Shown here: one piece after another, positions 1-64,000 of the stretch | Layout: each line of letters begins with the position of its first letter | How positions within the stretch are numbered: position 1 is the stretch's first letter | DNA from: an uncultured Pelagibacteraceae bacterium | Lineage (GTDB): Bacteria > Pseudomonadota > Alphaproteobacteria > Pelagibacterales > Pelagibacteraceae | Assembly: GCA_902615445.1 (NCBI GenBank) | Contig: CACMOQ010000006.1 | Location: 1-64,000 of the forward strand | Direction: 5' to 3' | Length of the DNA stretch: 64,000 nucleotides | Notes under the pieces: model-generated | Told to the model about the DNA's origin: nothing | The model's database searches: none | Seen by the model: only the letters and a program-made list of their open reading frames with translations | Made by a program: the position numbers and the translations under genes

Positions 1-1211
1 TTATTTTCAAATTTAATATTTTCTAAATGTAAAGTTTTATTCTTATCGTATTTACCGTCAAATTTTAAACTTACCGTGGAATTATCACCCGATTTATAGT
101 TTAAAAGATTAAGATTAATAGGATTTTTTATAAAATCTAACCTAGTATCAAATAAATATTCATCACCTTTTTTTTCAATTTTATAATAAGCTTTATCATA
201 GTTTTTTTGGATTAAAAGTTCACCATTTCCTTCTAACAAAAAATTATTGTCTTTAAAAGTAATCTCAGTTTGATGGTCTTTAAAACTAATTTCTGATTTT
301 AAATTAGGAAAAATTTCTTTTAAATTTATATCACTATTTATTAACAATTCATCAATATCAAACGAGGATTTAATTTCATAATCTGAGACTTTAAATTTAT
401 TATTCATTTTAATCAAAAATTTATTTTCAGATGAGAACTTTAAATTTTTTAAGTCTAATTTTGAAAAAGGTTCCAAAAAGGTTTTTAACGATTCTTCTGA
501 TAAACTAATTTTATTACTATTAATTTTTCCTTTTATCTCGGTAAAATTATCTCTATTTTCAATTTCAATCTTTTCTGAAGTAAAATCTAAATTTGAATAT
601 GACAATTTAAGATCATTTAAATCTAACTTTTTATTTTCTAACTCAAAGATAAAGTTAATCTTATCAATTTTTTGTTTATTCAATATATTTAATGAGCCAT
701 CTCTAACAAAACCGTTTATTTTAAAGTTGTCCTTTAATTTACCTTGATCGTCAAAATTTAAGACAATATCTGCTATCAGATAACCTTTGTTTATAAAATT
801 TTCTAATATAAAAAGTTCAGCTTTGTTATTTTTATTTATAGACCTGTAAAATCCAATTAATTCTTTGATTTTAATCGATTTTGTCGAAACAAATAAATTT
901 GATAATTTAAATTTGTTATTTATTAAATTTAATAAAGATATTTCAGATTTAATTACTTCCAAGTCAATTGATTTGTTGTCATAGGAAATAATTGGGCCTA
1001 ATGTCTTTGTGTTTATTTTTAAGTTAAATAAGTCTAAAATAATTTTTACATCGTTTATTTTAACATCTAATTTTGAGTTAACTTTTTTCAAATTTTCTTT
1101 AATTTGATTATTAAAGCTTTTTGTTTCAAAACCAATTAAACTGAAATATCCGACAAAACTTAAAACCAAAAAAAATATTATCGCAAATAATCTTAAAATA
1201 ACTTTTGTCAT
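1..1211 (-). CDS. AsmA/DUF3971-like envelope protein, 3' part outside window
   Basis: The ORF track omits this reading frame because it runs off the left edge. I read it by hand from an ATG at 1211-1209. The start of the frame, a stretch in the middle and the left end were checked and showed no stop. About 403 codons are visible. The N-terminus (MTKVILRLFAIIFFL...) is one hydrophobic segment over about residues 5-25. It is followed by a long beta-type, Asn/Lys/Ser-rich region with no cysteine-based or catalytic motif. A single N-terminal anchor plus a long repetitive periplasmic region suits AsmA/DUF3971-type proteins, which are linked to lipid transport between membranes. The ATG overlaps the prfB stop by one base (TAATG), so it is probably translated from the mrcA-prfB transcript. 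The family call is by architecture only. Confidence 0.6.
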   Translation of the reverse strand, partial: MTKVILRLFAIIFFLVLSFVGYFSLIGFETKSFNNQIKENLKKVNSKLDVKINDVKIILDLFNLKINTKTLGPIISYDNKSIDLEVIKSEISLLNLINNKFKLSNLFVSTKSIKIKELIGFYRSINKNNKAELFILENFINKGYLIADIVLNFDDQGKLKDNFKINGFVRDGSLNILNKQKIDKINFIFELENKKLDLNDLKLSYSNLDFTSEKIEIENRDNFTEIKGKINSNKISLSEESLKTFLEPFSKLDLKNLKFSSENKFLIKMNNKFKVSDYEIKSSFDIDELLINSDINLKEIFPNLKSEISFKDHQTEITFKDNNFLLEGNGELLIQKNYDKAYYKIEKKGDEYLFDTRLDFIKNPINLNLLNYKSGDNSTVSLKFDGKYDKNKTLHLENIKFEN

Positions 1212-2303
1212 TAAATTTGATACAAAGATCTTTCTAAAAATTCATCAATTTCACCATCTAAAATTTTTTTGGGATTAGTGCTCTCAAAATTTGTTCTATT
1301 ATCTTTTACTAGTTGATAAGGTTGTAAAACATAAGATCTTATTTGATGTCCCCAGCCTATTTCAGATTTTGATGACTCCAAATTTTCACTCTCTTCTTCT
1401 TTTTTTTTTATTTCATACTCATAAAGTCGAGCTTTAAGCATATTTAAACATGTTTCTTTGTTTTTGTGTTGAGATCTTTCGTTTTGACATTGCACAACTA
1501 TTTTAGTGGGCAAATGAGTTATTCTAACCGCACTATCAGTTGTATTAACATGTTGTCCACCTGCTCCACTCGATCTGTAAGTATCTACTCTTAAATCTTT
1601 ATCCAAAATGTCAATTTTGATATTTTCATCAACAACAGGATAAACCCAAACACTCGCAAAGCTTGTATGTCTTCTAGCGCCTGAGTCAAAAGGAGAAATC
1701 CTTACTAATCGGTGAATACCAGATTCTTTTTTTAACCAACCAAAGGTGTAATCACCTTCAACTTTAATTATGGAAGATTTTATTCCAGCTTCTTCTCCCT
1801 TATGCTCACTTATCAAATCATATTTAAATTTTTTACTCTCTGCCCATTTAAAATACATTTTTCTAAGCATACTAGCCCAATCTTGACTTTCTGTGCCGCC
1901 AGCTCCAGCGTGAATTTCAATATAGCAATCAAGAGAGTCTGCTTCGTTAGACAAAAAACATTTAATTTGAGTTTTCTTTATATCTGTTTTTAATTGTTTT
2001 AAATTATTTATTAATTCTTTTAATAAATCATTATTACTTTCATCAATTGCTAATTTATATAACTCCTTAAAATCCTCTAAGTTTCGTTCAGAGCTTTTGT
2101 ACGAATTAGCTAATTCCTCTAACAACTTTTTTTCTTTTAAGACTTTTTTTGATTTAGATTTATTTTGCCAGAAATTTGCTTCTAACATTTTTTCATTTAA
2201 GACTTTTAGTTTCTCAAAAATACTTTTCTTTTCAAAGAAACTCCTTAACTCTTAAATTTATTTTTTCAATCTCTTCTATATAAATTGGTATTGTATTGTC
2301 CAT
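1211..2303 (-). CDS. prfB: Peptide chain release factor 2 (RF2), made by programmed +1 frameshift
   Basis: RF2 recognises UAA and UGA and triggers peptidyl-tRNA hydrolysis in the ribosome. The track shows only the 325-aa downstream part (1211..2188). Reading upstream, an ATG at 2303-2301 opens a 23-codon zero frame ending CTT TGA at 2237-2232. Skipping one T enters the track's frame (GAA AAG AAA...), giving about 363 aa, the usual RF2 length. The GGQ catalytic motif lies in SGAGGQHVNT. The RF2-type SPF tripeptide lies in RISPFDSG. Its ATG overlaps the mrcA stop (TAATG) and its stop overlaps the next ATG, so it is the middle gene of a tight operon. Annotators taking the first in-frame ATG would lose about 38 residues of the N-terminal helical domain. 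Confidence 0.97.
2231..2246 (-). promoter_or_regulatory. prfB programmed +1 frameshift signal
   Basis: The minus strand reads AAGGAG TTT CTT TGA A. A Shine-Dalgarno-like AAGGAG sits 3 nt before the slippery CTT-TGA, the same spacing as in E. coli prfB. The zero-frame stop is TGA, which RF2 itself decodes. Low RF2 therefore favours the shift and more RF2 synthesis, the classic autoregulatory loop. The frame after the shift matches the downstream RF2 ORF exactly. Confidence 0.95.
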
Positions 2304-4642
2304 TAATAAAATTTAAATATATTATTTGAGTCTTCAATATTTATATTAGTATTTAAAACTTTGTTATTAGCAATATCTTTTTTTTTAAAATTTTCGACAA
2401 TAGTATTTTTTGTAGAAAATTTTACTCTCTGTCCTGTTTGTGGATCTACAACCATCATAATTATTCCCTCTGGTACTTTAAAAGGTCTTGATTCTGATTT
2501 TAATACAGTCTTCTCAACAAAACTTCTAAAAATTGGCAATGCAGTTTTAGCTCCAGTTTCGTACTTACCTAAAGGTTCAGGGTTATCAGAGCCAGCATAA
2601 ACACCTATAACAAGATTTGAGGTAAATCCAATAAACCAAGTATCAGTATTTTTATTTGTAGTCCCAGTTTTACCACCTATGTTCAAATTTAGATCTCTTA
2701 GTTTTTTTCCAGTACCTCTTAATACAACGCCTTCTAAAATTGATGTCATTTGATAAGCTGTCTGAGATGAAAAAATCTGTTTATAACTATCACTTATTTC
2801 CGGATAATTATCACTTAAGTAAGATATTTGATCACAATTTTTACATTTTCTAATTTCATTATTTAAGATTGTTACCCCTTCACTATCTTGAATTCTATCA
2901 ATTAAAATTGGACTTACCAGTTTACCACCATTTACAAATGCAGAATAAGCTGATGTTAATTTAATTAAAGTTGTTTCTGCTGAACCTAGAGATATTGACA
3001 AGAGCTCGTCTGGATTTTCATAAATGCCTAATTGCTTAGAAAAATTTACTATCTTGTTCATTCCAAGATTTTGAGCAATTCTAACTGTCATTAAATTTCT
3101 AGATTTTTCAAGACCTGTTCTTAGGGTAGAGGGTCCATAAAATTTTTTTCCATAATTTTCAGGTTTCCATTGTTTAAGATCCTCTCCCTGATCTAAAACC
3201 AACGGGGCATCTAATATTAAAGTGGATGGAGAATAATTATTTTCTAATGCTAAAGCGTAAACAAAGGGTTTAAAAGCAGAACCTGGTTGCCTTAATGCTT
3301 GTGTAGCTCTATTAAATTCACTTTGTTTAAAACTAAAACCACCACTCATTGCCAACACTCTTCCTGTATAAGGATCCATTACGACTATTGCTCCATTAAT
3401 CTTTGGTAATTGTTTTAAGCTAAAAAAATTATCATCAATTTTTTGAACATAAATTACATCACCTATTTTAAAAATCTCATTAAATTCTTTGTTCGTCCAA
3501 GATATATCATTATACTTAATGTTTCCTTTCTCATTATCTTCTGTTTCAATTGTAGTTAAAAATTTGTCAATTTTTTTTACAATTGCTAGCTTCCAATCAA
3601 TTGACTTTTCTAATCTGTAATTTTCTAAATTTTTAAACCAATTTTTTTTATATTCTTTTATGTTAGTTAAAGGACCTCTCCATCCTTTTCTTTTATCATA
3701 TGAAGATAAACCTTCTCTTAATGAAATCGTTGCGATTTTCTGTAATCTCAAATCAATTGGAGTGTTTATATTAAATCCTTGCTTGTAGACTTTATCATAG
3801 GTTAAATCCTCAATAATTTTTTTTCTTACATCCTCAATAAAATATTGTGCATCCTCTAAAAAAACTTTCTTTTTTTTTCTTAACAATATTTCTTTATTTA
3901 TTAGTTTTTTATAATATGGATTATCAATATACCCATTTTCTAATAAGTTGTTCAAAACTAAATCTCTCCTAAACTTTGCTAGTTTAATATCTTTATAAGG
4001 ATTATATCTACTTGGAGCCTTTGGAAGAGCAGCTAACAAAGCTGACTCCTCATATTCCAAATCTTTAATAGATTTATCAAAATATTCTAAACTGGCTGCA
4101 GCTACTCCGTAAGCACCTCCTCCTAAATATATTTGATTTAAATATAATTCCAGAATTCTTTCTTTTGTTAAAGCCCTTTCAATTCTAAAAGCCAGTATAG
4201 CCTCTTTAATTTTTCTATTAATACTAACCTCATTAGTTAATAAAAAATTTTTAGCCACTTGTTGAGTAATTGTAGAAGCTCCCTCTAATCTTTTTGAATT
4301 AATAATATTCGATACATTCTTAATTATCGCTCTTAGAACTCCTTTAGCATCAACCCCAGGATGGGTGAAAAAATTTTTATCCTCTGCCGACAAAAAAGAG
4401 TGTATAACATTTGTTGGAATAGATTCGTAAGGTACAAAAATTCTTTTTTCTCTAGAAAAATCTGCCATTAATGTTCCATCACCTGAATAGACTTTACTTG
4501 AAACAGGGGGCTTGTAATTTTTTAAAAATTTATAATCTGGAATTTTATTTGAAAAACTCCATAAAATACCCAATATCAATACGCTTAAGAGTAGTATAGA
4601 ACTGGCAATTACAACAATTATATTTTTTAAAAACTTACTCAT
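2303..4642 (-). CDS. mrcA: Bifunctional penicillin-binding protein 1A
   Basis: Class A PBP that polymerises lipid II and cross-links peptidoglycan in the periplasm. There is an N-terminal membrane anchor at about residues 8-30. The glycosyltransferase-51 domain carries EDKNFFTHPG with the catalytic Glu near 87 and GASTITQQ near 121-128. The transpeptidase domain has SAFK with Ser near 455, SRN near 514 and KTGTT near 658, so all three penicillin-binding motifs are intact. At 779 aa it is normal for the alphaproteobacterial PBP1A family, including the insert between the two domains. It heads the mrcA-prfB-AsmA-like run. The gene upstream is divergent rne. Confidence 0.96.
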   Translation of the reverse strand: MSKFLKNIIVVIASSILLLSVLILGILWSFSNKIPDYKFLKNYKPPVSSKVYSGDGTLMADFSREKRIFVPYESIPTNVIHSFLSAEDKNFFTHPGVDAKGVLRAIIKNVSNIINSKRLEGASTITQQVAKNFLLTNEVSINRKIKEAILAFRIERALTKERILELYLNQIYLGGGAYGVAAASLEYFDKSIKDLEYEESALLAALPKAPSRYNPYKDIKLAKFRRDLVLNNLLENGYIDNPYYKKLINKEILLRKKKKVFLEDAQYFIEDVRKKIIEDLTYDKVYKQGFNINTPIDLRLQKIATISLREGLSSYDKRKGWRGPLTNIKEYKKNWFKNLENYRLEKSIDWKLAIVKKIDKFLTTIETEDNEKGNIKYNDISWTNKEFNEIFKIGDVIYVQKIDDNFFSLKQLPKINGAIVVMDPYTGRVLAMSGGFSFKQSEFNRATQALRQPGSAFKPFVYALALENNYSPSTLILDAPLVLDQGEDLKQWKPENYGKKFYGPSTLRTGLEKSRNLMTVRIAQNLGMNKIVNFSKQLGIYENPDELLSISLGSAETTLIKLTSAYSAFVNGGKLVSPILIDRIQDSEGVTILNNEIRKCKNCDQISYLSDNYPEISDSYKQIFSSQTAYQMTSILEGVVLRGTGKKLRDLNLNIGGKTGTTNKNTDTWFIGFTSNLVIGVYAGSDNPEPLGKYETGAKTALPIFRSFVEKTVLKSESRPFKVPEGIIMMVVDPQTGQRVKFSTKNTIVENFKKKDIANNKVLNTNINIEDSNNIFKFY

Positions 4643-4738
4643 TTTGTTTCCATTATATAAAGGAATTTGTTAAATATAAGGCGTTAAAACACAAAATTTT
4701 ATGAAAATTAATTCAACAAAAAAATTATCTCAAATTTT
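4643..4738. promoter_or_regulatory. Divergent promoter region between mrcA and rne
   Basis: This 96-bp spacer separates two divergent start codons, so it should hold both promoters. On the minus strand a TATAAT lies at 4657-4652. That would place the mrcA transcription start only a few bases before its ATG, a very short leader. No convincing -35 element or operator was seen for either direction. RNase E mRNAs in other bacteria often have long autoregulatory leaders, and there is no room for one here. Confidence 0.35.
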
Positions 4739-6538
4739 ATGGAAAAAAATTTATACATTGATGCATCGCATCCAAATGAAACTAGGGTTGTTCTTAAATC
4801 AGGTGATCATATTGAAGATTATGAATATGAAGGTTTAAAAAATAATTTAATAAAAAATAATATCTACCTAGGAAAAGTCAGCAGAATCGAACCCTCTCTT
4901 CAAGCTGCTTTCGTAGATTTTGGTAGAGAGAGACATGGTTTTTTATCTTTTAATGATATTCAATCTGATTACTACCAAATACCTCAAAGCGATTTAGAAA
5001 AAATTAAACTTGAGGAAGAAAAAATCAGAGAGGAATTATCAAAAAAAGTTGAAGCGATTGACAATGAAAATTTAGCTGATGGTAAATTAGAGGCAAATGA
5101 TCCTGTAGAGCCACCGGAAAAAATTGAGGAAGATAATAAAAATAATCAAAAAGAGGAGCAGGAAAAAAATTTAGAAATTAAAAATGAAAATAGACCTAAG
5201 TTTAAAAGGTATAAGATCCAAGAAGTTATTAAACCCAATCAAGTAATTCTGGTGCAAGTTATAAAAGATGAAAGGGGTCAAAAAGGTGCTGCACTTAGTA
5301 CTTTTATTTCTATAGCAGGAAAATATATAGTGCTTATGCCTAATACTCCAAAGGGTGGGGGTATATCTAGAAAAATATTTAATCCTGCAGAAAGAAAAAA
5401 AATCAGAACTATATTAAATGAAATCGAAATACCCAAAGAAATGGGTCTGATAGTAAGAACAGCTGGAAGCAATAAAACAAAAAATGATATAAACCATGAT
5501 CTTGAGACTTTGAAAAATACATGGGACCAAATTAAAAATACAGCTATAAACTCTATAGCACCATCACTTATTCATCAGGAAAGTGAAATTATTAAAAGAA
5601 CTTTAAGAGACATGTACGATGAAAATACCAAAAATATTATAGTTGAGGGCAATGAAGGCTACAAAAAAGCCCAGTCATTTATGAAAATGTTAATTCCATC
5701 ACATGTTAAAAAAGTAAAAAAATATAGAGGCAAAATACCTCTTTTCATAAATGAAAATATTGACCAAAAATTAAATCAGATCTTTGAGTCAGAGATAAAA
5801 TTAAATTCTGGAGGATATCTTGTTATTAACCCTACAGAAGCCTTAGTATCAATAGATATCAATTCTGGTAGTTCTATAAAACAAAAAAATATAGAAAGTA
5901 CAGCGCTCGATACAAATCTGGAAGCAGCTGAGGAGATAGCCAGACAAATAAAAATAAGAGATTTATCTGGATTAATCATAATTGATTTCATAGATATGCT
6001 CAATTATGGCAATAGAAAATTGGTTGAAAGAAAACTTAAAGAGAGATGTAGATTAGATAGAGCTAGAATTCAAATTGGTAGAATAAGTAATTTTGGCTTG
6101 CTAGAAATGTCAAGACAAAGATTGAGAGAAAGTGCAATTAAATGGAAAGTTTCTTTAACAGATGAGTCTTTTGCCCAAAAGATTTTAAAAATTGTTGAAA
6201 TTAAAGCGGTTCTAAATAAAGCGAAATTTGTTGAGTTAAAAGTTTGTGAAAAAATTTCAAATTTTTTAAAAGAAAACTTTATTGAAAATTTAACTTATTT
6301 TGAAAAAAAAAATAAAATTAAAATAGATATTATAATTGACAACAAACTAATCATACCTGAATATATTATCGATTTTAAGAATAAATCAAAAAAAACATTA
6401 GAATTAATAGAACACTTTGAAAAATTAAAAAATCTTGATAAACAAAAAGTAAGTGGAAATATAATTGAATTTAAAGATAAGAAAAAATTTAAAAGAAAAT
6501 CGTTTAAGAAAAAAAAATTTTTTAAAAAAGCTAAATAA
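4739..6538 (+). CDS. rne: Ribonuclease E/G family endoribonuclease, short form
   Basis: Endonuclease acting in mRNA decay and in rRNA and tRNA processing. The N-terminus has the alphaproteobacterial arrangement in which the S1 domain is split by a charged insert (about residues 85-160). The catalytic aspartates are in SIDINSGSS and IIIDFIDM, matching E. coli D303 and D346. RISNFGLLEMSRQR precedes the place where the Zn-link should be. The CPxC zinc-link motif is absent: RESAIKWKVSLTDES continues directly into the small domain. At 599 aa it ends in a short basic tail (KKKFKRKSFKKKK) with no long degradosome scaffold. The stop overlaps the convergent thiG stop region by 8 nt. A CafA/RNase G assignment is possible, but the S1 insert favours RNase E. 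Confidence 0.93.
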   Translation: MEKNLYIDASHPNETRVVLKSGDHIEDYEYEGLKNNLIKNNIYLGKVSRIEPSLQAAFVDFGRERHGFLSFNDIQSDYYQIPQSDLEKIKLEEEKIREELSKKVEAIDNENLADGKLEANDPVEPPEKIEEDNKNNQKEEQEKNLEIKNENRPKFKRYKIQEVIKPNQVILVQVIKDERGQKGAALSTFISIAGKYIVLMPNTPKGGGISRKIFNPAERKKIRTILNEIEIPKEMGLIVRTAGSNKTKNDINHDLETLKNTWDQIKNTAINSIAPSLIHQESEIIKRTLRDMYDENTKNIIVEGNEGYKKAQSFMKMLIPSHVKKVKKYRGKIPLFINENIDQKLNQIFESEIKLNSGGYLVINPTEALVSIDINSGSSIKQKNIESTALDTNLEAAEEIARQIKIRDLSGLIIIDFIDMLNYGNRKLVERKLKERCRLDRARIQIGRISNFGLLEMSRQRLRESAIKWKVSLTDESFAQKILKIVEIKAVLNKAKFVELKVCEKISNFLKENFIENLTYFEKKNKIKIDIIIDNKLIIPEYIIDFKNKSKKTLELIEHFEKLKNLDKQKVSGNIIEFKDKKKFKRKSFKKKKFFKKAK

Positions 6539-7301
6539 TACCTTTAACTGGTGAGGAACGTTTTCCCATTAAGTTTTTTTTAATTCTACCTGAAAGATAA
6601 GACTGTCTTCCTGCTAATACAGCGTTTTTAAAAGCCAAAGCCATGGTAAATGGTTTTTTTGCTTTAGCGATTGCAGTATTCACTAATACCCCATCACAGC
6701 CCAATTCCATTGCAATTGTTGCATCTGATGCTTGTCCTAAGCCTGCATCAATTACTAAAGGTAAATTGGTTTGTTCTCTTATAATCTTGATATTTACAGT
6801 ATTTAAAATACCTAAGCCTGATCCTATGGGTGCTGCTAATGGCATTATTGCAGACGCACCTGCATTCTCTAATCTCTTAGCCATCAAGGGATCATCGTTA
6901 CAATAGACCATAACTTTAAAACCCTCTTTTGCTAAAATCTCAGTTGATTTAAGTGTCTCAATCATTTCAGGAAATAAATTTCTTTTATCACCCAGAACCT
7001 CTAACTTAACCAATTTCCATCCTCCAATTTCTCTTGCAAGTCTTAAAGTTCTAAGAGCTTCTTCTGAATTAAAACACCCTGCAGTATTAGGTAAATAAGT
7101 GATTTTTTTAGGATTAATATAGTCCATAAGAAGAGGTTTTTTTTTATCTGAAATATTAACTCTTCGAACAGCTACAGTTACAATATCAGCTCCAGATAAT
7201 TTTACAGCTTTAGCACATTCATTCATATCCTTATACTTTCCAGTGCCAACAATTAACCTAGATCTAAATTTTTTTTTTGCGATTGTAAATTGATCTTTCA
7301 T
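6531..7301 (-). CDS. thiG: Thiazole synthase
   Basis: Forms the thiazole phosphate moiety of thiamine from deoxyxylulose 5-phosphate, dehydroglycine and ThiS thiocarboxylate. The 256-aa TIM-barrel sequence shows family landmarks: RLIVGTGKY near the N-terminus, LPNTAGC, KLEVLGD and PLVIDAGLG. Length is normal. It lies 5 bp after thiS, so the sulfur carrier and its user are co-transcribed. SAR11 strains typically lack thiC and import the pyrimidine precursor while keeping thiazole genes, and this pair fits that pattern. No TPP riboswitch could fit in the short space upstream of thiS. Confidence 0.96.
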   Translation of the reverse strand: MKDQFTIAKKKFRSRLIVGTGKYKDMNECAKAVKLSGADIVTVAVRRVNISDKKKPLLMDYINPKKITYLPNTAGCFNSEEALRTLRLAREIGGWKLVKLEVLGDKRNLFPEMIETLKSTEILAKEGFKVMVYCNDDPLMAKRLENAGASAIMPLAAPIGSGLGILNTVNIKIIREQTNLPLVIDAGLGQASDATIAMELGCDGVLVNTAIAKAKKPFTMALAFKNAVLAGRQSYLSGRIKKNLMGKRSSPVKGII

Positions 7302-7306
7302 TTTTT

Positions 7307-7525
7307 TTAACCACCTCCAATAAAATGCACAATTTCAATTTTATCATTTTTTTTGAGTTTTATTTTATTCAGTTTTTTTTTATCTAAAATTTCTTGGTTT
7401 AATTCTATGGCTACTTTTTTAATTGGTATCTTTAAATCACTTATTAGCTTATCAATTTTAAAATCTTTAGGTATTTGCTTCACTTTTCCATTTAATTTAA
7501 TTTTTATTTTTTTTATTTTTTTCAT
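7307..7525 (-). CDS. thiS: Sulfur carrier protein ThiS
   Basis: Small ubiquitin-fold protein whose C-terminal glycine is converted to a thiocarboxylate and donates sulfur to ThiG. At 72 aa, it ends HFIGGG, giving the required terminal Gly-Gly. The lysine-rich N-terminus (MKKIKKIKIKLNGK) begins the first beta strand, so the start is well placed. It is followed directly by thiG. Its start codon is only 16 bp from the divergent aroQ start, so one or both promoters must lie inside the neighbouring coding sequence. Confidence 0.93.
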   Translation of the reverse strand: MKKIKKIKIKLNGKVKQIPKDFKIDKLISDLKIPIKKVAIELNQEILDKKKLNKIKLKKNDKIEIVHFIGGG

Positions 7526-7541
7526 CGTATATAAGAGTTAA

Positions 7542-7988
7542 ATGAATAATAAAATTATTATTATTAATGGTCCAAATCTTAATCTATTAGGAGAAAGAGA
7601 ACAATCTCAATATGGATCAATTACTTATACAGAATTAAAACAAAATTGTATAAATGAGTCAAAAAAATTAGGCTTAAATATAGAATTTGCTCAATCTAAT
7701 ATTGAAGGTGTGATAGTGAATATAATTCAAAATTCAATCAAAAAATTTGATGGTATAATTATCAATGCTGCAGCTTTTACCCATACCTCAATTGCGATTA
7801 GGGATGCCTTGAGTGTATTTAAAAAACCTATAATAGAGCTTCATATATCTAATATTTATAAAAGAGAAGAATTTAGACACAAGTCTCTTATTAGCGATAT
7901 TGTGACAGGAGGAATTTTTGGTTTGGGAAGTGATGGTTATATTTTAGCCATAATTTCAATGCAAAAACTTTTAAAAAATGAAAATTAA
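7542..7988 (+). CDS. aroQ: Type II 3-dehydroquinate dehydratase
   Basis: Third step of the shikimate pathway: 3-dehydroquinate to 3-dehydroshikimate. The 148-aa flavodoxin-like protein has NGPNLNLLGEREQSQYG at the N-terminus (lid loop with catalytic Arg and Tyr), INAAAFTHTSIAIRDAL, and the catalytic His in IELHISNIYKREEFR. Length matches the dodecameric type II family. The accB start lies 11 nt inside its 3' end. The aroQ-accB-accC order is common in proteobacteria and indicates one operon. Confidence 0.97.
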   Translation: MNNKIIIINGPNLNLLGEREQSQYGSITYTELKQNCINESKKLGLNIEFAQSNIEGVIVNIIQNSIKKFDGIIINAAAFTHTSIAIRDALSVFKKPIIELHISNIYKREEFRHKSLISDIVTGGIFGLGSDGYILAIISMQKLLKNEN

Positions 7989-8412
7989 CAAAAAAATAAT
8001 TAAAGAATTAAGTGATTATCTTGATGAGTTTAATCTTACAGAGCTAGAATATACTGACAAAGATACAAAAATAAAAGTCTCAAAAAATAGTTTTCAAATA
8101 AGTAATCAATCTCCATCTTCAAATACACAGCTTGATCAAATTTTAAAAGATAAAAAGGAAAACATTCAAGATAAACCTGGAATTAAAGTAACATCACCAA
8201 TCATAGGGACCGCTTATCACGCTCCCGAACCTGGAGCAAAAAAATTTGTTGAAGTTGGAAAAAAAATTAAAAAAGGTGACACTGTTATGATTGTTGAGGC
8301 AATGAAAACAATGAACCATGTCCCTTCATCTTCAGATGGAATTGTTAAAGAGGTTTGTGTTGAAGATGGTCAACCAGTTGAATTTGGTCAAACAATAATC
8401 ATTTTGGAATAA
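7978..8412 (+). CDS. accB: Biotin carboxyl carrier protein of acetyl-CoA carboxylase
   Basis: Carries CO2 on biotin between AccC and AccDA for malonyl-CoA synthesis. At 144 aa, it has an N-terminal dimerisation region, a short Ser/Gln/Lys linker (about residues 38-60) and a C-terminal biotinyl domain with the biotin-acceptor motif EAMKTMNHV, in which Lys is modified. AEPGA-type residues appear as APEPGAKKFVEVG. It overlaps the aroQ end by 11 nt and the accC start by one base (TAATG), so translational coupling is likely. Confidence 0.97.
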   Translation: MKINKKIIKELSDYLDEFNLTELEYTDKDTKIKVSKNSFQISNQSPSSNTQLDQILKDKKENIQDKPGIKVTSPIIGTAYHAPEPGAKKFVEVGKKIKKGDTVMIVEAMKTMNHVPSSSDGIVKEVCVEDGQPVEFGQTIIILE

Positions 8413-9749
8413 TGTTTAAAAAAATCTTAATCGCTAATCGTGGCGAGATTGCAGTAAGAATAATTAGAGCTTGTAAAGAATGGGGAATCTCTACAGTAGC
8501 AGTTCATTCAGACGTGGACAGGCAAAGTATGCACGTAAAATTAGCAGATGAAAGTGTTTGTATAGGATCTCATCAACCTGCAAACAGTTATTTAAATATT
8601 CCAGCTTTATTATCAGCCATCGAATTAACGAACGCGGAGGCAGTCCATCCAGGATATGGATTTTTATCCGAAAATGCTAATTTTGCTAAAATTTTAGAGG
8701 AGAATAAAATTAAATTTATTGGTGCATCCTCAAAACATATAGAAATGATGGGCGACAAAATTCAAGCCAAAAAAATAGCAAAAGAAAATGGATTACCAAT
8801 TATTGAAGGGTCAGAAGGAGGTATTAATGATATCACTGAAGCAAAGGCACTATGTAAAAAAATTGGGTTTCCTGTTTTAATTAAAGCAGCTGGTGGTGGT
8901 GGTGGAAAAGGTATGAAAATAGTAAAAAAAGAGGAAGAATTTGAAAGTCTTTTTTCAACAGCAAAATCAGAAGCAAAAAAATATTTTGGTAACGATCAAG
9001 TTTATATAGAAAAATTTTTTCAGAACCCAAGACATATAGAGGTACAAATTTTATCTGGAAAAAATAGAACAGTACATTTATATGAAAGAGATTGTTCAGT
9101 ACAAAGAAGACATCAAAAATTAATTGAGGAAACGCCCAGTCCAGTTTTAAATGATGAAATAAGAAAAGATCTTTTTGAAAAAACTGTGAATATGGTAAGC
9201 AAAATTGGTTATAGGGGTGCAGGCACAGTCGAATTTATTTATGAAGATGGGAAGTTTTACTTTTTAGAGATGAACACAAGAGTTCAAGTCGAACATCCTG
9301 TGACAGAAATGGTGACAGGTATAGATATTATTAAAGAACAAATATGGATTGCATTCTGTGGTGAAACAGCTCTTAAACAAAGTGATATTAATCCTAGAGG
9401 CCATGCAATAGAATGTAGAATAAACGCAGAGGACCCAAGCAAAAATTTTCAACCATCACCAGGAACCATTGGAATGTGTCATCAACCTTCTGGATTTAGA
9501 ACAAGGGTAGATGGAGCAATATTTCAAGGACTTAAAGTAACCCCTTATTACGATAGCATGGTTTGCAAACTTATTTGTCACGGTAGAAATAGAATTGAGG
9601 CAATTCAGAGAATGAATAGGTCTTTAGACGAGTTTGTAATCGAAGGCATTAAGACAACAATTCCTCTTCATAAAAAACTACTAAATCATAGTAAATTTTT
9701 AAAATCCGATTTTAATGTTAGTTGGCTCGATAATGAAAAAATAATTTAG
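8412..9749 (+). CDS. accC: Biotin carboxylase subunit of acetyl-CoA carboxylase
   Basis: ATP-dependent carboxylation of biotin on AccB, the first half of the acetyl-CoA carboxylase reaction. The 445-aa ATP-grasp protein starts FKKILIANRGEIAVRI, has the glycine-rich loop AAGGGGGKGMK near residue 160, the catalytic region FLEMNTRVQVEHPVTE and the C-terminal RVDGAIFQG. Full length and intact. The start overlaps the accB stop. The end overlaps the convergent DUF2155 gene by 4 nt, leaving no room for a conventional terminator hairpin. Confidence 0.98.
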   Translation: MFKKILIANRGEIAVRIIRACKEWGISTVAVHSDVDRQSMHVKLADESVCIGSHQPANSYLNIPALLSAIELTNAEAVHPGYGFLSENANFAKILEENKIKFIGASSKHIEMMGDKIQAKKIAKENGLPIIEGSEGGINDITEAKALCKKIGFPVLIKAAGGGGGKGMKIVKKEEEFESLFSTAKSEAKKYFGNDQVYIEKFFQNPRHIEVQILSGKNRTVHLYERDCSVQRRHQKLIEETPSPVLNDEIRKDLFEKTVNMVSKIGYRGAGTVEFIYEDGKFYFLEMNTRVQVEHPVTEMVTGIDIIKEQIWIAFCGETALKQSDINPRGHAIECRINAEDPSKNFQPSPGTIGMCHQPSGFRTRVDGAIFQGLKVTPYYDSMVCKLICHGRNRIEAIQRMNRSLDEFVIEGIKTTIPLHKKLLNHSKFLKSDFNVSWLDNEKII

Positions 9750-10153
9750 TTACATCCAGTTAGCCAAATATCATAAACGGGATGATCAAAAGGATTAATC
9801 GAGGGACTAGATGAGAACATCCAGCCATTAAAAACATATACTTCATCATTTTTTTTATTACTTAGGTCTTTTACTTGAACATAAGCAATAATTTCTGGAT
9901 CATCGTCAAATTCAGAATGTTTGCATTTTATACTTTTAATTTGTAAATCAGAATACTTAAAATTTACTCCATTAGTAAGATTTACCGAAATATTTTTTGA
10001 ACTAATTTTGTCTAGTATTTTAATTTTTGTATTTTTTTTAATAATCGTATCTCTATCTGAGGAAATTAGTTTTGGAGTAAATAAAAAAAAAACTAATAAA
10101 AAATAAATTAGAAAATTAACTTTTCCAAGTTTTGTATTTTTTTGAAATTTCAT
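9746..10153 (-). CDS. DUF2155 family secreted protein
   Basis: A 135-aa protein with an N-terminal hydrophobic segment (LIYFLLVFFLFTPKLISS, about residues 15-32) that looks like a signal peptide. It has the DUF2155 C-terminal signature VFNGWMFSSSPSINPFDHPVYDIWLTGC. Two cysteines remain after the signal (IKCKH and TGC) and could form a disulfide. The function of DUF2155 is unknown. In alphaproteobacteria it is usually next to the NDUFA12 homologue, as here. It overlaps that gene by 38 nt. The 4-nt convergent overlap with accC is at its end. Confidence 0.85.
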   Translation of the reverse strand: MKFQKNTKLGKVNFLIYFLLVFFLFTPKLISSDRDTIIKKNTKIKILDKISSKNISVNLTNGVNFKYSDLQIKSIKCKHSEFDDDPEIIAYVQVKDLSNKKNDEVYVFNGWMFSSSPSINPFDHPVYDIWLTGCN

Positions 10154-10475
10154 TATTATTTTTATTTGGATAATAAGCCTTTTTTGTTCCAGTTAAATTA
10201 GGCTGATGAGGTTTTTGCCAATTATGTTTATCAGGCTCTTGGTTATTTTGTAAGTTGTTTGGAGTATGATGTATCCATGAATACCATTCAACTGGAATTT
10301 TAGATGCATCAATTTCATCTGAATATATGACCCATCTTTTTCCTTTTTTATTTTCATAATATTTATTTCCAAAATTATCTTTACCTACAAGCTTTCCAGA
10401 AAAAATTGTTTGAATTCTTGTTCCAAAAGTATCTTGATTCCACCAGACGAAAATTTTTTTAAAAAATGTCAACAT
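10116..10475 (-). CDS. NDUFA12/B17.2-like complex I accessory subunit
   Basis: Homologue of the mitochondrial complex I accessory subunit NDUFA12, conserved in alphaproteobacteria. At 119 aa it shows the family pattern: FFKKIFVWWNQDTFGTRI, GKLVGKDNFGNKYYE, RWVIYSDEIDASKIPVEWYSWIHH and W.KPHQPNLTGT. No membrane segment is visible, so it probably binds the peripheral arm. The DUF2155 start lies within its 3' end, in keeping with a two-gene operon. It reads away from the NrdJ-C-like gene across a 112-bp spacer. Confidence 0.9.
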   Translation of the reverse strand: MLTFFKKIFVWWNQDTFGTRIQTIFSGKLVGKDNFGNKYYENKKGKRWVIYSDEIDASKIPVEWYSWIHHTPNNLQNNQEPDKHNWQKPHQPNLTGTKKAYYPNKNNNEISKKYKTWKS

Positions 10476-10587
10476 ATAAAATTAATAATGTTCAATTCAA
10501 AATTGTATAAAATAAATTAGACTAAAATTTGATTTTGTATATAAATAATTTGATTCAATTCAAAATAAATTAATAAATTGAGGTCAA
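10476..10587. promoter_or_regulatory. Divergent spacer with a 13-nt direct repeat
   Basis: A/T-only-looking spacer between the NDUFA12 and NrdJ-C-like genes. The 13-mer TTCAATTCAAAAT occurs twice in the same orientation, at 10491-10503 and 10554-10566, one copy near each gene. A GAGG Shine-Dalgarno lies 5 nt before the ATG at 10588. The repeats could be operator copies or chance in such AT-rich sequence. No clear -10/-35 pair was fixed. Confidence 0.35.
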
Positions 10588-11409
10588 ATGGCAAAATATC
10601 TAGTCGAAACTTACTATACATGTACGTTTAAAGTTAATCATTATTTAGACAATATAAACGAAGCTGAGTTAAAAAATCTTGAAAAGAGAGATGATGGAAA
10701 ATTTGAAGTCTTGGATGTAAAGCTCGATAATAGAAAAACAAAAAATTTAGATCCAAAAAATAATAAAATTCTTGATAATCAAGTTGAGATTTCTCCAAAT
10801 AGTCAAAAGAACGAAAAGAATAATTTAGAAAATATTATTAAATCAAAAAAAACAAGTTTAGAAAATAATGGCAAGAGATTTAGTATGCCAGATAGAAGAA
10901 AAGGGTATATACAGAAAGCTACAATTGGTGACCATAAAGTTTATTTACATACTGGAGAATATGAGGATGGTAAAATTGGAGAAATTTTTATTGATACAAG
11001 TAAAGAAGGAGAGTTGGTTAAAGCATTGATGAATAATTTTGCTATAGCAGTCTCTTTAGGTCTCCAATATGGAGTTCCATTAGATGAATTTATAAGTGCG
11101 TTTGTAGGTACAAAGTTTGAGCCTTCTGGAAAAGTTCACGGTAATGATAGGATATTGACCGCTTCATCTATTTTAGATTATATTTTTAGGGAACTAGCTA
11201 TTTCTTATCAAAACCGCGAAGATCTTGCCCATACACCTGCGATTGGAACTTCAGATAATTCCTTGTTAAGTGAGCAAAACTTAGATGACCAAAATAATTT
11301 TTTGAAAATTGTTAAAGACATAACTAGCAAAGGTTTTGTTAGAAACAATTATAAAAAAAATTTAGTAGATCTGTCTGATGTTAAAATTAGTCTAAAAGGA
11401 AAAAAATAA
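10588..11409 (+). CDS. Orphan protein with class II ribonucleotide reductase (NrdJ) C-terminal-like domain
   Basis: 273 aa. Residues about 93-215 closely follow the last part of alphaproteobacterial B12-dependent ribonucleotide reductase (the TSCPD-type region): [48 protein letters not shown] and [12 protein letters not shown]. None of the reductase catalytic core is present, and no redox Cys pair is visible at the C-terminus. The only cysteine I see is in YYTCTFK near residue 12. The N-terminal 50 residues ([19 protein letters not shown]) are separate, followed by an Asn/Lys-rich linker. A good SD (GAGG, 5 nt spacing) supports the start. It may be a nucleic-acid or nucleotide-binding relic that has been put to a new use. 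The function is unknown. It ends one base before convergent aspS. Confidence 0.75.
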
Positions 11410-11410
11410 A

Positions 11411-13189
11411 TCATTTTTTTAACTTTAAAGATAAGTTTAGATCTTTCAACTGGTTTTCGCTTATATCTGATGGGGCATTCATCATCAAATCTTGAGCATT
11501 TTGATTCATTGGAAACATTGTTACTTCCCTTATGTTTTTTTCATTGGCTAAGAGCATAACAATTCTATCAATTCCAGGGGCTATTCCTCCATGAGGTGGT
11601 GCACCGTAACTTAAGGCATTTATCATACCACTAAATTTCTCATTCACTTCCTTTTTATTATATCCTGCAATCGAAAAGAGTTTATACATCAATTCTGGTA
11701 TATGATTTCTTATGGCTCCAGATGAAAGTTCTATACCATTACAGACAATATCATATTGATATGCAAGAATATCTAATGGCTTTTCAAAATTTATTTGATT
11801 TAGATCTCCCTGTGGCATCGAAAATGGATTATGACTGAATTTGATCTTATTACTTACTTCATCTTTTTCATACATTGGATAATCAACTATCCAGCAGAAA
11901 GCAAAAGTATTTTCGTCAATCAATTCTAAATTTTCAGCAAGTTTATCTCTTGCTAAGGAGGTGATCTTTTCTACTTCAGTTTTTTTTTCACATGCTAAAA
12001 AAATGCTATCACCTATTTTTGCTTTAGTTTTTTTCATTATCTCCTCTAAAGCCTCTTTAGAAAAAAATTTTCCAATTGGTCCTTTTGCTGAAATTCCCTC
12101 TTCAAAAGTAAAATAGGCTAGTCCGGAAGCGCCTTGTTCTTTTGCCCATTTATCAATACTGTCAAAAAAACTTCTCGGTTTATTTTTCGTATTTTTAGTG
12201 ACAATACATCTTACTTTTGATCCAGATTTCACTAGTTTTTTGAATAAGTCAAAAGATATATCATCTCTCATAAAAATTTCAGTAATGTCATTAATAATTA
12301 ATGGATTTCTTAAATCAGGTTTATCACTACCATATTTTAATAATGCATCAGAGTATGAAATTTTAGGAAACTTATCTGCTATAATTTTTTTGTTAGAAAA
12401 TTTTTTAAAAGTATTAATTAATAATTTCTCGACTACGTTGAAAACATCTTGTTGTTCAACAAATGACATTTCTAAGTCTAATTGATAAAACTCCCCAGGA
12501 CTACGGTCGGCTCGTGCATCTTCATCTCTAAAACATGGAGCAATTTGAAAATATCTGTCAAAACCTGAAACCATTATTAATTGTTTAAATTGTTGTGGAG
12601 CTTGTGGAAGAGCATAAAATTTTCCTGGATTTAATCTACTCGGTACTAGAAAGTCTCTTGCACCTTCTGGACTTGATGAAGTTAAAATTGGTGTTTGAAA
12701 TTCTAAAAAACCCATTTTATTCATTTCATTTCTTATAAATGAAATTACATTAGACCTAAGTAAAATATTTTCATGAATTTTTTTTCTTCTTAAGTCTAAA
12801 AAACGATATTTTAGTCTTATCTCTTCAGCATATTCTTGATCACTAAAAACAGGTAATGGTAGCTCTTTGCATTTACCTAAAATCTCATAATTTTTTATAG
12901 ACACTTCTATTTCACCTGTATCAATTTCTTTATTAATCGTCTCACTCGACCTATCGATTACATTTCCATTTATCCTAATCACAGTTTCTAATTGAATTTT
13001 TTCAAGATCATTAAATTGGGGATTTTTTTTATCAATTATGCACTGAGTAATTCCATAATTATCTCTTAAATCTATAAAAAGTAAATTACCGTGATCACGC
13101 TTTTTGTTAATCCAACCTGACAGTAAAACTTCATTACCTACATCTTTTTTTCTTAAAGCATTACAATTATGACTTCTGTACTTATTCAA
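11411..13189 (-). CDS. aspS: Aspartyl-tRNA synthetase
   Basis: Class II synthetase charging tRNA-Asp (possibly also tRNA-Asn if gatCAB is present elsewhere). 592 aa with an N-terminal OB anticodon-binding fold (VLLSGWINKKRDHGNLLFIDLRD), motif 2 (FRDEDARADRSPGEFYQLD), the bacterial GAD insert in the middle, and motif 3 (GIAPGIDRIVMLL). Length is normal for the bacterial type with the GAD domain. It begins immediately after the Hda-like gene stop, at a spacing of zero, so the order Hda to aspS on the minus strand suggests co-transcription. Confidence 0.97.
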   Translation of the reverse strand: MNKYRSHNCNALRKKDVGNEVLLSGWINKKRDHGNLLFIDLRDNYGITQCIIDKKNPQFNDLEKIQLETVIRINGNVIDRSSETINKEIDTGEIEVSIKNYEILGKCKELPLPVFSDQEYAEEIRLKYRFLDLRRKKIHENILLRSNVISFIRNEMNKMGFLEFQTPILTSSSPEGARDFLVPSRLNPGKFYALPQAPQQFKQLIMVSGFDRYFQIAPCFRDEDARADRSPGEFYQLDLEMSFVEQQDVFNVVEKLLINTFKKFSNKKIIADKFPKISYSDALLKYGSDKPDLRNPLIINDITEIFMRDDISFDLFKKLVKSGSKVRCIVTKNTKNKPRSFFDSIDKWAKEQGASGLAYFTFEEGISAKGPIGKFFSKEALEEIMKKTKAKIGDSIFLACEKKTEVEKITSLARDKLAENLELIDENTFAFCWIVDYPMYEKDEVSNKIKFSHNPFSMPQGDLNQINFEKPLDILAYQYDIVCNGIELSSGAIRNHIPELMYKLFSIAGYNKKEVNEKFSGMINALSYGAPPHGGIAPGIDRIVMLLANEKNIREVTMFPMNQNAQDLMMNAPSDISENQLKDLNLSLKLKK

Positions 13190-13852
13190 TTAATCCTCAA
13201 GTGCCTGTTTTATAATCTTAAAATCAATAGACTTTTTTTTTTTTAAACTTAATTCGTCAATTTTATATATGAAATCCGATATATTACTATAGGATCTATC
13301 TATTCTTTTTATTATGTAGTCAATTAATTTTTTATCAATAGATATTTGTCTATCAGATAAATTTTTTAGTAGTAAAGCAAAAATTAAATCATCATCAGGA
13401 TTTTCAATATTTGCAAGAGTAAAATTTTTTGATCTTGATTTCAAATCAGAAAGTATAAAATCTAACTTAACAATGGACACATCAGATGTTACTATTAAAT
13501 TTTTATCCTCAACCTCAACAATATTAATTAAACTATAAAACAATTTTTCATTTATATTTAATGTTAAATCTTCTAAAATAATATTTTTATAAAACTTTAT
13601 TTTTTTTAAAAAATCGTCATTTAATTTATTTGAATCAATCTTAAGACCTTTATTTTTTTCTAAAAAAATATTTATAAGATGAGATTTACCACAAAATTTT
13701 TCGCCGATGATATTAAGAAATTTTTCATTTTTTTTTGACCAATTATTTATTAAATTAAAGACGTTCATATTGCTTTTCGAAACGTAAAAATCTAAGTTTT
13801 TAAAATTTTGATCATAATCAAAATTTAAAATTAATTGATTGAGATTGTTCAT
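13190..13852 (-). CDS. hdaA: Hda/DnaA-like AAA+ regulator of replication initiation
   Basis: About 220 aa. It starts with NLNQLILNFDYDQNFKNLDFYVS, typical of Hda/DnaA domain III, and has a Walker A motif (GEKFCGKSHLIN). It ends after the AAA+ lid with no DNA-binding domain IV, as in Hda and HdaA. Hda-type proteins act with the sliding clamp to promote ATP hydrolysis by DnaA. The track starts at 13864. I prefer the ATG at 13852-13850 because it forms an ATGA overlap with the upstream DUF2066 stop (TGA at 13851-13849). The divergence is high, so the clamp-binding motif is only suggested by the N-terminal QLILNF. Confidence 0.83.
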   Translation of the reverse strand: MNNLNQLILNFDYDQNFKNLDFYVSKSNMNVFNLINNWSKKNEKFLNIIGEKFCGKSHLINIFLEKNKGLKIDSNKLNDDFLKKIKFYKNIILEDLTLNINEKLFYSLINIVEVEDKNLIVTSDVSIVKLDFILSDLKSRSKNFTLANIENPDDDLIFALLLKNLSDRQISIDKKLIDYIIKRIDRSYSNISDFIYKIDELSLKKKKSIDFKIIKQALED

Positions 13853-14916
13853 TTTAAAATCCAAATCTTATTTTTAATATCTAAATCATATCCTAACATT
13901 TGCATTTCATTAATAAATGCTTGAGGGTTTCCGTTAAAGATTATTTTATAATAGATTTTAATATTATCTAACTTTGTCACATTAAAAGAGGATATCAAAT
14001 CGAATTTATCTATTGTTTTTTCAAAATCTTCAATTTTTTTGTCTTTAGAAATATCAATAGCAATTGTCAAAGGTAGTTTAATTGAGGTATTAATTTGATT
14101 TTCTCTTTTCCAATAATCCTCATAAAGCAATTTTAATTCCTCGATAGTTTTTTGTACATCTTTTTCATTAAAGTTTTTAAAAACTTTATTATCCAAGACC
14201 ATTTTATCGGATAATTTTATCTTAGATAAAACTTTTAAATCATTATCATTTTTATATATCAAAGAAATTATATAATCATCTAAAAAATATTTATTTATTA
14301 TTTCTTTAAAGTCATAATCCTCTAAATATTCATAATTTGATTTTATTATTTGAATATCATCTAAATCATCTGTTGGTAACACATAAATTAATTGATTTTG
14401 ATTATTATTTAAACCAAACCAATTTTGATAAAATATATTTTCAGAAAATAAAATGATATTCTTTTTATCCTCTTCAATTATAACTGGAATAAATAAAACT
14501 TTTTTTTTTTTGGGTTGAGAAGGAAAAATATTTTTTTTTTATAAAAAAGAAAAAATTTTTTTTTTATTAAATGAAACATCTAAATTAACATAATAGATAT
14601 TATCAATAAATTTTTCCTCTTTAATTGAGAAATTATCTATCATAGTTTTAATATCAATAAGAGATAAGTCTTTTAACTTAAATTGATCCTTTGATTTTGT
14701 AATATTAAAAATTAATTGTCGATAAGCAATTTTAAAGCCTTCGTTTAATACATCTGTTTTCTGGAAATCCATATTAAATTTCTTTGAAATTTCAATATTT
14801 TTTATATCAAAGCTTTTGGCGTGAGAAAAAGTTGTGGAAAAAAAAATTTTTAATAAAGCTAATATTAATATAATCAGATATAACGTTGATTTAATTGATA
14901 AGACTTTATTTTTCAT
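13849..14916 (-). pseudogene. DUF2066 family secreted protein, interrupted by one in-frame TAA
   Basis: The track gives two ORFs, 14539..14916 (125 aa) and 13849..14382 (177 aa, opened at a GTG). Both are in the same frame. I translated the bridge 14538-14383 and it is fully open (KKNIFPSQPKKKKVLFIPVI... NQNQLIYVLPTDD). This is therefore one 354-aa-equivalent gene cut by a single TAA at 14541-14539. The N-terminus has a signal-like hydrophobic segment (LYLIILILALLKIFFS). The protein family usually sits beside hda and purM in alphaproteobacteria, as here. After the stop, 229 codons remain open, so the lesion is recent, is bypassed, or is a sequence error. Three A-runs (A10, A10, A12) surround the stop. 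The family function is unknown. Confidence 0.8.
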
Positions 14917-14930
14917 ATTTGTAAATTTTA

Positions 14931-15959
14931 ATGAGTAAAAAAAATCTAACCTATAAAAAAAGTGGAGTAAACATTTCGGTTGCTGATAAATTTGTAAAAT
15001 TCATATCATCAATAAATGCAAAAGATAAAGGCAAAAAAAAGTTCTCTAATATTGGTGGATTTGGATCGATCACAAATATTCCTAAAAATTTTAAGAAACC
15101 TAAGATAGTTGCTTGCACAGATGGTGTTGGGACTAAATTAGAAATAGCCAATTTACTCAACAAATTTGATACTATTGGTATCGACTTAGTTGCAATGAGT
15201 GTAAATGATCTTATCGTGCAAGGGGCAAAACCACTTATTTTTCTGGATTATATATCTATTAATAAAATTACTATTCAAAAATTAAAATCGATCATTAAAG
15301 GTATCTACACAGGATGTAAAATTTCTAATTGTGAATTAGTAGGTGGTGAAACCGCCGAGATGCCAGACACATTTGAACAAGATAAATTCGATATCGCTGG
15401 ATTTGCAGTCGGACTAGTTGATGAAAAAAAAATTTTGAATAAAAATAGAATTAAGAAAAATGATTTAGTTTTAGCAATACCCTCTAGTGGCCTTCATTCA
15501 AATGGTTATTCACTTGTAAGATATATATTAAAAAAAAATAAAATAAACTTAAAAAAAAATATTAGATTAAAAAAACATTTGCTTGAACCAACAAAAATTT
15601 ATGTAAAAGAAGTTCTGAAACTTAATAATAAAGGTTTGATAAACGGGTGTGCAAATATTACAGGAGGTGGCCTGGTCGATAATTTAATGAGAGTTATTCC
15701 TAATAACCGAAATATTGAAATTGATTTAAGTAAAATAACAACACATGAAATTTTTAAATGGATAAAAAAAAATAATGTTTCTAATAAAGAAATGCTTAAA
15801 ACATTTAATTGCGGTGTTGGCTTTTGTTTAATAATCAATCCAAAAAACTTAGAAAAAGTTAAAAGTTTTTTTACAAAAAAATATAAACCATACGTTATAG
15901 GGTCGGTCACAAAAGGACTTAATAAAGTAAAACTAAATGGCTCTATTAACTGGAAATAA
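14931..15959 (+). CDS. purM: Phosphoribosylformylglycinamidine cyclo-ligase (AIR synthetase)
   Basis: Fifth step of de novo purine synthesis: FGAM plus ATP to AIR. 342 aa, with YKKSGVNISVADKFVK, VACTDGVGTKLEIA, GIDLVAMSVNDLIVQGAKPLIFLDY and GGETAEMPDTF, all normal for the family. Its ATG is only 14 bp from the divergent DUF2066 start. The purN start lies 23 nt inside its 3' end, so the pair is translationally coupled. The C-terminal half is unusually rich in Lys/Asn, reflecting the base composition rather than degeneration. Confidence 0.97.
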   Translation: MSKKNLTYKKSGVNISVADKFVKFISSINAKDKGKKKFSNIGGFGSITNIPKNFKKPKIVACTDGVGTKLEIANLLNKFDTIGIDLVAMSVNDLIVQGAKPLIFLDYISINKITIQKLKSIIKGIYTGCKISNCELVGGETAEMPDTFEQDKFDIAGFAVGLVDEKKILNKNRIKKNDLVLAIPSSGLHSNGYSLVRYILKKNKINLKKNIRLKKHLLEPTKIYVKEVLKLNNKGLINGCANITGGGLVDNLMRVIPNNRNIEIDLSKITTHEIFKWIKKNNVSNKEMLKTFNCGVGFCLIINPKNLEKVKSFFTKKYKPYVIGSVTKGLNKVKLNGSINWK

Positions 15960-16515
15960 AAAAATTAAAACTGCAGTTTTTATTTCTGGAACGGGAAGTA
16001 ATTTAAAAAATCTTATACAATTTTCAAAAACAAAAAAATCACCAATCTTGATAGACCTAATAATTTCTAACAATTTTAAGTCAAAAGGATTAAGGTTTGC
16101 AAAAATATTCAAAATAAAAAAAAAAATTTTAACATTTAAAAAAAAAACGGATGAAAAAAAATTAATTAGAGTCTTAAAAGAAGAAAAAATTAATTTAATC
16201 TGTCTTGCTGGTTTTATGAAAATTTTATCAAGAAATTTTATCAAAAGCTTTAAAGGTAAAATATTGAATATTCACCCTTCTCTTTTACCAAATTATAAAG
16301 GTCTAAATACACACACAAGAGTATTAATAAATAAAGAAAAATATACTGGGTGCACAGTACATTTCGTTTCACCAAAGTTAGATAATGGAAAGATAATAAT
16401 TCAAAAGAAGATCAAGATTAAAAAAAACGATACACCAAAAAAACTTGCTAAAAGAGTTTTAATTGAGGAACATAAGCTTTACCCAAAAGCAATATTAAAA
16501 ATATTTAATCTTTAA
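15937..16515 (+). CDS. purN: Phosphoribosylglycinamide formyltransferase (GART)
   Basis: Transfers a formyl group from 10-formyl-THF to GAR in purine synthesis. 192 aa with TAVFISGTGSNLKNLIQ (phosphate-binding loop), LAGFMKILS, the catalytic Asn/His region NIHPSLLPNYKGLNTHTRV, and SPKLDNGKII. The ATG at 15937 lies inside purM (23-nt overlap) and gives a short leader MALLTGNKK before the first strand. No better start is visible. It ends 11 nt inside convergent ndk. Confidence 0.96.
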   Translation: MALLTGNKKIKTAVFISGTGSNLKNLIQFSKTKKSPILIDLIISNNFKSKGLRFAKIFKIKKKILTFKKKTDEKKLIRVLKEEKINLICLAGFMKILSRNFIKSFKGKILNIHPSLLPNYKGLNTHTRVLINKEKYTGCTVHFVSPKLDNGKIIIQKKIKIKKNDTPKKLAKRVLIEEHKLYPKAILKIFNL

Positions 16516-16915
16516 AAAAAAAGTCTATTTCAATTTTTGCATTCTCAACACTATCAGAGCCATGAACTGAATTTTTATCAATAGAAATACCGTATTTTTT
16601 TCTGATAGTCCCTTCAGCTGCATCTTTTGGGTTGGTTGCCCCCATCAATTCTCTATTATCTAAAACTGCGTTTTCTTTTTCAAGCACCATAGCAACGATA
16701 GGTCCGGATGATAAATAAGTGCATAAATCGTCAAAAAATGCCTTAGTTTCATGCACTTTATAAAATTTTTCCGCTTCAGATTTCTCTATTTGAATTTTTT
16801 TTTCCTTTTTAATTAAAAAACCTTTGCTTTTAAAAATTTCTTTAATTTCACTATCTAAATTTCTTTCTACTGCGTCTGGTTTTATGATAGATAATGTCTC
16901 CTCTAAATTATTCAT
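16505..16915 (-). CDS. ndk: Nucleoside diphosphate kinase
   Basis: Equilibrates nucleoside di- and triphosphates through a phospho-histidine. The sequence has TLSIIKPDAVERN at the start, GPIVAMVLEKENAV, the region MGATNPKDAAEGTIRKKYG, and the catalytic His in KNSVHGSDS. The track's start at 16927 is a TTG. The ATG at 16915-16913 is preferred because it has GAGGA about 5 nt upstream and gives 136 aa, the normal size. It overlaps the pepA stop by 8 nt, so the two genes form a pepA-ndk operon. Confidence 0.95.
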   Translation of the reverse strand: MNNLEETLSIIKPDAVERNLDSEIKEIFKSKGFLIKKEKKIQIEKSEAEKFYKVHETKAFFDDLCTYLSSGPIVAMVLEKENAVLDNRELMGATNPKDAAEGTIRKKYGISIDKNSVHGSDSVENAKIEIDFFFKD

Positions 16916-18365
16916 AATAATCCTCAATAAGTTGATTTAGCAGTCTTACTCCATAACCAGTTGCTCCACCAGAATTTAACGCACCTCCATATTTAGAGAA
17001 CGCCATTCCAGCAATATCTAGATGAGCCCAAGGTGTTTTTTTTAAAATAAATCTTTGTAAAAACTGAGCAGCTGTAGTAGACCCAGCTCCTCCAACGTAA
17101 TTTATATTTTGCATATCTGCGTTTTTAGAATTGATTAATTTATCAAAATTTTTATTTAATGGCATTCTCCAAAGTTTCTCTTCAACTTTATTACCCGCAT
17201 CAATTAATTCTTTTGATAATTTGTCATTATTGGAAAAAAGTCCCGCATATTCAGAACCTAATGAAACTATAATCGCACCAGTTAAGGTTGCTAAATCAAT
17301 CATAAATTTAGGTTTAAATTTTTTTTCAGTGAAAGTAATAGCATCCGCTAGAACCAATCTACCCTCTGCATCGGTATTCAATATTTCTATGGTCTTACCA
17401 CTGAAAGATTTTACTATATCTCCTGGTCTTTGGGCATTTCCACTAACCATATTTTCAACGAGCCCAACAACTCCTATTGCATTAACTTTTGCTTTTCTTA
17501 TAGCTAAGCTTTTCATTAAACCCACTACTGCAGCTGAGCCTGCCATGTCATATGTCATGTCCTCCATAAATTTTGCTGGTTTAAGGGAATAACCTCCTGT
17601 ATCAAAACACACTCCTTTTCCAATGAATGCTAATGGTTTAGAATTATTTTTTATTCCTTTCCACTCAATAGTCACTAGATATGATCCTCTCACACTGCCT
17701 TGACCTACTCCAAGTAAAGCATTCATACCTAATTTTTTTAAATTATTTTCATTATATATGGTTACTTTCAAACCATTTTTTTTAAGTGATTTTAATCTTT
17801 TTGCATATTCATCTGGATGTAAAATATTTCCAGGCTCAGAAACTAAATCCCTTGCAAAAAAAGTTCCTTCTTCTAAAGCTTTAAATTTTAATTTCTGTCC
17901 AGCTGTTAGTGTATTTTTATTTCCAATAACATTTAATGTTATAATTTTTGTCTCTTTTTTTGATTTATATTTAGTAAACTCATATGATTTTAGTTTTAAT
18001 CCATGAAGAAAATAACCGATAAAATTTTTATCTTTATTAATCAAGCTATCAGTATTCACAAAATATTCACTTTTTTTTCCATGATTAACTGTTTTATAAA
18101 ATTCTGCTCCTAAATTTTCCATATCCGAAGAAGTAATATTTTTTTTAACTGAAACTAAAACAATTTTTTTTTTTGAACTTAATTTAAAGGCAAATAGATT
18201 ACTTTTTAGATCTCTTACTTTTAATAAATCATTTATATAAGTAAATTCTAATTTTGAAATATATTTTTTTAAATGATTTAAATTAAACTTATCATCTATG
18301 AATAAGACTAGGTTATTTGAGGTTTTATTAAGACTATTATTTTTATAATTAATTGTTACTGACAT
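16908..18365 (-). CDS. pepA: Leucyl aminopeptidase (M17)
   Basis: Cytosolic di-metal aminopeptidase that trims peptide N-termini. 485 aa. The poorly conserved N-terminal domain is followed by the catalytic domain with FIGKGVCFDTGGYSLKPA (metal-binding Lys and Asp), MAGSAAVVG, the signature NTDAEGRLVLADA near residue 340, and the C-terminal WAHLDIAGMAF. All metal ligands appear to be present. E. coli PepA also binds DNA, but no such claim can be made here. It reads away from lptF across a 113-bp spacer. Confidence 0.96.
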   Translation of the reverse strand: MSVTINYKNNSLNKTSNNLVLFIDDKFNLNHLKKYISKLEFTYINDLLKVRDLKSNLFAFKLSSKKKIVLVSVKKNITSSDMENLGAEFYKTVNHGKKSEYFVNTDSLINKDKNFIGYFLHGLKLKSYEFTKYKSKKETKIITLNVIGNKNTLTAGQKLKFKALEEGTFFARDLVSEPGNILHPDEYAKRLKSLKKNGLKVTIYNENNLKKLGMNALLGVGQGSVRGSYLVTIEWKGIKNNSKPLAFIGKGVCFDTGGYSLKPAKFMEDMTYDMAGSAAVVGLMKSLAIRKAKVNAIGVVGLVENMVSGNAQRPGDIVKSFSGKTIEILNTDAEGRLVLADAITFTEKKFKPKFMIDLATLTGAIIVSLGSEYAGLFSNNDKLSKELIDAGNKVEEKLWRMPLNKNFDKLINSKNADMQNINYVGGAGSTTAAQFLQRFILKKTPWAHLDIAGMAFSKYGGALNSGGATGYGVRLLNQLIEDYYE

Positions 18366-18398
18366 ATTAAAAATTTCTTAAAGATTAATCATTTTATT

Positions 18399-18440
18399 GC
18401 ATAAAATTGTATTTATTTTAAATTTTTATACAATCTATGC
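18399..18440. repeat. Imperfect inverted repeat in the pepA-lptF divergent spacer
   Basis: GCATAAAATTGTAT (18399-18412) pairs with ATACAATCTATGC (18428-18440) around a 15-nt A/T loop, 13 pairs with one unpaired base. It sits between two divergent genes where promoters are expected, so an operator for a dimeric regulator or a cruciform is as likely as an RNA hairpin. The TGATAATGTTATAT sequence just downstream may contain the lptF -10 region. Confidence 0.45.
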
Positions 18441-18478
18441 GTGATAATGTTATATAAGAGTTATAACTTTTAAATTCA

Positions 18479-19600
18479 ATGAAAAAAACAATATTTAATA
18501 ATCTATTTAACGAAGTAACTCTGTTTTTCTTGATATGCTCATTAACTCTCACTTTAATTGTATGGATTATTCAAGCAGTAAATTTTGTAGATATCATCTC
18601 AGAAGATGGGCATAGCATAGCTACTTATTTTTCTTATGCTATTTTAAATATCCCAAAAATATACAGTAAACTTTTGTTGTTATCTTTTTTTCTTTCTCTT
18701 TACTACATTCTAGGAGTTTATGAAGATAAAAATCAACTTATTATTTTCTGGGTGAATGGAATAACCAAAATTGAATTTCTTAATAAGTTAATTTTTTTAT
18801 CAATAATTTTTGCCTTCTTTTCCTTAATATTATCTTTTTATATAGTTCCTTTCACTCAAGATAAAGCTAGATCATTTATAAGAAGCTCAAATCTTGATTT
18901 TTTTCCTTCGCTTATAAAACCTAAAAAATTTATTGATACCGTTGAAAATTTAACAATTTTTCTTGATGAAAAAAAAAACTTTTCTATGAAAAAAATATTA
19001 ATCAAAGACTCAAGTATTTCAGGAAGTTCACAATTGATAATTTCTAAATCTGGAAACATTGTTGGTAACGATCAAAATAAATATCTAAGTCTTGATGATG
19101 GGATAATAATAAACTATGGCAAAGATAAAAAATTTACTTCCTTTAACTTTGAACAATCAAATTTTAATTTAAATAAATACAAAACTAAAACAACTATTAC
19201 GCCTAAAATTCAAGAAACAAAAAGTAGCACAATCATAAAATGTTTAAAAAAACTTAATTTAGATATGAGTAAAAAAACTTTTATTGATAAACTAAGTTGT
19301 CAAAAATCATTTTTGAAAAATTTAATTCAAGAAATTTATAAAAGAACAATTCTTCCAATATATGTCCCAATATTATGCATAATCGCATCTTTAGTTGTGC
19401 TGAAATCAAGTAATAATGACAAGTTTAAAAACTTTAAAATAAAAGTTTTTTTAATTGGAATAATTGTTATTATTTTCTCACAAATTTCAATTAACACAAT
19501 TAGTATTAATATAAATGCTGGGATTGTAACATTATGCTTACCCTTTATTCTATTATTAACTTCTTATTTATTTTTTTTAAATAAAAATAAAAAATTTTAA
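18479..19600 (+). CDS. lptF: LPS export ABC permease LptF
   Basis: One of the two YjgP/YjgQ-type permeases that pull lipopolysaccharide from the inner membrane for the Lpt bridge. 373 aa. Three N-terminal membrane segments lie within about residues 12-125, followed by a periplasmic beta-jellyroll region (about 130-270) and three C-terminal segments ending TSYLFFLNKNKKF. The order fits the family. lptG begins 5 bp after it. LptF and LptG are told apart mainly by gene order here. Confidence 0.87.
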   Translation: MKKTIFNNLFNEVTLFFLICSLTLTLIVWIIQAVNFVDIISEDGHSIATYFSYAILNIPKIYSKLLLLSFFLSLYYILGVYEDKNQLIIFWVNGITKIEFLNKLIFLSIIFAFFSLILSFYIVPFTQDKARSFIRSSNLDFFPSLIKPKKFIDTVENLTIFLDEKKNFSMKKILIKDSSISGSSQLIISKSGNIVGNDQNKYLSLDDGIIINYGKDKKFTSFNFEQSNFNLNKYKTKTTITPKIQETKSSTIIKCLKKLNLDMSKKTFIDKLSCQKSFLKNLIQEIYKRTILPIYVPILCIIASLVVLKSSNNDKFKNFKIKVFLIGIIVIIFSQISINTISININAGIVTLCLPFILLLTSYLFFLNKNKKF

Positions 19601-19605
19601 TCTAA

Positions 19606-20688
19606 ATGGTTTTAAAAATTTATCAAAAATATCTTATTAAAGAATTTATATTGATAGTGTGCAAAATCACTTTCGTTTTTTTAATCTTAGGATTAATTAT
19701 GGGATTACTAGAAGAAATTAATTTTTTTTCAGAATTTGATGTTAAATATTTCTATCCAATTTATCTAGTATTATTAAATGTCCCTTCTTTAATATACGAA
19801 ATTTTTCCCTTTATTTTTTTACTATCTTCACAACTATTGTTTATAAAATTACTTGATAGCGGTGAACTAAACACCTTCAAAAGTAATGGATTAGATAATA
19901 TTAAAATTCTCAAATTAATAACTTTGCTTTCGCTGATTATTGGACTTTTTATTGTTATCATATTTTATAATTTTTCTGCAATCATGAAATTCAATTACCT
20001 AGATATAAAAAAAAATTTTACAAAAGATAATAAATATTTAGCAACTATTACTGAGAATGGATTATGGATCAAAGACGAAATTCGTGATGAAATCAATTTT
20101 ATAAATGCTAAGAGTTTTACAATTAACACCTTGAATGATGTAGATATTATTCAACTGAATCAAGATTTCGAGTTTCAAAATAATATCAAGGCAGAAAAAG
20201 TAAATATCCAAGAAAATACTTGGAGTCTTTATGATGTGAGGATTATTGATAAAAATAATAGTATAAAAACACAAGACGAAATGAGTTTTTTATCTAATTT
20301 TAATTACGAAGAAATAAACAATCTTTTTTCAAATCTTGCCTCACTTACAATTTGGAATTTATTTGAATTAAAGAAAAATTATTTATCAATCAATTATTCA
20401 ACTACTGAAATAGATTATCACTTACAAAGAATTATTGCTTATCCCTTTTTTATAACAATAATTACAGCATTATCTGCTATTTTAATGTTAAATATGCATT
20501 TTCAAAAACCTAAGCTTTTCTATATCATTGTTGGTATACTGCTATCGGTAATTATATATTATATAAACTTCTTCTTTGGAACTTTGGGAAAAAATGAAAA
20601 AATTCCATTGTTAGTCTCAATATGGATACCAATTTTAACTTTAAGTATAATTTGTTTAATAGGAATTATTAGAATAAATGAAAAATAA
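19606..20688 (+). CDS. lptG: LPS export ABC permease LptG
   Basis: Partner permease of LptF. 360 aa. It begins KIYQKYLIKEFILIVCKITFVFLI, the typical LptG start, with LPS-contact helices, a periplasmic domain (about residues 125-255) and three C-terminal membrane helices. It follows lptF at 5 bp and overlaps lptD by 11 nt, so lptF-lptG-lptD are co-expressed. The ATPase LptB and LptA/LptC are not in this window. Confidence 0.88.
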   Translation: MVLKIYQKYLIKEFILIVCKITFVFLILGLIMGLLEEINFFSEFDVKYFYPIYLVLLNVPSLIYEIFPFIFLLSSQLLFIKLLDSGELNTFKSNGLDNIKILKLITLLSLIIGLFIVIIFYNFSAIMKFNYLDIKKNFTKDNKYLATITENGLWIKDEIRDEINFINAKSFTINTLNDVDIIQLNQDFEFQNNIKAEKVNIQENTWSLYDVRIIDKNNSIKTQDEMSFLSNFNYEEINNLFSNLASLTIWNLFELKKNYLSINYSTTEIDYHLQRIIAYPFFITIITALSAILMLNMHFQKPKLFYIIVGILLSVIIYYINFFFGTLGKNEKIPLLVSIWIPILTLSIICLIGIIRINEK

Positions 20689-23053
20689 ATTAAAATTTTT
20701 AATTCCGATTTTTTTTTTATATATCTCTGAAGTTAATACTTTTGCATTTGAAGACTTTAGATTCGAGAGCAAATCAATTGAGATTGAAAAGAATAACATT
20801 ATTATAGCCAAGGATGGTGTAAAAGCTACTACTTCTGATGGATTAGAAATATTTGCTGATAGATCTAAATATAATAAAAAAACTAAAATTTTAGAATTAG
20901 ACACCAATGTTAGAATTTTAGATAAAATTCAAAATTTTGAGATAAGGAGTGACAAAATTATATACAATAAATTTTTAGAAAAAATTGTATCTAGAACTAA
21001 CACAAAAATAGATATAAATAATTCACACATAATTACAGGCAAGAATATCATTTTTTTTAGATCCAAATCTCAGATTCAATCTAACGAACCTTCGATAATT
21101 AAGGATAAATTTAACAATGTGATTAAGCTCAATGGGTTCAATTATTCAATTAAAAATAAAACACTCAAAACGAATCAAATGGAATCAATCGATAAAGATT
21201 CCAATATTTATAAATCTAACAATGCAATCATAGATTTGAAAAGTCAAAAATTAGCCGCTAAAGATATTCAAATTTATTTTGCTGAGGGAGAATTAGGAAA
21301 AAATGCTAGATTGAAGGGAAGTTCATTAATGTCAGAAAACGATATATCCATTATACAAAATGGTATTTTTACTGCTTGTAAAATAAGAAATGATTGCCCG
21401 CCATGGAGTTTAAAATCTAAGGAAATAAAGCATGATAAAACAAAAAAATCAATAAATTATAAAAATTCTTGGTTGCAATTTTATGACGTTCCAATTTTTT
21501 ATTTTCCCAAATTTTTTCATCCAGATCCTACCGTTAAACGACAATCTGGTTTTTTAACTCCTTCATTATTAACTTCCTCTACTAGTGGAGGATCAATCAG
21601 TATACCTTATTATAAAGTAATTTCTGATAATAAAGATACTACTTTTACTCCAAGAATTTATTTTAATGATGATTTTTCCTTTCAAAGTGAATATAGACAG
21701 GTTGAAAAAAATACAAGTCATATATCTGACATTAGTTTAAAAAAACTAGATGTTTCTACAAAATCACATTTTTTTTCGAATACAAAACATGTTCTTGAAA
21801 ATAATTTTGATTTTTCAGAAATTGAATTAAATTTAGAAAAAACATCGAGTGATACATATCTTAAAGGTGATAATATAAAAAGTAAAACTAGAGATACCAA
21901 CAATCAAAGTTTATTAAATTCATACTTAAAATTTGATGGAACTAGTGAAGATTTAAATATATTTGTAGAGGTAGCCGCTTTTGAAGATTTAACAAAGGAA
22001 AAAGACTCAGATAAATTCCAATACATATTGCCAAATTTTACCATATCTAAGTTATTGAATAACAACTCTGATAGTAAGGGGAGATTGAATTATGAAATTT
22101 CTGGGTCAAGTCAAAAAAAAAATACTAATGTTAGTGAGTCATTTTTAATTAACGACTTGATTTATAAGTCTAATTTCTTTTTTTCAAAATTTGGGACAAT
22201 TTCAAATTATGAGCTTGAATTTAAAAATTCTTTAAAGAAAGGAGAAAACTCAAATAAGTATAAAAATGAGACTCAGTCTGAAAATTTTTCCAGTTTTATT
22301 TTTAACTCTTCTATTCCTCTAAAAAAAAATTATAAAAATTATAACGGAGATCTAAGTCCAAAAATTAATGTCAGGTATAGTCCTAATAAATCCGAAAATT
22401 TATCTGATTTAGATAGAAAGATTAATATTACTAACATTTTCTCAAAAAACAGATTAGGATTAAACGACTCCTTAGAAGGAGGTAAATCTATTACTCTTGG
22501 TTTTGATTACGATTTAGAAACTAAAGAAAATAAAGACTTTTTAGAATTTAGTTTAGGACAAATATTTAGAGACACTGAGGATAAAAGACTTCCCCTTACT
22601 TCAAAAATGCAAACCAAGTCGTCTGATATAGTTGGAAATTTTGATTTCAAACCTAATGATAAATTTAATATTAATTATGATTTCTCGTTTGATAATAATT
22701 TAGAAACAGTAAACTATACTAAAATTGAAACGCAACTAAGTGTAAATAATTTTGTTACTTCATTTGACTTTCTTGAGGAGAATGATGATATTGGTTCTGA
22801 TAGTTATTTACTTAGTGATATAAGATATAACTTTAATGAAAAAAATTCTGTTTCCTACAATACTAGAAGAAATCGAAAAACAGATTTAACAGAGTATTAT
22901 AATTTAGTCTATGAGTATAAAAATGATTGCTTGATAGCTGGTATTGAATATAATAAAGAATATTATCAAGACCGAGATTTAAAACCATCAGAACAAATAT
23001 TTTTCTCTCTGACTTTTACCCCCTTCACGACGATCTCGACACCTGGTTTCTAA
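20678..23053 (+). CDS. lptD: LPS-assembly outer membrane protein LptD
   Basis: Inserts LPS into the outer leaflet together with LptE. 791 aa with a signal peptide (LIPIFFLYISEVNTFA), an N-terminal OstA-type beta-jellyroll domain (about residues 20-200: SIEIEKNNIIIAKDGVKATT, repeated strand pattern), and a long C-terminal barrel region ending SLTFTPFTTISTPGF, with the aromatic-terminated strand expected of outer membrane proteins. The conserved middle segment PPWSLKSKEIKHD and PIFYFPKFFHPDPTVKRQSGFL is clear. Cys residues near ACKIRNDC could take part in the LptD disulfides. It overlaps lptG and lies 3 bp from surA. Confidence 0.93.
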   Translation: MKNKLKFLIPIFFLYISEVNTFAFEDFRFESKSIEIEKNNIIIAKDGVKATTSDGLEIFADRSKYNKKTKILELDTNVRILDKIQNFEIRSDKIIYNKFLEKIVSRTNTKIDINNSHIITGKNIIFFRSKSQIQSNEPSIIKDKFNNVIKLNGFNYSIKNKTLKTNQMESIDKDSNIYKSNNAIIDLKSQKLAAKDIQIYFAEGELGKNARLKGSSLMSENDISIIQNGIFTACKIRNDCPPWSLKSKEIKHDKTKKSINYKNSWLQFYDVPIFYFPKFFHPDPTVKRQSGFLTPSLLTSSTSGGSISIPYYKVISDNKDTTFTPRIYFNDDFSFQSEYRQVEKNTSHISDISLKKLDVSTKSHFFSNTKHVLENNFDFSEIELNLEKTSSDTYLKGDNIKSKTRDTNNQSLLNSYLKFDGTSEDLNIFVEVAAFEDLTKEKDSDKFQYILPNFTISKLLNNNSDSKGRLNYEISGSSQKKNTNVSESFLINDLIYKSNFFFSKFGTISNYELEFKNSLKKGENSNKYKNETQSENFSSFIFNSSIPLKKNYKNYNGDLSPKINVRYSPNKSENLSDLDRKINITNIFSKNRLGLNDSLEGGKSITLGFDYDLETKENKDFLEFSLGQIFRDTEDKRLPLTSKMQTKSSDIVGNFDFKPNDKFNINYDFSFDNNLETVNYTKIETQLSVNNFVTSFDFLEENDDIGSDSYLLSDIRYNFNEKNSVSYNTRRNRKTDLTEYYNLVYEYKNDCLIAGIEYNKEYYQDRDLKPSEQIFFSLTFTPFTTISTPGF

Positions 23054-23056
23054 AAA

Positions 23057-23998
23057 ATGAAAATAATTTTTGCATATACTTTGATAATATATCTTCATTT
23101 AATTACAGCTAGTATTTCAACTGAAATTAAAATTTTATATAAAATTAACGACAGTGTGATTACCAATTATGATATTTCAGAGGAGGTTAATTATTTGGTT
23201 TCACTCAATAGAAATTTAAATCAATTAAATGATAAGCAACTTTTCTCAAATGCTGAAAAATCTTTAATTAGAGAAATAATAAAGAAAGATGAAATAGATA
23301 AATTTTATGAAATTAATTATGAGGAAGAAATTAATTCTGAAAATATTAATAGAATAGTTACAAATTTTAGAGAAAAAATAGGTTATAAATCAAATCAAGA
23401 ATTTCAAGATTTTTTGAAAGTTAAAAATATTGAAATTAATGAACTCAAGAAAAAGTTTATAATTGAACAATTTTGGAACCAACTTATTTTTGATAAGTAT
23501 AGAAATTTGGTAAAAATAGACTCAGATAAAATTCAAAGTGTTTTAGAAAAATTAATAAAAGACAAATCAGAAATTTTAACATTTAATTTATCTGAAATAG
23601 TTTTTTTTGAAAAAAATAGAGAAGCAATAAAAAACAAATCAGAAGAAATCATAGCATCAATTGAAAGTATTGGTTTTAAAGATACGGCAGTAATCTATAG
23701 TATATCAGAAAGTTCAAAATTAGGTGGAGAAATAGGCTGGGTAAACCAAAACCAAATATCAAAAAAAATTTTTCAAGATATTAAAGACTTAGATATAGGA
23801 GATTTTTCGAAGCCAATAATTACTACAGGGGGTATAATTTTTCTTAAAGTAAATGACAAAAAAAAGACTAGTACCCAGATTGATAAGGACAAAGAAATGA
23901 AAAGGCTGATTGCGTTTGAAAAAAATAGAATACTAAATGAATATTCGATAATTTATTATAAAGAAATTGAAAATAAAGCATATGTTGAAAAATTTTAA
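23057..23998 (+). CDS. surA: SurA-like periplasmic peptidyl-prolyl isomerase/chaperone
   Basis: 313 aa. N-terminal signal segment (IIFAYTLIIYLHLITAS), then a SurA-N-like helical region starting KILYKINDSVITNYDI, and one parvulin-type rotamase domain toward the C-terminus (SESSKLGGEIGWVNQNQISKKIF, with FSKPIITTGGIIFLKVND). SurA escorts outer membrane proteins, LptD in particular, so the position 3 bp after lptD is meaningful. Only one parvulin domain is visible, fewer than in E. coli SurA. It overlaps pdxA by 17 nt. Confidence 0.85.
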   Translation: MKIIFAYTLIIYLHLITASISTEIKILYKINDSVITNYDISEEVNYLVSLNRNLNQLNDKQLFSNAEKSLIREIIKKDEIDKFYEINYEEEINSENINRIVTNFREKIGYKSNQEFQDFLKVKNIEINELKKKFIIEQFWNQLIFDKYRNLVKIDSDKIQSVLEKLIKDKSEILTFNLSEIVFFEKNREAIKNKSEEIIASIESIGFKDTAVIYSISESSKLGGEIGWVNQNQISKKIFQDIKDLDIGDFSKPIITTGGIIFLKVNDKKKTSTQIDKDKEMKRLIAFEKNRILNEYSIIYYKEIENKAYVEKF

Positions 23999-24929
23999 AC
24001 CTATAGTGATTGTTGCTGGAGACCCAAAAAGTGTTTTCTTAGAATTATATTTCAAATCTTTAAAAAAAAAAAAGTTCAAAAATCCTCTAATTTTAATCAT
24101 TAATGAAAGAATATTATTAGAGCAAATGAAAGATCTTAAATATGATTTCAAACTTAATAAATTAGATTTAAATCGATTAAATTTTAAAAACTTAAATAAT
24201 AAAAAAATAAATGTAATTAATGTCCCTTTTCATAAAAAATTTATCTCGGAGTATATCTATGAATCATTCGAAATAGCTTTGGCCTTAATAAAAAAAAATA
24301 ATAAAATTAATTTAATTAATGGTCCAATTAATAAAAAAAAAATTTTAAAACGTCGCTATTTAGGTATTACTGAGTACTTAGACTTCAAGACCAAAAGTAA
24401 AGGCAATACAGTAATGCTAATTTATAACAAAAATTTGGCTGTTAGCCCTCTTACAACACATCTGCCGTTAAAAAAAGTTCATAAATATATTAATAAACAG
24501 AAAATTATAAATCATGTAAAACAAATATCTAGTTTTTATAAGAAAAAATTTAATGTGGTGCCTAAAATTGGTATAACCGGCTTAAATCCACATTGTGAAA
24601 GTAATTTTTACAAAAGCGAGGAGGAAAGAATTATTGCACCAACTATTGAGTATTTATCAAAAAAAAAATTTAAAGTTTCGGGCCCCTACGCTGCAGATAC
24701 AATTTTTTTAAAGGACAAAATGAAAAAATTTGATGTTATATTAGGTATGTACCATGACCAAGTTTTAACTCCTATTAAATCAATATTTGGTTTTAATGCT
24801 ATTAATATCACTTTAGGACTTCCATTTATAAGAGTTTCTCCGGATCATGGACCAAATTTGGAAATGTTTTTGAAAAATAAATCTAACCCTGAAAGCCTAA
24901 TTCAGGCAATTAAATTTCTAGATAAATAA
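23982..24929 (+). CDS. pdxA: 4-hydroxythreonine-4-phosphate dehydrogenase
   Basis: NAD-dependent step of DXP-dependent pyridoxal phosphate synthesis. The family signature is clear: IVIVAGDPKS, NGPINKK, TTHLPLKKVHKYI (metal-binding His), GLNPHCES and GMYHDQVLTPIK, and the C-terminal VSPDHGP. The track start at 23967 is a TTG. The ATG at 23982 (MLKNFKPIVIVAGDP) is the better start and gives 315 aa, a normal length. The lptD-surA-pdxA-rsmA order is widely conserved in proteobacteria and confirms the surA call. Confidence 0.95.
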   Translation: MLKNFKPIVIVAGDPKSVFLELYFKSLKKKKFKNPLILIINERILLEQMKDLKYDFKLNKLDLNRLNFKNLNNKKINVINVPFHKKFISEYIYESFEIALALIKKNNKINLINGPINKKKILKRRYLGITEYLDFKTKSKGNTVMLIYNKNLAVSPLTTHLPLKKVHKYINKQKIINHVKQISSFYKKKFNVVPKIGITGLNPHCESNFYKSEEERIIAPTIEYLSKKKFKVSGPYAADTIFLKDKMKKFDVILGMYHDQVLTPIKSIFGFNAINITLGLPFIRVSPDHGPNLEMFLKNKSNPESLIQAIKFLDK

Positions 24930-25718
24930 GTGTTAATTAAACCAAAAAAAAGTTTGGGGCAAAATTTTTTAATTGATAAAAATATTATAGAAAAAATAGT
25001 ATCTATTTCAAAGATTTCAAATAAGGATGTCTTAGAGATAGGTCCTGGCACTGGAAATTTAACAGAATATATTTTGAGAGAGAAACCCAGTAAAATAATA
25101 TTAATTGAAAAGGATAAAATTTTATATGATCAACTTCAATTAAAATTTCAAAATAACATTGAAATAAGAAACGAAGACATTCTTAAAGTAAATGAAAAAA
25201 ATATTTCTAAAAAAAAATTGATAGTCTTTGGCAATTTGCCTTATAATATTTCAACAAAAATAGTTTGTAATTGGGTATTAAAATTAGAGAAAAATTTTTG
25301 GTTTTCAGAGTTAATATTAATGTTTCAGAAAGAAGTTGCTGATAGAGTTATTTCTAAGATTAATGACACAAATTATGGAAGACTATCAATTTTTCTTAAT
25401 TGGAAAATGAATATTAGAAAAGTTTTCGATATTAGTCCAAATTGTTTTTATCCAAAACCAAAAGTTCATAGTACATTAGTTCATTTTTTTCCTAAAAAGG
25501 ATTATTTTAAAATCAAAGAAAGTAAAAATTTGGAAAAAATAACAAGAATATTTTTTAACCAAAAAAGAAAAAAAATTAAAAATCCATTAAAACAATTATT
25601 TGTAAATTATAAAGACATATCAGAAAATTTAAAGCTTGATTTAAACTTGAGACCACAAAATCTATCATTAGAAACATATTGTAAAATTGTGAGAGAATAT
25701 GAAAAGTTAAGAAGTTAA
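24930..25718 (+). CDS. rsmA: 16S rRNA (adenine1518/1519-N6) dimethyltransferase
   Basis: Dimethylates two adjacent adenines in the 3' helix of 16S rRNA during small-subunit assembly. 262 aa with [16 protein letters not shown], the SAM motif [15 protein letters not shown], and the catalytic NLPYNIS motif. The start is a GTG immediately after the pdxA stop (no spacer), and the next possible starts would remove the conserved LGQNFL. It is the last gene of the lptF operon and overlaps convergent gmk by 12 nt. Confidence 0.97.
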
Positions 25719-26339
25719 CTTTTCAATATGCTTTCTAATATACTCTTTATCATAATCTTTAGGTCCATTATTTATTTCAGCATCAATTAAACTTGCAATT
25801 TTATTATAACAATTTTCTAAATTATCGTTGATAATAACATAATCATAATTAATCCAATGAAGTACATCTCTGCTAAATTCTTTCATTCTATTTTCAGCAA
25901 TTAGTTTATCCTTCATGTCTCTATTGGACAATCTCTCAAAAAGTATTTTTTTACTAGGGGGTAATAAGAAAAATGTTATCAATTTGTAGTCTAATTTTTT
26001 ATTTCTTATTTGATCTGCACCTTGCCAATCAATATCAAAAATTACATTTTTACCTTTTTGAAGGTTGCTAATTACGGGAGATCTGCTTGTACCATAAAGA
26101 TGGTTAAAAACTTTTGCATATTCCAAAAACTCTTCATTTTGAATTAGTCTACTAAACTCGATATCATCGACAAAAAAATAATCTTTATTTTGTTCTTCGC
26201 TCTCTCTAGGTTTTCTAGTTGTATGAGAAATGGAAATTTTAAAATTTTTTCTTTTGGATAAAAGTTTTACAAGGGTTGTTTTACCTGCGCCTGATGGAGA
26301 TGATAAAATCACCATTATCCCATCATTTTTTAATGGCAT
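25707..26339 (-). CDS. gmk: Guanylate kinase
   Basis: Phosphorylates GMP to GDP. 210 aa with the P-loop [34 protein letters not shown] (GMP-binding region), [12 protein letters not shown] and [14 protein letters not shown]. Complete and normal. It lies 9 bp after acpP on the same strand. The fabD-fabG-acpP-gmk order suggests it is read at the end of the fatty-acid cluster, although its cellular role is separate. Confidence 0.97.
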
Positions 26340-26348
26340 TAAATTTTT

Positions 26349-26588
26349 TTAATTTCTTTTGCCTTCAATAAATTTAACAGCATCACCAACTGTTAATATT
26401 TTTTCGGCCTCGCTATCAGAAATTTCTGAACCAAATTCTTCCTCAAAAGCCATTACTAATTCAACTGTATCTAAGCTATCTGCACCTAGATCATCAATAA
26501 AACTAGAGTCATCTGTAACCTTTGCTTCATCTATTCCTAAATGATCAGCAACTATTTTTTTTACTTTACTTGAAATATCGTCAGACAT
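26349..26588 (-). CDS. acpP: Acyl carrier protein
   Basis: Carries acyl chains on 4'-phosphopantetheine in fatty acid synthesis. 79 aa, strongly acidic, with the modification motif [16 protein letters not shown] in which Ser is the attachment site. Shows the usual four-helix ACP length. It sits 49 bp after fabG. The expected fabF is not next in line; gmk is there instead. Confidence 0.97.
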
Positions 26589-26637
26589 ATTAATCCTTTG
26601 TAGTTATATTTTGTTCATAGATGAAATTGTTTTTTTG

Positions 26638-27375
26638 TCAACCTAAATACAGACCACCGTTAACATGAATTGTCTCGCCATTTATGTAGTCTGATTTAGA
26701 TGAAGCTAAAAAAATTACAGCATTTGCAATATCTTCTGCTTTTCCCAATCTACCAGAAGGTATTTTTGATATAATTGATTCTTTAAATTTTTCGTCAATT
26801 TTTTCAGTCATGGCAGTCTCAATAAATCCTGGGGAAATGCAATTAACATTAATATTTTTTTTTGAGTATTCAATTGATAAACTTTTAGACATCGCAACGA
26901 TGCCTGCTTTTGAGGCAGTGTAATTTACTTGTCCTAAATTTCCAGTATGACCAACTACTGAGGTGATATTTATAATTTTTCCAGATTTATTTTTTAACAT
27001 TTTTTTGATTGCAAATTTACTCATTAAAAATGTTGATGTAAGATTCAAATCAATAACTTTATTCCATTCCATTAAATTCATTCTAATCGCCAAATTATCT
27101 TTAGTAATACCTGCATTATTAACTAGACAATTTAAATTGTTACCTAATAATTCATTTGCATCATCAATAAAACCCTCAATTTTATCGTGTTTAGAAATAT
27201 CGAAAGGCAATGTTTTTATTTTACTAAATTTACTTTTTAACTGATCCAATTTTTCTGTTCTTGTACCAGTTGCTAAAATATTTGCACCAGCCTCATAAAG
27301 ACACTCAACAATTGAACTACCTATACCTCCAGAGGCTCCCGTAACTATAATATTTTGATCTTTTAAACTTATCAT
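26638..27375 (-). CDS. fabG: 3-oxoacyl-[acyl-carrier-protein] reductase
   Basis: NADPH-dependent reduction of 3-oxoacyl-ACP. 245-aa SDR with TGASGGIGSSIVE, the NNAG motif (CLVNNAGITKDNL), catalytic Ser in ITSVVGHTG, YTASKAG for Tyr/Lys, and the C-terminal GETIHVNGGLY. The ATG forms an ATGA overlap with the fabD stop (27375-27372). FabG rather than a generic SDR is supported by the flanking fabD and acpP. Confidence 0.95.
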   Translation of the reverse strand: MISLKDQNIIVTGASGGIGSSIVECLYEAGANILATGTRTEKLDQLKSKFSKIKTLPFDISKHDKIEGFIDDANELLGNNLNCLVNNAGITKDNLAIRMNLMEWNKVIDLNLTSTFLMSKFAIKKMLKNKSGKIINITSVVGHTGNLGQVNYTASKAGIVAMSKSLSIEYSKKNINVNCISPGFIETAMTEKIDEKFKESIISKIPSGRLGKAEDIANAVIFLASSKSDYINGETIHVNGGLYLG

Positions 27376-28301
27376 GAAATATCTAAATTTTTAATATCTT
27401 CTTCACTATTAATTGATTTAACATTTACTTTCCTATCAATTCTTTTTATTAATCCTGACAAAACTTTACCTGGCCCAATTTCAATAAAATTTTTAACTCC
27501 ATTGTTTATCATATTAACTACACTTTCTCTCCATCTAACCCTGTTTTCAATTTGTCTAATTAATAAATCTTTTATAACAGAAATATCTTTTACTGTATCA
27601 GCTGTTACATTAGACATCAAAATATTATGACCTTCGTCAAACTCAATTTTGTTTATTTCATCTCTCATAATTCTTGTGGCATTGCCCATTAATTCACAAT
27701 GAAATGGAGCACTTACTGGAAGTTTAATATTCCTTATATTCATAGATTTTAAAATTCCTGTTAAAATATCTAAATCTTTTAACTTTCCACTAACTACTAT
27801 TTGACCCTCAGAATTATCATTTGCAATTTGGAAATTACAATATTCTTTGTTCTCAGATATTATATCCTCAATTTTTTTAATATTAGTTCCTAAAATTGCA
27901 ATCATTCCTCCAATACCTCTTGGTACTGCGTTCTGCATTGCATCTCCTCTTGCTTTTAAAATTTTCAAAGTATCAGAGAATTTTATATATCCAGCACAAG
28001 ATAATGCTGAATATTCTCCCAAAGAATGTCCAGCAAAAAAATTAGCTTTATTTAAGTTAATATCAAACTCTTTTTTTATAACATTAAAGATTGAATAACT
28101 TATCAAAAAAATTGCTGGTTGTGTATTAAAAGTTAAATCTAAATCAGATTTTGGGCCTTCCAATATTAGTTTAGATAATGGAAAGTTTAAAGTTTCGTCT
28201 GCTTCTTTAAAATAATTTTTAACCAAATTATATTTTTCATAAAAGGTTTTTCCCATTCCCACTTCTTGTGAGCCCTGTCCTGGAAAAACTACTGAAAACA
28301 T
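27372..28301 (-). CDS. fabD: Malonyl-CoA:ACP transacylase
   Basis: Loads malonyl onto ACP. 309 aa starting FSVVFPGQGSQEVGMG, with the nucleophile motif GHSLGEYSAL, RGDAMQNAVP, and the late PVSAPFHCELM that carries the catalytic His. First gene of fabD-fabG-acpP(-gmk), reading away from rpsF across an 84-bp spacer. A normal full-length member of the family. Confidence 0.96.
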   Translation of the reverse strand: MFSVVFPGQGSQEVGMGKTFYEKYNLVKNYFKEADETLNFPLSKLILEGPKSDLDLTFNTQPAIFLISYSIFNVIKKEFDINLNKANFFAGHSLGEYSALSCAGYIKFSDTLKILKARGDAMQNAVPRGIGGMIAILGTNIKKIEDIISENKEYCNFQIANDNSEGQIVVSGKLKDLDILTGILKSMNIRNIKLPVSAPFHCELMGNATRIMRDEINKIEFDEGHNILMSNVTADTVKDISVIKDLLIRQIENRVRWRESVVNMINNGVKNFIEIGPGKVLSGLIKRIDRKVNVKSINSEEDIKNLDIS

Positions 28302-28385
28302 TTAAAATTCTTTATTTTTAAGTTATTTAGCTATTGTAATTAAATTATTATAATAGTATATCCACTTTTTTTATAAAAAATAAAC
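28302..28385. promoter_or_regulatory. fabD-rpsF divergent promoter region
   Basis: The 84-bp spacer contains a consensus-like TATAAT at 28349-28354 on the plus strand, about 30 nt before the rpsF ATG, a good position for the ribosomal operon promoter. No clear -35 hexamer lies 16-18 nt upstream of it. It is followed by a T-rich leader. No S6/S18-binding leader hairpin was recognised. Confidence 0.4.
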
Positions 28386-28736
28386 ATGAATTTATACGAA
28401 CATACAATCATAGCTAGACAAGATACATCGCCAAACGAAATCAAACTATTAACAGAAAAATACTCAAAAATAGTCGAAAAAAATAAAGGTGAAATAATTA
28501 AAACTGAAAATTGGGGCTTAATTAATTTATCATATTTAATAAAAAAAAATAAAAAAGGAAGCTACATACACTTTAAAATTAAAGGTGATGGTAAAATGAT
28601 AGATGAATTAGAAAAAAACGAGTCTATTGATAAAAAATTATTAAGATACTTAACAGTTAAAGTAAAAAAATTTGATTTAGATGCTAATTATTTTAGTTCA
28701 AAAAAAGAAGATATTGAGAAAAAAAAAGATAATTAA
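28386..28736 (+). CDS. rpsF: Ribosomal protein bS6
   Basis: Small-subunit protein that pairs with bS18 on the 16S rRNA platform. 116 aa with the typical N-terminus [19 protein letters not shown] and [23 protein letters not shown] charged C-terminal tail ([11 protein letters not shown]) follows the fold. First gene of rpsF-rpsR-rplI, with 8 bp to rpsR. No priB lies between rpsF and rpsR, unlike E. coli. Confidence 0.96.
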
Positions 28737-28744
28737 AATCAACT

Positions 28745-29023
28745 ATGCCTAAAAGACAAAAACAAAGTAATAATAAAAAAGGTAAGCAAAGTAATTTTGC
28801 TAAACTAAGTATTTTTCAACCAAATAAATATAAATTTAAAAAAGCATGTCCACTTTCAATTAAAGGTGCGCCAGAAATAAATTACAAAAATATAAAATTA
28901 TTAAAAAAATATATTTCTGAAAATGGAAAAATTTTACCTTCAAGAATAACAAATGTATGCCAAAAAAAACAAAGAGAGTTATCTTTGTCAATTAAAAGAG
29001 CAAGAAATCTTGCGCTGCTATAA
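28745..29023 (+). CDS. rpsR: Ribosomal protein bS18
   Basis: Partner of bS6. 92 aa with a basic N-terminal extension ([16 protein letters not shown]), then [40 protein letters not shown], the conserved S18 core, and [17 protein letters not shown]. Somewhat longer than E. coli S18 owing to the basic N-terminus. Its stop overlaps the rplI start by one base (TAATG). Confidence 0.96.
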
Positions 29024-29481
29024 TGAAAGTAATTTTACTAGAAAATATTAAAAGAATTGGTTCTATTGGTGAAGTCATTAATGTTAAAAGAGGATTTGCT
29101 AGGAATTATTTAATAGCTAACAAAAAAGCTCTCTACGCTTCAAAACAAAATATTTCTGAAGTTAAAAAAATCAAGACAGAACTTTCGAAAAAAGATAACG
29201 AAAAAAAACAAATCGCAAAATCTGTTTTTGAAAAAATTAATAAGAAACAATACACAGTAAAAAAGTTAAGTACTGAAAATAATGAGCTTTATGGTTCAGT
29301 TAAGCCTACAGAAATCTCTAAATTAATTTTTAAAGAAGATAAAATTGAAATAAAGCCATCAATGATACAGCCAATCACTGAGATTAAGTCTTTGGGTAAA
29401 TTTAAAGTAAAAATATATTTACACTCAGAAGTTGATGCTGACATTATGATAAATGTTGAATCATCTGAGGCTATTCAATAA
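29023..29481 (+). CDS. rplI: Ribosomal protein bL9
   Basis: Large-subunit protein near L1 that influences frame maintenance. 152 aa: N-terminal domain [31 protein letters not shown] with the standard L9 signature, a long connecting helix, and a C-terminal rRNA-binding domain (GSVKPTEISKLI). Complete. The start overlaps the rpsR stop. A 67-bp spacer separates it from dnaB. Confidence 0.96.
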   Translation: MKVILLENIKRIGSIGEVINVKRGFARNYLIANKKALYASKQNISEVKKIKTELSKKDNEKKQIAKSVFEKINKKQYTVKKLSTENNELYGSVKPTEISKLIFKEDKIEIKPSMIQPITEIKSLGKFKVKIYLHSEVDADIMINVESSEAIQ

Positions 29482-29548
29482 TTATACAATTTTCTCCCCA
29501 AGTTATTTTGTTAATTTATTATAAATCAAAACCTTGATATGTTTATTA

Positions 29549-30967
29549 ATGGACAGAAATCTTAGTATTGTAAAAGATAATATCAAAGAACTTCCAAATA
29601 ATATTGAAGCTGAACAAGCTGTAATTGGCTCTATATTAGTTTCTAATGAACTTTTTGATGAAATAAATACAATCATATCAAGTGTAAATTTTTATGATCC
29701 AATGCATCAAAAAATTTTCAATTCTATTGAAAATTTAATTTATAAGGGAACATTAGCTAATCCTATTACTTTAAAGAACTATTTTGAAAATGAAAAAGAT
29801 GATTTAAACATTCCAGAATATTTAATTAAAATTACAAAATTTTCTACATCAACCAGACAAGCCATTGAATATTCTAAAATCATATATGATATGTTTGTCA
29901 GAAGAGAATTAATCAAAATTTCTGAGCAAACTATCGACACAGCTAAACAAAATCATTTGGATACCAATGGTCAAAATATAATAGAAAATTCTGAAAAATT
30001 ATTATTTGATCTTGCTGAAAACGGATCATTCAACTCATCACTAGTTAAATTTGATGAGGCTATGAAACAAACTATCGAAATGGCATCTGCCGCTTATAAA
30101 AATGAAGAGGGTATTGTTGGAGTTCCAACAGGATTAAGAGATTTAGACGATAGACTTGGAGGTTTACATCAATCAGATTTAATTATTATAGCTGGACGTC
30201 CTTCAATGGGAAAGACCGCACTCGCTACAAATATTGCTTTTAATGCAGCACAAAAATTATTAGAAAATGGAAAAAAATCTTCTATTGCTTTTTTTTCATT
30301 AGAAATGTCATCGGAACAATTATCTACTAGAATATTAGCAGAACAATCAAGAATCAAATCAAATGATATAAGGAGAGGGAGAATTTCAAATGATCAATTT
30401 GATAAATTTATAGAAACTTCAAAGAATATTTCTGAGCTACCATTATATATAGATGAAACCCCTGCAATTAATATCGCTGCAATGAGTAATAGGGCAAGAC
30501 GAATTAAAAGATTATTTGGACTAGATATGATTGTTGTAGATTACATTCAGTTAATGAAAGGAACTTTTAACAATAAAGATGGAAGAGTCCAAGAAATTTC
30601 AGAAATAACTCAGGGATTAAAGGCAATAGCAAAAGAGTTATCTGTGCCAGTTTTAGCGCTTTCACAATTATCAAGAGCAGTAGAACAAAGAGACGATAAA
30701 AAACCTCAATTATCAGATTTAAGAGAGTCTGGCTCAATTGAACAAGATGCAGATGTTGTAATGTTTGTTTATAGAGAGGCTTACTACCTTGAGCGAAAAG
30801 AGCCTAGACCTGCAACAGTAGAACATGCTGAATGGCAGGCTAAAATGAATGAGGTATCAAACCTAGCCGAAATAATAATAAGCAAACAGAGACACGGTCC
30901 TACTGGGAATATAATGTTAGAATTTGAGGCAATGTTTACTAAATTTAAGGATACTCAAATTAGTTAA
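29549..30967 (+). CDS. dnaB: Replicative DNA helicase DnaB
   Basis: Hexameric 5'-3' helicase at the fork. N-terminal DnaB domain (PNNIEAEQAVIGSIL), helicase domain with Walker A GRPSMGKTALATN, Walker B MIVVDYIQLM and the arginine-finger region ESGSIEQDADVVMFVYR. No intein is visible. The track starts at 29534 on a TTG. I prefer the ATG at 29549 (MDRNLSIVKDN), giving 472 aa. The rplI-dnaB neighbourhood is widely conserved. The stop is followed 22 nt later by the RND exporter gene. Confidence 0.96.
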   Translation: MDRNLSIVKDNIKELPNNIEAEQAVIGSILVSNELFDEINTIISSVNFYDPMHQKIFNSIENLIYKGTLANPITLKNYFENEKDDLNIPEYLIKITKFSTSTRQAIEYSKIIYDMFVRRELIKISEQTIDTAKQNHLDTNGQNIIENSEKLLFDLAENGSFNSSLVKFDEAMKQTIEMASAAYKNEEGIVGVPTGLRDLDDRLGGLHQSDLIIIAGRPSMGKTALATNIAFNAAQKLLENGKKSSIAFFSLEMSSEQLSTRILAEQSRIKSNDIRRGRISNDQFDKFIETSKNISELPLYIDETPAINIAAMSNRARRIKRLFGLDMIVVDYIQLMKGTFNNKDGRVQEISEITQGLKAIAKELSVPVLALSQLSRAVEQRDDKKPQLSDLRESGSIEQDADVVMFVYREAYYLERKEPRPATVEHAEWQAKMNEVSNLAEIIISKQRHGPTGNIMLEFEAMFTKFKDTQIS

Positions 30968-30989
30968 AGTAAAATATAAAAGAGCTATA

Positions 30990-33377
30990 ATGATAGCTAG
31001 TTTATATCAAAATCTTATTCTCAAAAACCCAAAAATAGTTTTTCTTTTATTAATAGTTACCTTAGTGAGTTTTGGAAATTATTCAAAAGATTTTAGATTA
31101 GATGCTTCTTCAGAAACTTTATTAATAGAGGGTGATCCAGATTTAGAATATCTACGAGAAATTACTGATAGGTACGGATCAAAAGAATTTTTAGTTCTAA
31201 CTTATACCCCTAATGAGGATATGATATCAGAAAGCTCAATAAATAATTTACTGAGTTTAAAATATAAAATTCAAAGTTTAGATTGGGTTTACAGTGTTGT
31301 CACTCTCTTAGATATACCACTTTTGAATAGTTCTGATGAATCTCTACAGGAAAGATTAGAGAATTTTAAAACCCTCAAAGACGAGGGTGTAGATAGAGAG
31401 AGGGGTTTTAAAGAAATCCTAGATAGTCCTGTATTTAGGAATTTTGTTATTAGCGAAGACGGTAAAACTAGCGGGATCATTGTGAATTTAAAAAAAAGCA
31501 AAGAACTAAAAGACATCAAAAACAAGACAAAAAAAGAAATAGAAGACTTTAAAGATGACATAAAAAAACAAAACCATAAAAACATAGTTGAAATAAGAAA
31601 TGTAATTAAAAGCTATGAAAATGTTGGAAAAATCTTTTTAGGTGGGATTCCAATGATTGCTGATGACATGATGACGTTTATAAAAAGTGACATTATAGTT
31701 TTTGGTTTGGGTGTTTTTGTATTTATTGTTTTTACCTTATGGTTTGTATTTAGAAAATTAATTTGGATTATTGTTCCAATAAGCAGTTGTTTTTTTTCTG
31801 TCATAATAATGATGGGGATACTTGGATTGCTTAATTGGAAAGTTACAGTAATTTCGTCAAACTTTATAGCTCTTATGTTAATTTTAACAATGGCAATGAA
31901 TATTCATATGAGCACCCGTTTTTTACAGTTAAGAGAAAGCTTTCCTAAAAAAAATATTTTTGACCTAATCTTATTGACTACAAAAAAGATGTTTTGGCCA
32001 ATTTTATATACAGCTCTTACTACAATAATTGCTTTTTTATCTCTTATATTTAGTGAAATAAAACCGATTATAGATTTTGGATGGATGATGACCTTTGGAT
32101 TGATAACTTCTTTCATAATTACTTTCACATTACTCCCTACACTAATTAATTTTGTTCCAGAGGGAAATATTTCTTCAGATAAATATAAAGAGTCAAAAAT
32201 AACTAGTTTTTTCTCAAAGATTTCACAAAACAATCAAATAACAATTTTTATTGTTACTGGAATAATAATAATTATAAGTTTAATAGGAATAAGCCGTCTA
32301 GAGGTTGAAAATAGTTTTATCAACTACTTTAATAAAAAAACTGAAATATATAAAGGCATGAAGTTGATAGATGAAAAACTAGGTGGAACTACACCATTAG
32401 AAGTAATTTTAAAATTTCCAAAGCAAGAGGACGTAAAAAATGAGGAAGATGATGAGTTTGAGGATTGGGAGGACGATAATGAAAACGATAAAGAGAAATA
32501 TTGGTTTACTAAAGACAAAATAGATAAAATAGCCTCGGTGCACAATTATCTAGATAGTCTTCCACAGATAGGTAAGGTTTTATCTTTTTCCTCAATAATT
32601 GATGTTGCAACAATGCTCAACAACAATAAACCACTAGGAAGTTTAGAATTGGGCGTACTGTATTCTAAGATACCTGATAATATAAAAACAGAAATTGTTG
32701 ATCCGTACATCTCTATAAATGATAATGAAGCTCGAATTAGTCTAAGAATAATTGACTCACAAGAAAATTTGCGAAGAAATGATTTATTAAAAAAGATTAA
32801 CTACGACCTCAAAAATAAAATTGGATTAAAGGAAAACGAATACAAGCTTGCAGGTGTTTTAATTTTATTCAACAATTTACTTCAGAGTCTCTTTAAGTCC
32901 CAAATATTGACTTTAGGTTTAGTCATGATTGGTATATTTGCAATGTTTTTAATTCTTTTTAGAAATATTAAATTATCTTTAATTGGAGTTGTACCAAATT
33001 TTATAGCTGCATTTTTTATATTAGGTATAATTGGTCTGTTAGGAATCCCGTTAGATATGATGACAATTACCATAGCCGCAATTACTATTGGTATTGCTGT
33101 AGATAATAGTATCCATTACATTTATAGATTTAAGGAGGAATTTAATATTTTAAGGGATTACAAATCGACTATCAAAACTTGTCATGCTACAGTAGGTAAA
33201 GCTATTTTGAATACTTCAGTGACAATAGTTTTTGGTTTCTCAATATTGGTTTTATCTAAGTTTATTCCAACAATTTACTTTGGTATCTTTACAGGTCTTG
33301 CTATGTTGTTGGCGATGGTATCAGTTTTGACCTTATTGCCATCTTTAATACTTTTTATAAAACCTTTTGGAAAATAA
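30990..33377 (+). CDS. RND/MMPL-family exporter
   Basis: About 795 aa from the preferred ATG at 30990 (MIASLYQNLI). The track's start at 30924 would put 22 residues inside dnaB. Two repeated halves each have one helix, a large periplasmic domain and five clustered helices: about residues 17-35, 230-390, 425-445 and 645-790. The MMPL-type signature is clear in the N-half (FDFRLDASSETLL-type segment and DLEYLREITDRYGS). The second periplasmic domain holds a very acidic stretch (EEDDEFEDWEDDNEND). The family exports lipids such as hopanoids (HpnN) or acts as a proton-driven efflux pump. The substrate cannot be set from sequence, and no membrane-fusion partner is adjacent. Confidence 0.83.
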   Translation: MIASLYQNLILKNPKIVFLLLIVTLVSFGNYSKDFRLDASSETLLIEGDPDLEYLREITDRYGSKEFLVLTYTPNEDMISESSINNLLSLKYKIQSLDWVYSVVTLLDIPLLNSSDESLQERLENFKTLKDEGVDRERGFKEILDSPVFRNFVISEDGKTSGIIVNLKKSKELKDIKNKTKKEIEDFKDDIKKQNHKNIVEIRNVIKSYENVGKIFLGGIPMIADDMMTFIKSDIIVFGLGVFVFIVFTLWFVFRKLIWIIVPISSCFFSVIIMMGILGLLNWKVTVISSNFIALMLILTMAMNIHMSTRFLQLRESFPKKNIFDLILLTTKKMFWPILYTALTTIIAFLSLIFSEIKPIIDFGWMMTFGLITSFIITFTLLPTLINFVPEGNISSDKYKESKITSFFSKISQNNQITIFIVTGIIIIISLIGISRLEVENSFINYFNKKTEIYKGMKLIDEKLGGTTPLEVILKFPKQEDVKNEEDDEFEDWEDDNENDKEKYWFTKDKIDKIASVHNYLDSLPQIGKVLSFSSIIDVATMLNNNKPLGSLELGVLYSKIPDNIKTEIVDPYISINDNEARISLRIIDSQENLRRNDLLKKINYDLKNKIGLKENEYKLAGVLILFNNLLQSLFKSQILTLGLVMIGIFAMFLILFRNIKLSLIGVVPNFIAAFFILGIIGLLGIPLDMMTITIAAITIGIAVDNSIHYIYRFKEEFNILRDYKSTIKTCHATVGKAILNTSVTIVFGFSILVLSKFIPTIYFGIFTGLAMLLAMVSVLTLLPSLILFIKPFGK

Positions 33378-33383
33378 TTATTT

Positions 33384-33929
33384 ATGATTGAAATTTTAAG
33401 GGAATTTTACAATTCCATATCAATTATAGATTTAATTTACTTAATTTTAACAATTTTGTCACTAGTCAAATGTTATAGAATGGGATTTGTGCTTAGTATT
33501 TTGGCAATGAGCAAATGGTTATTTGCATATATCATGACACTAATCATTTTTCCAAAGGCAAAACCTTACGTAAAAGATATAATTGATAGTGAATATATTT
33601 TAGATATTGTTTTGGGCATTCTGATTTTTGTAATTATAATATTTCTTGTATTGCTTATTAGTAAAGGGATAAGTAAAGCAATTAAGTATACAGGACTTGG
33701 AACATTGGACTCTATATTTGGATTCTTTTTTGGATTTGTAAGATCATATATAATAGCTATTTGCCTATTTTCAGCTATACACATAGTCTATAACTATGAT
33801 AAATGGCCGACTAATTTAAATAAATCATACATCTTTCCATATTTAGAAAAAGGTAGTAATTATTTATTAAAAGAATTTCCTAATGAAAAAAGTTATCAAG
33901 ACTCAAAAGAAAAAATTGAAGAGCTTTAA
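33384..33929 (+). CDS. cvpA: CvpA family membrane protein
   Basis: 181 aa with four hydrophobic segments at about residues 12-30, 40-60, 73-95 and 105-130 and the family pattern YRMGFVLSILAMSKW and LGTLDSIFGFFFGFVRSYII. CvpA was named for colicin V production. Its role is envelope-related but unsettled. It is next to purF in many proteobacteria, as here. The purF ATG lies 47 nt inside its 3' end, a long overlap. Confidence 0.9.
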   Translation: MIEILREFYNSISIIDLIYLILTILSLVKCYRMGFVLSILAMSKWLFAYIMTLIIFPKAKPYVKDIIDSEYILDIVLGILIFVIIIFLVLLISKGISKAIKYTGLGTLDSIFGFFFGFVRSYIIAICLFSAIHIVYNYDKWPTNLNKSYIFPYLEKGSNYLLKEFPNEKSYQDSKEKIEEL

Positions 33930-35364
33930 CTCAAAATTTAAAGAGGAATGTGGTGTATTTGGTATAAGCAATGCTAAAGATGCTTCAGCTTTGACTGCGC
34001 TTGGTCTTCACGCTCTACAGCATCGTGGACAAGAGGGATGTGGTATAGTTACTTTTGATGGCGAAAAATATTTTTCAGAAAAAAGATTTGGTTTAGTTGG
34101 TGATAATTTTAATAAAGAAAAAGTACTAAATAATCTTAAGGGTGATTATGCTATTGGTCATAATCGATATAGTACAACTGGTAATAATACTCTAAGAAAT
34201 ATTCAACCCTTTTTCGCTGATACAAATGCTGGTGGTATCGGGGTTGCCCACAATGGAAATTTAACGAATTCAATTTATCTAAGAAATAAACTAGTTGAAG
34301 ATGGCGCAATATTTTATACTACCTCAGATACTGAGACTATTGTTCAATTAATAGCTAAATCAAAAAGATCTAAAACAATTGATAAGGTTGTAGATGCAAT
34401 ATTTCAAATACAAGGTGGATATGCTTTAGTCATGTTAACTCAAACTTCTTTAATTGGAGTTAGAGATCCTTATGGAATTAGGCCACTAGTAATAGGCAAA
34501 TTAGGAAGTAGCTATGTGTTAGCATCAGAGACCTGTGCTTTAGATATTATTGGAGCAAAATTTATAAGAGAAGTAGAAAATGGTGAAATTGTTTTAATAG
34601 AAAATAATCAACTATCAAGTATCAAACCTTTTCCCCCAAAAAAAATTAGACCATGTGTGTTTGAATATATTTATTTTGCAAGACCGGACAGTCTTATAAA
34701 TAACAAAACCGCTTATGAACATAGAAAAAATTTAGGAAAAGAACTTGCTGAAGAAAATGATATTGATGCAGATATCGTTGTGCCCGTTCCGGACTCTGGA
34801 AATGCAGCAGCTTTAGGATTTTCCCAAAAATTAAAGATTAATTTTGAACATGGATTAATAAGAAATCATTATGTGGGCAGAACTTTTATTGAGCCAAGTC
34901 AGAAAATTAGAAGCTTAGGTGTTAAACTAAAGTTAAACGCTAATGAAACAACAATTAAAAATAAAAAAATAATTCTAGTAGATGACTCTTTAGTTAGAGG
35001 AACAACATCTCTTAAGATTGTTAAAATGCTTTATGATGCTGGCGCAAAAGAAGTCCATGTGAGAATAGCTTGTCCAGAAATTAAATACCCAGATTTTTAT
35101 GGAGTTGACACACCAACTAAAAAAGAATTGTTAGCTGCAAATAAATCAAATGATGAGATTTGCAAATATATTGGGGCTAGGTCTTTAAAGTTCTTATCTA
35201 TAAATGGTTTATACAGAGCTATTGGCTTTGACAAGAGAAATGAAACTTATCCTCAATTAACTGATCATTACTTTACAGGTGACTACCCAATTAAACCTGT
35301 TGATGAACTTGGTGATAGCAAGATTACTCAATTATCTTTACTAAGCACGGTATCAAACAACTAG
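33883..35364 (+). CDS. purF: Amidophosphoribosyltransferase
   Basis: First committed step of purine synthesis: PRPP plus glutamine to phosphoribosylamine. 493 aa. The N-terminal nucleophile glutaminase begins at EECGVFGI, with the presumed catalytic Cys at position 23 after removal of a basic leader. HRGQEGCG and the PRPP loop IILVDDSLVRGTTS are present. Of the cysteines that hold the Fe-S cluster in Bacillus-type PurF, RPCVFEYIYFARP is kept, but the C-terminal CxxC is absent (YPQLTDHYFTGDYP), so no cluster is expected. A TTG at 33916 would give a leader of more usual length, so the start is uncertain. The HD gene follows at 3 bp. Confidence 0.95.
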   Translation: MKKVIKTQKKKLKSFNSKFKEECGVFGISNAKDASALTALGLHALQHRGQEGCGIVTFDGEKYFSEKRFGLVGDNFNKEKVLNNLKGDYAIGHNRYSTTGNNTLRNIQPFFADTNAGGIGVAHNGNLTNSIYLRNKLVEDGAIFYTTSDTETIVQLIAKSKRSKTIDKVVDAIFQIQGGYALVMLTQTSLIGVRDPYGIRPLVIGKLGSSYVLASETCALDIIGAKFIREVENGEIVLIENNQLSSIKPFPPKKIRPCVFEYIYFARPDSLINNKTAYEHRKNLGKELAEENDIDADIVVPVPDSGNAAALGFSQKLKINFEHGLIRNHYVGRTFIEPSQKIRSLGVKLKLNANETTIKNKKIILVDDSLVRGTTSLKIVKMLYDAGAKEVHVRIACPEIKYPDFYGVDTPTKKELLAANKSNDEICKYIGARSLKFLSINGLYRAIGFDKRNETYPQLTDHYFTGDYPIKPVDELGDSKITQLSLLSTVSNN

Positions 35365-35367
35365 ATT

Positions 35368-35925
35368 ATGAAAAAAGTTAGTTTTACAGAGATGAAAAAG
35401 GGAACTAAGGAGGATTACCTTTTTTTAGATAAATACGAAAAGGATTTTGCAAATAAGACAGCCGAAAGAATATTAAAATTTATGTCTAATCTCACTGAAA
35501 CTTTAGAGGGTTATCAAATTTCCAGATTAGAACATTCTCTTCAAAGTGCGACTAGAGCTTATAAAAATAAAGAAAGTGAAGAGATGGTAGTTGCTGCTTT
35601 ATTACATGATATTGGAGACGAATTAGCACCAATGAATCACTCCGAGTACGCTGCTGCAATTTTAAAACCTTATGTCTCAGAAAAAACTCATTGGATAATA
35701 GAAAAACATGGGGAATTTCAAATGTACTATTATGCTCACCACTTAGGAGGTAATAGAAATAAGAGAGACGAATATAAAGATCATAAATATTACCAAGCCA
35801 CTATTGATTTTTGTGAAAAATACGATCAAAGTTCCTTTGACCCAAACTATAAATCACTTCCTTTAGAATTTTTTAGGCCAATGGTAAAAAAAATTTTTTC
35901 TAGAAAGCCATATTCTTTACTTTAA
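35368..35925 (+). CDS. HD-domain protein (possible mixed-valent diiron oxygenase family)
   Basis: 185 aa with the HD signature: RLEHSLQSATRAYKN (first His), VAALLHDIGDELAPMNHSEYAA (HD pair and a further His) and WIIEKHGEFQMYYYAHHLGG. The extra histidines and the His-Leu-Gln-x-Ala-rich start resemble PhnZ- and inositol-oxygenase-like HD oxygenases rather than nucleotide phosphohydrolases. This is a pattern-based suggestion. It follows purF at 3 bp and probably shares its transcript. No phosphonate gene is adjacent. Confidence 0.75.
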   Translation: MKKVSFTEMKKGTKEDYLFLDKYEKDFANKTAERILKFMSNLTETLEGYQISRLEHSLQSATRAYKNKESEEMVVAALLHDIGDELAPMNHSEYAAAILKPYVSEKTHWIIEKHGEFQMYYYAHHLGGNRNKRDEYKDHKYYQATIDFCEKYDQSSFDPNYKSLPLEFFRPMVKKIFSRKPYSLL

Positions 35926-35957
35926 ATCTATTCATAAAGTATTATTAAGAGATACTA

Positions 35958-37253
35958 ATGATTACCTCGAAAGAAAAAATAATCGAATATTTCAAATCTG
36001 GAATAAAAGACTCTAAAAATTTCAAAATTGGAATCGAGCATGAAAAATTTTTATTCAATAAAAATAATAATAAAAGAATTAACTATACGAAAATTAAAGA
36101 AATGTTTAACGCCTTAGTGGAATTTGGCTGGAAACCAATTTCTGAAAAAGGCAATATAATTGGTTTAAATAAAAAAGGTAAAAATATTACACTTGAACCC
36201 GGAAATCAAATTGAATTATCTGGAGACAAATTAAATAATATACATGAAGCGTGTGCAGAATCTCAGGACTATCTGTTTGAATTAAGACAAGTAACAAAAA
36301 AACTAAACATAAATATTGTGAGTGCTGGTTTTGATCCAATTTCGAGGCTAAATGAGATTCCAAATAATCCAAAGGAACGTTATAAATTAATGACTAAGAG
36401 TATGCCAGAAGGTGGAGAATTAAGCCTAGATATGATGTATAGAACTTGTGGGACACAAATTAATATTGATTATGACTCTGAAAATGATTTCATTAAAAAA
36501 TTTAAGATTGTTAATTCAATCGTTCCCATCACTATTGCTTTGTTTGCTAACTCTTCAATTGTAGAGCAAAAGAAAAGTAATTATTTATCATATAGGTCTA
36601 GGGTTTGGCAAAACACTGCTAGAGGTGGTCTACCAAAAATTTTCTTTGAAGAATTAGATTTTGAGAAATATGCTGATTTTGTAATAAACTTTCCAATTTT
36701 ATTTATTAATGATAATGAAAAATATGTATCAGGCAAAAAGTATATCTTTAAAGATTTTATGAATGGTAAAATTAATGAAATCAAAAATAGAATGCCAGAT
36801 GAAAATGATTTATCTATACATTTAAGTACGATCTTCACAGAAAATAGATTAAAGAAATATATTGAAATGAGATCTATGGATACATGTGGTTGGGATTGTT
36901 TATGTGCCGGTCCAGCATTTAATGTTGGAATATTATATGGTAATATTAATGAAACTTTTGAAGTTGTTTCTAAGTGGGAGAAAAATAAAATAATCAATGC
37001 GTATCTAGAAGTACCAAAAAAGGGTTTTAATACACAATTAATGGGTAAAGATCTTCTCTACTGGGCATCAAACTTATTGAGTATATCAAGAAAGGGATTG
37101 GAAAAAAGAGACAAACTCAATAAAAGCAAAAAAAATGAGGCTATTTTCTTAAATCATTTACAAACAATTATTGATAATAAAATAACAAACGCAGATCATA
37201 TGATTAATAAATTTTCTAAAAATGAAGATTTAAGCGAATTATATGATAAGTAA
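35958..37253 (+). CDS. gshA: Glutamate-cysteine ligase, plant/alphaproteobacterial type
   Basis: Forms gamma-glutamylcysteine, the first step of glutathione synthesis. 431 aa with FKIGIEHEKFLF, LEPGNQIELSGD, MMYRTCGTQINIDYDSE, SYRSRVWQNTA and MRSMDTCGWDCLCAGPAF, the sequence type found in plants and alphaproteobacteria and different from E. coli GshA. Cys pairs in this type can give redox control. It overlaps gshB by 11 nt, so both enzymes are made together. Confidence 0.93.
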   Translation: MITSKEKIIEYFKSGIKDSKNFKIGIEHEKFLFNKNNNKRINYTKIKEMFNALVEFGWKPISEKGNIIGLNKKGKNITLEPGNQIELSGDKLNNIHEACAESQDYLFELRQVTKKLNINIVSAGFDPISRLNEIPNNPKERYKLMTKSMPEGGELSLDMMYRTCGTQINIDYDSENDFIKKFKIVNSIVPITIALFANSSIVEQKKSNYLSYRSRVWQNTARGGLPKIFFEELDFEKYADFVINFPILFINDNEKYVSGKKYIFKDFMNGKINEIKNRMPDENDLSIHLSTIFTENRLKKYIEMRSMDTCGWDCLCAGPAFNVGILYGNINETFEVVSKWEKNKIINAYLEVPKKGFNTQLMGKDLLYWASNLLSISRKGLEKRDKLNKSKKNEAIFLNHLQTIIDNKITNADHMINKFSKNEDLSELYDK

Positions 37254-38169
37254 AATTATAGCTATTCAAGGAGATCATTTTTCTAAAATTAATCCTGATA
37301 CAGACACCACCATTTTTTTAGCTCATGAAATTCAGAGTAAAAATTATAAAATCTTTTATTATGAACCTGAAAATTTATCGGTCATAAATTCAAAGGTTAT
37401 AGCAGAGGGTTTTTTTGTCAAATTTAATTATCGTAAAAAAAAATTTTTCAAAATATTAAAAAAATGTAAATTAAATCTCGTAAATTGTAAATTTATTTTA
37501 ATTAGACAAGACCCTCCATTTAATCTCAAGTATATTTCAACAACTTATATTCTTGAAACTATTAAAGATAAGGTAAAAATTATAAATGATCCTAGCTCTA
37601 TAAGAAAAATTTCTGAGAAACTTTATGCTATCAAATACTTAGAGTACATGCCCCCAACTATTTTTTCTCAAAATATTAATGAAATCAAAAAATTTTTTAA
37701 AAAAAATAAGAAAGTGATTTTAAAACCAATTCATGGCTTTGGTGGAAATGACATTCATTTATTAAACAAATTGAGTGTTAAATTTATAAAAAAATTTATT
37801 AAACAACACGAATACGTAATTTGTCAAAAATATTTACCAAAAATAAATAAAGGAGATAAAAGAGTTTTTTTAATAAATGGTAAAGTTATGGGCGCTATAT
37901 CAAGAATTCCAAAAAAAGGATCATTCTTAAGTAATATGAGTAAAGGAGCAAAACCAATAAATACTCAGTTAACAAAGATTGAAAAAAAAATATCTAAATT
38001 AGTTGCCAAAAATTTAAGAAAAGAAAATATTTTTCTTGCCGGAATTGATTTTATTGATCAAAAGTTAAATGGAGATATTAACGTCACCTCACCTACTGGA
38101 TTAAAAACATTTTATGATTTATCAAATATTAATTTAGCTAAAACTTTTTGGAAAGAACTTAAAGCTTGA
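37243..38169 (+). CDS. gshB: Glutathione synthetase
   Basis: Adds glycine to gamma-glutamylcysteine with ATP. 308-aa ATP-grasp protein: an N-terminal domain with IAIQGDHFSKINPDTDTT, LIRQDPPFN, then ILKPIHGFGGNDIHLL (ATP loop), CQKYLPKINKGDKRVFLINGKV and NVTSPTGLKTFYDLS. The C-terminal metal-binding Asn/Thr-Pro-Ser motif appears as NVTSPTG, as expected for GshB. Very Lys-rich. The stop overlaps a TTG start of the following carrier. Confidence 0.93.
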   Translation: MISKIIAIQGDHFSKINPDTDTTIFLAHEIQSKNYKIFYYEPENLSVINSKVIAEGFFVKFNYRKKKFFKILKKCKLNLVNCKFILIRQDPPFNLKYISTTYILETIKDKVKIINDPSSIRKISEKLYAIKYLEYMPPTIFSQNINEIKKFFKKNKKVILKPIHGFGGNDIHLLNKLSVKFIKKFIKQHEYVICQKYLPKINKGDKRVFLINGKVMGAISRIPKKGSFLSNMSKGAKPINTQLTKIEKKISKLVAKNLRKENIFLAGIDFIDQKLNGDINVTSPTGLKTFYDLSNINLAKTFWKELKA

Positions 38170-39026
38170 AAAATTTGACTGATCAACAGAAAGGTTCTTT
38201 ACTCGCATTTGTTGCAGTAATATTTATTACTCCTGATTCATTATTTATTAGACTATCCAGTATAGATACTTGGGGACTTGTTTTTTACAGAGGAATTATA
38301 CCTTTCTTTGCAGTTTTTTTTGGAATGTTTTTAATTTACAGATTAAATTTTTTTAAAATTCTTATGACGAGTGGTATACATGGCATAATCTATGTCATCA
38401 CTTTTAGTATAACAAATATTACTTTCGTTGTATCAATTCAAAATACAAACGTAGCAAATACTCTAGTAATGATTGCTACTGCGCCTATGTTATCAGCTAT
38501 TTTAGGTGCAATTTTTCTAAAAGAACCTCCAGATAAAAAAACGCTCATATCAATTATCATTACTTTTCTGTCAGTAATTTATATTTTTTTTGACTCTCTT
38601 AAAGTGGGAAATTTTTATGGAGATATTTTAGGTTTCATTACTGCTATCGGATTAGCAGTAGGTGCGGTGACTATACGCTCAGCAAAATCAAAAAATTTAG
38701 TGCCAGCAGCAGTTGTTGGAAAAATGCTTGTGGCAACCTTTGCTTTATTATTTGTTGAAAATTTTGCACTTATAAATCAAGATCTAATCATCGTACCTTT
38801 AATGTGCATTCTATGTGTGGCTATACCATTTGTCCTAGTAACTATAGCGCCAAGATTTATACCTGCTGCCGAAGTTAATTTGTTTTTTTTATTAGAAACT
38901 ATAATAGGTCCAATGTGGGTTTGGCTGATAATTAAAGAACAACCAAGTGTTGAAACTTTGTTGGGTGGAGTTGTTATAATAATTACTATAGCTATTCACT
39001 CATTTTTGAAGCTTAGAAATGCTTAA
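38166..39026 (+). CDS. EamA/DMT-family metabolite transporter
   Basis: 286 aa with ten predicted membrane segments in two EamA repeats. The first repeat has SLLAFVAVIFITPDSLFIRL and ends near ILGAIFLKEPPD. The second ends EVNLFFLLETIIGPMWVWLIIKEQP, the usual DMT end. The start is a TTG overlapping the gshB stop (TTGA), since no in-frame ATG precedes the first helix. Co-translation with gshAB suggests a thiol- or glutathione-related exporter, which is inference. It is one of three DMT carriers in this window. Confidence 0.85.
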   Translation: MKNLTDQQKGSLLAFVAVIFITPDSLFIRLSSIDTWGLVFYRGIIPFFAVFFGMFLIYRLNFFKILMTSGIHGIIYVITFSITNITFVVSIQNTNVANTLVMIATAPMLSAILGAIFLKEPPDKKTLISIIITFLSVIYIFFDSLKVGNFYGDILGFITAIGLAVGAVTIRSAKSKNLVPAAVVGKMLVATFALLFVENFALINQDLIIVPLMCILCVAIPFVLVTIAPRFIPAAEVNLFFLLETIIGPMWVWLIIKEQPSVETLLGGVVIIITIAIHSFLKLRNA

Positions 39027-39083
39027 GCTTGTCACAATTAAGACTTGATTTAATAATACATCGCGAATAACTACACCAAATTT

Positions 39084-40427
39084 ATGAATAAGGTTTTAAA
39101 AAACTCGTGGGCATTATTTCTTGGAATGGGCTTTATAATGATGGCTTATGGTTTTCAAGGATCTCTTCTTGGAGTTAGAGCAGTTCAGGAAGAGTTCAGT
39201 TTAACTTCAACCGGCTTCATGATGTCAGGATACTTTGTGGGTTATTTTATGGGCGCTGCAACTATTCCAAGTATCATCTCAAAAGTAGGTCACATAAGAG
39301 TTTTTGCAGCTTTTGCATCTTTAGCTTCTTTAGTTATTCTTGTTCACTCGGTTCTTGTAAATCCATTCATATGGTTTTTGTTAAGAGTCTTAACAGGAAT
39401 AAGTATGGTGTGTATTTATACAGTCGCAGAGAGCTGGTTAAATGATAGATCAAGTAATAAAAACAGAGGGAGTGTACTTTCAATATATATGGTCATACTT
39501 TATGGATCGATTGGCATTGGTATGTTTTTGCTCAATTTCAATAGCCCTAAGAACTTTCAACCATTTATTCTGATTTCTGTAATAACATCTGCTGCTTTAT
39601 TACCAATATTGTTAACAAAACAAAAACCTCCTACTTTTAAAAAAATTAAAGCAATGTCTTTGAAAAATCTATATGATGCATCTCCTTTTGGAATAGTAAG
39701 TTCTTTTTTTTATGGAACAATTCAATCTGCTGTTTTCACTCTTTTAGCAGTATATGCAACTTCGATGAATTTTACTATATTAGAAATATCAATAGTTACA
39801 TTTCTATTAGCAATTTCAGGTGCGATTGCACAATTTCCCATAGGAAAAATTTCAGATTTATACGACAGAAGAAAAGTTATTATTATGTCTACGTTTGGTG
39901 CTGCTATATTTGCAATAATATCTATAATTGTTTCTAGGCAAATGTATTTACCAGGTGGACTAGCAACTAGTAAGACTTTGTTTTATATTTCTTTTATTAT
40001 TTTTTCTTTTTGTAGTTTGCCAATGTTCTCATTAATTTTGGCACATACAAATGATTATATTTCAAAAGATAAATTTGTAGCTGCCGGAGCTGGTCTACAG
40101 TTTGTTTTTGGTTTGGGTGCAATAAGTGGCCCTTTCTTATGTTCTATATTTATGGATATAGTTGGTCCAAATGGTTTTTTTATTTTTTTATTTTTCTTTC
40201 ACACGGTAATTGGAGTATTTGGAGTTTATAGAATGAAAATGAGACCAACTGCAGAAAATCCAGACTCTCAGTTTGTCGCAATGCCTCAGACAATTACACC
40301 TGCTGGAATAGAGCTTAATCCAAACACAGAACACATTGAAGAGCCTTATTCCGATAAAGTTAAAGAAATATTGGAGAGAAAAGGTGTTGAGTATAAAAAA
40401 AGATATAAAAATAACGAAAAAAGTTAG
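39084..40427 (+). CDS. MFS transporter, YcaD-like
   Basis: 447 aa with twelve hydrophobic segments. The first half has LGMGFIMMAYGFQGSLLGVRAVQEEF and AESWLNDRSSNKNRGSVLSIYMV, features of the YcaD-like MFS group. A central loop near residues 185-200 and a soluble C-terminal tail of about 60 residues (MRPTAENPDSQFVAMPQ to NNEKS) complete it. The substrate is unknown. It stands alone, 57 bp after the EamA gene and 126 bp before the coiled-coil gene. Confidence 0.85.
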   Translation: MNKVLKNSWALFLGMGFIMMAYGFQGSLLGVRAVQEEFSLTSTGFMMSGYFVGYFMGAATIPSIISKVGHIRVFAAFASLASLVILVHSVLVNPFIWFLLRVLTGISMVCIYTVAESWLNDRSSNKNRGSVLSIYMVILYGSIGIGMFLLNFNSPKNFQPFILISVITSAALLPILLTKQKPPTFKKIKAMSLKNLYDASPFGIVSSFFYGTIQSAVFTLLAVYATSMNFTILEISIVTFLLAISGAIAQFPIGKISDLYDRRKVIIMSTFGAAIFAIISIIVSRQMYLPGGLATSKTLFYISFIIFSFCSLPMFSLILAHTNDYISKDKFVAAGAGLQFVFGLGAISGPFLCSIFMDIVGPNGFFIFLFFFHTVIGVFGVYRMKMRPTAENPDSQFVAMPQTITPAGIELNPNTEHIEEPYSDKVKEILERKGVEYKKRYKNNEKS

Positions 40428-40553
40428 ACAATAACTATTTTAGTCATTCAAATAACACTTTCAGGTTGTATCTAATGTAAACAAGTTTCACTGTTAAATC
40501 AAAATTTATATTGAAAAATATTTTATATTTAGTGAAATAAACTTTAAAAAAAA

Positions 40554-41342
40554 ATGCCTCGAAAAAAAATTAAAACAAAAAAAACTCCCAAAAGTAATAG
40601 CCTTGGGAAAATTGCAAGTCTGACTACAAAATCAATTGGTAAAGCATTCGCAAATTATAAAAAAAATAAAGAACTTCAAAAAATTAGGTTAATCAAGCTA
40701 CAGAAATTAGAAGAAAAAAATGAAATTTTAAAAGAAAGAAAAGATCTTAAAAATTGGGAAGAAAAACTCAATAAAGAAAGCAATAAAATTAAAATGAATG
40801 AGGAAGATTTTAAGATAAGAGAAAAAAAGATAAACTCATTAGAGGAAAAACAAAAAATAGAGGCGGAAAGATTGGTAAAAAAAGATGAGCACTTAATTCA
40901 AGTTGCTAAGCAATTAACAATTAGAGAAAAAGAATTGGATATTCGTCAAGAAGAACAAAATAGGAAAGATATAGATCTTAAAGCAAGAGAGGAAGAGCAA
41001 AGACAAAAGGAGCTTAAAGAGCAGAGAAAAAAAGCAAAAGAGTTAAAAATTTTAAAAATGGAAGAGGACAAAAAAAAAGAATTTGAATACATAAAAATAA
41101 AAGAATGGGAAGAAAAATTTGATAGAGAAAAGAAGTTAAAAGAACAAAGGGAAATTTTAAGAGATCAAAGATTAAGAGAAATTGAATTAGAGAAAATGAG
41201 AAAATTTGATGAATTAGAAAATCAAAAGAATTCGATTGATTACGGATTAAAAAATCGATCAATTAATACAGAAAAAATTAAGCAAAAAGAACTTACTAGA
41301 GCGTTAGATAATTTCGATATTGATAAAACGAAAAAAAACTAA
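40554..41342 (+). CDS. Unrecognised coiled-coil protein
   Basis: 262 aa, about two-thirds Lys, Glu, Arg, Gln and Asp. No signal peptide, membrane segment or catalytic motif is visible. A basic N-terminus (MPRKKIKTKKTPKSNS, residues 1-25) is followed by a nearly unbroken heptad-like helix from about residue 35 to 230, with repeated EEKxxxREKEL and RxEEQxxKELKEQ patterns. It has no known neighbour with which to pair. It could be a structural, nucleoid or ribosome-associated protein. Low-complexity composition makes homology calls unsafe. The long frame and continued heptad pattern argue that it is real. Confidence 0.7.
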   Translation: MPRKKIKTKKTPKSNSLGKIASLTTKSIGKAFANYKKNKELQKIRLIKLQKLEEKNEILKERKDLKNWEEKLNKESNKIKMNEEDFKIREKKINSLEEKQKIEAERLVKKDEHLIQVAKQLTIREKELDIRQEEQNRKDIDLKAREEEQRQKELKEQRKKAKELKILKMEEDKKKEFEYIKIKEWEEKFDREKKLKEQREILRDQRLREIELEKMRKFDELENQKNSIDYGLKNRSINTEKIKQKELTRALDNFDIDKTKKN

Positions 41343-41410
41343 GTATATCAATGCTTAGAGCTTAAATTGGCCAAATTTATAATAATTTAAATTGTCAAAA
41401 ATTATCAAAG

Positions 41411-42526
41411 TTATTGTTTAGGAAAATAATCTTTAAGCTCTCCTTCTCTAAATACATCTGCGGTGCAACAGTGTAGGCCTCCTCCAAAAGCATAAGCGTC
41501 TCTAAGGTCAACAGGGATTACTTCCATTCCTAACTTATCAAGTTGTTCAGCTTGATATTTTTCACTTTTTTCAACACATACCGTTTTAGGATCTAAAACT
41601 AAAACATTCATAGAGAGCCAAACAGATGAATAACATAATGGTGGTGGTTCATTATGAGCTGGTTGAGCAGCATCAATGATTTGCCAACCATTATTTTCAA
41701 ATAACTTTCTTTGTTCTTTAGGTAATCGTCTTTGAGGATTATTAATTATAATTCCCTCTTTAATTGGAGCAAATGTTGCATCAATATGAATTGGATAAGG
41801 ATCACCAGGAAAATTTACAGTATGTATTCTGTGATTTGTAAAATGTCTTTTTAACCATTCAATTCCTTTTAAATTTGTGGTGAAACCGTGTTGTACAACT
41901 AGGTCTTTTCCAAAACGCAAAATATCAGCTGCATCAAAAAGAGGTTCTTCCTCTGTGGTAACAAAATATTTCTTTTCAGTCCAATCTAACCTTTTTTGAA
42001 CGCCTATTTTATCAGACAAGTAATCCTTTCTATAGTCAGCATCTGTTAGCCTTGGTTTAGGTGCACTTTCATGTTTCATATTTCTATCCTCATTGAAATA
42101 TTTTTGAATCAAAGGTCTATAATTTAAATATTCAAACCATCTGCATCTATAACTCATAGTGGCCTCCAACATTTCATTTCCTACAGTCAAAATTATATCT
42201 CTAGCAGGCATACATCCAAACATACTTTTAACTTCCCAGTCAGGAGTAGATATTTTTTGATTATGATTTATCGAAATCGGTCTATCAACTTTTATATCTC
42301 TTTTTTCTAAAATTGATGCAAAGTTATCTAATAATTCATTGGCTCTAGCTACAGTTTCTTTTGTACGAGGACCATATTCACCCTTCATGTCTGAGTCTTC
42401 AGGTACTTTTGCATCTAATGCTGGTTCTGGAGCTGGTATACAGCATCCATCTGCTCTACCTACTATTACATGCTTAAGTGGATCCCATTCATTCCAACTA
42501 TTGACAATTTTTTTTTCTTTAATCAT
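41411..42526 (-). CDS. Glycine amidinotransferase (AGAT) homologue
   Basis: 371 aa in the amidinotransferase (guanidino-modifying) superfamily, closely like arginine:glycine amidinotransferase (EC 2.1.4.1). Motifs: WDPLKHVIVGRADG, PEDSDMKGEYGPR, DAADILRFGKDLVV (Asp of the triad region), GDPYPIHIDATF (catalytic His) and FGGGLHCCTADVFREG, with the nucleophilic Cys after the GGGLH segment. It should make guanidinoacetate and ornithine from arginine and glycine. Other amidino acceptors are possible in bacteria. It is the second gene of an operon with a DMT carrier 12 bp upstream. Complete, with no internal break. Confidence 0.88.
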   Translation of the reverse strand: MIKEKKIVNSWNEWDPLKHVIVGRADGCCIPAPEPALDAKVPEDSDMKGEYGPRTKETVARANELLDNFASILEKRDIKVDRPISINHNQKISTPDWEVKSMFGCMPARDIILTVGNEMLEATMSYRCRWFEYLNYRPLIQKYFNEDRNMKHESAPKPRLTDADYRKDYLSDKIGVQKRLDWTEKKYFVTTEEEPLFDAADILRFGKDLVVQHGFTTNLKGIEWLKRHFTNHRIHTVNFPGDPYPIHIDATFAPIKEGIIINNPQRRLPKEQRKLFENNGWQIIDAAQPAHNEPPPLCYSSVWLSMNVLVLDPKTVCVEKSEKYQAEQLDKLGMEVIPVDLRDAYAFGGGLHCCTADVFREGELKDYFPKQ

Positions 42527-42538
42527 TAAAACTACTTA

Positions 42539-43444
42539 TTAATTCAGCGCTATAAATCTTCTATTAGTCCTCATGACCAAACTGTAATAAGTGATAGATA
42601 TAAAAAGAAAAAACCCACCAATTATTGTATTTGTAGATGGGATTTCATTTATACCAAAAATTGGTAACCACACCCAAAAAATTCCTCCAATAACTTCAGT
42701 TAAAGATAATAAAGTTAATTCAGCTGCTGGGATAGCTCTAGAGCCAATAGAATATAATATTAATCCAAAGCAAACTAATACTCCATGTAATGAAAATAAA
42801 GTACCGTTGTAGCTTGTAGAAAAAAATAATTGATCCTTACTCAAGATAAATATTGAGGCAATAACAAAACAGAAAAGTCCAGAAACAGCAACAGTAGTAA
42901 ATTTAGGTGTCTCTTTTCTCCATCGTAAAGTAACGGAAAATATTGAAAAACCTATTGATGATGTCATCCCAAATACAAACCCCAATAAAGATGCTTTTCC
43001 AGTATTACCTAATGCAATAATTATTATTCCAACAGTTGCAAGAATTATGGCAATCCAAACATTCACGCTTATTCTCTCTCTCAAAAAAAGGAAACCCAAT
43101 AAAGCCGTAAAAAAAGGCATTGCAGCAAGACATAATAGTGTTATAGCAGCAGAAGTATTAGTAATTGAGTAGATAAAACTAATCATTGCAATACCTAGCC
43201 CTGCCCCACCTATAATACCCGATACACCAATTTTTAGGTAATTTTTATAAAACGCTATTCCTTCTTCAAAAAATAAGTAAAGATTTAAAATTATAAAGAT
43301 TGTTAATCCTCTTCCAAAAATATACTGCCAAGGCACTAATTCTGGTTGATCCATGTACCTAACAACTAGTGGTCCAAACGACCAAAGAATTCCTGCAAAT
43401 AAAACAACTGGTACTGCTAGTTTATCATTTTTTATTTCTATCAT
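42539..43444 (-). CDS. EamA/DMT-family transporter
   Basis: About 301 aa with ten hydrophobic segments and two EamA repeats. The first has VPVVLFAGILWSFGPLVVRYM. The second ends TLLSLTEVIGGIFWVWLPIFGINEIPS. The track's start at 43474 is a TTG. The ATG at 43444 (MIEIKNDKLAV) is better placed just before the first helix. It lies 12 bp upstream of the amidinotransferase gene, so it may export guanidinoacetate or related guanidino compounds or import precursors. That assignment is inference from position only. Confidence 0.83.
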   Translation of the reverse strand: MIEIKNDKLAVPVVLFAGILWSFGPLVVRYMDQPELVPWQYIFGRGLTIFIILNLYLFFEEGIAFYKNYLKIGVSGIIGGAGLGIAMISFIYSITNTSAAITLLCLAAMPFFTALLGFLFLRERISVNVWIAIILATVGIIIIALGNTGKASLLGFVFGMTSSIGFSIFSVTLRWRKETPKFTTVAVSGLFCFVIASIFILSKDQLFFSTSYNGTLFSLHGVLVCFGLILYSIGSRAIPAAELTLLSLTEVIGGIFWVWLPIFGINEIPSTNTIIGGFFLFISITYYSLVMRTNRRFIALN

Positions 43445-43576
43445 ATGACAATATTTAATTCTTATTAGTTCCAACTACAACAAAATTAAATTCTTTGTAT
43501 AAAATAATTTAGGAAATTTAAGTATCTTATTATAAGATCTTATTTAAATTACATATAACTTATGTCTTAAAAATTA

Positions 43577-43975
43577 ATGGATTTAGAAATATTACAGATT
43601 GCTTCAAAAAATAATAACCAAAAATTTCTTGAAAATCATACTCATAATTCAAAATTAAAAAATTCATTATGTGGTGATGAAATGCAAATTAAGGTAATAA
43701 TAAAAAAAGATAAAATTGTTGATTTCGGCTATCAAGGAAAATGCTGTGTTTATTGCCAAGCATCTGCAAGTCTTTTATCAAAAATTTCAATAAATAAAAA
43801 TAAGCTTAAAGTTGATGAAATATGTAATGATGCAAGATCTTACTTTGAGGGTGATTTTGAAATAATAAATAGAAAATGGAAAGATTTAGGTAAATTATTT
43901 AAGAAAAAAAATCTATCACGTAAAGAATGTATCCTATTACCTTTTAAAACCCTCAAGAAAATTGTATCTAATTAA
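43577..43975 (+). CDS. sufU: SufU-like iron-sulfur cluster scaffold
   Basis: 132 aa in the NifU-N/IscU fold. Three cysteine sites match: LCGDEMQI (about 31), GKCCVYCQASASLLSKI (about 56-60) and RKECILLPFKTLKK (about 117). The pattern of the middle and last sites is SufU-like. SufU in Gram-positive bacteria is a Zn-dependent sulfur-transfer partner of SufS, and the role in alphaproteobacteria is less certain. No SUF operon gene is adjacent. The HPP protein gene follows at 3 bp. Confidence 0.8.
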   Translation: MDLEILQIASKNNNQKFLENHTHNSKLKNSLCGDEMQIKVIIKKDKIVDFGYQGKCCVYCQASASLLSKISINKNKLKVDEICNDARSYFEGDFEIINRKWKDLGKLFKKKNLSRKECILLPFKTLKKIVSN

Positions 43976-43978
43976 TTT

Positions 43979-44443
43979 ATGGATAATATTAAACAATCTT
44001 TTTTTGCGGGTTTTTTTTCAATTATAACTATAGGTATATTAACTCTTCTGACTTATAAAACAGAGTTTGGTATTTTTTTGATTGCATCGTTTGGATCATC
44101 AATGGTTTTATTATATGGTTATCCCGAAAGCCCCTTTGCGCAACCTAAAAATATTTTTTTTGGGCACCTGCTTACAGCTATAGTTGGTTTGTTTTTTTTA
44201 TACCTGGTTCCGCTACCTCTATACTTAATTATACCTGTCGCAGTGGGTTTTGGTGTAGGTTTAATGATATTATTAAATGTAACCCACCCGCCTGCTGGAG
44301 GGAACCCGATCATAGTCATTATGGGAAGTGTTTCGATTGATTATCTTTTCAATCCAATCATAACTGGCTCAATAATAATTCTTATTTTTGGTGTATTAAT
44401 CAATCGATTTATCCTAAAAAAAAAATATCCTAAGTTAAAATAA
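43979..44443 (+). CDS. HPP family integral membrane protein
   Basis: 154 aa with four hydrophobic segments and the family signatures GSSMVLLYGYPESPFAQPKNIFFGH and VTHPPAGGNPII, where His-Pro-Pro gives the family its name. In some cyanobacteria an HPP protein mediates nitrite uptake; other members are uncharacterised. Complete but short for the family, without the C-terminal CBS domains some members carry. It may share a promoter with the upstream SufU-like gene. Confidence 0.85.
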   Translation: MDNIKQSFFAGFFSIITIGILTLLTYKTEFGIFLIASFGSSMVLLYGYPESPFAQPKNIFFGHLLTAIVGLFFLYLVPLPLYLIIPVAVGFGVGLMILLNVTHPPAGGNPIIVIMGSVSIDYLFNPIITGSIIILIFGVLINRFILKKKYPKLK

Positions 44444-44507
44444 TTTAATTGATAGCAGCTTAAAAATAATGTTAGATTAGTTTTTTAATAAATACATTTT
44501 AAGATAC

Positions 44508-44512
44508 AGGAG
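44508..44512 (+). promoter_or_regulatory. Strong Shine-Dalgarno of formate dehydrogenase
   Basis: AGGAG, spaced 5 nt from the ATG at 44518. Most genes in this window have weak or no recognisable SD, so this one stands out and suggests high expression of the enzyme. The 74-bp spacer before it is A/T-rich with no clear -35/-10 pair. Confidence 0.7.
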
Positions 44513-44517
44513 ATTAG

Positions 44518-45717
44518 ATGAAAATATTGTGTATATTATACGATGATCCTAAAGGAGGGATGCCAAAATCCTACGCTTTATCAGAACTACCAAAAATAGA
44601 GAAATATCCAGATGGAATGACGCTTCCTTCGCCTAAAGGAAGAGATTACACACCGGGTCAATTACTTGGATGTGTGTCAGGTGAACTTGGTTTAAGAAAG
44701 TTTTTAGAAAGTAATGGACATGAATTTGTTGTTACAAATAGTAAAGATGGAGAAGGTTGTGAAGCAGATAAACATATAGTTGATGCAGATATAGTTATTT
44801 CTCAGCCATTTTTTCCTTATTATTTAACAAAAGAGAGAATTGCCAAAGCCAAAAATTTAAAAATGGCAATAACAGCAGGTATAGGATCAGATCACGTTGA
44901 TTTACAAGCCGCAATGGATAACAAAATTGACGTTGTTGAAGTAACTTACTGCAACTCGAGATCTGTTGCTGAACACATTGTTATGATGATTGTTTCAATG
45001 GTAAGAGATTACCACAATCAACATAGAATTGTTAATGACGGTGGCTGGAATATCGCTGATGCCGTTCAAAGATCATATGATGTTGAAGGTATGCACATTG
45101 GCACTGTAGCAGCTGGAAGAATTGGATTAGATGCTTTAAGAAAAATGAAACCATTTGATACACATTTGCACTATTTTGATAGACACAGGTTGCCTGAAAG
45201 TGTTGAGAAAGAACTTAACTTAACATTTCACGAAACTGTGGAGTCTATGGTCAAAGTTTGTGATGTAGTAACAATTAATTGTCCACTTCATCCAGAGACT
45301 GAAAACTTATTTGACGATGCTATGATAAGTAAAATGAAAAAAGGTGCTTACATAGTAAATACCGCTAGAGGTAAAATTTGTAATCGTGATGCAATTGCAA
45401 AAGCTCTAAAGAGTGGTCAGTTGAGTGGTTATGCAGGAGATGTTTGGTTTCCTCAACCAGCACCAAATGATCACGTATGGAGAAGCATGCCCAATCATGG
45501 TATGACACCTCACACTTCTGGTACATCTTTAACAGCGCAATCAAGATATGCAGATGGTGTTAGGGAAATATTGGAATGTTTCTTCGATGGTAAAGAAATT
45601 AGAAATCAATATCTTATTGTAAAGGATGGTCAGCTTGCAGGTATGGGAGCTCACTCTTACAGTAAAGGTTCTGCAACTGGTGGTTCAGAAGAAGCAGCTA
45701 AATATAAGAAAAAATAA
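44518..45717 (+). CDS. fdh: NAD-dependent formate dehydrogenase
   Basis: Oxidises formate to CO2 with reduction of NAD, the last step of C1 dissimilation. 399 aa of the D-2-hydroxyacid dehydrogenase superfamily, with FDH-specific features: long N-terminal region (YDDPKGGMPKSYALSELPKI), FFPYYLTKERIAKA, AITAGIGSDHVDLQAA, GTVAAGRIGLDALRKM (NAD loop), NTARGKICNRDAI and HTSGTSLTAQSRYA, whose His is catalytic. Metal-free and single-subunit, unlike the Mo-dependent enzymes. A hairpin terminator follows at 45730-45769. It supports energy generation from one-carbon compounds, as known for SAR11. Confidence 0.95.
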   Translation: MKILCILYDDPKGGMPKSYALSELPKIEKYPDGMTLPSPKGRDYTPGQLLGCVSGELGLRKFLESNGHEFVVTNSKDGEGCEADKHIVDADIVISQPFFPYYLTKERIAKAKNLKMAITAGIGSDHVDLQAAMDNKIDVVEVTYCNSRSVAEHIVMMIVSMVRDYHNQHRIVNDGGWNIADAVQRSYDVEGMHIGTVAAGRIGLDALRKMKPFDTHLHYFDRHRLPESVEKELNLTFHETVESMVKVCDVVTINCPLHPETENLFDDAMISKMKKGAYIVNTARGKICNRDAIAKALKSGQLSGYAGDVWFPQPAPNDHVWRSMPNHGMTPHTSGTSLTAQSRYADGVREILECFFDGKEIRNQYLIVKDGQLAGMGAHSYSKGSATGGSEEAAKYKKK

Positions 45718-45729
45718 ATTCTTTTTACA

Positions 45730-45769
45730 TTATTAAAGGTAAGCTACATCACGTAGCTACCTTTAATAA
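45730..45769 (+). terminator. Long stem-loop terminator after fdh
   Basis: TTATTAAAGGTAAGCTAC pairs with GTAGCTACCTTTAATAA through a 5-nt loop (ATCAC), 17 pairs with one bulged A. It lies 12 bp after the fdh stop in the 89-bp spacer before msrA. It has no long U-tract on the plus side and could act in either direction. It is the clearest hairpin terminator candidate seen in the window. Confidence 0.8.
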
Positions 45770-45806
45770 CATAGACTTAGCGTAAATTTTTTGTATATGA
45801 TAATTT

Positions 45807-46382
45807 ATGCGATTGTTAATTTTTTTAATCATTAACTTCTTTTTTATTTTTTCTTCTTTAGCTGATCAAAAAGAAAGAGCCTACTTTGCGGGTGGTTGTT
45901 TCTGGTGTGTTGAAGAGTCTTTTGAAAAACTTAATGGTGTAGAGGAGGTTTTTTCTGGTTATTCAGGTGGTACCACTGAAAATCCTACTTATAAAGAAGT
46001 AACGTACGGTAATACTGGGCATTTTGAGGTTGTTGAAATTATTTATGACAAGGAAATTATTTCATATGAAGAATTGCTAGATAACTTTTGGATAAATATA
46101 GATCCTTTTGATGCCTACGGTCAATTTTGTGATAAAGGATATAGCTACAGGTCAGTTGCTTTTTATCAAAATAGTAGTGAAAAGAATTTAATTGAGAAAA
46201 GTATACTTAAACTTGAAAAAAAATTTAATAAAAAAGTTGTCACTTATGTTAGAAAATTTGATAAGTTTTTTATGGCAGAAACTCGTCATCAAAATTATTA
46301 TAAAGAATATTTATTAAATTATGTAGCTTATAAAAAGGCATGTAGAAGGGAAGAGATTTTAAAAAGAATTTGGAGTAAATAG
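45807..46382 (+). CDS. msrA: Peptide methionine sulfoxide reductase MsrA, probably exported
   Basis: Reduces methionine-S-sulfoxide in proteins. 191 aa with the catalytic motif AGGCFWCVEESF near residue 30, and YRSVAFYQN and ETRHQNYY later. A hydrophobic N-terminal segment (LLIFLIINFFFIFSSLA) ahead of the fold reads as a signal peptide, so a periplasmic form is likely. No MsrB domain is fused. selO follows 6 bp downstream. Confidence 0.93.
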   Translation: MRLLIFLIINFFFIFSSLADQKERAYFAGGCFWCVEESFEKLNGVEEVFSGYSGGTTENPTYKEVTYGNTGHFEVVEIIYDKEIISYEELLDNFWINIDPFDAYGQFCDKGYSYRSVAFYQNSSEKNLIEKSILKLEKKFNKKVVTYVRKFDKFFMAETRHQNYYKEYLLNYVAYKKACRREEILKRIWSK

Positions 46383-46388
46383 TTTTTT

Positions 46389-47843
46389 ATGAAAAATGTT
46401 TTAAATTGGAATTTTGATAATTCTTACTCTAGACTACCAGACTCATTTAAAGAAACGATTGATCCAGTAAAAGTAAAAAAACCTGAATTAGTTTTATTTA
46501 ATAAAAATTTAGCAAAGAACATAGACTTAAATTTTTCAAATATCAAAAATGAGGAGTTATCAGCATTATTTTCTGGAAATTTATTGCCCAAAAATAGCAA
46601 CTCAATTGCTCAAGCTTATGCTGGACATCAATTTGGTCATTTCACAATGCTTGGCGATGGAAGAGCAGTTTTAATTGGCGAACATCTATCTAAAAATAAA
46701 AAAAGGTATGATATTCAATTTAAAGGTTCGGGTAAAACTGCTTTTTCAAGAAACGGTGATGGTAGGGCAGCTTTAGGTCCAATGTTAAGAGAATACATTA
46801 TTAGTGAATCGATGCATCACCTAAATATACCAACTACAAGGAGTTTAGCAGTTGTAAAGACCGGTGAAAGTGTAATAAGAGATACTGAATTAATAGGCGC
46901 TATCCTCACAAGAGTGGCATCAAGCCATATTAGAGTAGGTACTTTTCAATATATTGCTGCGAGGAAAAATGAGAATGAACTTAAAATGCTTTTGGAGCAC
47001 GTTATTAAAAGGCATTATCCAAATATTGATGGAGCTGGTAATAAATCAATAGAACTTCTTAAAATCGTTTTAGAAAAACAAGTTGATTTAGTTGTACACT
47101 GGATGAGAGTTGGTTTTATTCATGGGGTGATGAATACTGACAATATGAGTATTTCGGGTGAGACAATAGATTATGGACCATGTGCTTTCATGGATGTTTA
47201 TGATCCTAAGACTGTTTTTAGTTCAATTGATAGAAGTGGTAGATACGCATACTGCAACCAGCCTGTTATCACAAAATGGAACCTAGCAAGGTTTGCCGAA
47301 TGTCTTATACCTTTAATTGATAAAGATCAAAATAATGCAATTAAAATAGCTACAGAAATCATAAATTCATTTGAAAAAAAATATGAGGAAAAATGGCTTA
47401 ATATGATGAGAGATAAGCTCGGATTATTCGGAGATGAAAAAAATGACCAATCTTTAATTTTAGATCTACTAACTTGGATGCATGAAGTCAAAGCTGATTA
47501 CACCAATACTTTTTGTTATTTAATGGGTGAAAAAATTGAGTTGAAAAAATATTATGAAGATAAAAGATTTCTAAATTGGACGGAAAGATGGAAAAATAGA
47601 CAGAAATTGAGTAATAATTCACCCGAAAAATACTTACAACTAATGAAAAGCGTCAACCCACAAGTAATTCCACGTAATCATAAAGTTGAGGAGGTAATTG
47701 ATGCAGCAAACCAGAATGATTTTCAGCCATTAAAAAAATTAATCGACATATTATCTAAACCTTATCTTCAAAATCAAAAAATTATTGAATATCAATTACC
47801 TTCTGATCAAAAAGAAAAATATCAAACTTTTTGTGGAACTTAA
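46389..47843 (+). CDS. selO: Protein adenylyltransferase SelO (YdiU/UPF0061)
   Basis: Pseudokinase-fold enzyme that AMPylates protein hydroxyls. 484 aa starting NWNFDNSYSRLPDSF with GDGRAVLIGEHL, KGSGKTAFSRNGDGRAALGPMLREYI (nucleotide-binding region), HGVMNTDNMSISGETIDYGPCAFM (catalytic/metal Asp region) and the C-terminal YQTFCGT. The Cys near the end takes the place of the selenocysteine of eukaryotic SelO. SelO is linked to oxidative stress in bacteria. It is coupled to msrA and abuts a convergent DAO gene with no spacer. Confidence 0.95.
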   Translation: MKNVLNWNFDNSYSRLPDSFKETIDPVKVKKPELVLFNKNLAKNIDLNFSNIKNEELSALFSGNLLPKNSNSIAQAYAGHQFGHFTMLGDGRAVLIGEHLSKNKKRYDIQFKGSGKTAFSRNGDGRAALGPMLREYIISESMHHLNIPTTRSLAVVKTGESVIRDTELIGAILTRVASSHIRVGTFQYIAARKNENELKMLLEHVIKRHYPNIDGAGNKSIELLKIVLEKQVDLVVHWMRVGFIHGVMNTDNMSISGETIDYGPCAFMDVYDPKTVFSSIDRSGRYAYCNQPVITKWNLARFAECLIPLIDKDQNNAIKIATEIINSFEKKYEEKWLNMMRDKLGLFGDEKNDQSLILDLLTWMHEVKADYTNTFCYLMGEKIELKKYYEDKRFLNWTERWKNRQKLSNNSPEKYLQLMKSVNPQVIPRNHKVEEVIDAANQNDFQPLKKLIDILSKPYLQNQKIIEYQLPSDQKEKYQTFCGT

Positions 47844-48947
47844 TCAAAGGACATAAGGTTCATGTCTTGCTTTTTTTCCTAAAACCCTTTCTACTGCCAT
47901 ATTTGAAATATCAATTGATTGATACGAACCAGTCGTAATTAATTCTGTTAACGCTCTTCCAATACCAGGTGCTTGCATTAAGCCTCTTCCTGTAAATCCA
48001 GTAGCTAAATAAACATTGTCAAATTTTGGATGTTTCCCAACTACAGCATTATTATCTAATCTGTTACAATCATAATATCCAGCCCATCCACCAGTTAATT
48101 TAAGTTCTTCAAATGCTGGTACTCTTTTAGCAAGAGCAGGCCACACCAATTCTTCAAAATCATTCCAAGCAGGTTCTAAATCCTTAGCATCAAATACAGA
48201 TTTAGGTGATCCTGCTAAATACTCTTTACCCTCTGGTCTCCAGTAAACTCCAGTTGTTAGATCTCCTGTTAATGGCATTTCAGGAATATGTTTTGGGCAC
48301 TTAACCCTAAATACTGTGTGTTTTTGAGGCTCTACTGGAATATCTTCTAATAATTCTTTAGTCCAACATCCTGCGGCAGAGATAATTGTTTTGGCTTTAA
48401 TTTCTGAGATTGATTTTACCTTTCCCTTTATAAAATTTGCACCTAATTCGATAGCTTTACTTTTCAAAGCACTATGAAACATAAATGGATCTATCCACCC
48501 TTCACTTTGATTATCCGTAAAGGTAGCTGTTTCAATCCCATCACTATTAATATAAGGGAAAAACTTCATTAGTTCTGAACCTTTTATGTTTTTAGTTCCA
48601 GCCTCACAAGCTTTATGATTTTCAAGTGCTTTGTATTGTTCCTCTGCATGCTCTGGACCAAACATTAATAAATATCCGTTGGTTACCATGCTTGCTGTAG
48701 GTTTAGGATTTTTTTTTGTTTTTAATAACTCTGAAATTTGAAAAATAAACTCTCTAGCAAACTTTCCAAGTAAAATATTTTCCGTTTGATAGAACTGTCT
48801 TCTAAAACCACCTAAAGATAAAGGGAAAGACGCAGATTTATAAGACGGATCTCTTTCAATTACTTTTACTTTTCTTCCTTCTTTTGACAGAAAATAAGCA
48901 GCTGATGTACCTATTATTCCACCACCAATTATAACAACATCATCCAT
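47844..48947 (-). CDS. DAO-family FAD-dependent oxidoreductase
   Basis: 367 aa. The N-terminal Rossmann loop VVIIGGGIIGTSAAYFLS binds FAD. The middle (SFPLSLGGFRRQFYQTENILLG) and the C-terminal NVYLATGFTGRGLMQAPGIGRALTEL are those of sarcosine oxidase/FOXRED1-like members of the D-amino acid oxidase family. It may oxidise N-methylated glycines or another amine. ThiO-type glycine oxidase is less likely because thiG and thiS are elsewhere and the sequence is nearer FOXRED1. It is followed, in transcription order, by nothing on its strand, since convergent selO abuts it. TspO lies 1 bp upstream. Confidence 0.82.
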   Translation of the reverse strand: MDDVVIIGGGIIGTSAAYFLSKEGRKVKVIERDPSYKSASFPLSLGGFRRQFYQTENILLGKFAREFIFQISELLKTKKNPKPTASMVTNGYLLMFGPEHAEEQYKALENHKACEAGTKNIKGSELMKFFPYINSDGIETATFTDNQSEGWIDPFMFHSALKSKAIELGANFIKGKVKSISEIKAKTIISAAGCWTKELLEDIPVEPQKHTVFRVKCPKHIPEMPLTGDLTTGVYWRPEGKEYLAGSPKSVFDAKDLEPAWNDFEELVWPALAKRVPAFEELKLTGGWAGYYDCNRLDNNAVVGKHPKFDNVYLATGFTGRGLMQAPGIGRALTELITTGSYQSIDISNMAVERVLGKKARHEPYVL

Positions 48948-48948
48948 T

Positions 48949-49416
48949 TTAATTTAATAGAAACAAGTTAAAGTTAAGAAATAAAGCATAGCTGCACCAA
49001 AGTAAATATGGAATCATGAGATAATAGCTCACTAAATTGACACGTTTAAACCTCAAAATAAGAACAATTATAAAAATAATTAAGATCACCAAAACAATCA
49101 TTGCTAAAAAAATTTGATGGAGACCAAAAAAAACAATACTCCAAGTTGTATTAATAATGATATGAAGAAAATAAATGTAAACAGTATTCGTGTCTTTGTT
49201 TTTACAATGCCAGAATATCCATATAGCAAAGGTCATCATTAAATATAAACTTGTCCAAACAGGTGCAAAAACCCAGTCTGGAGGATTATAATTTGATTTA
49301 ATTATCTGAGAATACCAGGGCTCTTTATAATTAATTGTAGTAAATGCACCTATAAATGATGCCGAAAAGGTAATTATTAGAAAAAACATGAATGATAAAA
49401 ATTTATTTTTTAACAT
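48949..49416 (-). CDS. tspO: TspO/MBR family membrane protein
   Basis: 155 aa with five hydrophobic segments. The signature NPPDWVFAPVWTSLYLMM lies near residues 43-60. TspO proteins bind porphyrins and tetrapyrroles, and in bacteria they are tied to light or oxidative stress responses. The DAO gene begins 1 bp downstream, so they share a transcript. It is divergent from the SDR gene at a spacing of 23 bp. Confidence 0.9.
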   Translation of the reverse strand: MLKNKFLSFMFFLIITFSASFIGAFTTINYKEPWYSQIIKSNYNPPDWVFAPVWTSLYLMMTFAIWIFWHCKNKDTNTVYIYFLHIIINTTWSIVFFGLHQIFLAMIVLVILIIFIIVLILRFKRVNLVSYYLMIPYLLWCSYALFLNFNLFLLN

Positions 49417-49439
49417 TTAAGTATTATACATTTTAAATA

Positions 49440-50201
49440 ATGAATAAAAAAACAATTTGGATAACTGGTGGAAGCACAGGTATTGGAAAAGCATTAGCAA
49501 TAAAATTTGCTAATGAGGGTTGGAATGTTGCTATATCTGCAAGAAGAGAGAGTCTTCTTAAAGAAATTGCAGAGAATCACCAAAATATAAGCTCGTTTCC
49601 ATTAGATGTCACAGACAAATCAAAATGTTATGAAGTATTTAAAGATATTATTAAAAAGTATGAAAATATTGATATTTGTTTTTTTTCAACTGGAACATGG
49701 GATCCAAAAAAAGAAAAGGATATCGATGTAGATCAAATAGAAAATGTGTTTAAAGTGAATTTTTTTGGAACTTTAAATAGTATTAAAAGTGTAGAAAAAT
49801 ATTTTAAAGATAAAAAAAATGGTACAATAAGTATAGTTTCATCCATAGCAGGATATAGAGGTTTACCAAACTCAACAGGTTATGGACCATCAAAATCGGC
49901 ATTAAACAATCTTGCTGAAAGTTTATATTTTGATTTTGGTAGATCAAATGTACGTATTTGTTTAGTTTCGCCAGGATTTATTAAAACACCCATGACAGAT
50001 AAAAATGATTTTAAAATGCCTTTTTTAAAAACAACTGAATATGCAGCAGAAAAAATCTATGATGGCCTAGTAAATAAAAAAGTTTTTGAAATTCATTTTC
50101 CTAAATCTTTAACTATTTTACTTAAAATATTTAGTTTTTTACCAAGTAAAGTTTATTTTGGTTTAGTAGGAAGAATGACCAAATATCAAAAGAAAAATTA
50201 A
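49440..50201 (+). CDS. SDR-family oxidoreductase
   Basis: 253 aa with IWITGGSTGIGKALAIKFA (cofactor loop), a variable CFFSTGTWD segment in place of NNAG, catalytic Ser in IVSSIAGYRG and YGPSKSALNN for Tyr/Lys. The C-terminal segment (SLTILLKIFSFLPSKVYFG) is hydrophobic, suggesting membrane association. SDRs of this type occur with the FAD oxidoreductase-DUF1365-Cfa group in other proteobacteria; here that group is convergent and the stops overlap by 4 nt. The substrate is unknown. Confidence 0.83.
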   Translation: MNKKTIWITGGSTGIGKALAIKFANEGWNVAISARRESLLKEIAENHQNISSFPLDVTDKSKCYEVFKDIIKKYENIDICFFSTGTWDPKKEKDIDVDQIENVFKVNFFGTLNSIKSVEKYFKDKKNGTISIVSSIAGYRGLPNSTGYGPSKSALNNLAESLYFDFGRSNVRICLVSPGFIKTPMTDKNDFKMPFLKTTEYAAEKIYDGLVNKKVFEIHFPKSLTILLKIFSFLPSKVYFGLVGRMTKYQKKN

Positions 50202-50746
50202 TCTTTTACAAACACCACTGTCAATTCAGCAACCTTAAAACCAAATTTAGTCATAGTGGCTCTATTTATAGCTACTCGATCATCTTGTTTGAAAATCCAA
50301 TCGTCAAAAGTGATTTTAATTTCTTTTCCTTTCACTGGAACTAATAAAACATATTCAAATTTAAATGCAGGTCCGTATGAAAATCCTTTTGCTTTTCCTA
50401 CAACATCACCTGCAGTACCTTCATAATTATTTTCATCAATTTTTGTTATCTGCCATTGTCTTGTTTGAATTTCACCATCGTCCCAATTAAATTTTTCATC
50501 AAGAATTAATTTTTTTCCATCCCATTTTCCATCCAAATCAGCAGAAAATTGTCTTGTTACTTTACCAGATCTATTTTGAAGCACACCCCACGCTTTAACG
50601 TTACCAGACAAGTAATTTTCAATAATTAATCTTGGCTCTTTATTTTTAAAATCTTCTGGTTTCATTGCGCTATTTTTTGAACAGCTTGTAGTTAAGATTA
50701 AAGGAATTATCAATAAAATTGATTTGATTAATTTAGAGAATTTCAT
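50198..50746 (-). CDS. DUF3833 family lipoprotein
   Basis: 182 aa starting with a lipoprotein signal, LLIIPLILTTSCSKN, with the lipobox Cys at about residue 22. The remainder is the DUF3833 domain: LSGNVKAWGVLQNRSGKVTRQFSADLDG, WDGKKLILDEKFNWDDGE, GDVVGKAKGFSYGPAFKFEY, probably a lipocalin-like beta barrel. Unknown function. It recurs with Cfa, DUF1365 and the FAD protein, so it may act in lipid modification at the membrane. The Cfa gene ends 14 bp upstream. Confidence 0.87.
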   Translation of the reverse strand: MKFSKLIKSILLIIPLILTTSCSKNSAMKPEDFKNKEPRLIIENYLSGNVKAWGVLQNRSGKVTRQFSADLDGKWDGKKLILDEKFNWDDGEIQTRQWQITKIDENNYEGTAGDVVGKAKGFSYGPAFKFEYVLLVPVKGKEIKITFDDWIFKQDDRVAINRATMTKFGFKVAELTVVFVKD

Positions 50747-50760
50747 AAATCACCTATTAT

Positions 50761-51939
50761 TTATTTGTTTTGTAAAGAAAACTGAATTAAGTCAATATTT
50801 TTAGATTTAAATCCTGCTTCACAATAGCATAAGTAAAATTCCCACATTCTTTTGAAAGTTAAGTCAAATCCCTGTTTTTTGATTAAGTCCCATTTATTGA
50901 TAAATTCATCTCTCCACATAGATAGAGTGTTTGAATAATGGTCTGCATAGGATTCATAAGATTTAATTGTTAAATCATTTTGAGATATATATTTATCAAT
51001 ACTATTTTTATTTGGAAGAAATCCACCTGGAAAAATATATTTCTGTATAAAATCCTGCTTATTTTTATATCTTTGAAAAAGCGAGTCATCTATTGTGATA
51101 GCTTGAATAGCTGCAGTTCCACCACTTGATAAATTATTTTTTAAAGTTGTAAAATAATTTGCTAAATAATTTTGTCCGACCGCTTCAATCATTTCAATTG
51201 AGGCTATCGAATCATATTTGTAATTTATGTCTCTATAATCTTTAATCTCAACGTTGACTTTCTCATTTAAACCACATTTATGAATTCTTTGTTTGGCATA
51301 TTCATATTGTTTTTTTGAGATAGTGATACAATCTAATTTCACATCGTATTTCTTACCAAAATATTCAGCAAAACCTCCCCATCCACAACCAATCTCTAAA
51401 ACTCTATCACCATTTTTAGGCTGAATTAAATCAATTAATTTTTGATATTTGTTGTTTTGTGCATCTGACAAATTTTCTGATTTTTTATCAAAAATTGCAC
51501 TTGAGTAAGTTAATGTTTTATCAAGCCATAAAGAAAAAAATTCATTCCCTAAGTCATAGTGTTTTGCAATGTTTAGTTTACTTCTATATTTCGTGTTTTT
51601 TATAAAAATATTTCTAAAAAAGTTGATTAAAGGTAAATCTAATAATCCAGAGAATTTATGAATTTCATTTATATTCCTTGCGGTGATTTCTATAAGGTCT
51701 GATAAATTTTCAGTTTCAAATTCATCACGCATATAAGATTCTGCAAATCCAATACTGCCATTTTTTATCAAGTTAAAAGTAAAGTTAGACTTTTTTATTA
51801 TAATTTTTGATCTTAAAGATGATTCTGGATCGCCAAATTTAAAAATTTTACCATCATGATTTTTTAATTCTATAAAACCATATTTTAAATTTTTTAGTTT
51901 ATTAAATACAATCTTATCTGATAGATTTGTTATATTCAT
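50761..51939 (-). CDS. cfa: Cfa-type SAM-dependent fatty-acyl methyltransferase
   Basis: 392 aa. N-terminal lipid-binding region (about residues 1-120), then a class I methyltransferase fold with GDRVLEIGCGWGGFAEYFGKKY (SAM motif I) and EMIEAVGQNYLANYFT. The family makes cyclopropane rings or methylates unsaturated fatty acyl chains of phospholipids. Next to DUF1365 and the FAD oxidoreductase, a branched or furan-forming lipid methylase is a reasonable alternative to plain cyclopropane synthase. Start overlaps the DUF1365 stop by one base (TAATG). Confidence 0.88.
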   Translation of the reverse strand: MNITNLSDKIVFNKLKNLKYGFIELKNHDGKIFKFGDPESSLRSKIIIKKSNFTFNLIKNGSIGFAESYMRDEFETENLSDLIEITARNINEIHKFSGLLDLPLINFFRNIFIKNTKYRSKLNIAKHYDLGNEFFSLWLDKTLTYSSAIFDKKSENLSDAQNNKYQKLIDLIQPKNGDRVLEIGCGWGGFAEYFGKKYDVKLDCITISKKQYEYAKQRIHKCGLNEKVNVEIKDYRDINYKYDSIASIEMIEAVGQNYLANYFTTLKNNLSSGGTAAIQAITIDDSLFQRYKNKQDFIQKYIFPGGFLPNKNSIDKYISQNDLTIKSYESYADHYSNTLSMWRDEFINKWDLIKKQGFDLTFKRMWEFYLCYCEAGFKSKNIDLIQFSLQNK

Positions 51940-52700
51940 TAGCTTTCAAAAGTAATATTATTTCTTATTTTTAATTTTCTCTTTAGATATTTAATTCCTT
52001 TAGTCCACAATTTAAACGCTTCAAAATGTATCGCAGAAATAATTTTAAAGGTCATTAATGGATGTTTAACGTAGGATTTTAGTAGCTCTTTTGAGTTGAA
52101 ATCTACTCTTCTGCCATCTTGAGATGCATATAGTATTTTACCCTCAGTATCATATTGATTTATAATAATTGAAATATTTTCCTTAGGTTCTAAATTTTTG
52201 AAATAGTAATTACAATTCATTTCTACAAATGGTGATACATGAAATTTTTTAGAACAATCATGTTGAATAAATTTATCATTTTCTTTAACTTTAAATATGT
52301 AAGTGTGTTGCTCATCAAATGTGTTTTTTACCTCATAAAATATAGATATTAATTTCTCATTATTGTCGTAAATATAAAAAACACTTAAAGGGTTAAAAAC
52401 ATATCCTAATATTCTTGGATAGCACAGAAGTCTAATCTTAATATCTTCAAATTGAATATTATTTAAACTTAAATTTTTTTTAACCCATTCAATTAAGGAC
52501 GAACCGTCTCTATCGCCATGATCTTTTTCAAAAAAACTAATAAGATTAAACTTATTATACGAAAAAAAATCGATTTTTTTGTCTAAACTTTCTAATTCGG
52601 ATAAATCTATTAATAATGAAAATACACTATATTTAAAGTAATGATTTTTTGGTTTAAATCTCTTATGAATTACTGTGCCGTTATAAATTGAGCTATTCAT
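51939..52700 (-). CDS. DUF1365 family protein
   Basis: 253 aa starting IYNGTVIHKRFKPKNHYFKYSVFSLLIDL, the DUF1365 N-terminal pattern, with LLCYPRILGYVFNPLSVFYIYD and an FHVSPFVEMNCNYYF segment. A role in fatty acid modification has been reported for relatives that are partners of Cfa-like enzymes in Rhodobacter, from memory and not verified here. Overlaps the upstream FAD oxidoreductase by 8 nt and the downstream cfa by one base. Confidence 0.87.
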   Translation of the reverse strand: MNSSIYNGTVIHKRFKPKNHYFKYSVFSLLIDLSELESLDKKIDFFSYNKFNLISFFEKDHGDRDGSSLIEWVKKNLSLNNIQFEDIKIRLLCYPRILGYVFNPLSVFYIYDNNEKLISIFYEVKNTFDEQHTYIFKVKENDKFIQHDCSKKFHVSPFVEMNCNYYFKNLEPKENISIIINQYDTEGKILYASQDGRRVDFNSKELLKSYVKHPLMTFKIISAIHFEAFKLWTKGIKYLKRKLKIRNNITFES

Positions 52701-53931
52701 TTAAATTCTTGAGCATTTCAATAGAAGACTTTATTCCATCTTCATGAAAACCATAACCAAAATAACTTCCACAAAACAATAGATTTTCTTTATTTTGAAT
52801 ATTTTTTAATTTTTTTTGATTATCTAAGGCTTTTTGATCATAATAAGGGTGAGTAAATTCAATTTTTTTATAAATTTTTTCATTTGGTATTTCTTTTAGA
52901 GGATTTAGTGTGAGAAAAATATTCTTTTCACAATTAATTTTTTGCAAAAGGTTTAACCAATAAGTTAATGAACTTTTGTTTAAATTTTTGGGATCAACAT
53001 AAGTATTCCATGATGACCAAACTTTTTTATTTTTTGGCATTATACTCTCATCACAATGTAAAACTGCAAGATTTTTTTTATAATCAAAATTAGATAAAGT
53101 TTTTATTTCTTCGTCAGTAGGATTTTTGATTAGGGATATTGCTTCATCTGCGTGAGTAGCTAAAATTACTTTATCATAATCAAAAAACTCATTAGCTCCT
53201 CCATAATAAACTTGAACTCCCGATGAAACTCTTTGAATTGAATTTATCTTGTAGTTTTTAAAATACTCACCACTTATTTTAGATAATACTTTATTAACAT
53301 ATGTTTTGCTTCTATGAGCTACTGTATACCATTGGGGTCTGTTACGTAGTTTGAATAACCCATGGTTTCGGAAAAATTTTAAAAAAAAATTCATAGGCAT
53401 TTTTCCAGCTTCATATGGGGGCATTGACCAGATAGCAGACACCATTGGAATAATGTGATAATTAATGAAACTTTTTGACCATCTATTTTTTTTTAAAAAT
53501 TCGTCTAAGGTCGTTACTTGATCAATATTTGAAATTTTATCACATAATCTATAAAATTTTAATATTTCTAAAAACATTTTTATAAATTCAATATTCAAAA
53601 AATTTGATTTATTTGCAAAAATTCCTTTAAGACCTTTGCCACAATATTCAAAATTAGTACCCTCAACAGAGACAGAAAATGACATATCACTTTTTTCTAT
53701 TTCAATATCAATTTCCTTAAAAAAATTTATTAAATTTGGATATGTAAGATGATTAAAAACTATAAAGCCTATATCGACAGGAATTCTTTTTTTATTAACG
53801 ACAACATCGATAGTATAAGAATGTCCTCCAAAGCGATCCTCCTTCTCAAAAAGATCAACATGGTGTTTTTTTGATAGAAAATAACTCGCACTTAATCCTG
53901 AAATACCAGAACCAATAACAGCAATTTTCAT
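52693..53931 (-). CDS. FAD-dependent amine-oxidase-like oxidoreductase
   Basis: 412 aa with the flavin loop IAVIGSGISGLSASYFLSKKH, VDLFEKEDRFGGHSYT and PVDIGFIVFNHLTYPNL. The late region LFCGSYFGYGFHEDGIKSS completes the amine oxidase/phytoene-desaturase type of fold. In other bacteria the family is found with DUF1365 and Cfa and is thought to desaturate or oxidise acyl chains. The ATG at 53931 is only 3 nt after the gcvP stop, with no terminator between them. Heads the four-gene lipid block. Confidence 0.85.
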   Translation of the reverse strand: MKIAVIGSGISGLSASYFLSKKHHVDLFEKEDRFGGHSYTIDVVVNKKRIPVDIGFIVFNHLTYPNLINFFKEIDIEIEKSDMSFSVSVEGTNFEYCGKGLKGIFANKSNFLNIEFIKMFLEILKFYRLCDKISNIDQVTTLDEFLKKNRWSKSFINYHIIPMVSAIWSMPPYEAGKMPMNFFLKFFRNHGLFKLRNRPQWYTVAHRSKTYVNKVLSKISGEYFKNYKINSIQRVSSGVQVYYGGANEFFDYDKVILATHADEAISLIKNPTDEEIKTLSNFDYKKNLAVLHCDESIMPKNKKVWSSWNTYVDPKNLNKSSLTYWLNLLQKINCEKNIFLTLNPLKEIPNEKIYKKIEFTHPYYDQKALDNQKKLKNIQNKENLLFCGSYFGYGFHEDGIKSSIEMLKNLNE

Positions 53932-53934
53932 TAA

Positions 53935-56805
53935 TTAAGCTGCGTCTTCTTTGAACTCATCCATACTTGGACATGTACAAAAAATATTTTTATCACCATA
54001 GACATTATCGACTCTTGCTACTGGTGGCCAAAATTTATTTGTTCGTAAAAATTTAGCTGGATAGCCTGCTTCTTCTCGAGAATATTTGTGTTTCCAGTCG
54101 TTTGATGCAAGTTCAGTGTCAGTATGAGGAGCATTTTTAATTGGATTATCAACTTTATCAAATTTACCAGATTTAATATGATCTATTTCTTCTTTTATCT
54201 TTATCAGGGTATCACAAAATCTATCGAGTTCAGATAAACTTTCACTTTCAGTAGGTTCTATCATCATTGTTCCAGCTACTGGCCATGACATTGTTGGTGC
54301 ATGAAAACCAAAGTCAATGAGTCTTTTAGCAATATCCTCTTCAGTTACACCTGTTTCTGATTTAATCTTTCTAATATCAATAATGCATTCATGTGCAACA
54401 TTACCTTTTGATCCTTTATACAGAATTGGAAAGTGATTTTTAAGTCTATTAGCAATATAATTCGCATTTAAAATAGCAACTTTTGTTGCAAGTTTTAATC
54501 CTTCAGAGCCCATCATTTTAATATACATCCATGAAATTGATAAAATACTTGAACTACCCCAAGGAGCTGCTGAAACTGCTCCAATTCCAGTTGCTGGTCC
54601 GCAATCTTTTACAACTGGATGATTAGGCAGATAGGCTTGCAAGTGTTTTCTACATGCAATAGGTCCCATACCAGGTCCACCCCCACCATGTGGAATACAA
54701 AATGTTTTATGTAAGTTTATGTGACAAACATCAGGACCAAAATTTCCTGGTTTTGCAATTCCAACTAAAGCATTTAAGTTTGCTCCATCCATATAAACCT
54801 GACCTCCATGTTTATGAATTAAGTCACATATATCGGTGATCTTCTCTTCAAAAACTCCATGAGTAGATGGATAAGTTACCATTAATGCTCCAAGATTTTC
54901 AGAATGCAGCTCTGTTTTTTTCTTTAAATCCTCAAAGTCAACATTTCCCTCTTTATCACAATTGACTACTACAACTTTCATTCCAACCATTTGAGCACTT
55001 GCAGGATTAGTTCCATGAGCAGAGCTAGGTATTAAACATATATTTCTATTTTTATCGCCTCTATCTATATGATATTTTCTAATTACCATTAATCCTGCGT
55101 ATTCACCTTGAGCCCCAGCATTTGGTTGTAGTGAAACACCTGAAAAACCTGTAATTGATCTTAGCCAATTTTTGAGATCAGTGAATAATGATCTGTATCC
55201 TTCCATTTGCTCGACAGGCACAAACGGATGTGGCTCAGCTAATTCTCTCCAAGAGATAGGTATCATTTCTGCAGTGGCATTTAATTTCATAGTGCATGAG
55301 CCAAGGGCAATCATAGTTCTGTTAAGAGCTATATCTTTATCCTCTAACTTTTTGAGATATCTAAGCATTTCTGTTTCTGAATGATATGAATTAAAAACAG
55401 GATGTTTTAAAAACTTTGAAGTTCTTAATAGATTTTCAGGTAAATTAGGTAAACTTACTGTGGGATCCTCTTTTTTTATTGACTCTGCTGCATTAAAGAT
55501 TTTCAATAATTGATTCACCCTATAAACATTTTTTTTTTCATCAAAAGAAACAGCAAGCATTTCTGAATTTACTTTTCTAATATTAACTTTTTGAATCAAA
55601 GCATTTTTAAAAATTTGATCAGTTTTCTCTTTAGTAATAATTGTTACAGTGTCAAAAAAATAATCTGAATAAATTTCGTAGCCAGACTGTTTTATTTTAT
55701 CAGCAAAATTTTTTGCTAGCTGAGAAACTCTCTCAGAAATATTCTTAATTCCATCTGGACCATGATAAATACAATATGCCGCTGACACAATTGCTAATAA
55801 AGCTTGAGCAGTACAAATATTACTTGTAGCTTTGTCTCTTCTAATGTGCTGCTCTCTAGTCTGCAGTGACAATCTATAAGCTTTATTTCCATGTCTATCT
55901 ACTGAAACACCAACTATTCTTCCCGGCATAGATCTTTTATATTCATCTTTTGTTGCAAAAAAGGCTGCATGAGGTCCACCGTAACCCATTGGTATACCAA
56001 ATCTTTGAGAGCTTCCTACTGCAATATCAGCTCCAAGCTCTCTTGGTGTTTTTAGTTTAGCAAGCGCAAGAAGATCACATGCTAAAATTGCTTTACCGTT
56101 TTTTTTATGAATTTTACTAATTGCTTCACTAGGATTTTTTATATCACCTAAGGTCCCAGGGTACTGTAAAATTCCGCAAACAATATCTTCTTTTAATTGC
56201 TCTATAACTTTATCCTCGTTTCCAACAAAAACTTTTAGACCCATTGGCTCTGCCCTTGTTTGAATAACATCAATTGTTTGTGGATGACAATTTTCTGAAA
56301 CAAAGACTAAATTACTTTCACTTTTATTTAGTCTATGACTTAAACCCATAGCCTCTGCAGCTGCTGTGCCTTCATCAAGTAGAGATGCATTTGCAATATC
56401 CATTCCAGTAAAATCAACTATCATTTGTTGAAAGTTTAATAGCATTTCCAATCTACCTTGAGCTACTTCTGGCTGATAAGGTGTATAGGATGTATACCAT
56501 CCTGGATTTTCTAATATATTTCTTAAAATTACATATGGCGTATATGTTCCATAATAACCCATACCTAGAAAATTTGAGTAAATTTGGTTTTTTTTTGAAA
56601 TTGCTTTTAATTTTCTTAATGCTTCATATTCTGAATTCGACTCACCAATATTTAGTTCACCTTTAAATTGGATTTTTTCAGGAACGGTATTGTTTATTAA
56701 ATCATCCAGAGATTTATAATCCAATTTTTTAATCATTTTTAATTGTTCTTCCTCAGAGGGACCAATATGTCTTTTTAAAAAATCTTTTTGTGAATTATGT
56801 AACAT
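53935..56805 (-). CDS. gcvP: Glycine dehydrogenase (decarboxylating), P-protein
   Basis: PLP-dependent decarboxylation of glycine with transfer to the lipoyl arm of GcvH. 956 aa as a single fused polypeptide (not split into P1/P2). The N-half has KRHIGPSEEEQ and GMGYYGTYTPYVILRN, and the C-half has the PLP-lysine motif HINLHKTFCIPHGGGGPGMGP. Start overlaps the gcvH stop by one base. Third gene after the tandem glycine riboswitch. In SAR11, glycine is a growth-limiting requirement, so cleavage is expected to be tightly tuned. Confidence 0.97.
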   Translation of the reverse strand: MLHNSQKDFLKRHIGPSEEEQLKMIKKLDYKSLDDLINNTVPEKIQFKGELNIGESNSEYEALRKLKAISKKNQIYSNFLGMGYYGTYTPYVILRNILENPGWYTSYTPYQPEVAQGRLEMLLNFQQMIVDFTGMDIANASLLDEGTAAAEAMGLSHRLNKSESNLVFVSENCHPQTIDVIQTRAEPMGLKVFVGNEDKVIEQLKEDIVCGILQYPGTLGDIKNPSEAISKIHKKNGKAILACDLLALAKLKTPRELGADIAVGSSQRFGIPMGYGGPHAAFFATKDEYKRSMPGRIVGVSVDRHGNKAYRLSLQTREQHIRRDKATSNICTAQALLAIVSAAYCIYHGPDGIKNISERVSQLAKNFADKIKQSGYEIYSDYFFDTVTIITKEKTDQIFKNALIQKVNIRKVNSEMLAVSFDEKKNVYRVNQLLKIFNAAESIKKEDPTVSLPNLPENLLRTSKFLKHPVFNSYHSETEMLRYLKKLEDKDIALNRTMIALGSCTMKLNATAEMIPISWRELAEPHPFVPVEQMEGYRSLFTDLKNWLRSITGFSGVSLQPNAGAQGEYAGLMVIRKYHIDRGDKNRNICLIPSSAHGTNPASAQMVGMKVVVVNCDKEGNVDFEDLKKKTELHSENLGALMVTYPSTHGVFEEKITDICDLIHKHGGQVYMDGANLNALVGIAKPGNFGPDVCHINLHKTFCIPHGGGGPGMGPIACRKHLQAYLPNHPVVKDCGPATGIGAVSAAPWGSSSILSISWMYIKMMGSEGLKLATKVAILNANYIANRLKNHFPILYKGSKGNVAHECIIDIRKIKSETGVTEEDIAKRLIDFGFHAPTMSWPVAGTMMIEPTESESLSELDRFCDTLIKIKEEIDHIKSGKFDKVDNPIKNAPHTDTELASNDWKHKYSREEAGYPAKFLRTNKFWPPVARVDNVYGDKNIFCTCPSMDEFKEDAA

Positions 56806-57185
56806 TATTGAGCGTTCTCCTTTGCAAACTTATCGTAATCTTCTTTGTTCATTAAAGACTCCATCTCTGACACATCTTTAATCTTTAATTTAAAAAACCA
56901 CGCACTGTTTTCTGGATCTTGATTAATCTTTGAGGGATCGTCAACAATAGCTTGATTAGTGTCAACCACTTCGCCGCTTACTGGTGTATATACGTCACTA
57001 GCAGCTTTTGTCGACTCAACAACACCTGCTGTTCCATCTTTTTCTACACTGGAACCTTTTTCTGGAAGCTCTGCAAATACAATATCACCCAGCATTTCTG
57101 TTGCATGCTTTGTTATGCCAATTGTAGCAACATCGCCTTCTAATTTTATCCATTCATGTTCTTTAGAATATTTAACTTCACTCAT
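56805..57185 (-). CDS. gcvH: Glycine cleavage H-protein
   Basis: Lipoylated shuttle between the P-, T- and L-proteins. 126 aa with [23 protein letters not shown] and the lipoyl-lysine region [18 protein letters not shown]. Start overlaps the gcvT stop by one base (TAATG), and its stop overlaps the gcvP start. Normal length and composition. Confidence 0.97.
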
Positions 57186-58288
57186 TAATTTGCTCCTTTT
57201 ACATAACTTTTTTTATAAAACGGTAAACCACAAATGCTTGCTGGATATTTTTTACCCCTTACCTCTAAAAATACTTTAGTATTTTTTTTTGAAAATTCAT
57301 TTTCCACATAGCCCATCGCTACAGGTCCATTAACACTTGGGCCGAATGTTCCGCTGGTAATTTCACCAATATGAACATCTGACTGATTAAATATTTTTGT
57401 TTTTTCTCTAGCAATTATTCTTCCCTCAGGTTTTATTCCAACTCTAATTTTTGTAACACCATTGTTCAATTGTTTAATAATAATGTCTGAACCAATAAAG
57501 TCGCCTTTAGATATTCTCTCTTTTGAAATTGCCCATTTTAAATTTGCTTCTACTGGTGTTTTATCTTTATCAAGATCATGACCGTACAAACATAAGCCAG
57601 CTTCTAACCTTAAAGTATCTCTTGCTCCTAAACCCACAAGTTTAGAACCTTTATCAATCAATTCTCTAGTCAATTTATCTGCAAAATTATTCGGGATTGA
57701 TATCTCAAAACCATCTTCACCTGTATATCCAGATCGAGTAATATACACTTTCTGATTATCAAATAAGAACCAATTACCAGACATAAAATTTAAATCTTTT
57801 ACTTTATTAATAACCTCATTTAGGATTTGTGATGATTTAGGTCCCTGAATTGCTATTAAAGATCTATTTTCATCTAAATCCATTTTGTATTTTTCGTTTA
57901 ACAAGTCCTTTAAAATTTTAAAATCATCATTTTTACATGCTGCATTAAGAATTATCAAAAAACCTCCACTAATTTTTGTAATTATTAAATCATCTTGTAT
58001 CCCAGCATCTTTATCCATTAAAAAGCTGTACTTAGAATGATTTAGTTTCAAATTTTTCAAATCTAATGGAAAAATTTTTTCTAAATCTTTAATTAGTTCA
58101 TCACCACCGTAAATAAATAATTGGCCCATATGTGAAACATCAAAAATACCAGAGTGATTTCTTGTAAATTTATGCTCCTCTACAATACCTTCAGAATACT
58201 GAATTGGCATATGATAACCTGCAAATTCTACAAACTTTGCATTACAATCTTGATGTAATTTATAAAGTGATGTTTTTTTTGTATTCAT
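57185..58288 (-). CDS. gcvT: Aminomethyltransferase (glycine cleavage T-protein)
   Basis: Releases ammonia and transfers the methylene group to tetrahydrofolate. 367 aa with [28 protein letters not shown] (folate-binding Asp region), [13 protein letters not shown] and the C-terminal GPVAMGYVE. First gene of gcvTHP. The ATG at 58288-58286 lies two bases after the 3' strand of the second riboswitch P1 helix. DmdA or other GcvT-like demethylases are ruled out by operon context. Confidence 0.96.
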
Positions 58289-58290
58289 AT

Positions 58291-58449
58291 TAACTCATTA
58301 TACCCATCTGTATATTTGCCTGAGAGTTTTGCTCCTTCGGCGAGAATTAAATCTCTTTCCAGAGTTAATATATTACGGTCCTTTTTGCCTGAGAGATTCC
58401 TGGGTGGTTGCTCCTTCGGCGCTACAATAATCTGTAGTCTCTCCCGTAA
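58291..58449 (-). promoter_or_regulatory. Tandem glycine riboswitch upstream of gcvT
   Basis: Minus-strand RNA holds two aptamers. Each has the family core GCCGAAGGAGCAA followed by CTCAGGCAAA. Aptamer 1: P1 TTACGG (58449-58444) with CCGTAA (58378-58373), core CGGGAGAGA ... GCGCCGAAGGAGCAACC ... CTCTCAGGCAAAAAGGACCG. Aptamer 2: P1 TAACTC (58367-58362) with GAGTTA (58296-58291), core GGAAAGAGA ... CTCGCCGAAGGAGCAAAACTCTCAGGC. The two are joined by 5 nt. No separate expression platform lies between aptamer 2 and the ATG at 58288, so glycine binding would act on translation initiation of gcvT directly. Confidence 0.96.
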
Positions 58450-58478
58450 ATCAATAGTCCTATAAGTGAATTAAAATG

Positions 58479-59357
58479 TCAATTGGAAACGATTGCCTTT
58501 GGTTTTTTTAAAAGCGTGTAAAACTGAAGTAATACAGCAAAAAGTATTATTGCCCCTCCTATCAACCCGTATAATGATGGAATTTCGCTTACAAAAAGGA
58601 AAGCCCAAATAGGACCAAGAACAGATTCGGATAACATGATTATTCCAACCATTGCGGAAGGGGTTGTTCTTGCTCCAATAGTTATAAATATAAACCCAAA
58701 ACCTATTTGAAAAAATCCAGCTAAAAATCCTAAAAAAATATCATGTGCTGAAATCATTATAGTAGGTGATAGTAATAAACCAATAAGACATGAGCTAATA
58801 CCTGCAACAAATTGTGCTGGTACCATATCAACAGATGGAAATTTCCTAACAATCATTATCAAAACTGCAAAAGTAATTGGCATTGTGAAAGCAGCTAAAT
58901 TTCCAGATAATTCTCCTGGAGATAATGAATTTCCAACCATCAAAAGTACTCCAGAAATTGCTAAAATAATTGAGATTAAAGTAATTAAATTAATTTTTTC
59001 TTTTAAGAAAAAGAAACCAAATATAGCTAAAAATAAAATTTGAAGTGATATTATAAAATTTGTATTGGCAACCGTAGTATTATACATGGCAAAAACATAA
59101 CCACAAAAACCGATAGATAATATTAATCCTCCTATAAAACCGGGTAATCTGGAATCATAAAATGATTTTAAAACTTTTCTTCTATAAACGATTATCAAAA
59201 AAGATAATACAGTCAGGGAAAAAAATAATGATCTCCAAAATAATATCTGCCATAATGTTGCTCCTTCAAAGGATTTTACGATTAGTCCACCAAAGCTTAA
59301 ACTAAGAGCTCCTAAAAATATCAGTAATGGCCCAGGTAAACTTTTTAGAATATTCAT
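58479..59357 (-). CDS. EamA/DMT-family transporter in the 5-oxoprolinase operon
   Basis: 292 aa with ten membrane segments: first EamA repeat (PGPLLIFLGALSLSFGGLIVKSF) and second repeat ending GIIMLSESVLGPIWAFLFVSEIPSLYGLIGG. The ATG overlaps the pxpC stop by one base (TAATG), so pxpB-pxpC-eamA form one unit. A role in moving 5-oxoproline or a related amino acid is likely from position but not proven. The gene ends about 30 bp upstream of the gcv riboswitch. Confidence 0.84.
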   Translation of the reverse strand: MNILKSLPGPLLIFLGALSLSFGGLIVKSFEGATLWQILFWRSLFFSLTVLSFLIIVYRRKVLKSFYDSRLPGFIGGLILSIGFCGYVFAMYNTTVANTNFIISLQILFLAIFGFFFLKEKINLITLISIILAISGVLLMVGNSLSPGELSGNLAAFTMPITFAVLIMIVRKFPSVDMVPAQFVAGISSCLIGLLLSPTIMISAHDIFLGFLAGFFQIGFGFIFITIGARTTPSAMVGIIMLSESVLGPIWAFLFVSEIPSLYGLIGGAIILFAVLLQFYTLLKKPKAIVSN

Positions 59358-60301
59358 TAAATTTTTGAAATTAAACTTTGAGTTTCTAGGTCATACAACT
59401 TAAAGAGAGTTTCTGCACTATTTAAATCGACATCTTTAAATTTGACTTTTGAACCAGGAGTTAATTGAACTAATTTGTCATAATCAGCACTTATAACTAC
59501 ACCAATTTTAGGATAACCACCTATGGTTCCATGATCCGAAAGCATGATGATTGGAAAACCATCAGCTGTCACTTGTATCACGCCCTTAATTAGGCCTTCA
59601 GATCTAATATTGGTCTCGACAATATTTTCAATTTTTTTCCCCTCTAATCTCATTCCCATACGATCGGATAGTTTGGAAACTTTAAATTCATTTTTAAAAA
59701 AAATTTCCTTACCCTCTTCAGAAAAATAATCAAAATTTGTTCCTTTAATTACTCTAATATTTTCTATTTTTGTATTAACATAATTCAATTTTGTATTTAC
59801 AAAGTTTTGATTTATTTCTTTAATATTAATTTTTTGATTATTAGACAGCTTTTTCCCATTGTTAGAACCTATATTTGCTTTAGTATTTGTTGAACAGCTA
59901 GACCATTGAAATTTTAAATCAAATGTACCACTTATTGCTAGATATCCATATACAGATTTATTAGTTGATATAATATCTAACTCGTCATTATTTTCTAAAA
60001 TAAAAGATTGGTAACATTTTCCATCAATTAAATTATCACCTTTTTTAATTTCATAATTCACATCACCAGTGATAGCAATATTTATTGGGTTACCATGATA
60101 TTTCAAATGAGGACCTTGATAAGCAAATTCTATCACCGGATGGTTATGATTGTTGCCTGTTAATTTGTTCGCTAATAAATAATTTCTGTTATCCATAGCT
60201 CCACTGAATGGGATTCCTATATGATATAAATGGTTTCTTCCAAGGTCTTGGAATGTTGAATTAATACCAGCTCTTATAATTTCAAAATAATTTTTATTCA
60301 T
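59357..60301 (-). CDS. pxpC: 5-oxoprolinase subunit PxpC
   Basis: Part of the PxpABC 5-oxoprolinase, which hydrolyses pyroglutamate to glutamate using ATP. 314 aa of the KipA/carboxyltransferase-like family: RAGINSTFQDLGRNHLYHIGIPFSGAMDNRNYLLANKL, then LSDRMGMRLEG and DGFPIIMLSDHGTIGGYPKIGVVI. Overlaps pxpB by 8 nt and the EamA gene by one base. The third subunit PxpA is divergent nearby, so the full enzyme can be made. Confidence 0.93.
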   Translation of the reverse strand: MNKNYFEIIRAGINSTFQDLGRNHLYHIGIPFSGAMDNRNYLLANKLTGNNHNHPVIEFAYQGPHLKYHGNPINIAITGDVNYEIKKGDNLIDGKCYQSFILENNDELDIISTNKSVYGYLAISGTFDLKFQWSSCSTNTKANIGSNNGKKLSNNQKINIKEINQNFVNTKLNYVNTKIENIRVIKGTNFDYFSEEGKEIFFKNEFKVSKLSDRMGMRLEGKKIENIVETNIRSEGLIKGVIQVTADGFPIIMLSDHGTIGGYPKIGVVISADYDKLVQLTPGSKVKFKDVDLNSAETLFKLYDLETQSLISKI

Positions 60302-60968
60302 GATAATTTAGATATTTCTCTTTAGTAATTCTTTTGAATGTAACTAAATCACCTGGATTGATCAAATTAGGTTCTTTTTCTTTAGAATTATCGAAAATGT
60401 TTAACGGAGTATTACCAATTATATTCCAACCCCCGGGGCTTTCAAATGTATATATATTTGCAAATTGCTCAGTTAAACCAATTGAACCTTTTGGGACCTT
60501 GACTCTAGGAGTGTCAAGACGTTTTGCTCTAAGATTTTCCTGTAAATCACCAAGAAAAGGCATTCCTGCAATAAAACCTGTCATGTAACAAAAAAATTCC
60601 TTTTCAAAAAAATTTTCATAAATTTTTTCTTTTTTCATATTGAGTATTTCTTCTAATCTTTTTATATCTAAGCAAAATTCTTTTTCACAACAAACAGGAA
60701 TCTCGAACTTTTTATTTTGAATATTATCACTTTTAGTAATTTCAATACTATCAATAATCTTTTTAAGTTTATCAAAATTAATCTTTTTAAGATCAAAAGA
60801 GATAATCAATTTATTATATGACGGGGTAATATTATTGACCCCTAAAATATTTTTTTTTCTTATAGTTTTAAAATATTTTATTACTTGAGTATTAGTTTCT
60901 CTATTAACCTCTTTACCAAAATCACAATATAAAGCTGCGTCACCAAGATTTGATATATTTTTTATCAT
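60294..60968 (-). CDS. pxpB: 5-oxoprolinase subunit PxpB
   Basis: 224 aa of the KipI family. N-terminal NLGDAALYCDFGKEVNR, a Cys-containing segment (EIPVCCEKEFCLD) and the conserved C-terminal FIAGMPFLGDLQENLRAKRLDTPRVKVPKGSIGLTEQFANIYTFESPGGWNIIG. Functions with PxpA and PxpC. It reads away from pxpA with a 21-bp gap between the start codons. Confidence 0.93.
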   Translation of the reverse strand: MIKNISNLGDAALYCDFGKEVNRETNTQVIKYFKTIRKKNILGVNNITPSYNKLIISFDLKKINFDKLKKIIDSIEITKSDNIQNKKFEIPVCCEKEFCLDIKRLEEILNMKKEKIYENFFEKEFFCYMTGFIAGMPFLGDLQENLRAKRLDTPRVKVPKGSIGLTEQFANIYTFESPGGWNIIGNTPLNIFDNSKEKEPNLINPGDLVTFKRITKEKYLNYHE

Positions 60969-60989
60969 GCCATGTTATACTGAAGAATA

Positions 60990-61775
60990 GTGAGTATTGA
61001 AATTAATATAAATTGTGATTTAGGCGAAAAATCTAAACATCATTCTAATAAGCATGATCCTGACTTACTCGAAATAGTCAATTCAGCAAACGTAGCATGT
61101 GGTTATCATGCAGGCGATAAGGAAACTATGAATAAGGTTGTGGAAATATCAAAAAAAAATGGTGTTAGTATTGGGGCGCATCCATCTTTCAATGACCCTG
61201 AAAATTTTGGTAGAGAACGAATGAATTTATCTTCTTCTGAGATAGAAAAATTAATAATTGATCAGTATGAAATTCTTCAAAAAATTTCATCTAACCATGG
61301 TGAAAATGTCACTCATATAAAACCACATGGTGCTTTAAATAATATGGCGTGCGAAGATATTAATTTAGCGACTATATTAGCTAAAGTAATCAAAAGTATA
61401 AATCCAGAATTAATTTATTTAGTGCCAACTGGATCTAAAATGGAACAAGCTGCTAAAAAGTTAGATATGAAAATTGCCTGTGAAATATTTGCGGATCGAA
61501 ATTATGAAGACGATGGTAACCTAGTTTCAAGAAAAAAACCCAATGCTTTAATTACTGATCCCGAATTAGCAAAAAAACATGTTTTAAGCATGGTAAAAAA
61601 TCAGGCACTTAATTGTCACAGCGGGAAACAAATACCTTGTGAAATTGACTCTGTTTGCATACATGGAGATAACTTAAGTTCGTTAAATACTGCAAAAGCT
61701 GTTAAGGAAAACTTATTAAATAATGGTTTATCACTTGTAGCTTTAAATAAAATGGAGAAATTTAAAAATGATTAA
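60990..61775 (+). CDS. pxpA: 5-oxoprolinase subunit PxpA (LamB/YcsF)
   Basis: 261 aa starting IEININCDLGEKSKHHS, with NVACGYHAGDKETMNKVV, GAHPSFNDPENFGRE, IKPHGALNNMAC and CEIFADRNYEDDGNLVSRKKPNALITD, typical of the family. Together with PxpB and PxpC it converts 5-oxoproline to glutamate. The start is a GTG at 60990. The first in-frame ATG is too late and would remove the metal-binding core. TPR gene start overlaps its end by 8 nt. Confidence 0.93.
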   Translation: MSIEININCDLGEKSKHHSNKHDPDLLEIVNSANVACGYHAGDKETMNKVVEISKKNGVSIGAHPSFNDPENFGRERMNLSSSEIEKLIIDQYEILQKISSNHGENVTHIKPHGALNNMACEDINLATILAKVIKSINPELIYLVPTGSKMEQAAKKLDMKIACEIFADRNYEDDGNLVSRKKPNALITDPELAKKHVLSMVKNQALNCHSGKQIPCEIDSVCIHGDNLSSLNTAKAVKENLLNNGLSLVALNKMEKFKND

Positions 61776-62268
61776 AAAAATTCTAATTACATCAATCACA
61801 TATCTATTTTTAATGGTTAATTTAAACGCTGCAGGTTCAGATGGCGGTGACAGTGGTGGATCTAGTGCAGCTGTAAAAACAAATTATGACAAGGCCGTCT
61901 CACACATCAAAATAGCAAAGAAACATGAAAAAAAAGGTAAATTAGAGAAAGCAAAAAAGAGATACTTAAAAGCACAAAAACTTTTAATAAAATCAAATGC
62001 AAAAAAACCTAACAAGGCTGATACTTTAAATTATTTAGGCTTTACAACAAGAAAACTAGGTGATTTTGAATTGGGTGAAAAATATTATCTTCAAGGCTTA
62101 GCAATTAATCCAAACCATAAAGGTATAAATGAATATCTTGGTGAACTATATGTTGCTACTAACAGGCATAATCTCGCTGTTGAGAGATTAGAAGTTTTAA
62201 AAGGTTGTAACTGTGAGGAGTATGAGCAGCTGAAAGCTGTAATTGCTGGGAAAAAATCTAAGTATTAA
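61768..62268 (+). CDS. TPR-repeat secreted protein
   Basis: 166 aa. An N-terminal signal peptide (ILITSITYLFLMVNLNAA) precedes a short Gly/Ser segment (GSDGGDSGGSSAA). About two to three TPR helices follow (ADTLNYLGFTTRKLGDFELGEKYYLQGLAINPNHKG), ending KGCNCEEYEQLKAVI with a CxC pair. It is probably periplasmic and may mediate protein contacts. It overlaps pxpA by 8 nt but has no known link with 5-oxoprolinase. The stop overlaps convergent dctM by 4 nt. Confidence 0.82.
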   Translation: MIKKILITSITYLFLMVNLNAAGSDGGDSGGSSAAVKTNYDKAVSHIKIAKKHEKKGKLEKAKKRYLKAQKLLIKSNAKKPNKADTLNYLGFTTRKLGDFELGEKYYLQGLAINPNHKGINEYLGELYVATNRHNLAVERLEVLKGCNCEEYEQLKAVIAGKKSKY

Positions 62269-63575
62269 TTTATATTTTTAATCATTTGTTCAGGCATCCA
62301 TAAGGCAATCTCAGGGAAGATCACGACTAAAATTACAGCCAAAACCATTAATAAAAATAATGGGAACGCACTTTTAGCAATATATCCCATATCTTTATTT
62401 GCCATTCCTTGAAGTACAAATAAGTTAAAACCTACTGGTGGAGTAATTTGTGCCATTTCAACTACAATAACCAAAAAAATACCAAACCAAATCATGTCAA
62501 AACCAGCCTGACGGATCATGGGTTCTATTATAGCCATAGTTAATACCACGGCTGAAATCCCATCTAAAAACATGCCTAAGATTATATAAAAAAGCATTAA
62601 AACAAAAATTAAAACATAAGGTGATAATTCCATATTTTGAATCCAAAGAGCTAGATTTCTGGGTAAACCCGTAAAACCCATTGCTAAAGATAAAAATGTC
62701 GAGCCTGCTAAAATAAATGCAATCATACAGGATGTTTTGGTTGCACCCATCAAAGAAGATTTAAAAGTTTCAATACTCAGACTTTTTTGAAAATAAGACA
62801 AAATTAATGCTCCTAAAACACCTAACGATGCAGCTTCCGTGGCAGTTGCAATACCAGTATATATTGAGCCTATAACAGCTAATATCAAAATTATTACAGG
62901 TAAAAGTTGTTTAGATCTTTTAATCTTTTCAATAAATGAATATTTTTCTAAAATTTTTGGCATGGTCTTCTTATTAATTAATGACCAAATAATTACATAA
63001 GACATGAATATTAATGCAATCATTATTCCTGGGATTATTCCCGCAATAAATAATTTAGCTATAGACTCTTGAACAGCAACACCATAAATAATCAATATAA
63101 TTGATGGAGGAATCAATAAACCAAGAGTTCCTGAACCTGCTAAACTACCGAGCAAAATTTTTTCTGGATATTTTCTTTTTCTTAGTTCAGGTATTGACAT
63201 TTTTCCAACAGTAGCAACAGTCGCTGCAGAAGAGCCAGATATTGCAGCAAATAAAGCACATCCCACTATATTAACATGAATCAAGCCTCCTGGTAATTTT
63301 TGCATCCATGGTGAAAGGCCTTTAAACAAATTTTCAGATAATTTTGTCCTAAACAAAATTTCACCCATCCACACGAATAGAGGTAAAGCTGTAAGTGTCC
63401 AAGAGGATGAGGTTCCCCAAATTGTTGTAGCCATAGCATCACCTACAGGTCTTGAAGTAAATAACATCATTCCAATTGCAGAAACACCTATCATACTCAG
63501 AGCTACCCAAATGCCAGAACCCAAAAAAAATAATAGAACACTAATAAAGAATATTGTTAATAGTATTTCAGTCAT
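62265..63575 (-). CDS. dctM: TRAP transporter large permease (DctM type)
   Basis: Permease of a sodium-driven tripartite transporter for organic acids or related solutes. 436 aa with about 12 hydrophobic segments. Motifs include IGMMLFTSRPVGDAMATTIWG, GCALFAAISGSSAATVATVGKM, GSGTLGLLIPPSIILIIYGV and LDGISAVVLTMAIIEP. The ATG forms an ATGA overlap with the DctQ gene at 63575-63572. The periplasmic binding protein is not in the window, so the substrate is unknown. Confidence 0.93.
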   Translation of the reverse strand: MTEILLTIFFISVLLFFLGSGIWVALSMIGVSAIGMMLFTSRPVGDAMATTIWGTSSSWTLTALPLFVWMGEILFRTKLSENLFKGLSPWMQKLPGGLIHVNIVGCALFAAISGSSAATVATVGKMSIPELRKRKYPEKILLGSLAGSGTLGLLIPPSIILIIYGVAVQESIAKLFIAGIIPGIMIALIFMSYVIIWSLINKKTMPKILEKYSFIEKIKRSKQLLPVIILILAVIGSIYTGIATATEAASLGVLGALILSYFQKSLSIETFKSSLMGATKTSCMIAFILAGSTFLSLAMGFTGLPRNLALWIQNMELSPYVLIFVLMLFYIILGMFLDGISAVVLTMAIIEPMIRQAGFDMIWFGIFLVIVVEMAQITPPVGFNLFVLQGMANKDMGYIAKSAFPLFLLMVLAVILVVIFPEIALWMPEQMIKNIN

Positions 63576-64000
63576 TTTATTTTTTTGTTAATTAAAATGA
63601 AATGATGTAAAACACTTATGAAAAATATTATTGACCCAATTGCCACGCTCAATTGAGGTATCCATATAAGAATTTCATCCGCACCCTCACTTCTCTCTTG
63701 AAATTTGTATGAAATGATTAACATTTTAAAAAAGTAAAATGCTAAATAGCCAGAGAAAAAACTCGCTACTCCTAAACACCAAATTTCGACAATTTTTTTT
63801 TTTAGTCCTGATAATTTTTCTAAAAAAAGAGTAATTCGAATATGGCCATCCTCAACAAATGTATAAGCCAAAGCAAAAAAGGATGCTGAGGCCATACAAT
63901 AACCAGAATACTCAGCTAAACCTCTTATATAAAAACCAAATATTCTAGAACATATACCAATAAGTATAAAAACTGCTATTAAAATCAAAAAGATTGCAGC
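63572..64000 (-). CDS. dctQ: TRAP transporter small permease (DctQ type), 5' end cut by window
   Basis: Helps DctM in the TRAP carrier. The track starts at a TTG (63988), but the frame is open to the window edge (AAIFLILIAVFIL...), so the true start is outside. About 142 codons are visible. Four hydrophobic segments and the family pattern YSGYCMASASFFALAYTFVEDGHIRITLFLEKLS place it. DctQ stop and DctM start overlap (ATGA). The periplasmic binding protein gene probably lies upstream, to the right of the window. Confidence 0.88.
   Translation of the reverse strand, partial: AAIFLILIAVFILIGICSRIFGFYIRGLAEYSGYCMASASFFALAYTFVEDGHIRITLFLEKLSGLKKKIVEIWCLGVASFFSGYLAFYFFKMLIISYKFQERSEGADEILIWIPQLSVAIGSIIFFISVLHHFILINKKIK

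Follow-up and report, generated by a model that had tools for sequence, protein, structure and literature searches.

Broken bacterial genes can be rescued by transcriptional slippage on long A tracts, as in Buchnera, Blochmannia, Shigella spa13 and Citrobacter tssM, and A10-A11 tracts have been cited as slippage sites in other genes (PMC6260861). Apparent breaks can also be technical, and a benchmark of a marine single-cell assembly workflow gave 5.0 mismatches and 3.0 indels per 100 kb (PMC6122165; PMC11247762). On DUF2066 proteins themselves the literature searched gave two passing mentions only. The gene described here lies in the window, that is, the whole stretch of 64,000 nucleotides that was analysed from an uncultured Pelagibacteraceae bacterium, and it resembles the slippage systems in being AT-rich and in having A10 tracts that adjoin its break. 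A preliminary description had proposed that paired slippage on these tracts could bypass a TAA codon, with recent loss and homopolymer sequence error as the other options. According to our analysis, the minus strand from 14916 to 13852 is a single DUF2066 frame of 355 codons whose sole break is the TAA at 14541-14539. The ORF at 14916-14539 (125 aa) is in frame with the stretch 14538-13852, and a TGA follows position 13852. The window sequence confirmed what had been described about the layout of the gene: the two ORFs are one frame with an open bridge, the A10, A10 and A12 runs are where they had been placed, the TAA is formed at the second A-run (it takes its first two A) and 229 open codons lie downstream of it up to the TGA. 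The features are as follows.

14542..14916, minus strand: 5' part of the DUF2066 gene, an ORF of 125 codons with the signal region and the start of the domain; intact orthologues read through and match the family profile
14539..14541, minus strand: TAA replacing the conserved Glu126 codon by a G-to-T substitution; GAA in G050, G110 and G055, and GAA or GAG in 88 of 93 loci
13852..14538, minus strand: 3' part of the DUF2066 gene, an open stretch of 229 constrained codons
14556..14565, minus strand: first A10 tract, Lys codons, of equal length in both intact sisters
14531..14540, minus strand: second A10 tract; both intact sisters and several more intact relatives have it at equal length
14500..14511, minus strand: third run, A12, Lys codons, whose length differs among relatives with the frame unbroken

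The nearest DUF2066 genes of Pelagibacter, those of G050 (AG-915-J15), G110 and G055 (AG-899-M07), show 82% protein identity with the window (82-83% amino-acid identity for the best relatives, whose frame is open for 356 codons). Their frame and length are as in the window, and G050 and G110 also have both A10 tracts, but they carry GAA at the site where the window has TAA. The two nearest sisters read TTT TTA GAA AAA AAA AAT and the window reads TTT TTA TAA AAA AAA AAT, a difference of one G-to-T substitution and zero indels at the stop. In a codon alignment of 93 loci, in which some genomes are represented twice, this codon was GAA in 55 and GAG in 33, while GAT, AAA, CAA and TAT were found once each and TAA in the window only. 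The downstream part was present in 121 of the 151 genomes searched (genus Pelagibacter), with an internal stop in none of them, and the gene was present in 52 of the 57 genomes that are at least 90% complete. The searches of the genus revealed no closer relative with the same stop, so the window gene carries, as a pseudogene would, an inactivating lesion that is absent from its relatives. Two other orthologues showed frame breaks of their own: a one-base deletion in an A run at ~3341 of L092 (CABYSP010000024.1), and a frameshift beside a T10 run in the G292 gene (L131, G292:C14:12500-15800, minus strand, ~2076-2060), near the start and in the signal region.

We have also found that relaxed constraint after the lesion, as expected in a pseudogene, is absent, and that there is no other stop or frameshift, although a very recent lesion would look alike. 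Between the window and its sister G050, dN/dS was 0.085/0.590 before the stop (~0.14) and 0.098/0.555 after it (~0.18), and the intact pair G050 and G055 gave 0.163/0.922 for the downstream part. Past the stop, third codon positions hold most of the differences (23, 15 and 64 for the first, second and third), and 40 random substitutions downstream would leave no new stop with a probability of 0.03. These substitution patterns indicate that constraint on the 229 codons past the stop is as strong as on those before it, and the decay of the downstream half, which the preliminary description had named as a sign against its proposal, was not seen. As constraint is about the same on both sides, the stop is either very recent or absent from the cell.

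The assignment to DUF2066 (PF09839) comes through the orthologues, since 13 of 18 intact relatives match the profile at E<=1 (best 1.8e-5), the closest relative being borderline at 22.8 bits where the cut-off is 23 bits, and each half of the window gene alone gives no match to it. By this borderline profile score the gene can be called DUF2066-like. In a model of the intact G050 orthologue (mean pLDDT 85.9) the lost codon lies near the end of the helix 118-127, and truncation at the stop would cost the predicted chain about two thirds of its length. A fold search with the same model revealed one match with E<0.001, which was FlgT (3w1e, E 3.4e-6, TM-score 0.24); as this is a single match with such a TM-score, no function is assigned to the protein. 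Weaker structural matches followed, such as LpoB and TolB, and together with FlgT they could hint at a role of DUF2066 proteins in the periplasm.

To see how isolated the break is, the 96-kb contig to which the window belongs was scanned against gene stretches of three relatives (58, 49 and 28 genes). Besides the DUF2066 gene no broken real gene was found among the genes compared, which rules out that the contig as a whole is decayed or badly assembled, and two other flagged genes were explained by ORFs of the relatives that extend upstream of the likely start. The reverse comparison yielded one frameshift, at G110:C8 ~23190-23196 (L103), in the orthologue of window positions 4739-6538 (plus strand), where G110 has A6 against A7 in the window. 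This gene looks like a ribonuclease E/G, and the frameshift in G110 is probably an indel error or a recent break. As far as the sequences compared indicate, breaks are isolated and scattered among genomes.

On balance, we favour a one-base error of single-cell amplification, sequencing or assembly as the origin of the stop over a recent private null mutation. A private G-to-T substitution made TAA out of GAA, while the DUF2066 gene is normal otherwise and the A tracts are uninvolved; an error at this base would be likelier than a real mutation, and the cell probably has an intact gene. This reading is suggested by the Glu codon in 88 of the 93 loci, the tracts of the intact sisters, the constraint, the sole break, the near-universal presence of the gene and the benchmark rate. 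The named records of relatives, G050 and G055 included, are mostly single-cell assemblies, and from this kinship we infer that the window's own genome is one as well. Random substitutions in the window genes create a stop in 5.7% of cases, and in 14% when they are G-to-T or C-to-A. At the published error rate the expected number of false stops is 0.17 per window and 2.9 per genome, and one false stop is unremarkable in a window picked for having a stop. In general, oxidation of guanine typically results in G-to-T changes.

Against the error reading, a real recent mutation would look identical. It is quite possible, even if we lean against it, that a very recent nonsense mutation deprived this cell or its close lineage of the DUF2066 protein and that the rest of the gene has not yet decayed, as the clean single substitution without further damage would fit. 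However, the gene occurs almost throughout the genus, no other nonsense change was found in its conserved part among the matches listed, and in a large population one would expect a private null allele to be rare. Recent loss, one of the options listed at the outset, is thus kept beside substitution error. The homopolymer error proposed with it does not hold in that exact form, as comparing the A-run region with related genomes revealed a substitution and no length change in either A10 run. Since both A10 lengths equal those of the sisters and the frame is unbroken, an A-run indel is ruled out as the cause of the stop.

Bypass of a real stop by two compensating slips of RNA polymerase on the A tracts of a single transcript is improbable. 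The arithmetic of the proposal was right: when all slips from -2 to +2 in both A10 runs were enumerated, +1/-1, -1/+1 and several other combinations restored the frame without a stop. The frames so reached are open, the codons downstream of the stop are constrained and tracts of this length are known slippage sites elsewhere. However, homopolymer slips repair the break only formally, as a single transcript needs two opposite events, and on the poly(A) runs with which E. coli RNA polymerase was tested, slippage by deletion was not observed (PMC6260861). Both A10 tracts have identical lengths in the two intact sisters, and the second is also found in L004, L006, L008, L012 and L020. Because stop-free sisters carry them, the tracts existed before the stop, and no bypass function is needed to explain them; neither origin nor shared conservation ties them to a break that arose by substitution, and slippage as the means of bypass was therefore not borne out. 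At the stop the tracts encode Lys (KKK, KK and KKKK), and with a GC content of 28% the window has 20 A/T runs of at least 10 and 127 of at least 8, so such tracts are not rare here and, being common in this genome, are not evidence of slippage. The A tracts are the sole support of the slippage proposal, and intact relatives share them. Even less probable is a real stop that became fixed in a small SAR11 lineage in which compensating slips on the ancestral A tracts would give enough full-length protein; if true, pre-existing A tracts would buffer a nonsense mutation.

A split into two functional proteins, the second starting inside the gene, is very unlikely and was rejected: the downstream half is intact, but its first usable start is a GTG at 14382, 52 codons past the stop, and a second protein begun there would be missing both the signal region and the invariant positions that precede it. 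A real stop that a suppressor tRNA reads through, or that is recoded to an amino acid, has practically no chance, for its only point is that the frame continues, whereas TAA terminates 49 of the 63 window genes and none of the 26 tRNA genes found in the genome has an anticodon reading UAA, which speaks against a suppressor tRNA.

Finally, the finding looks ordinary, either a lone sequence error or a mutation of very recent date, and it has little importance in itself. When a lone premature stop appears in an assembly from an uncultured cell, the published error rate and the sister genomes should be checked before recoding is proposed. In the slippage systems a single slip repairs an indel, whereas the break in the window is a substitution that would require two opposite slips on older tracts. 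Like the single-base errors of single-cell assemblies (PMC6122165; PMC11247762), the stop in the window is isolated, private and of one base, and the expected number fits, so that it is probably such an error.
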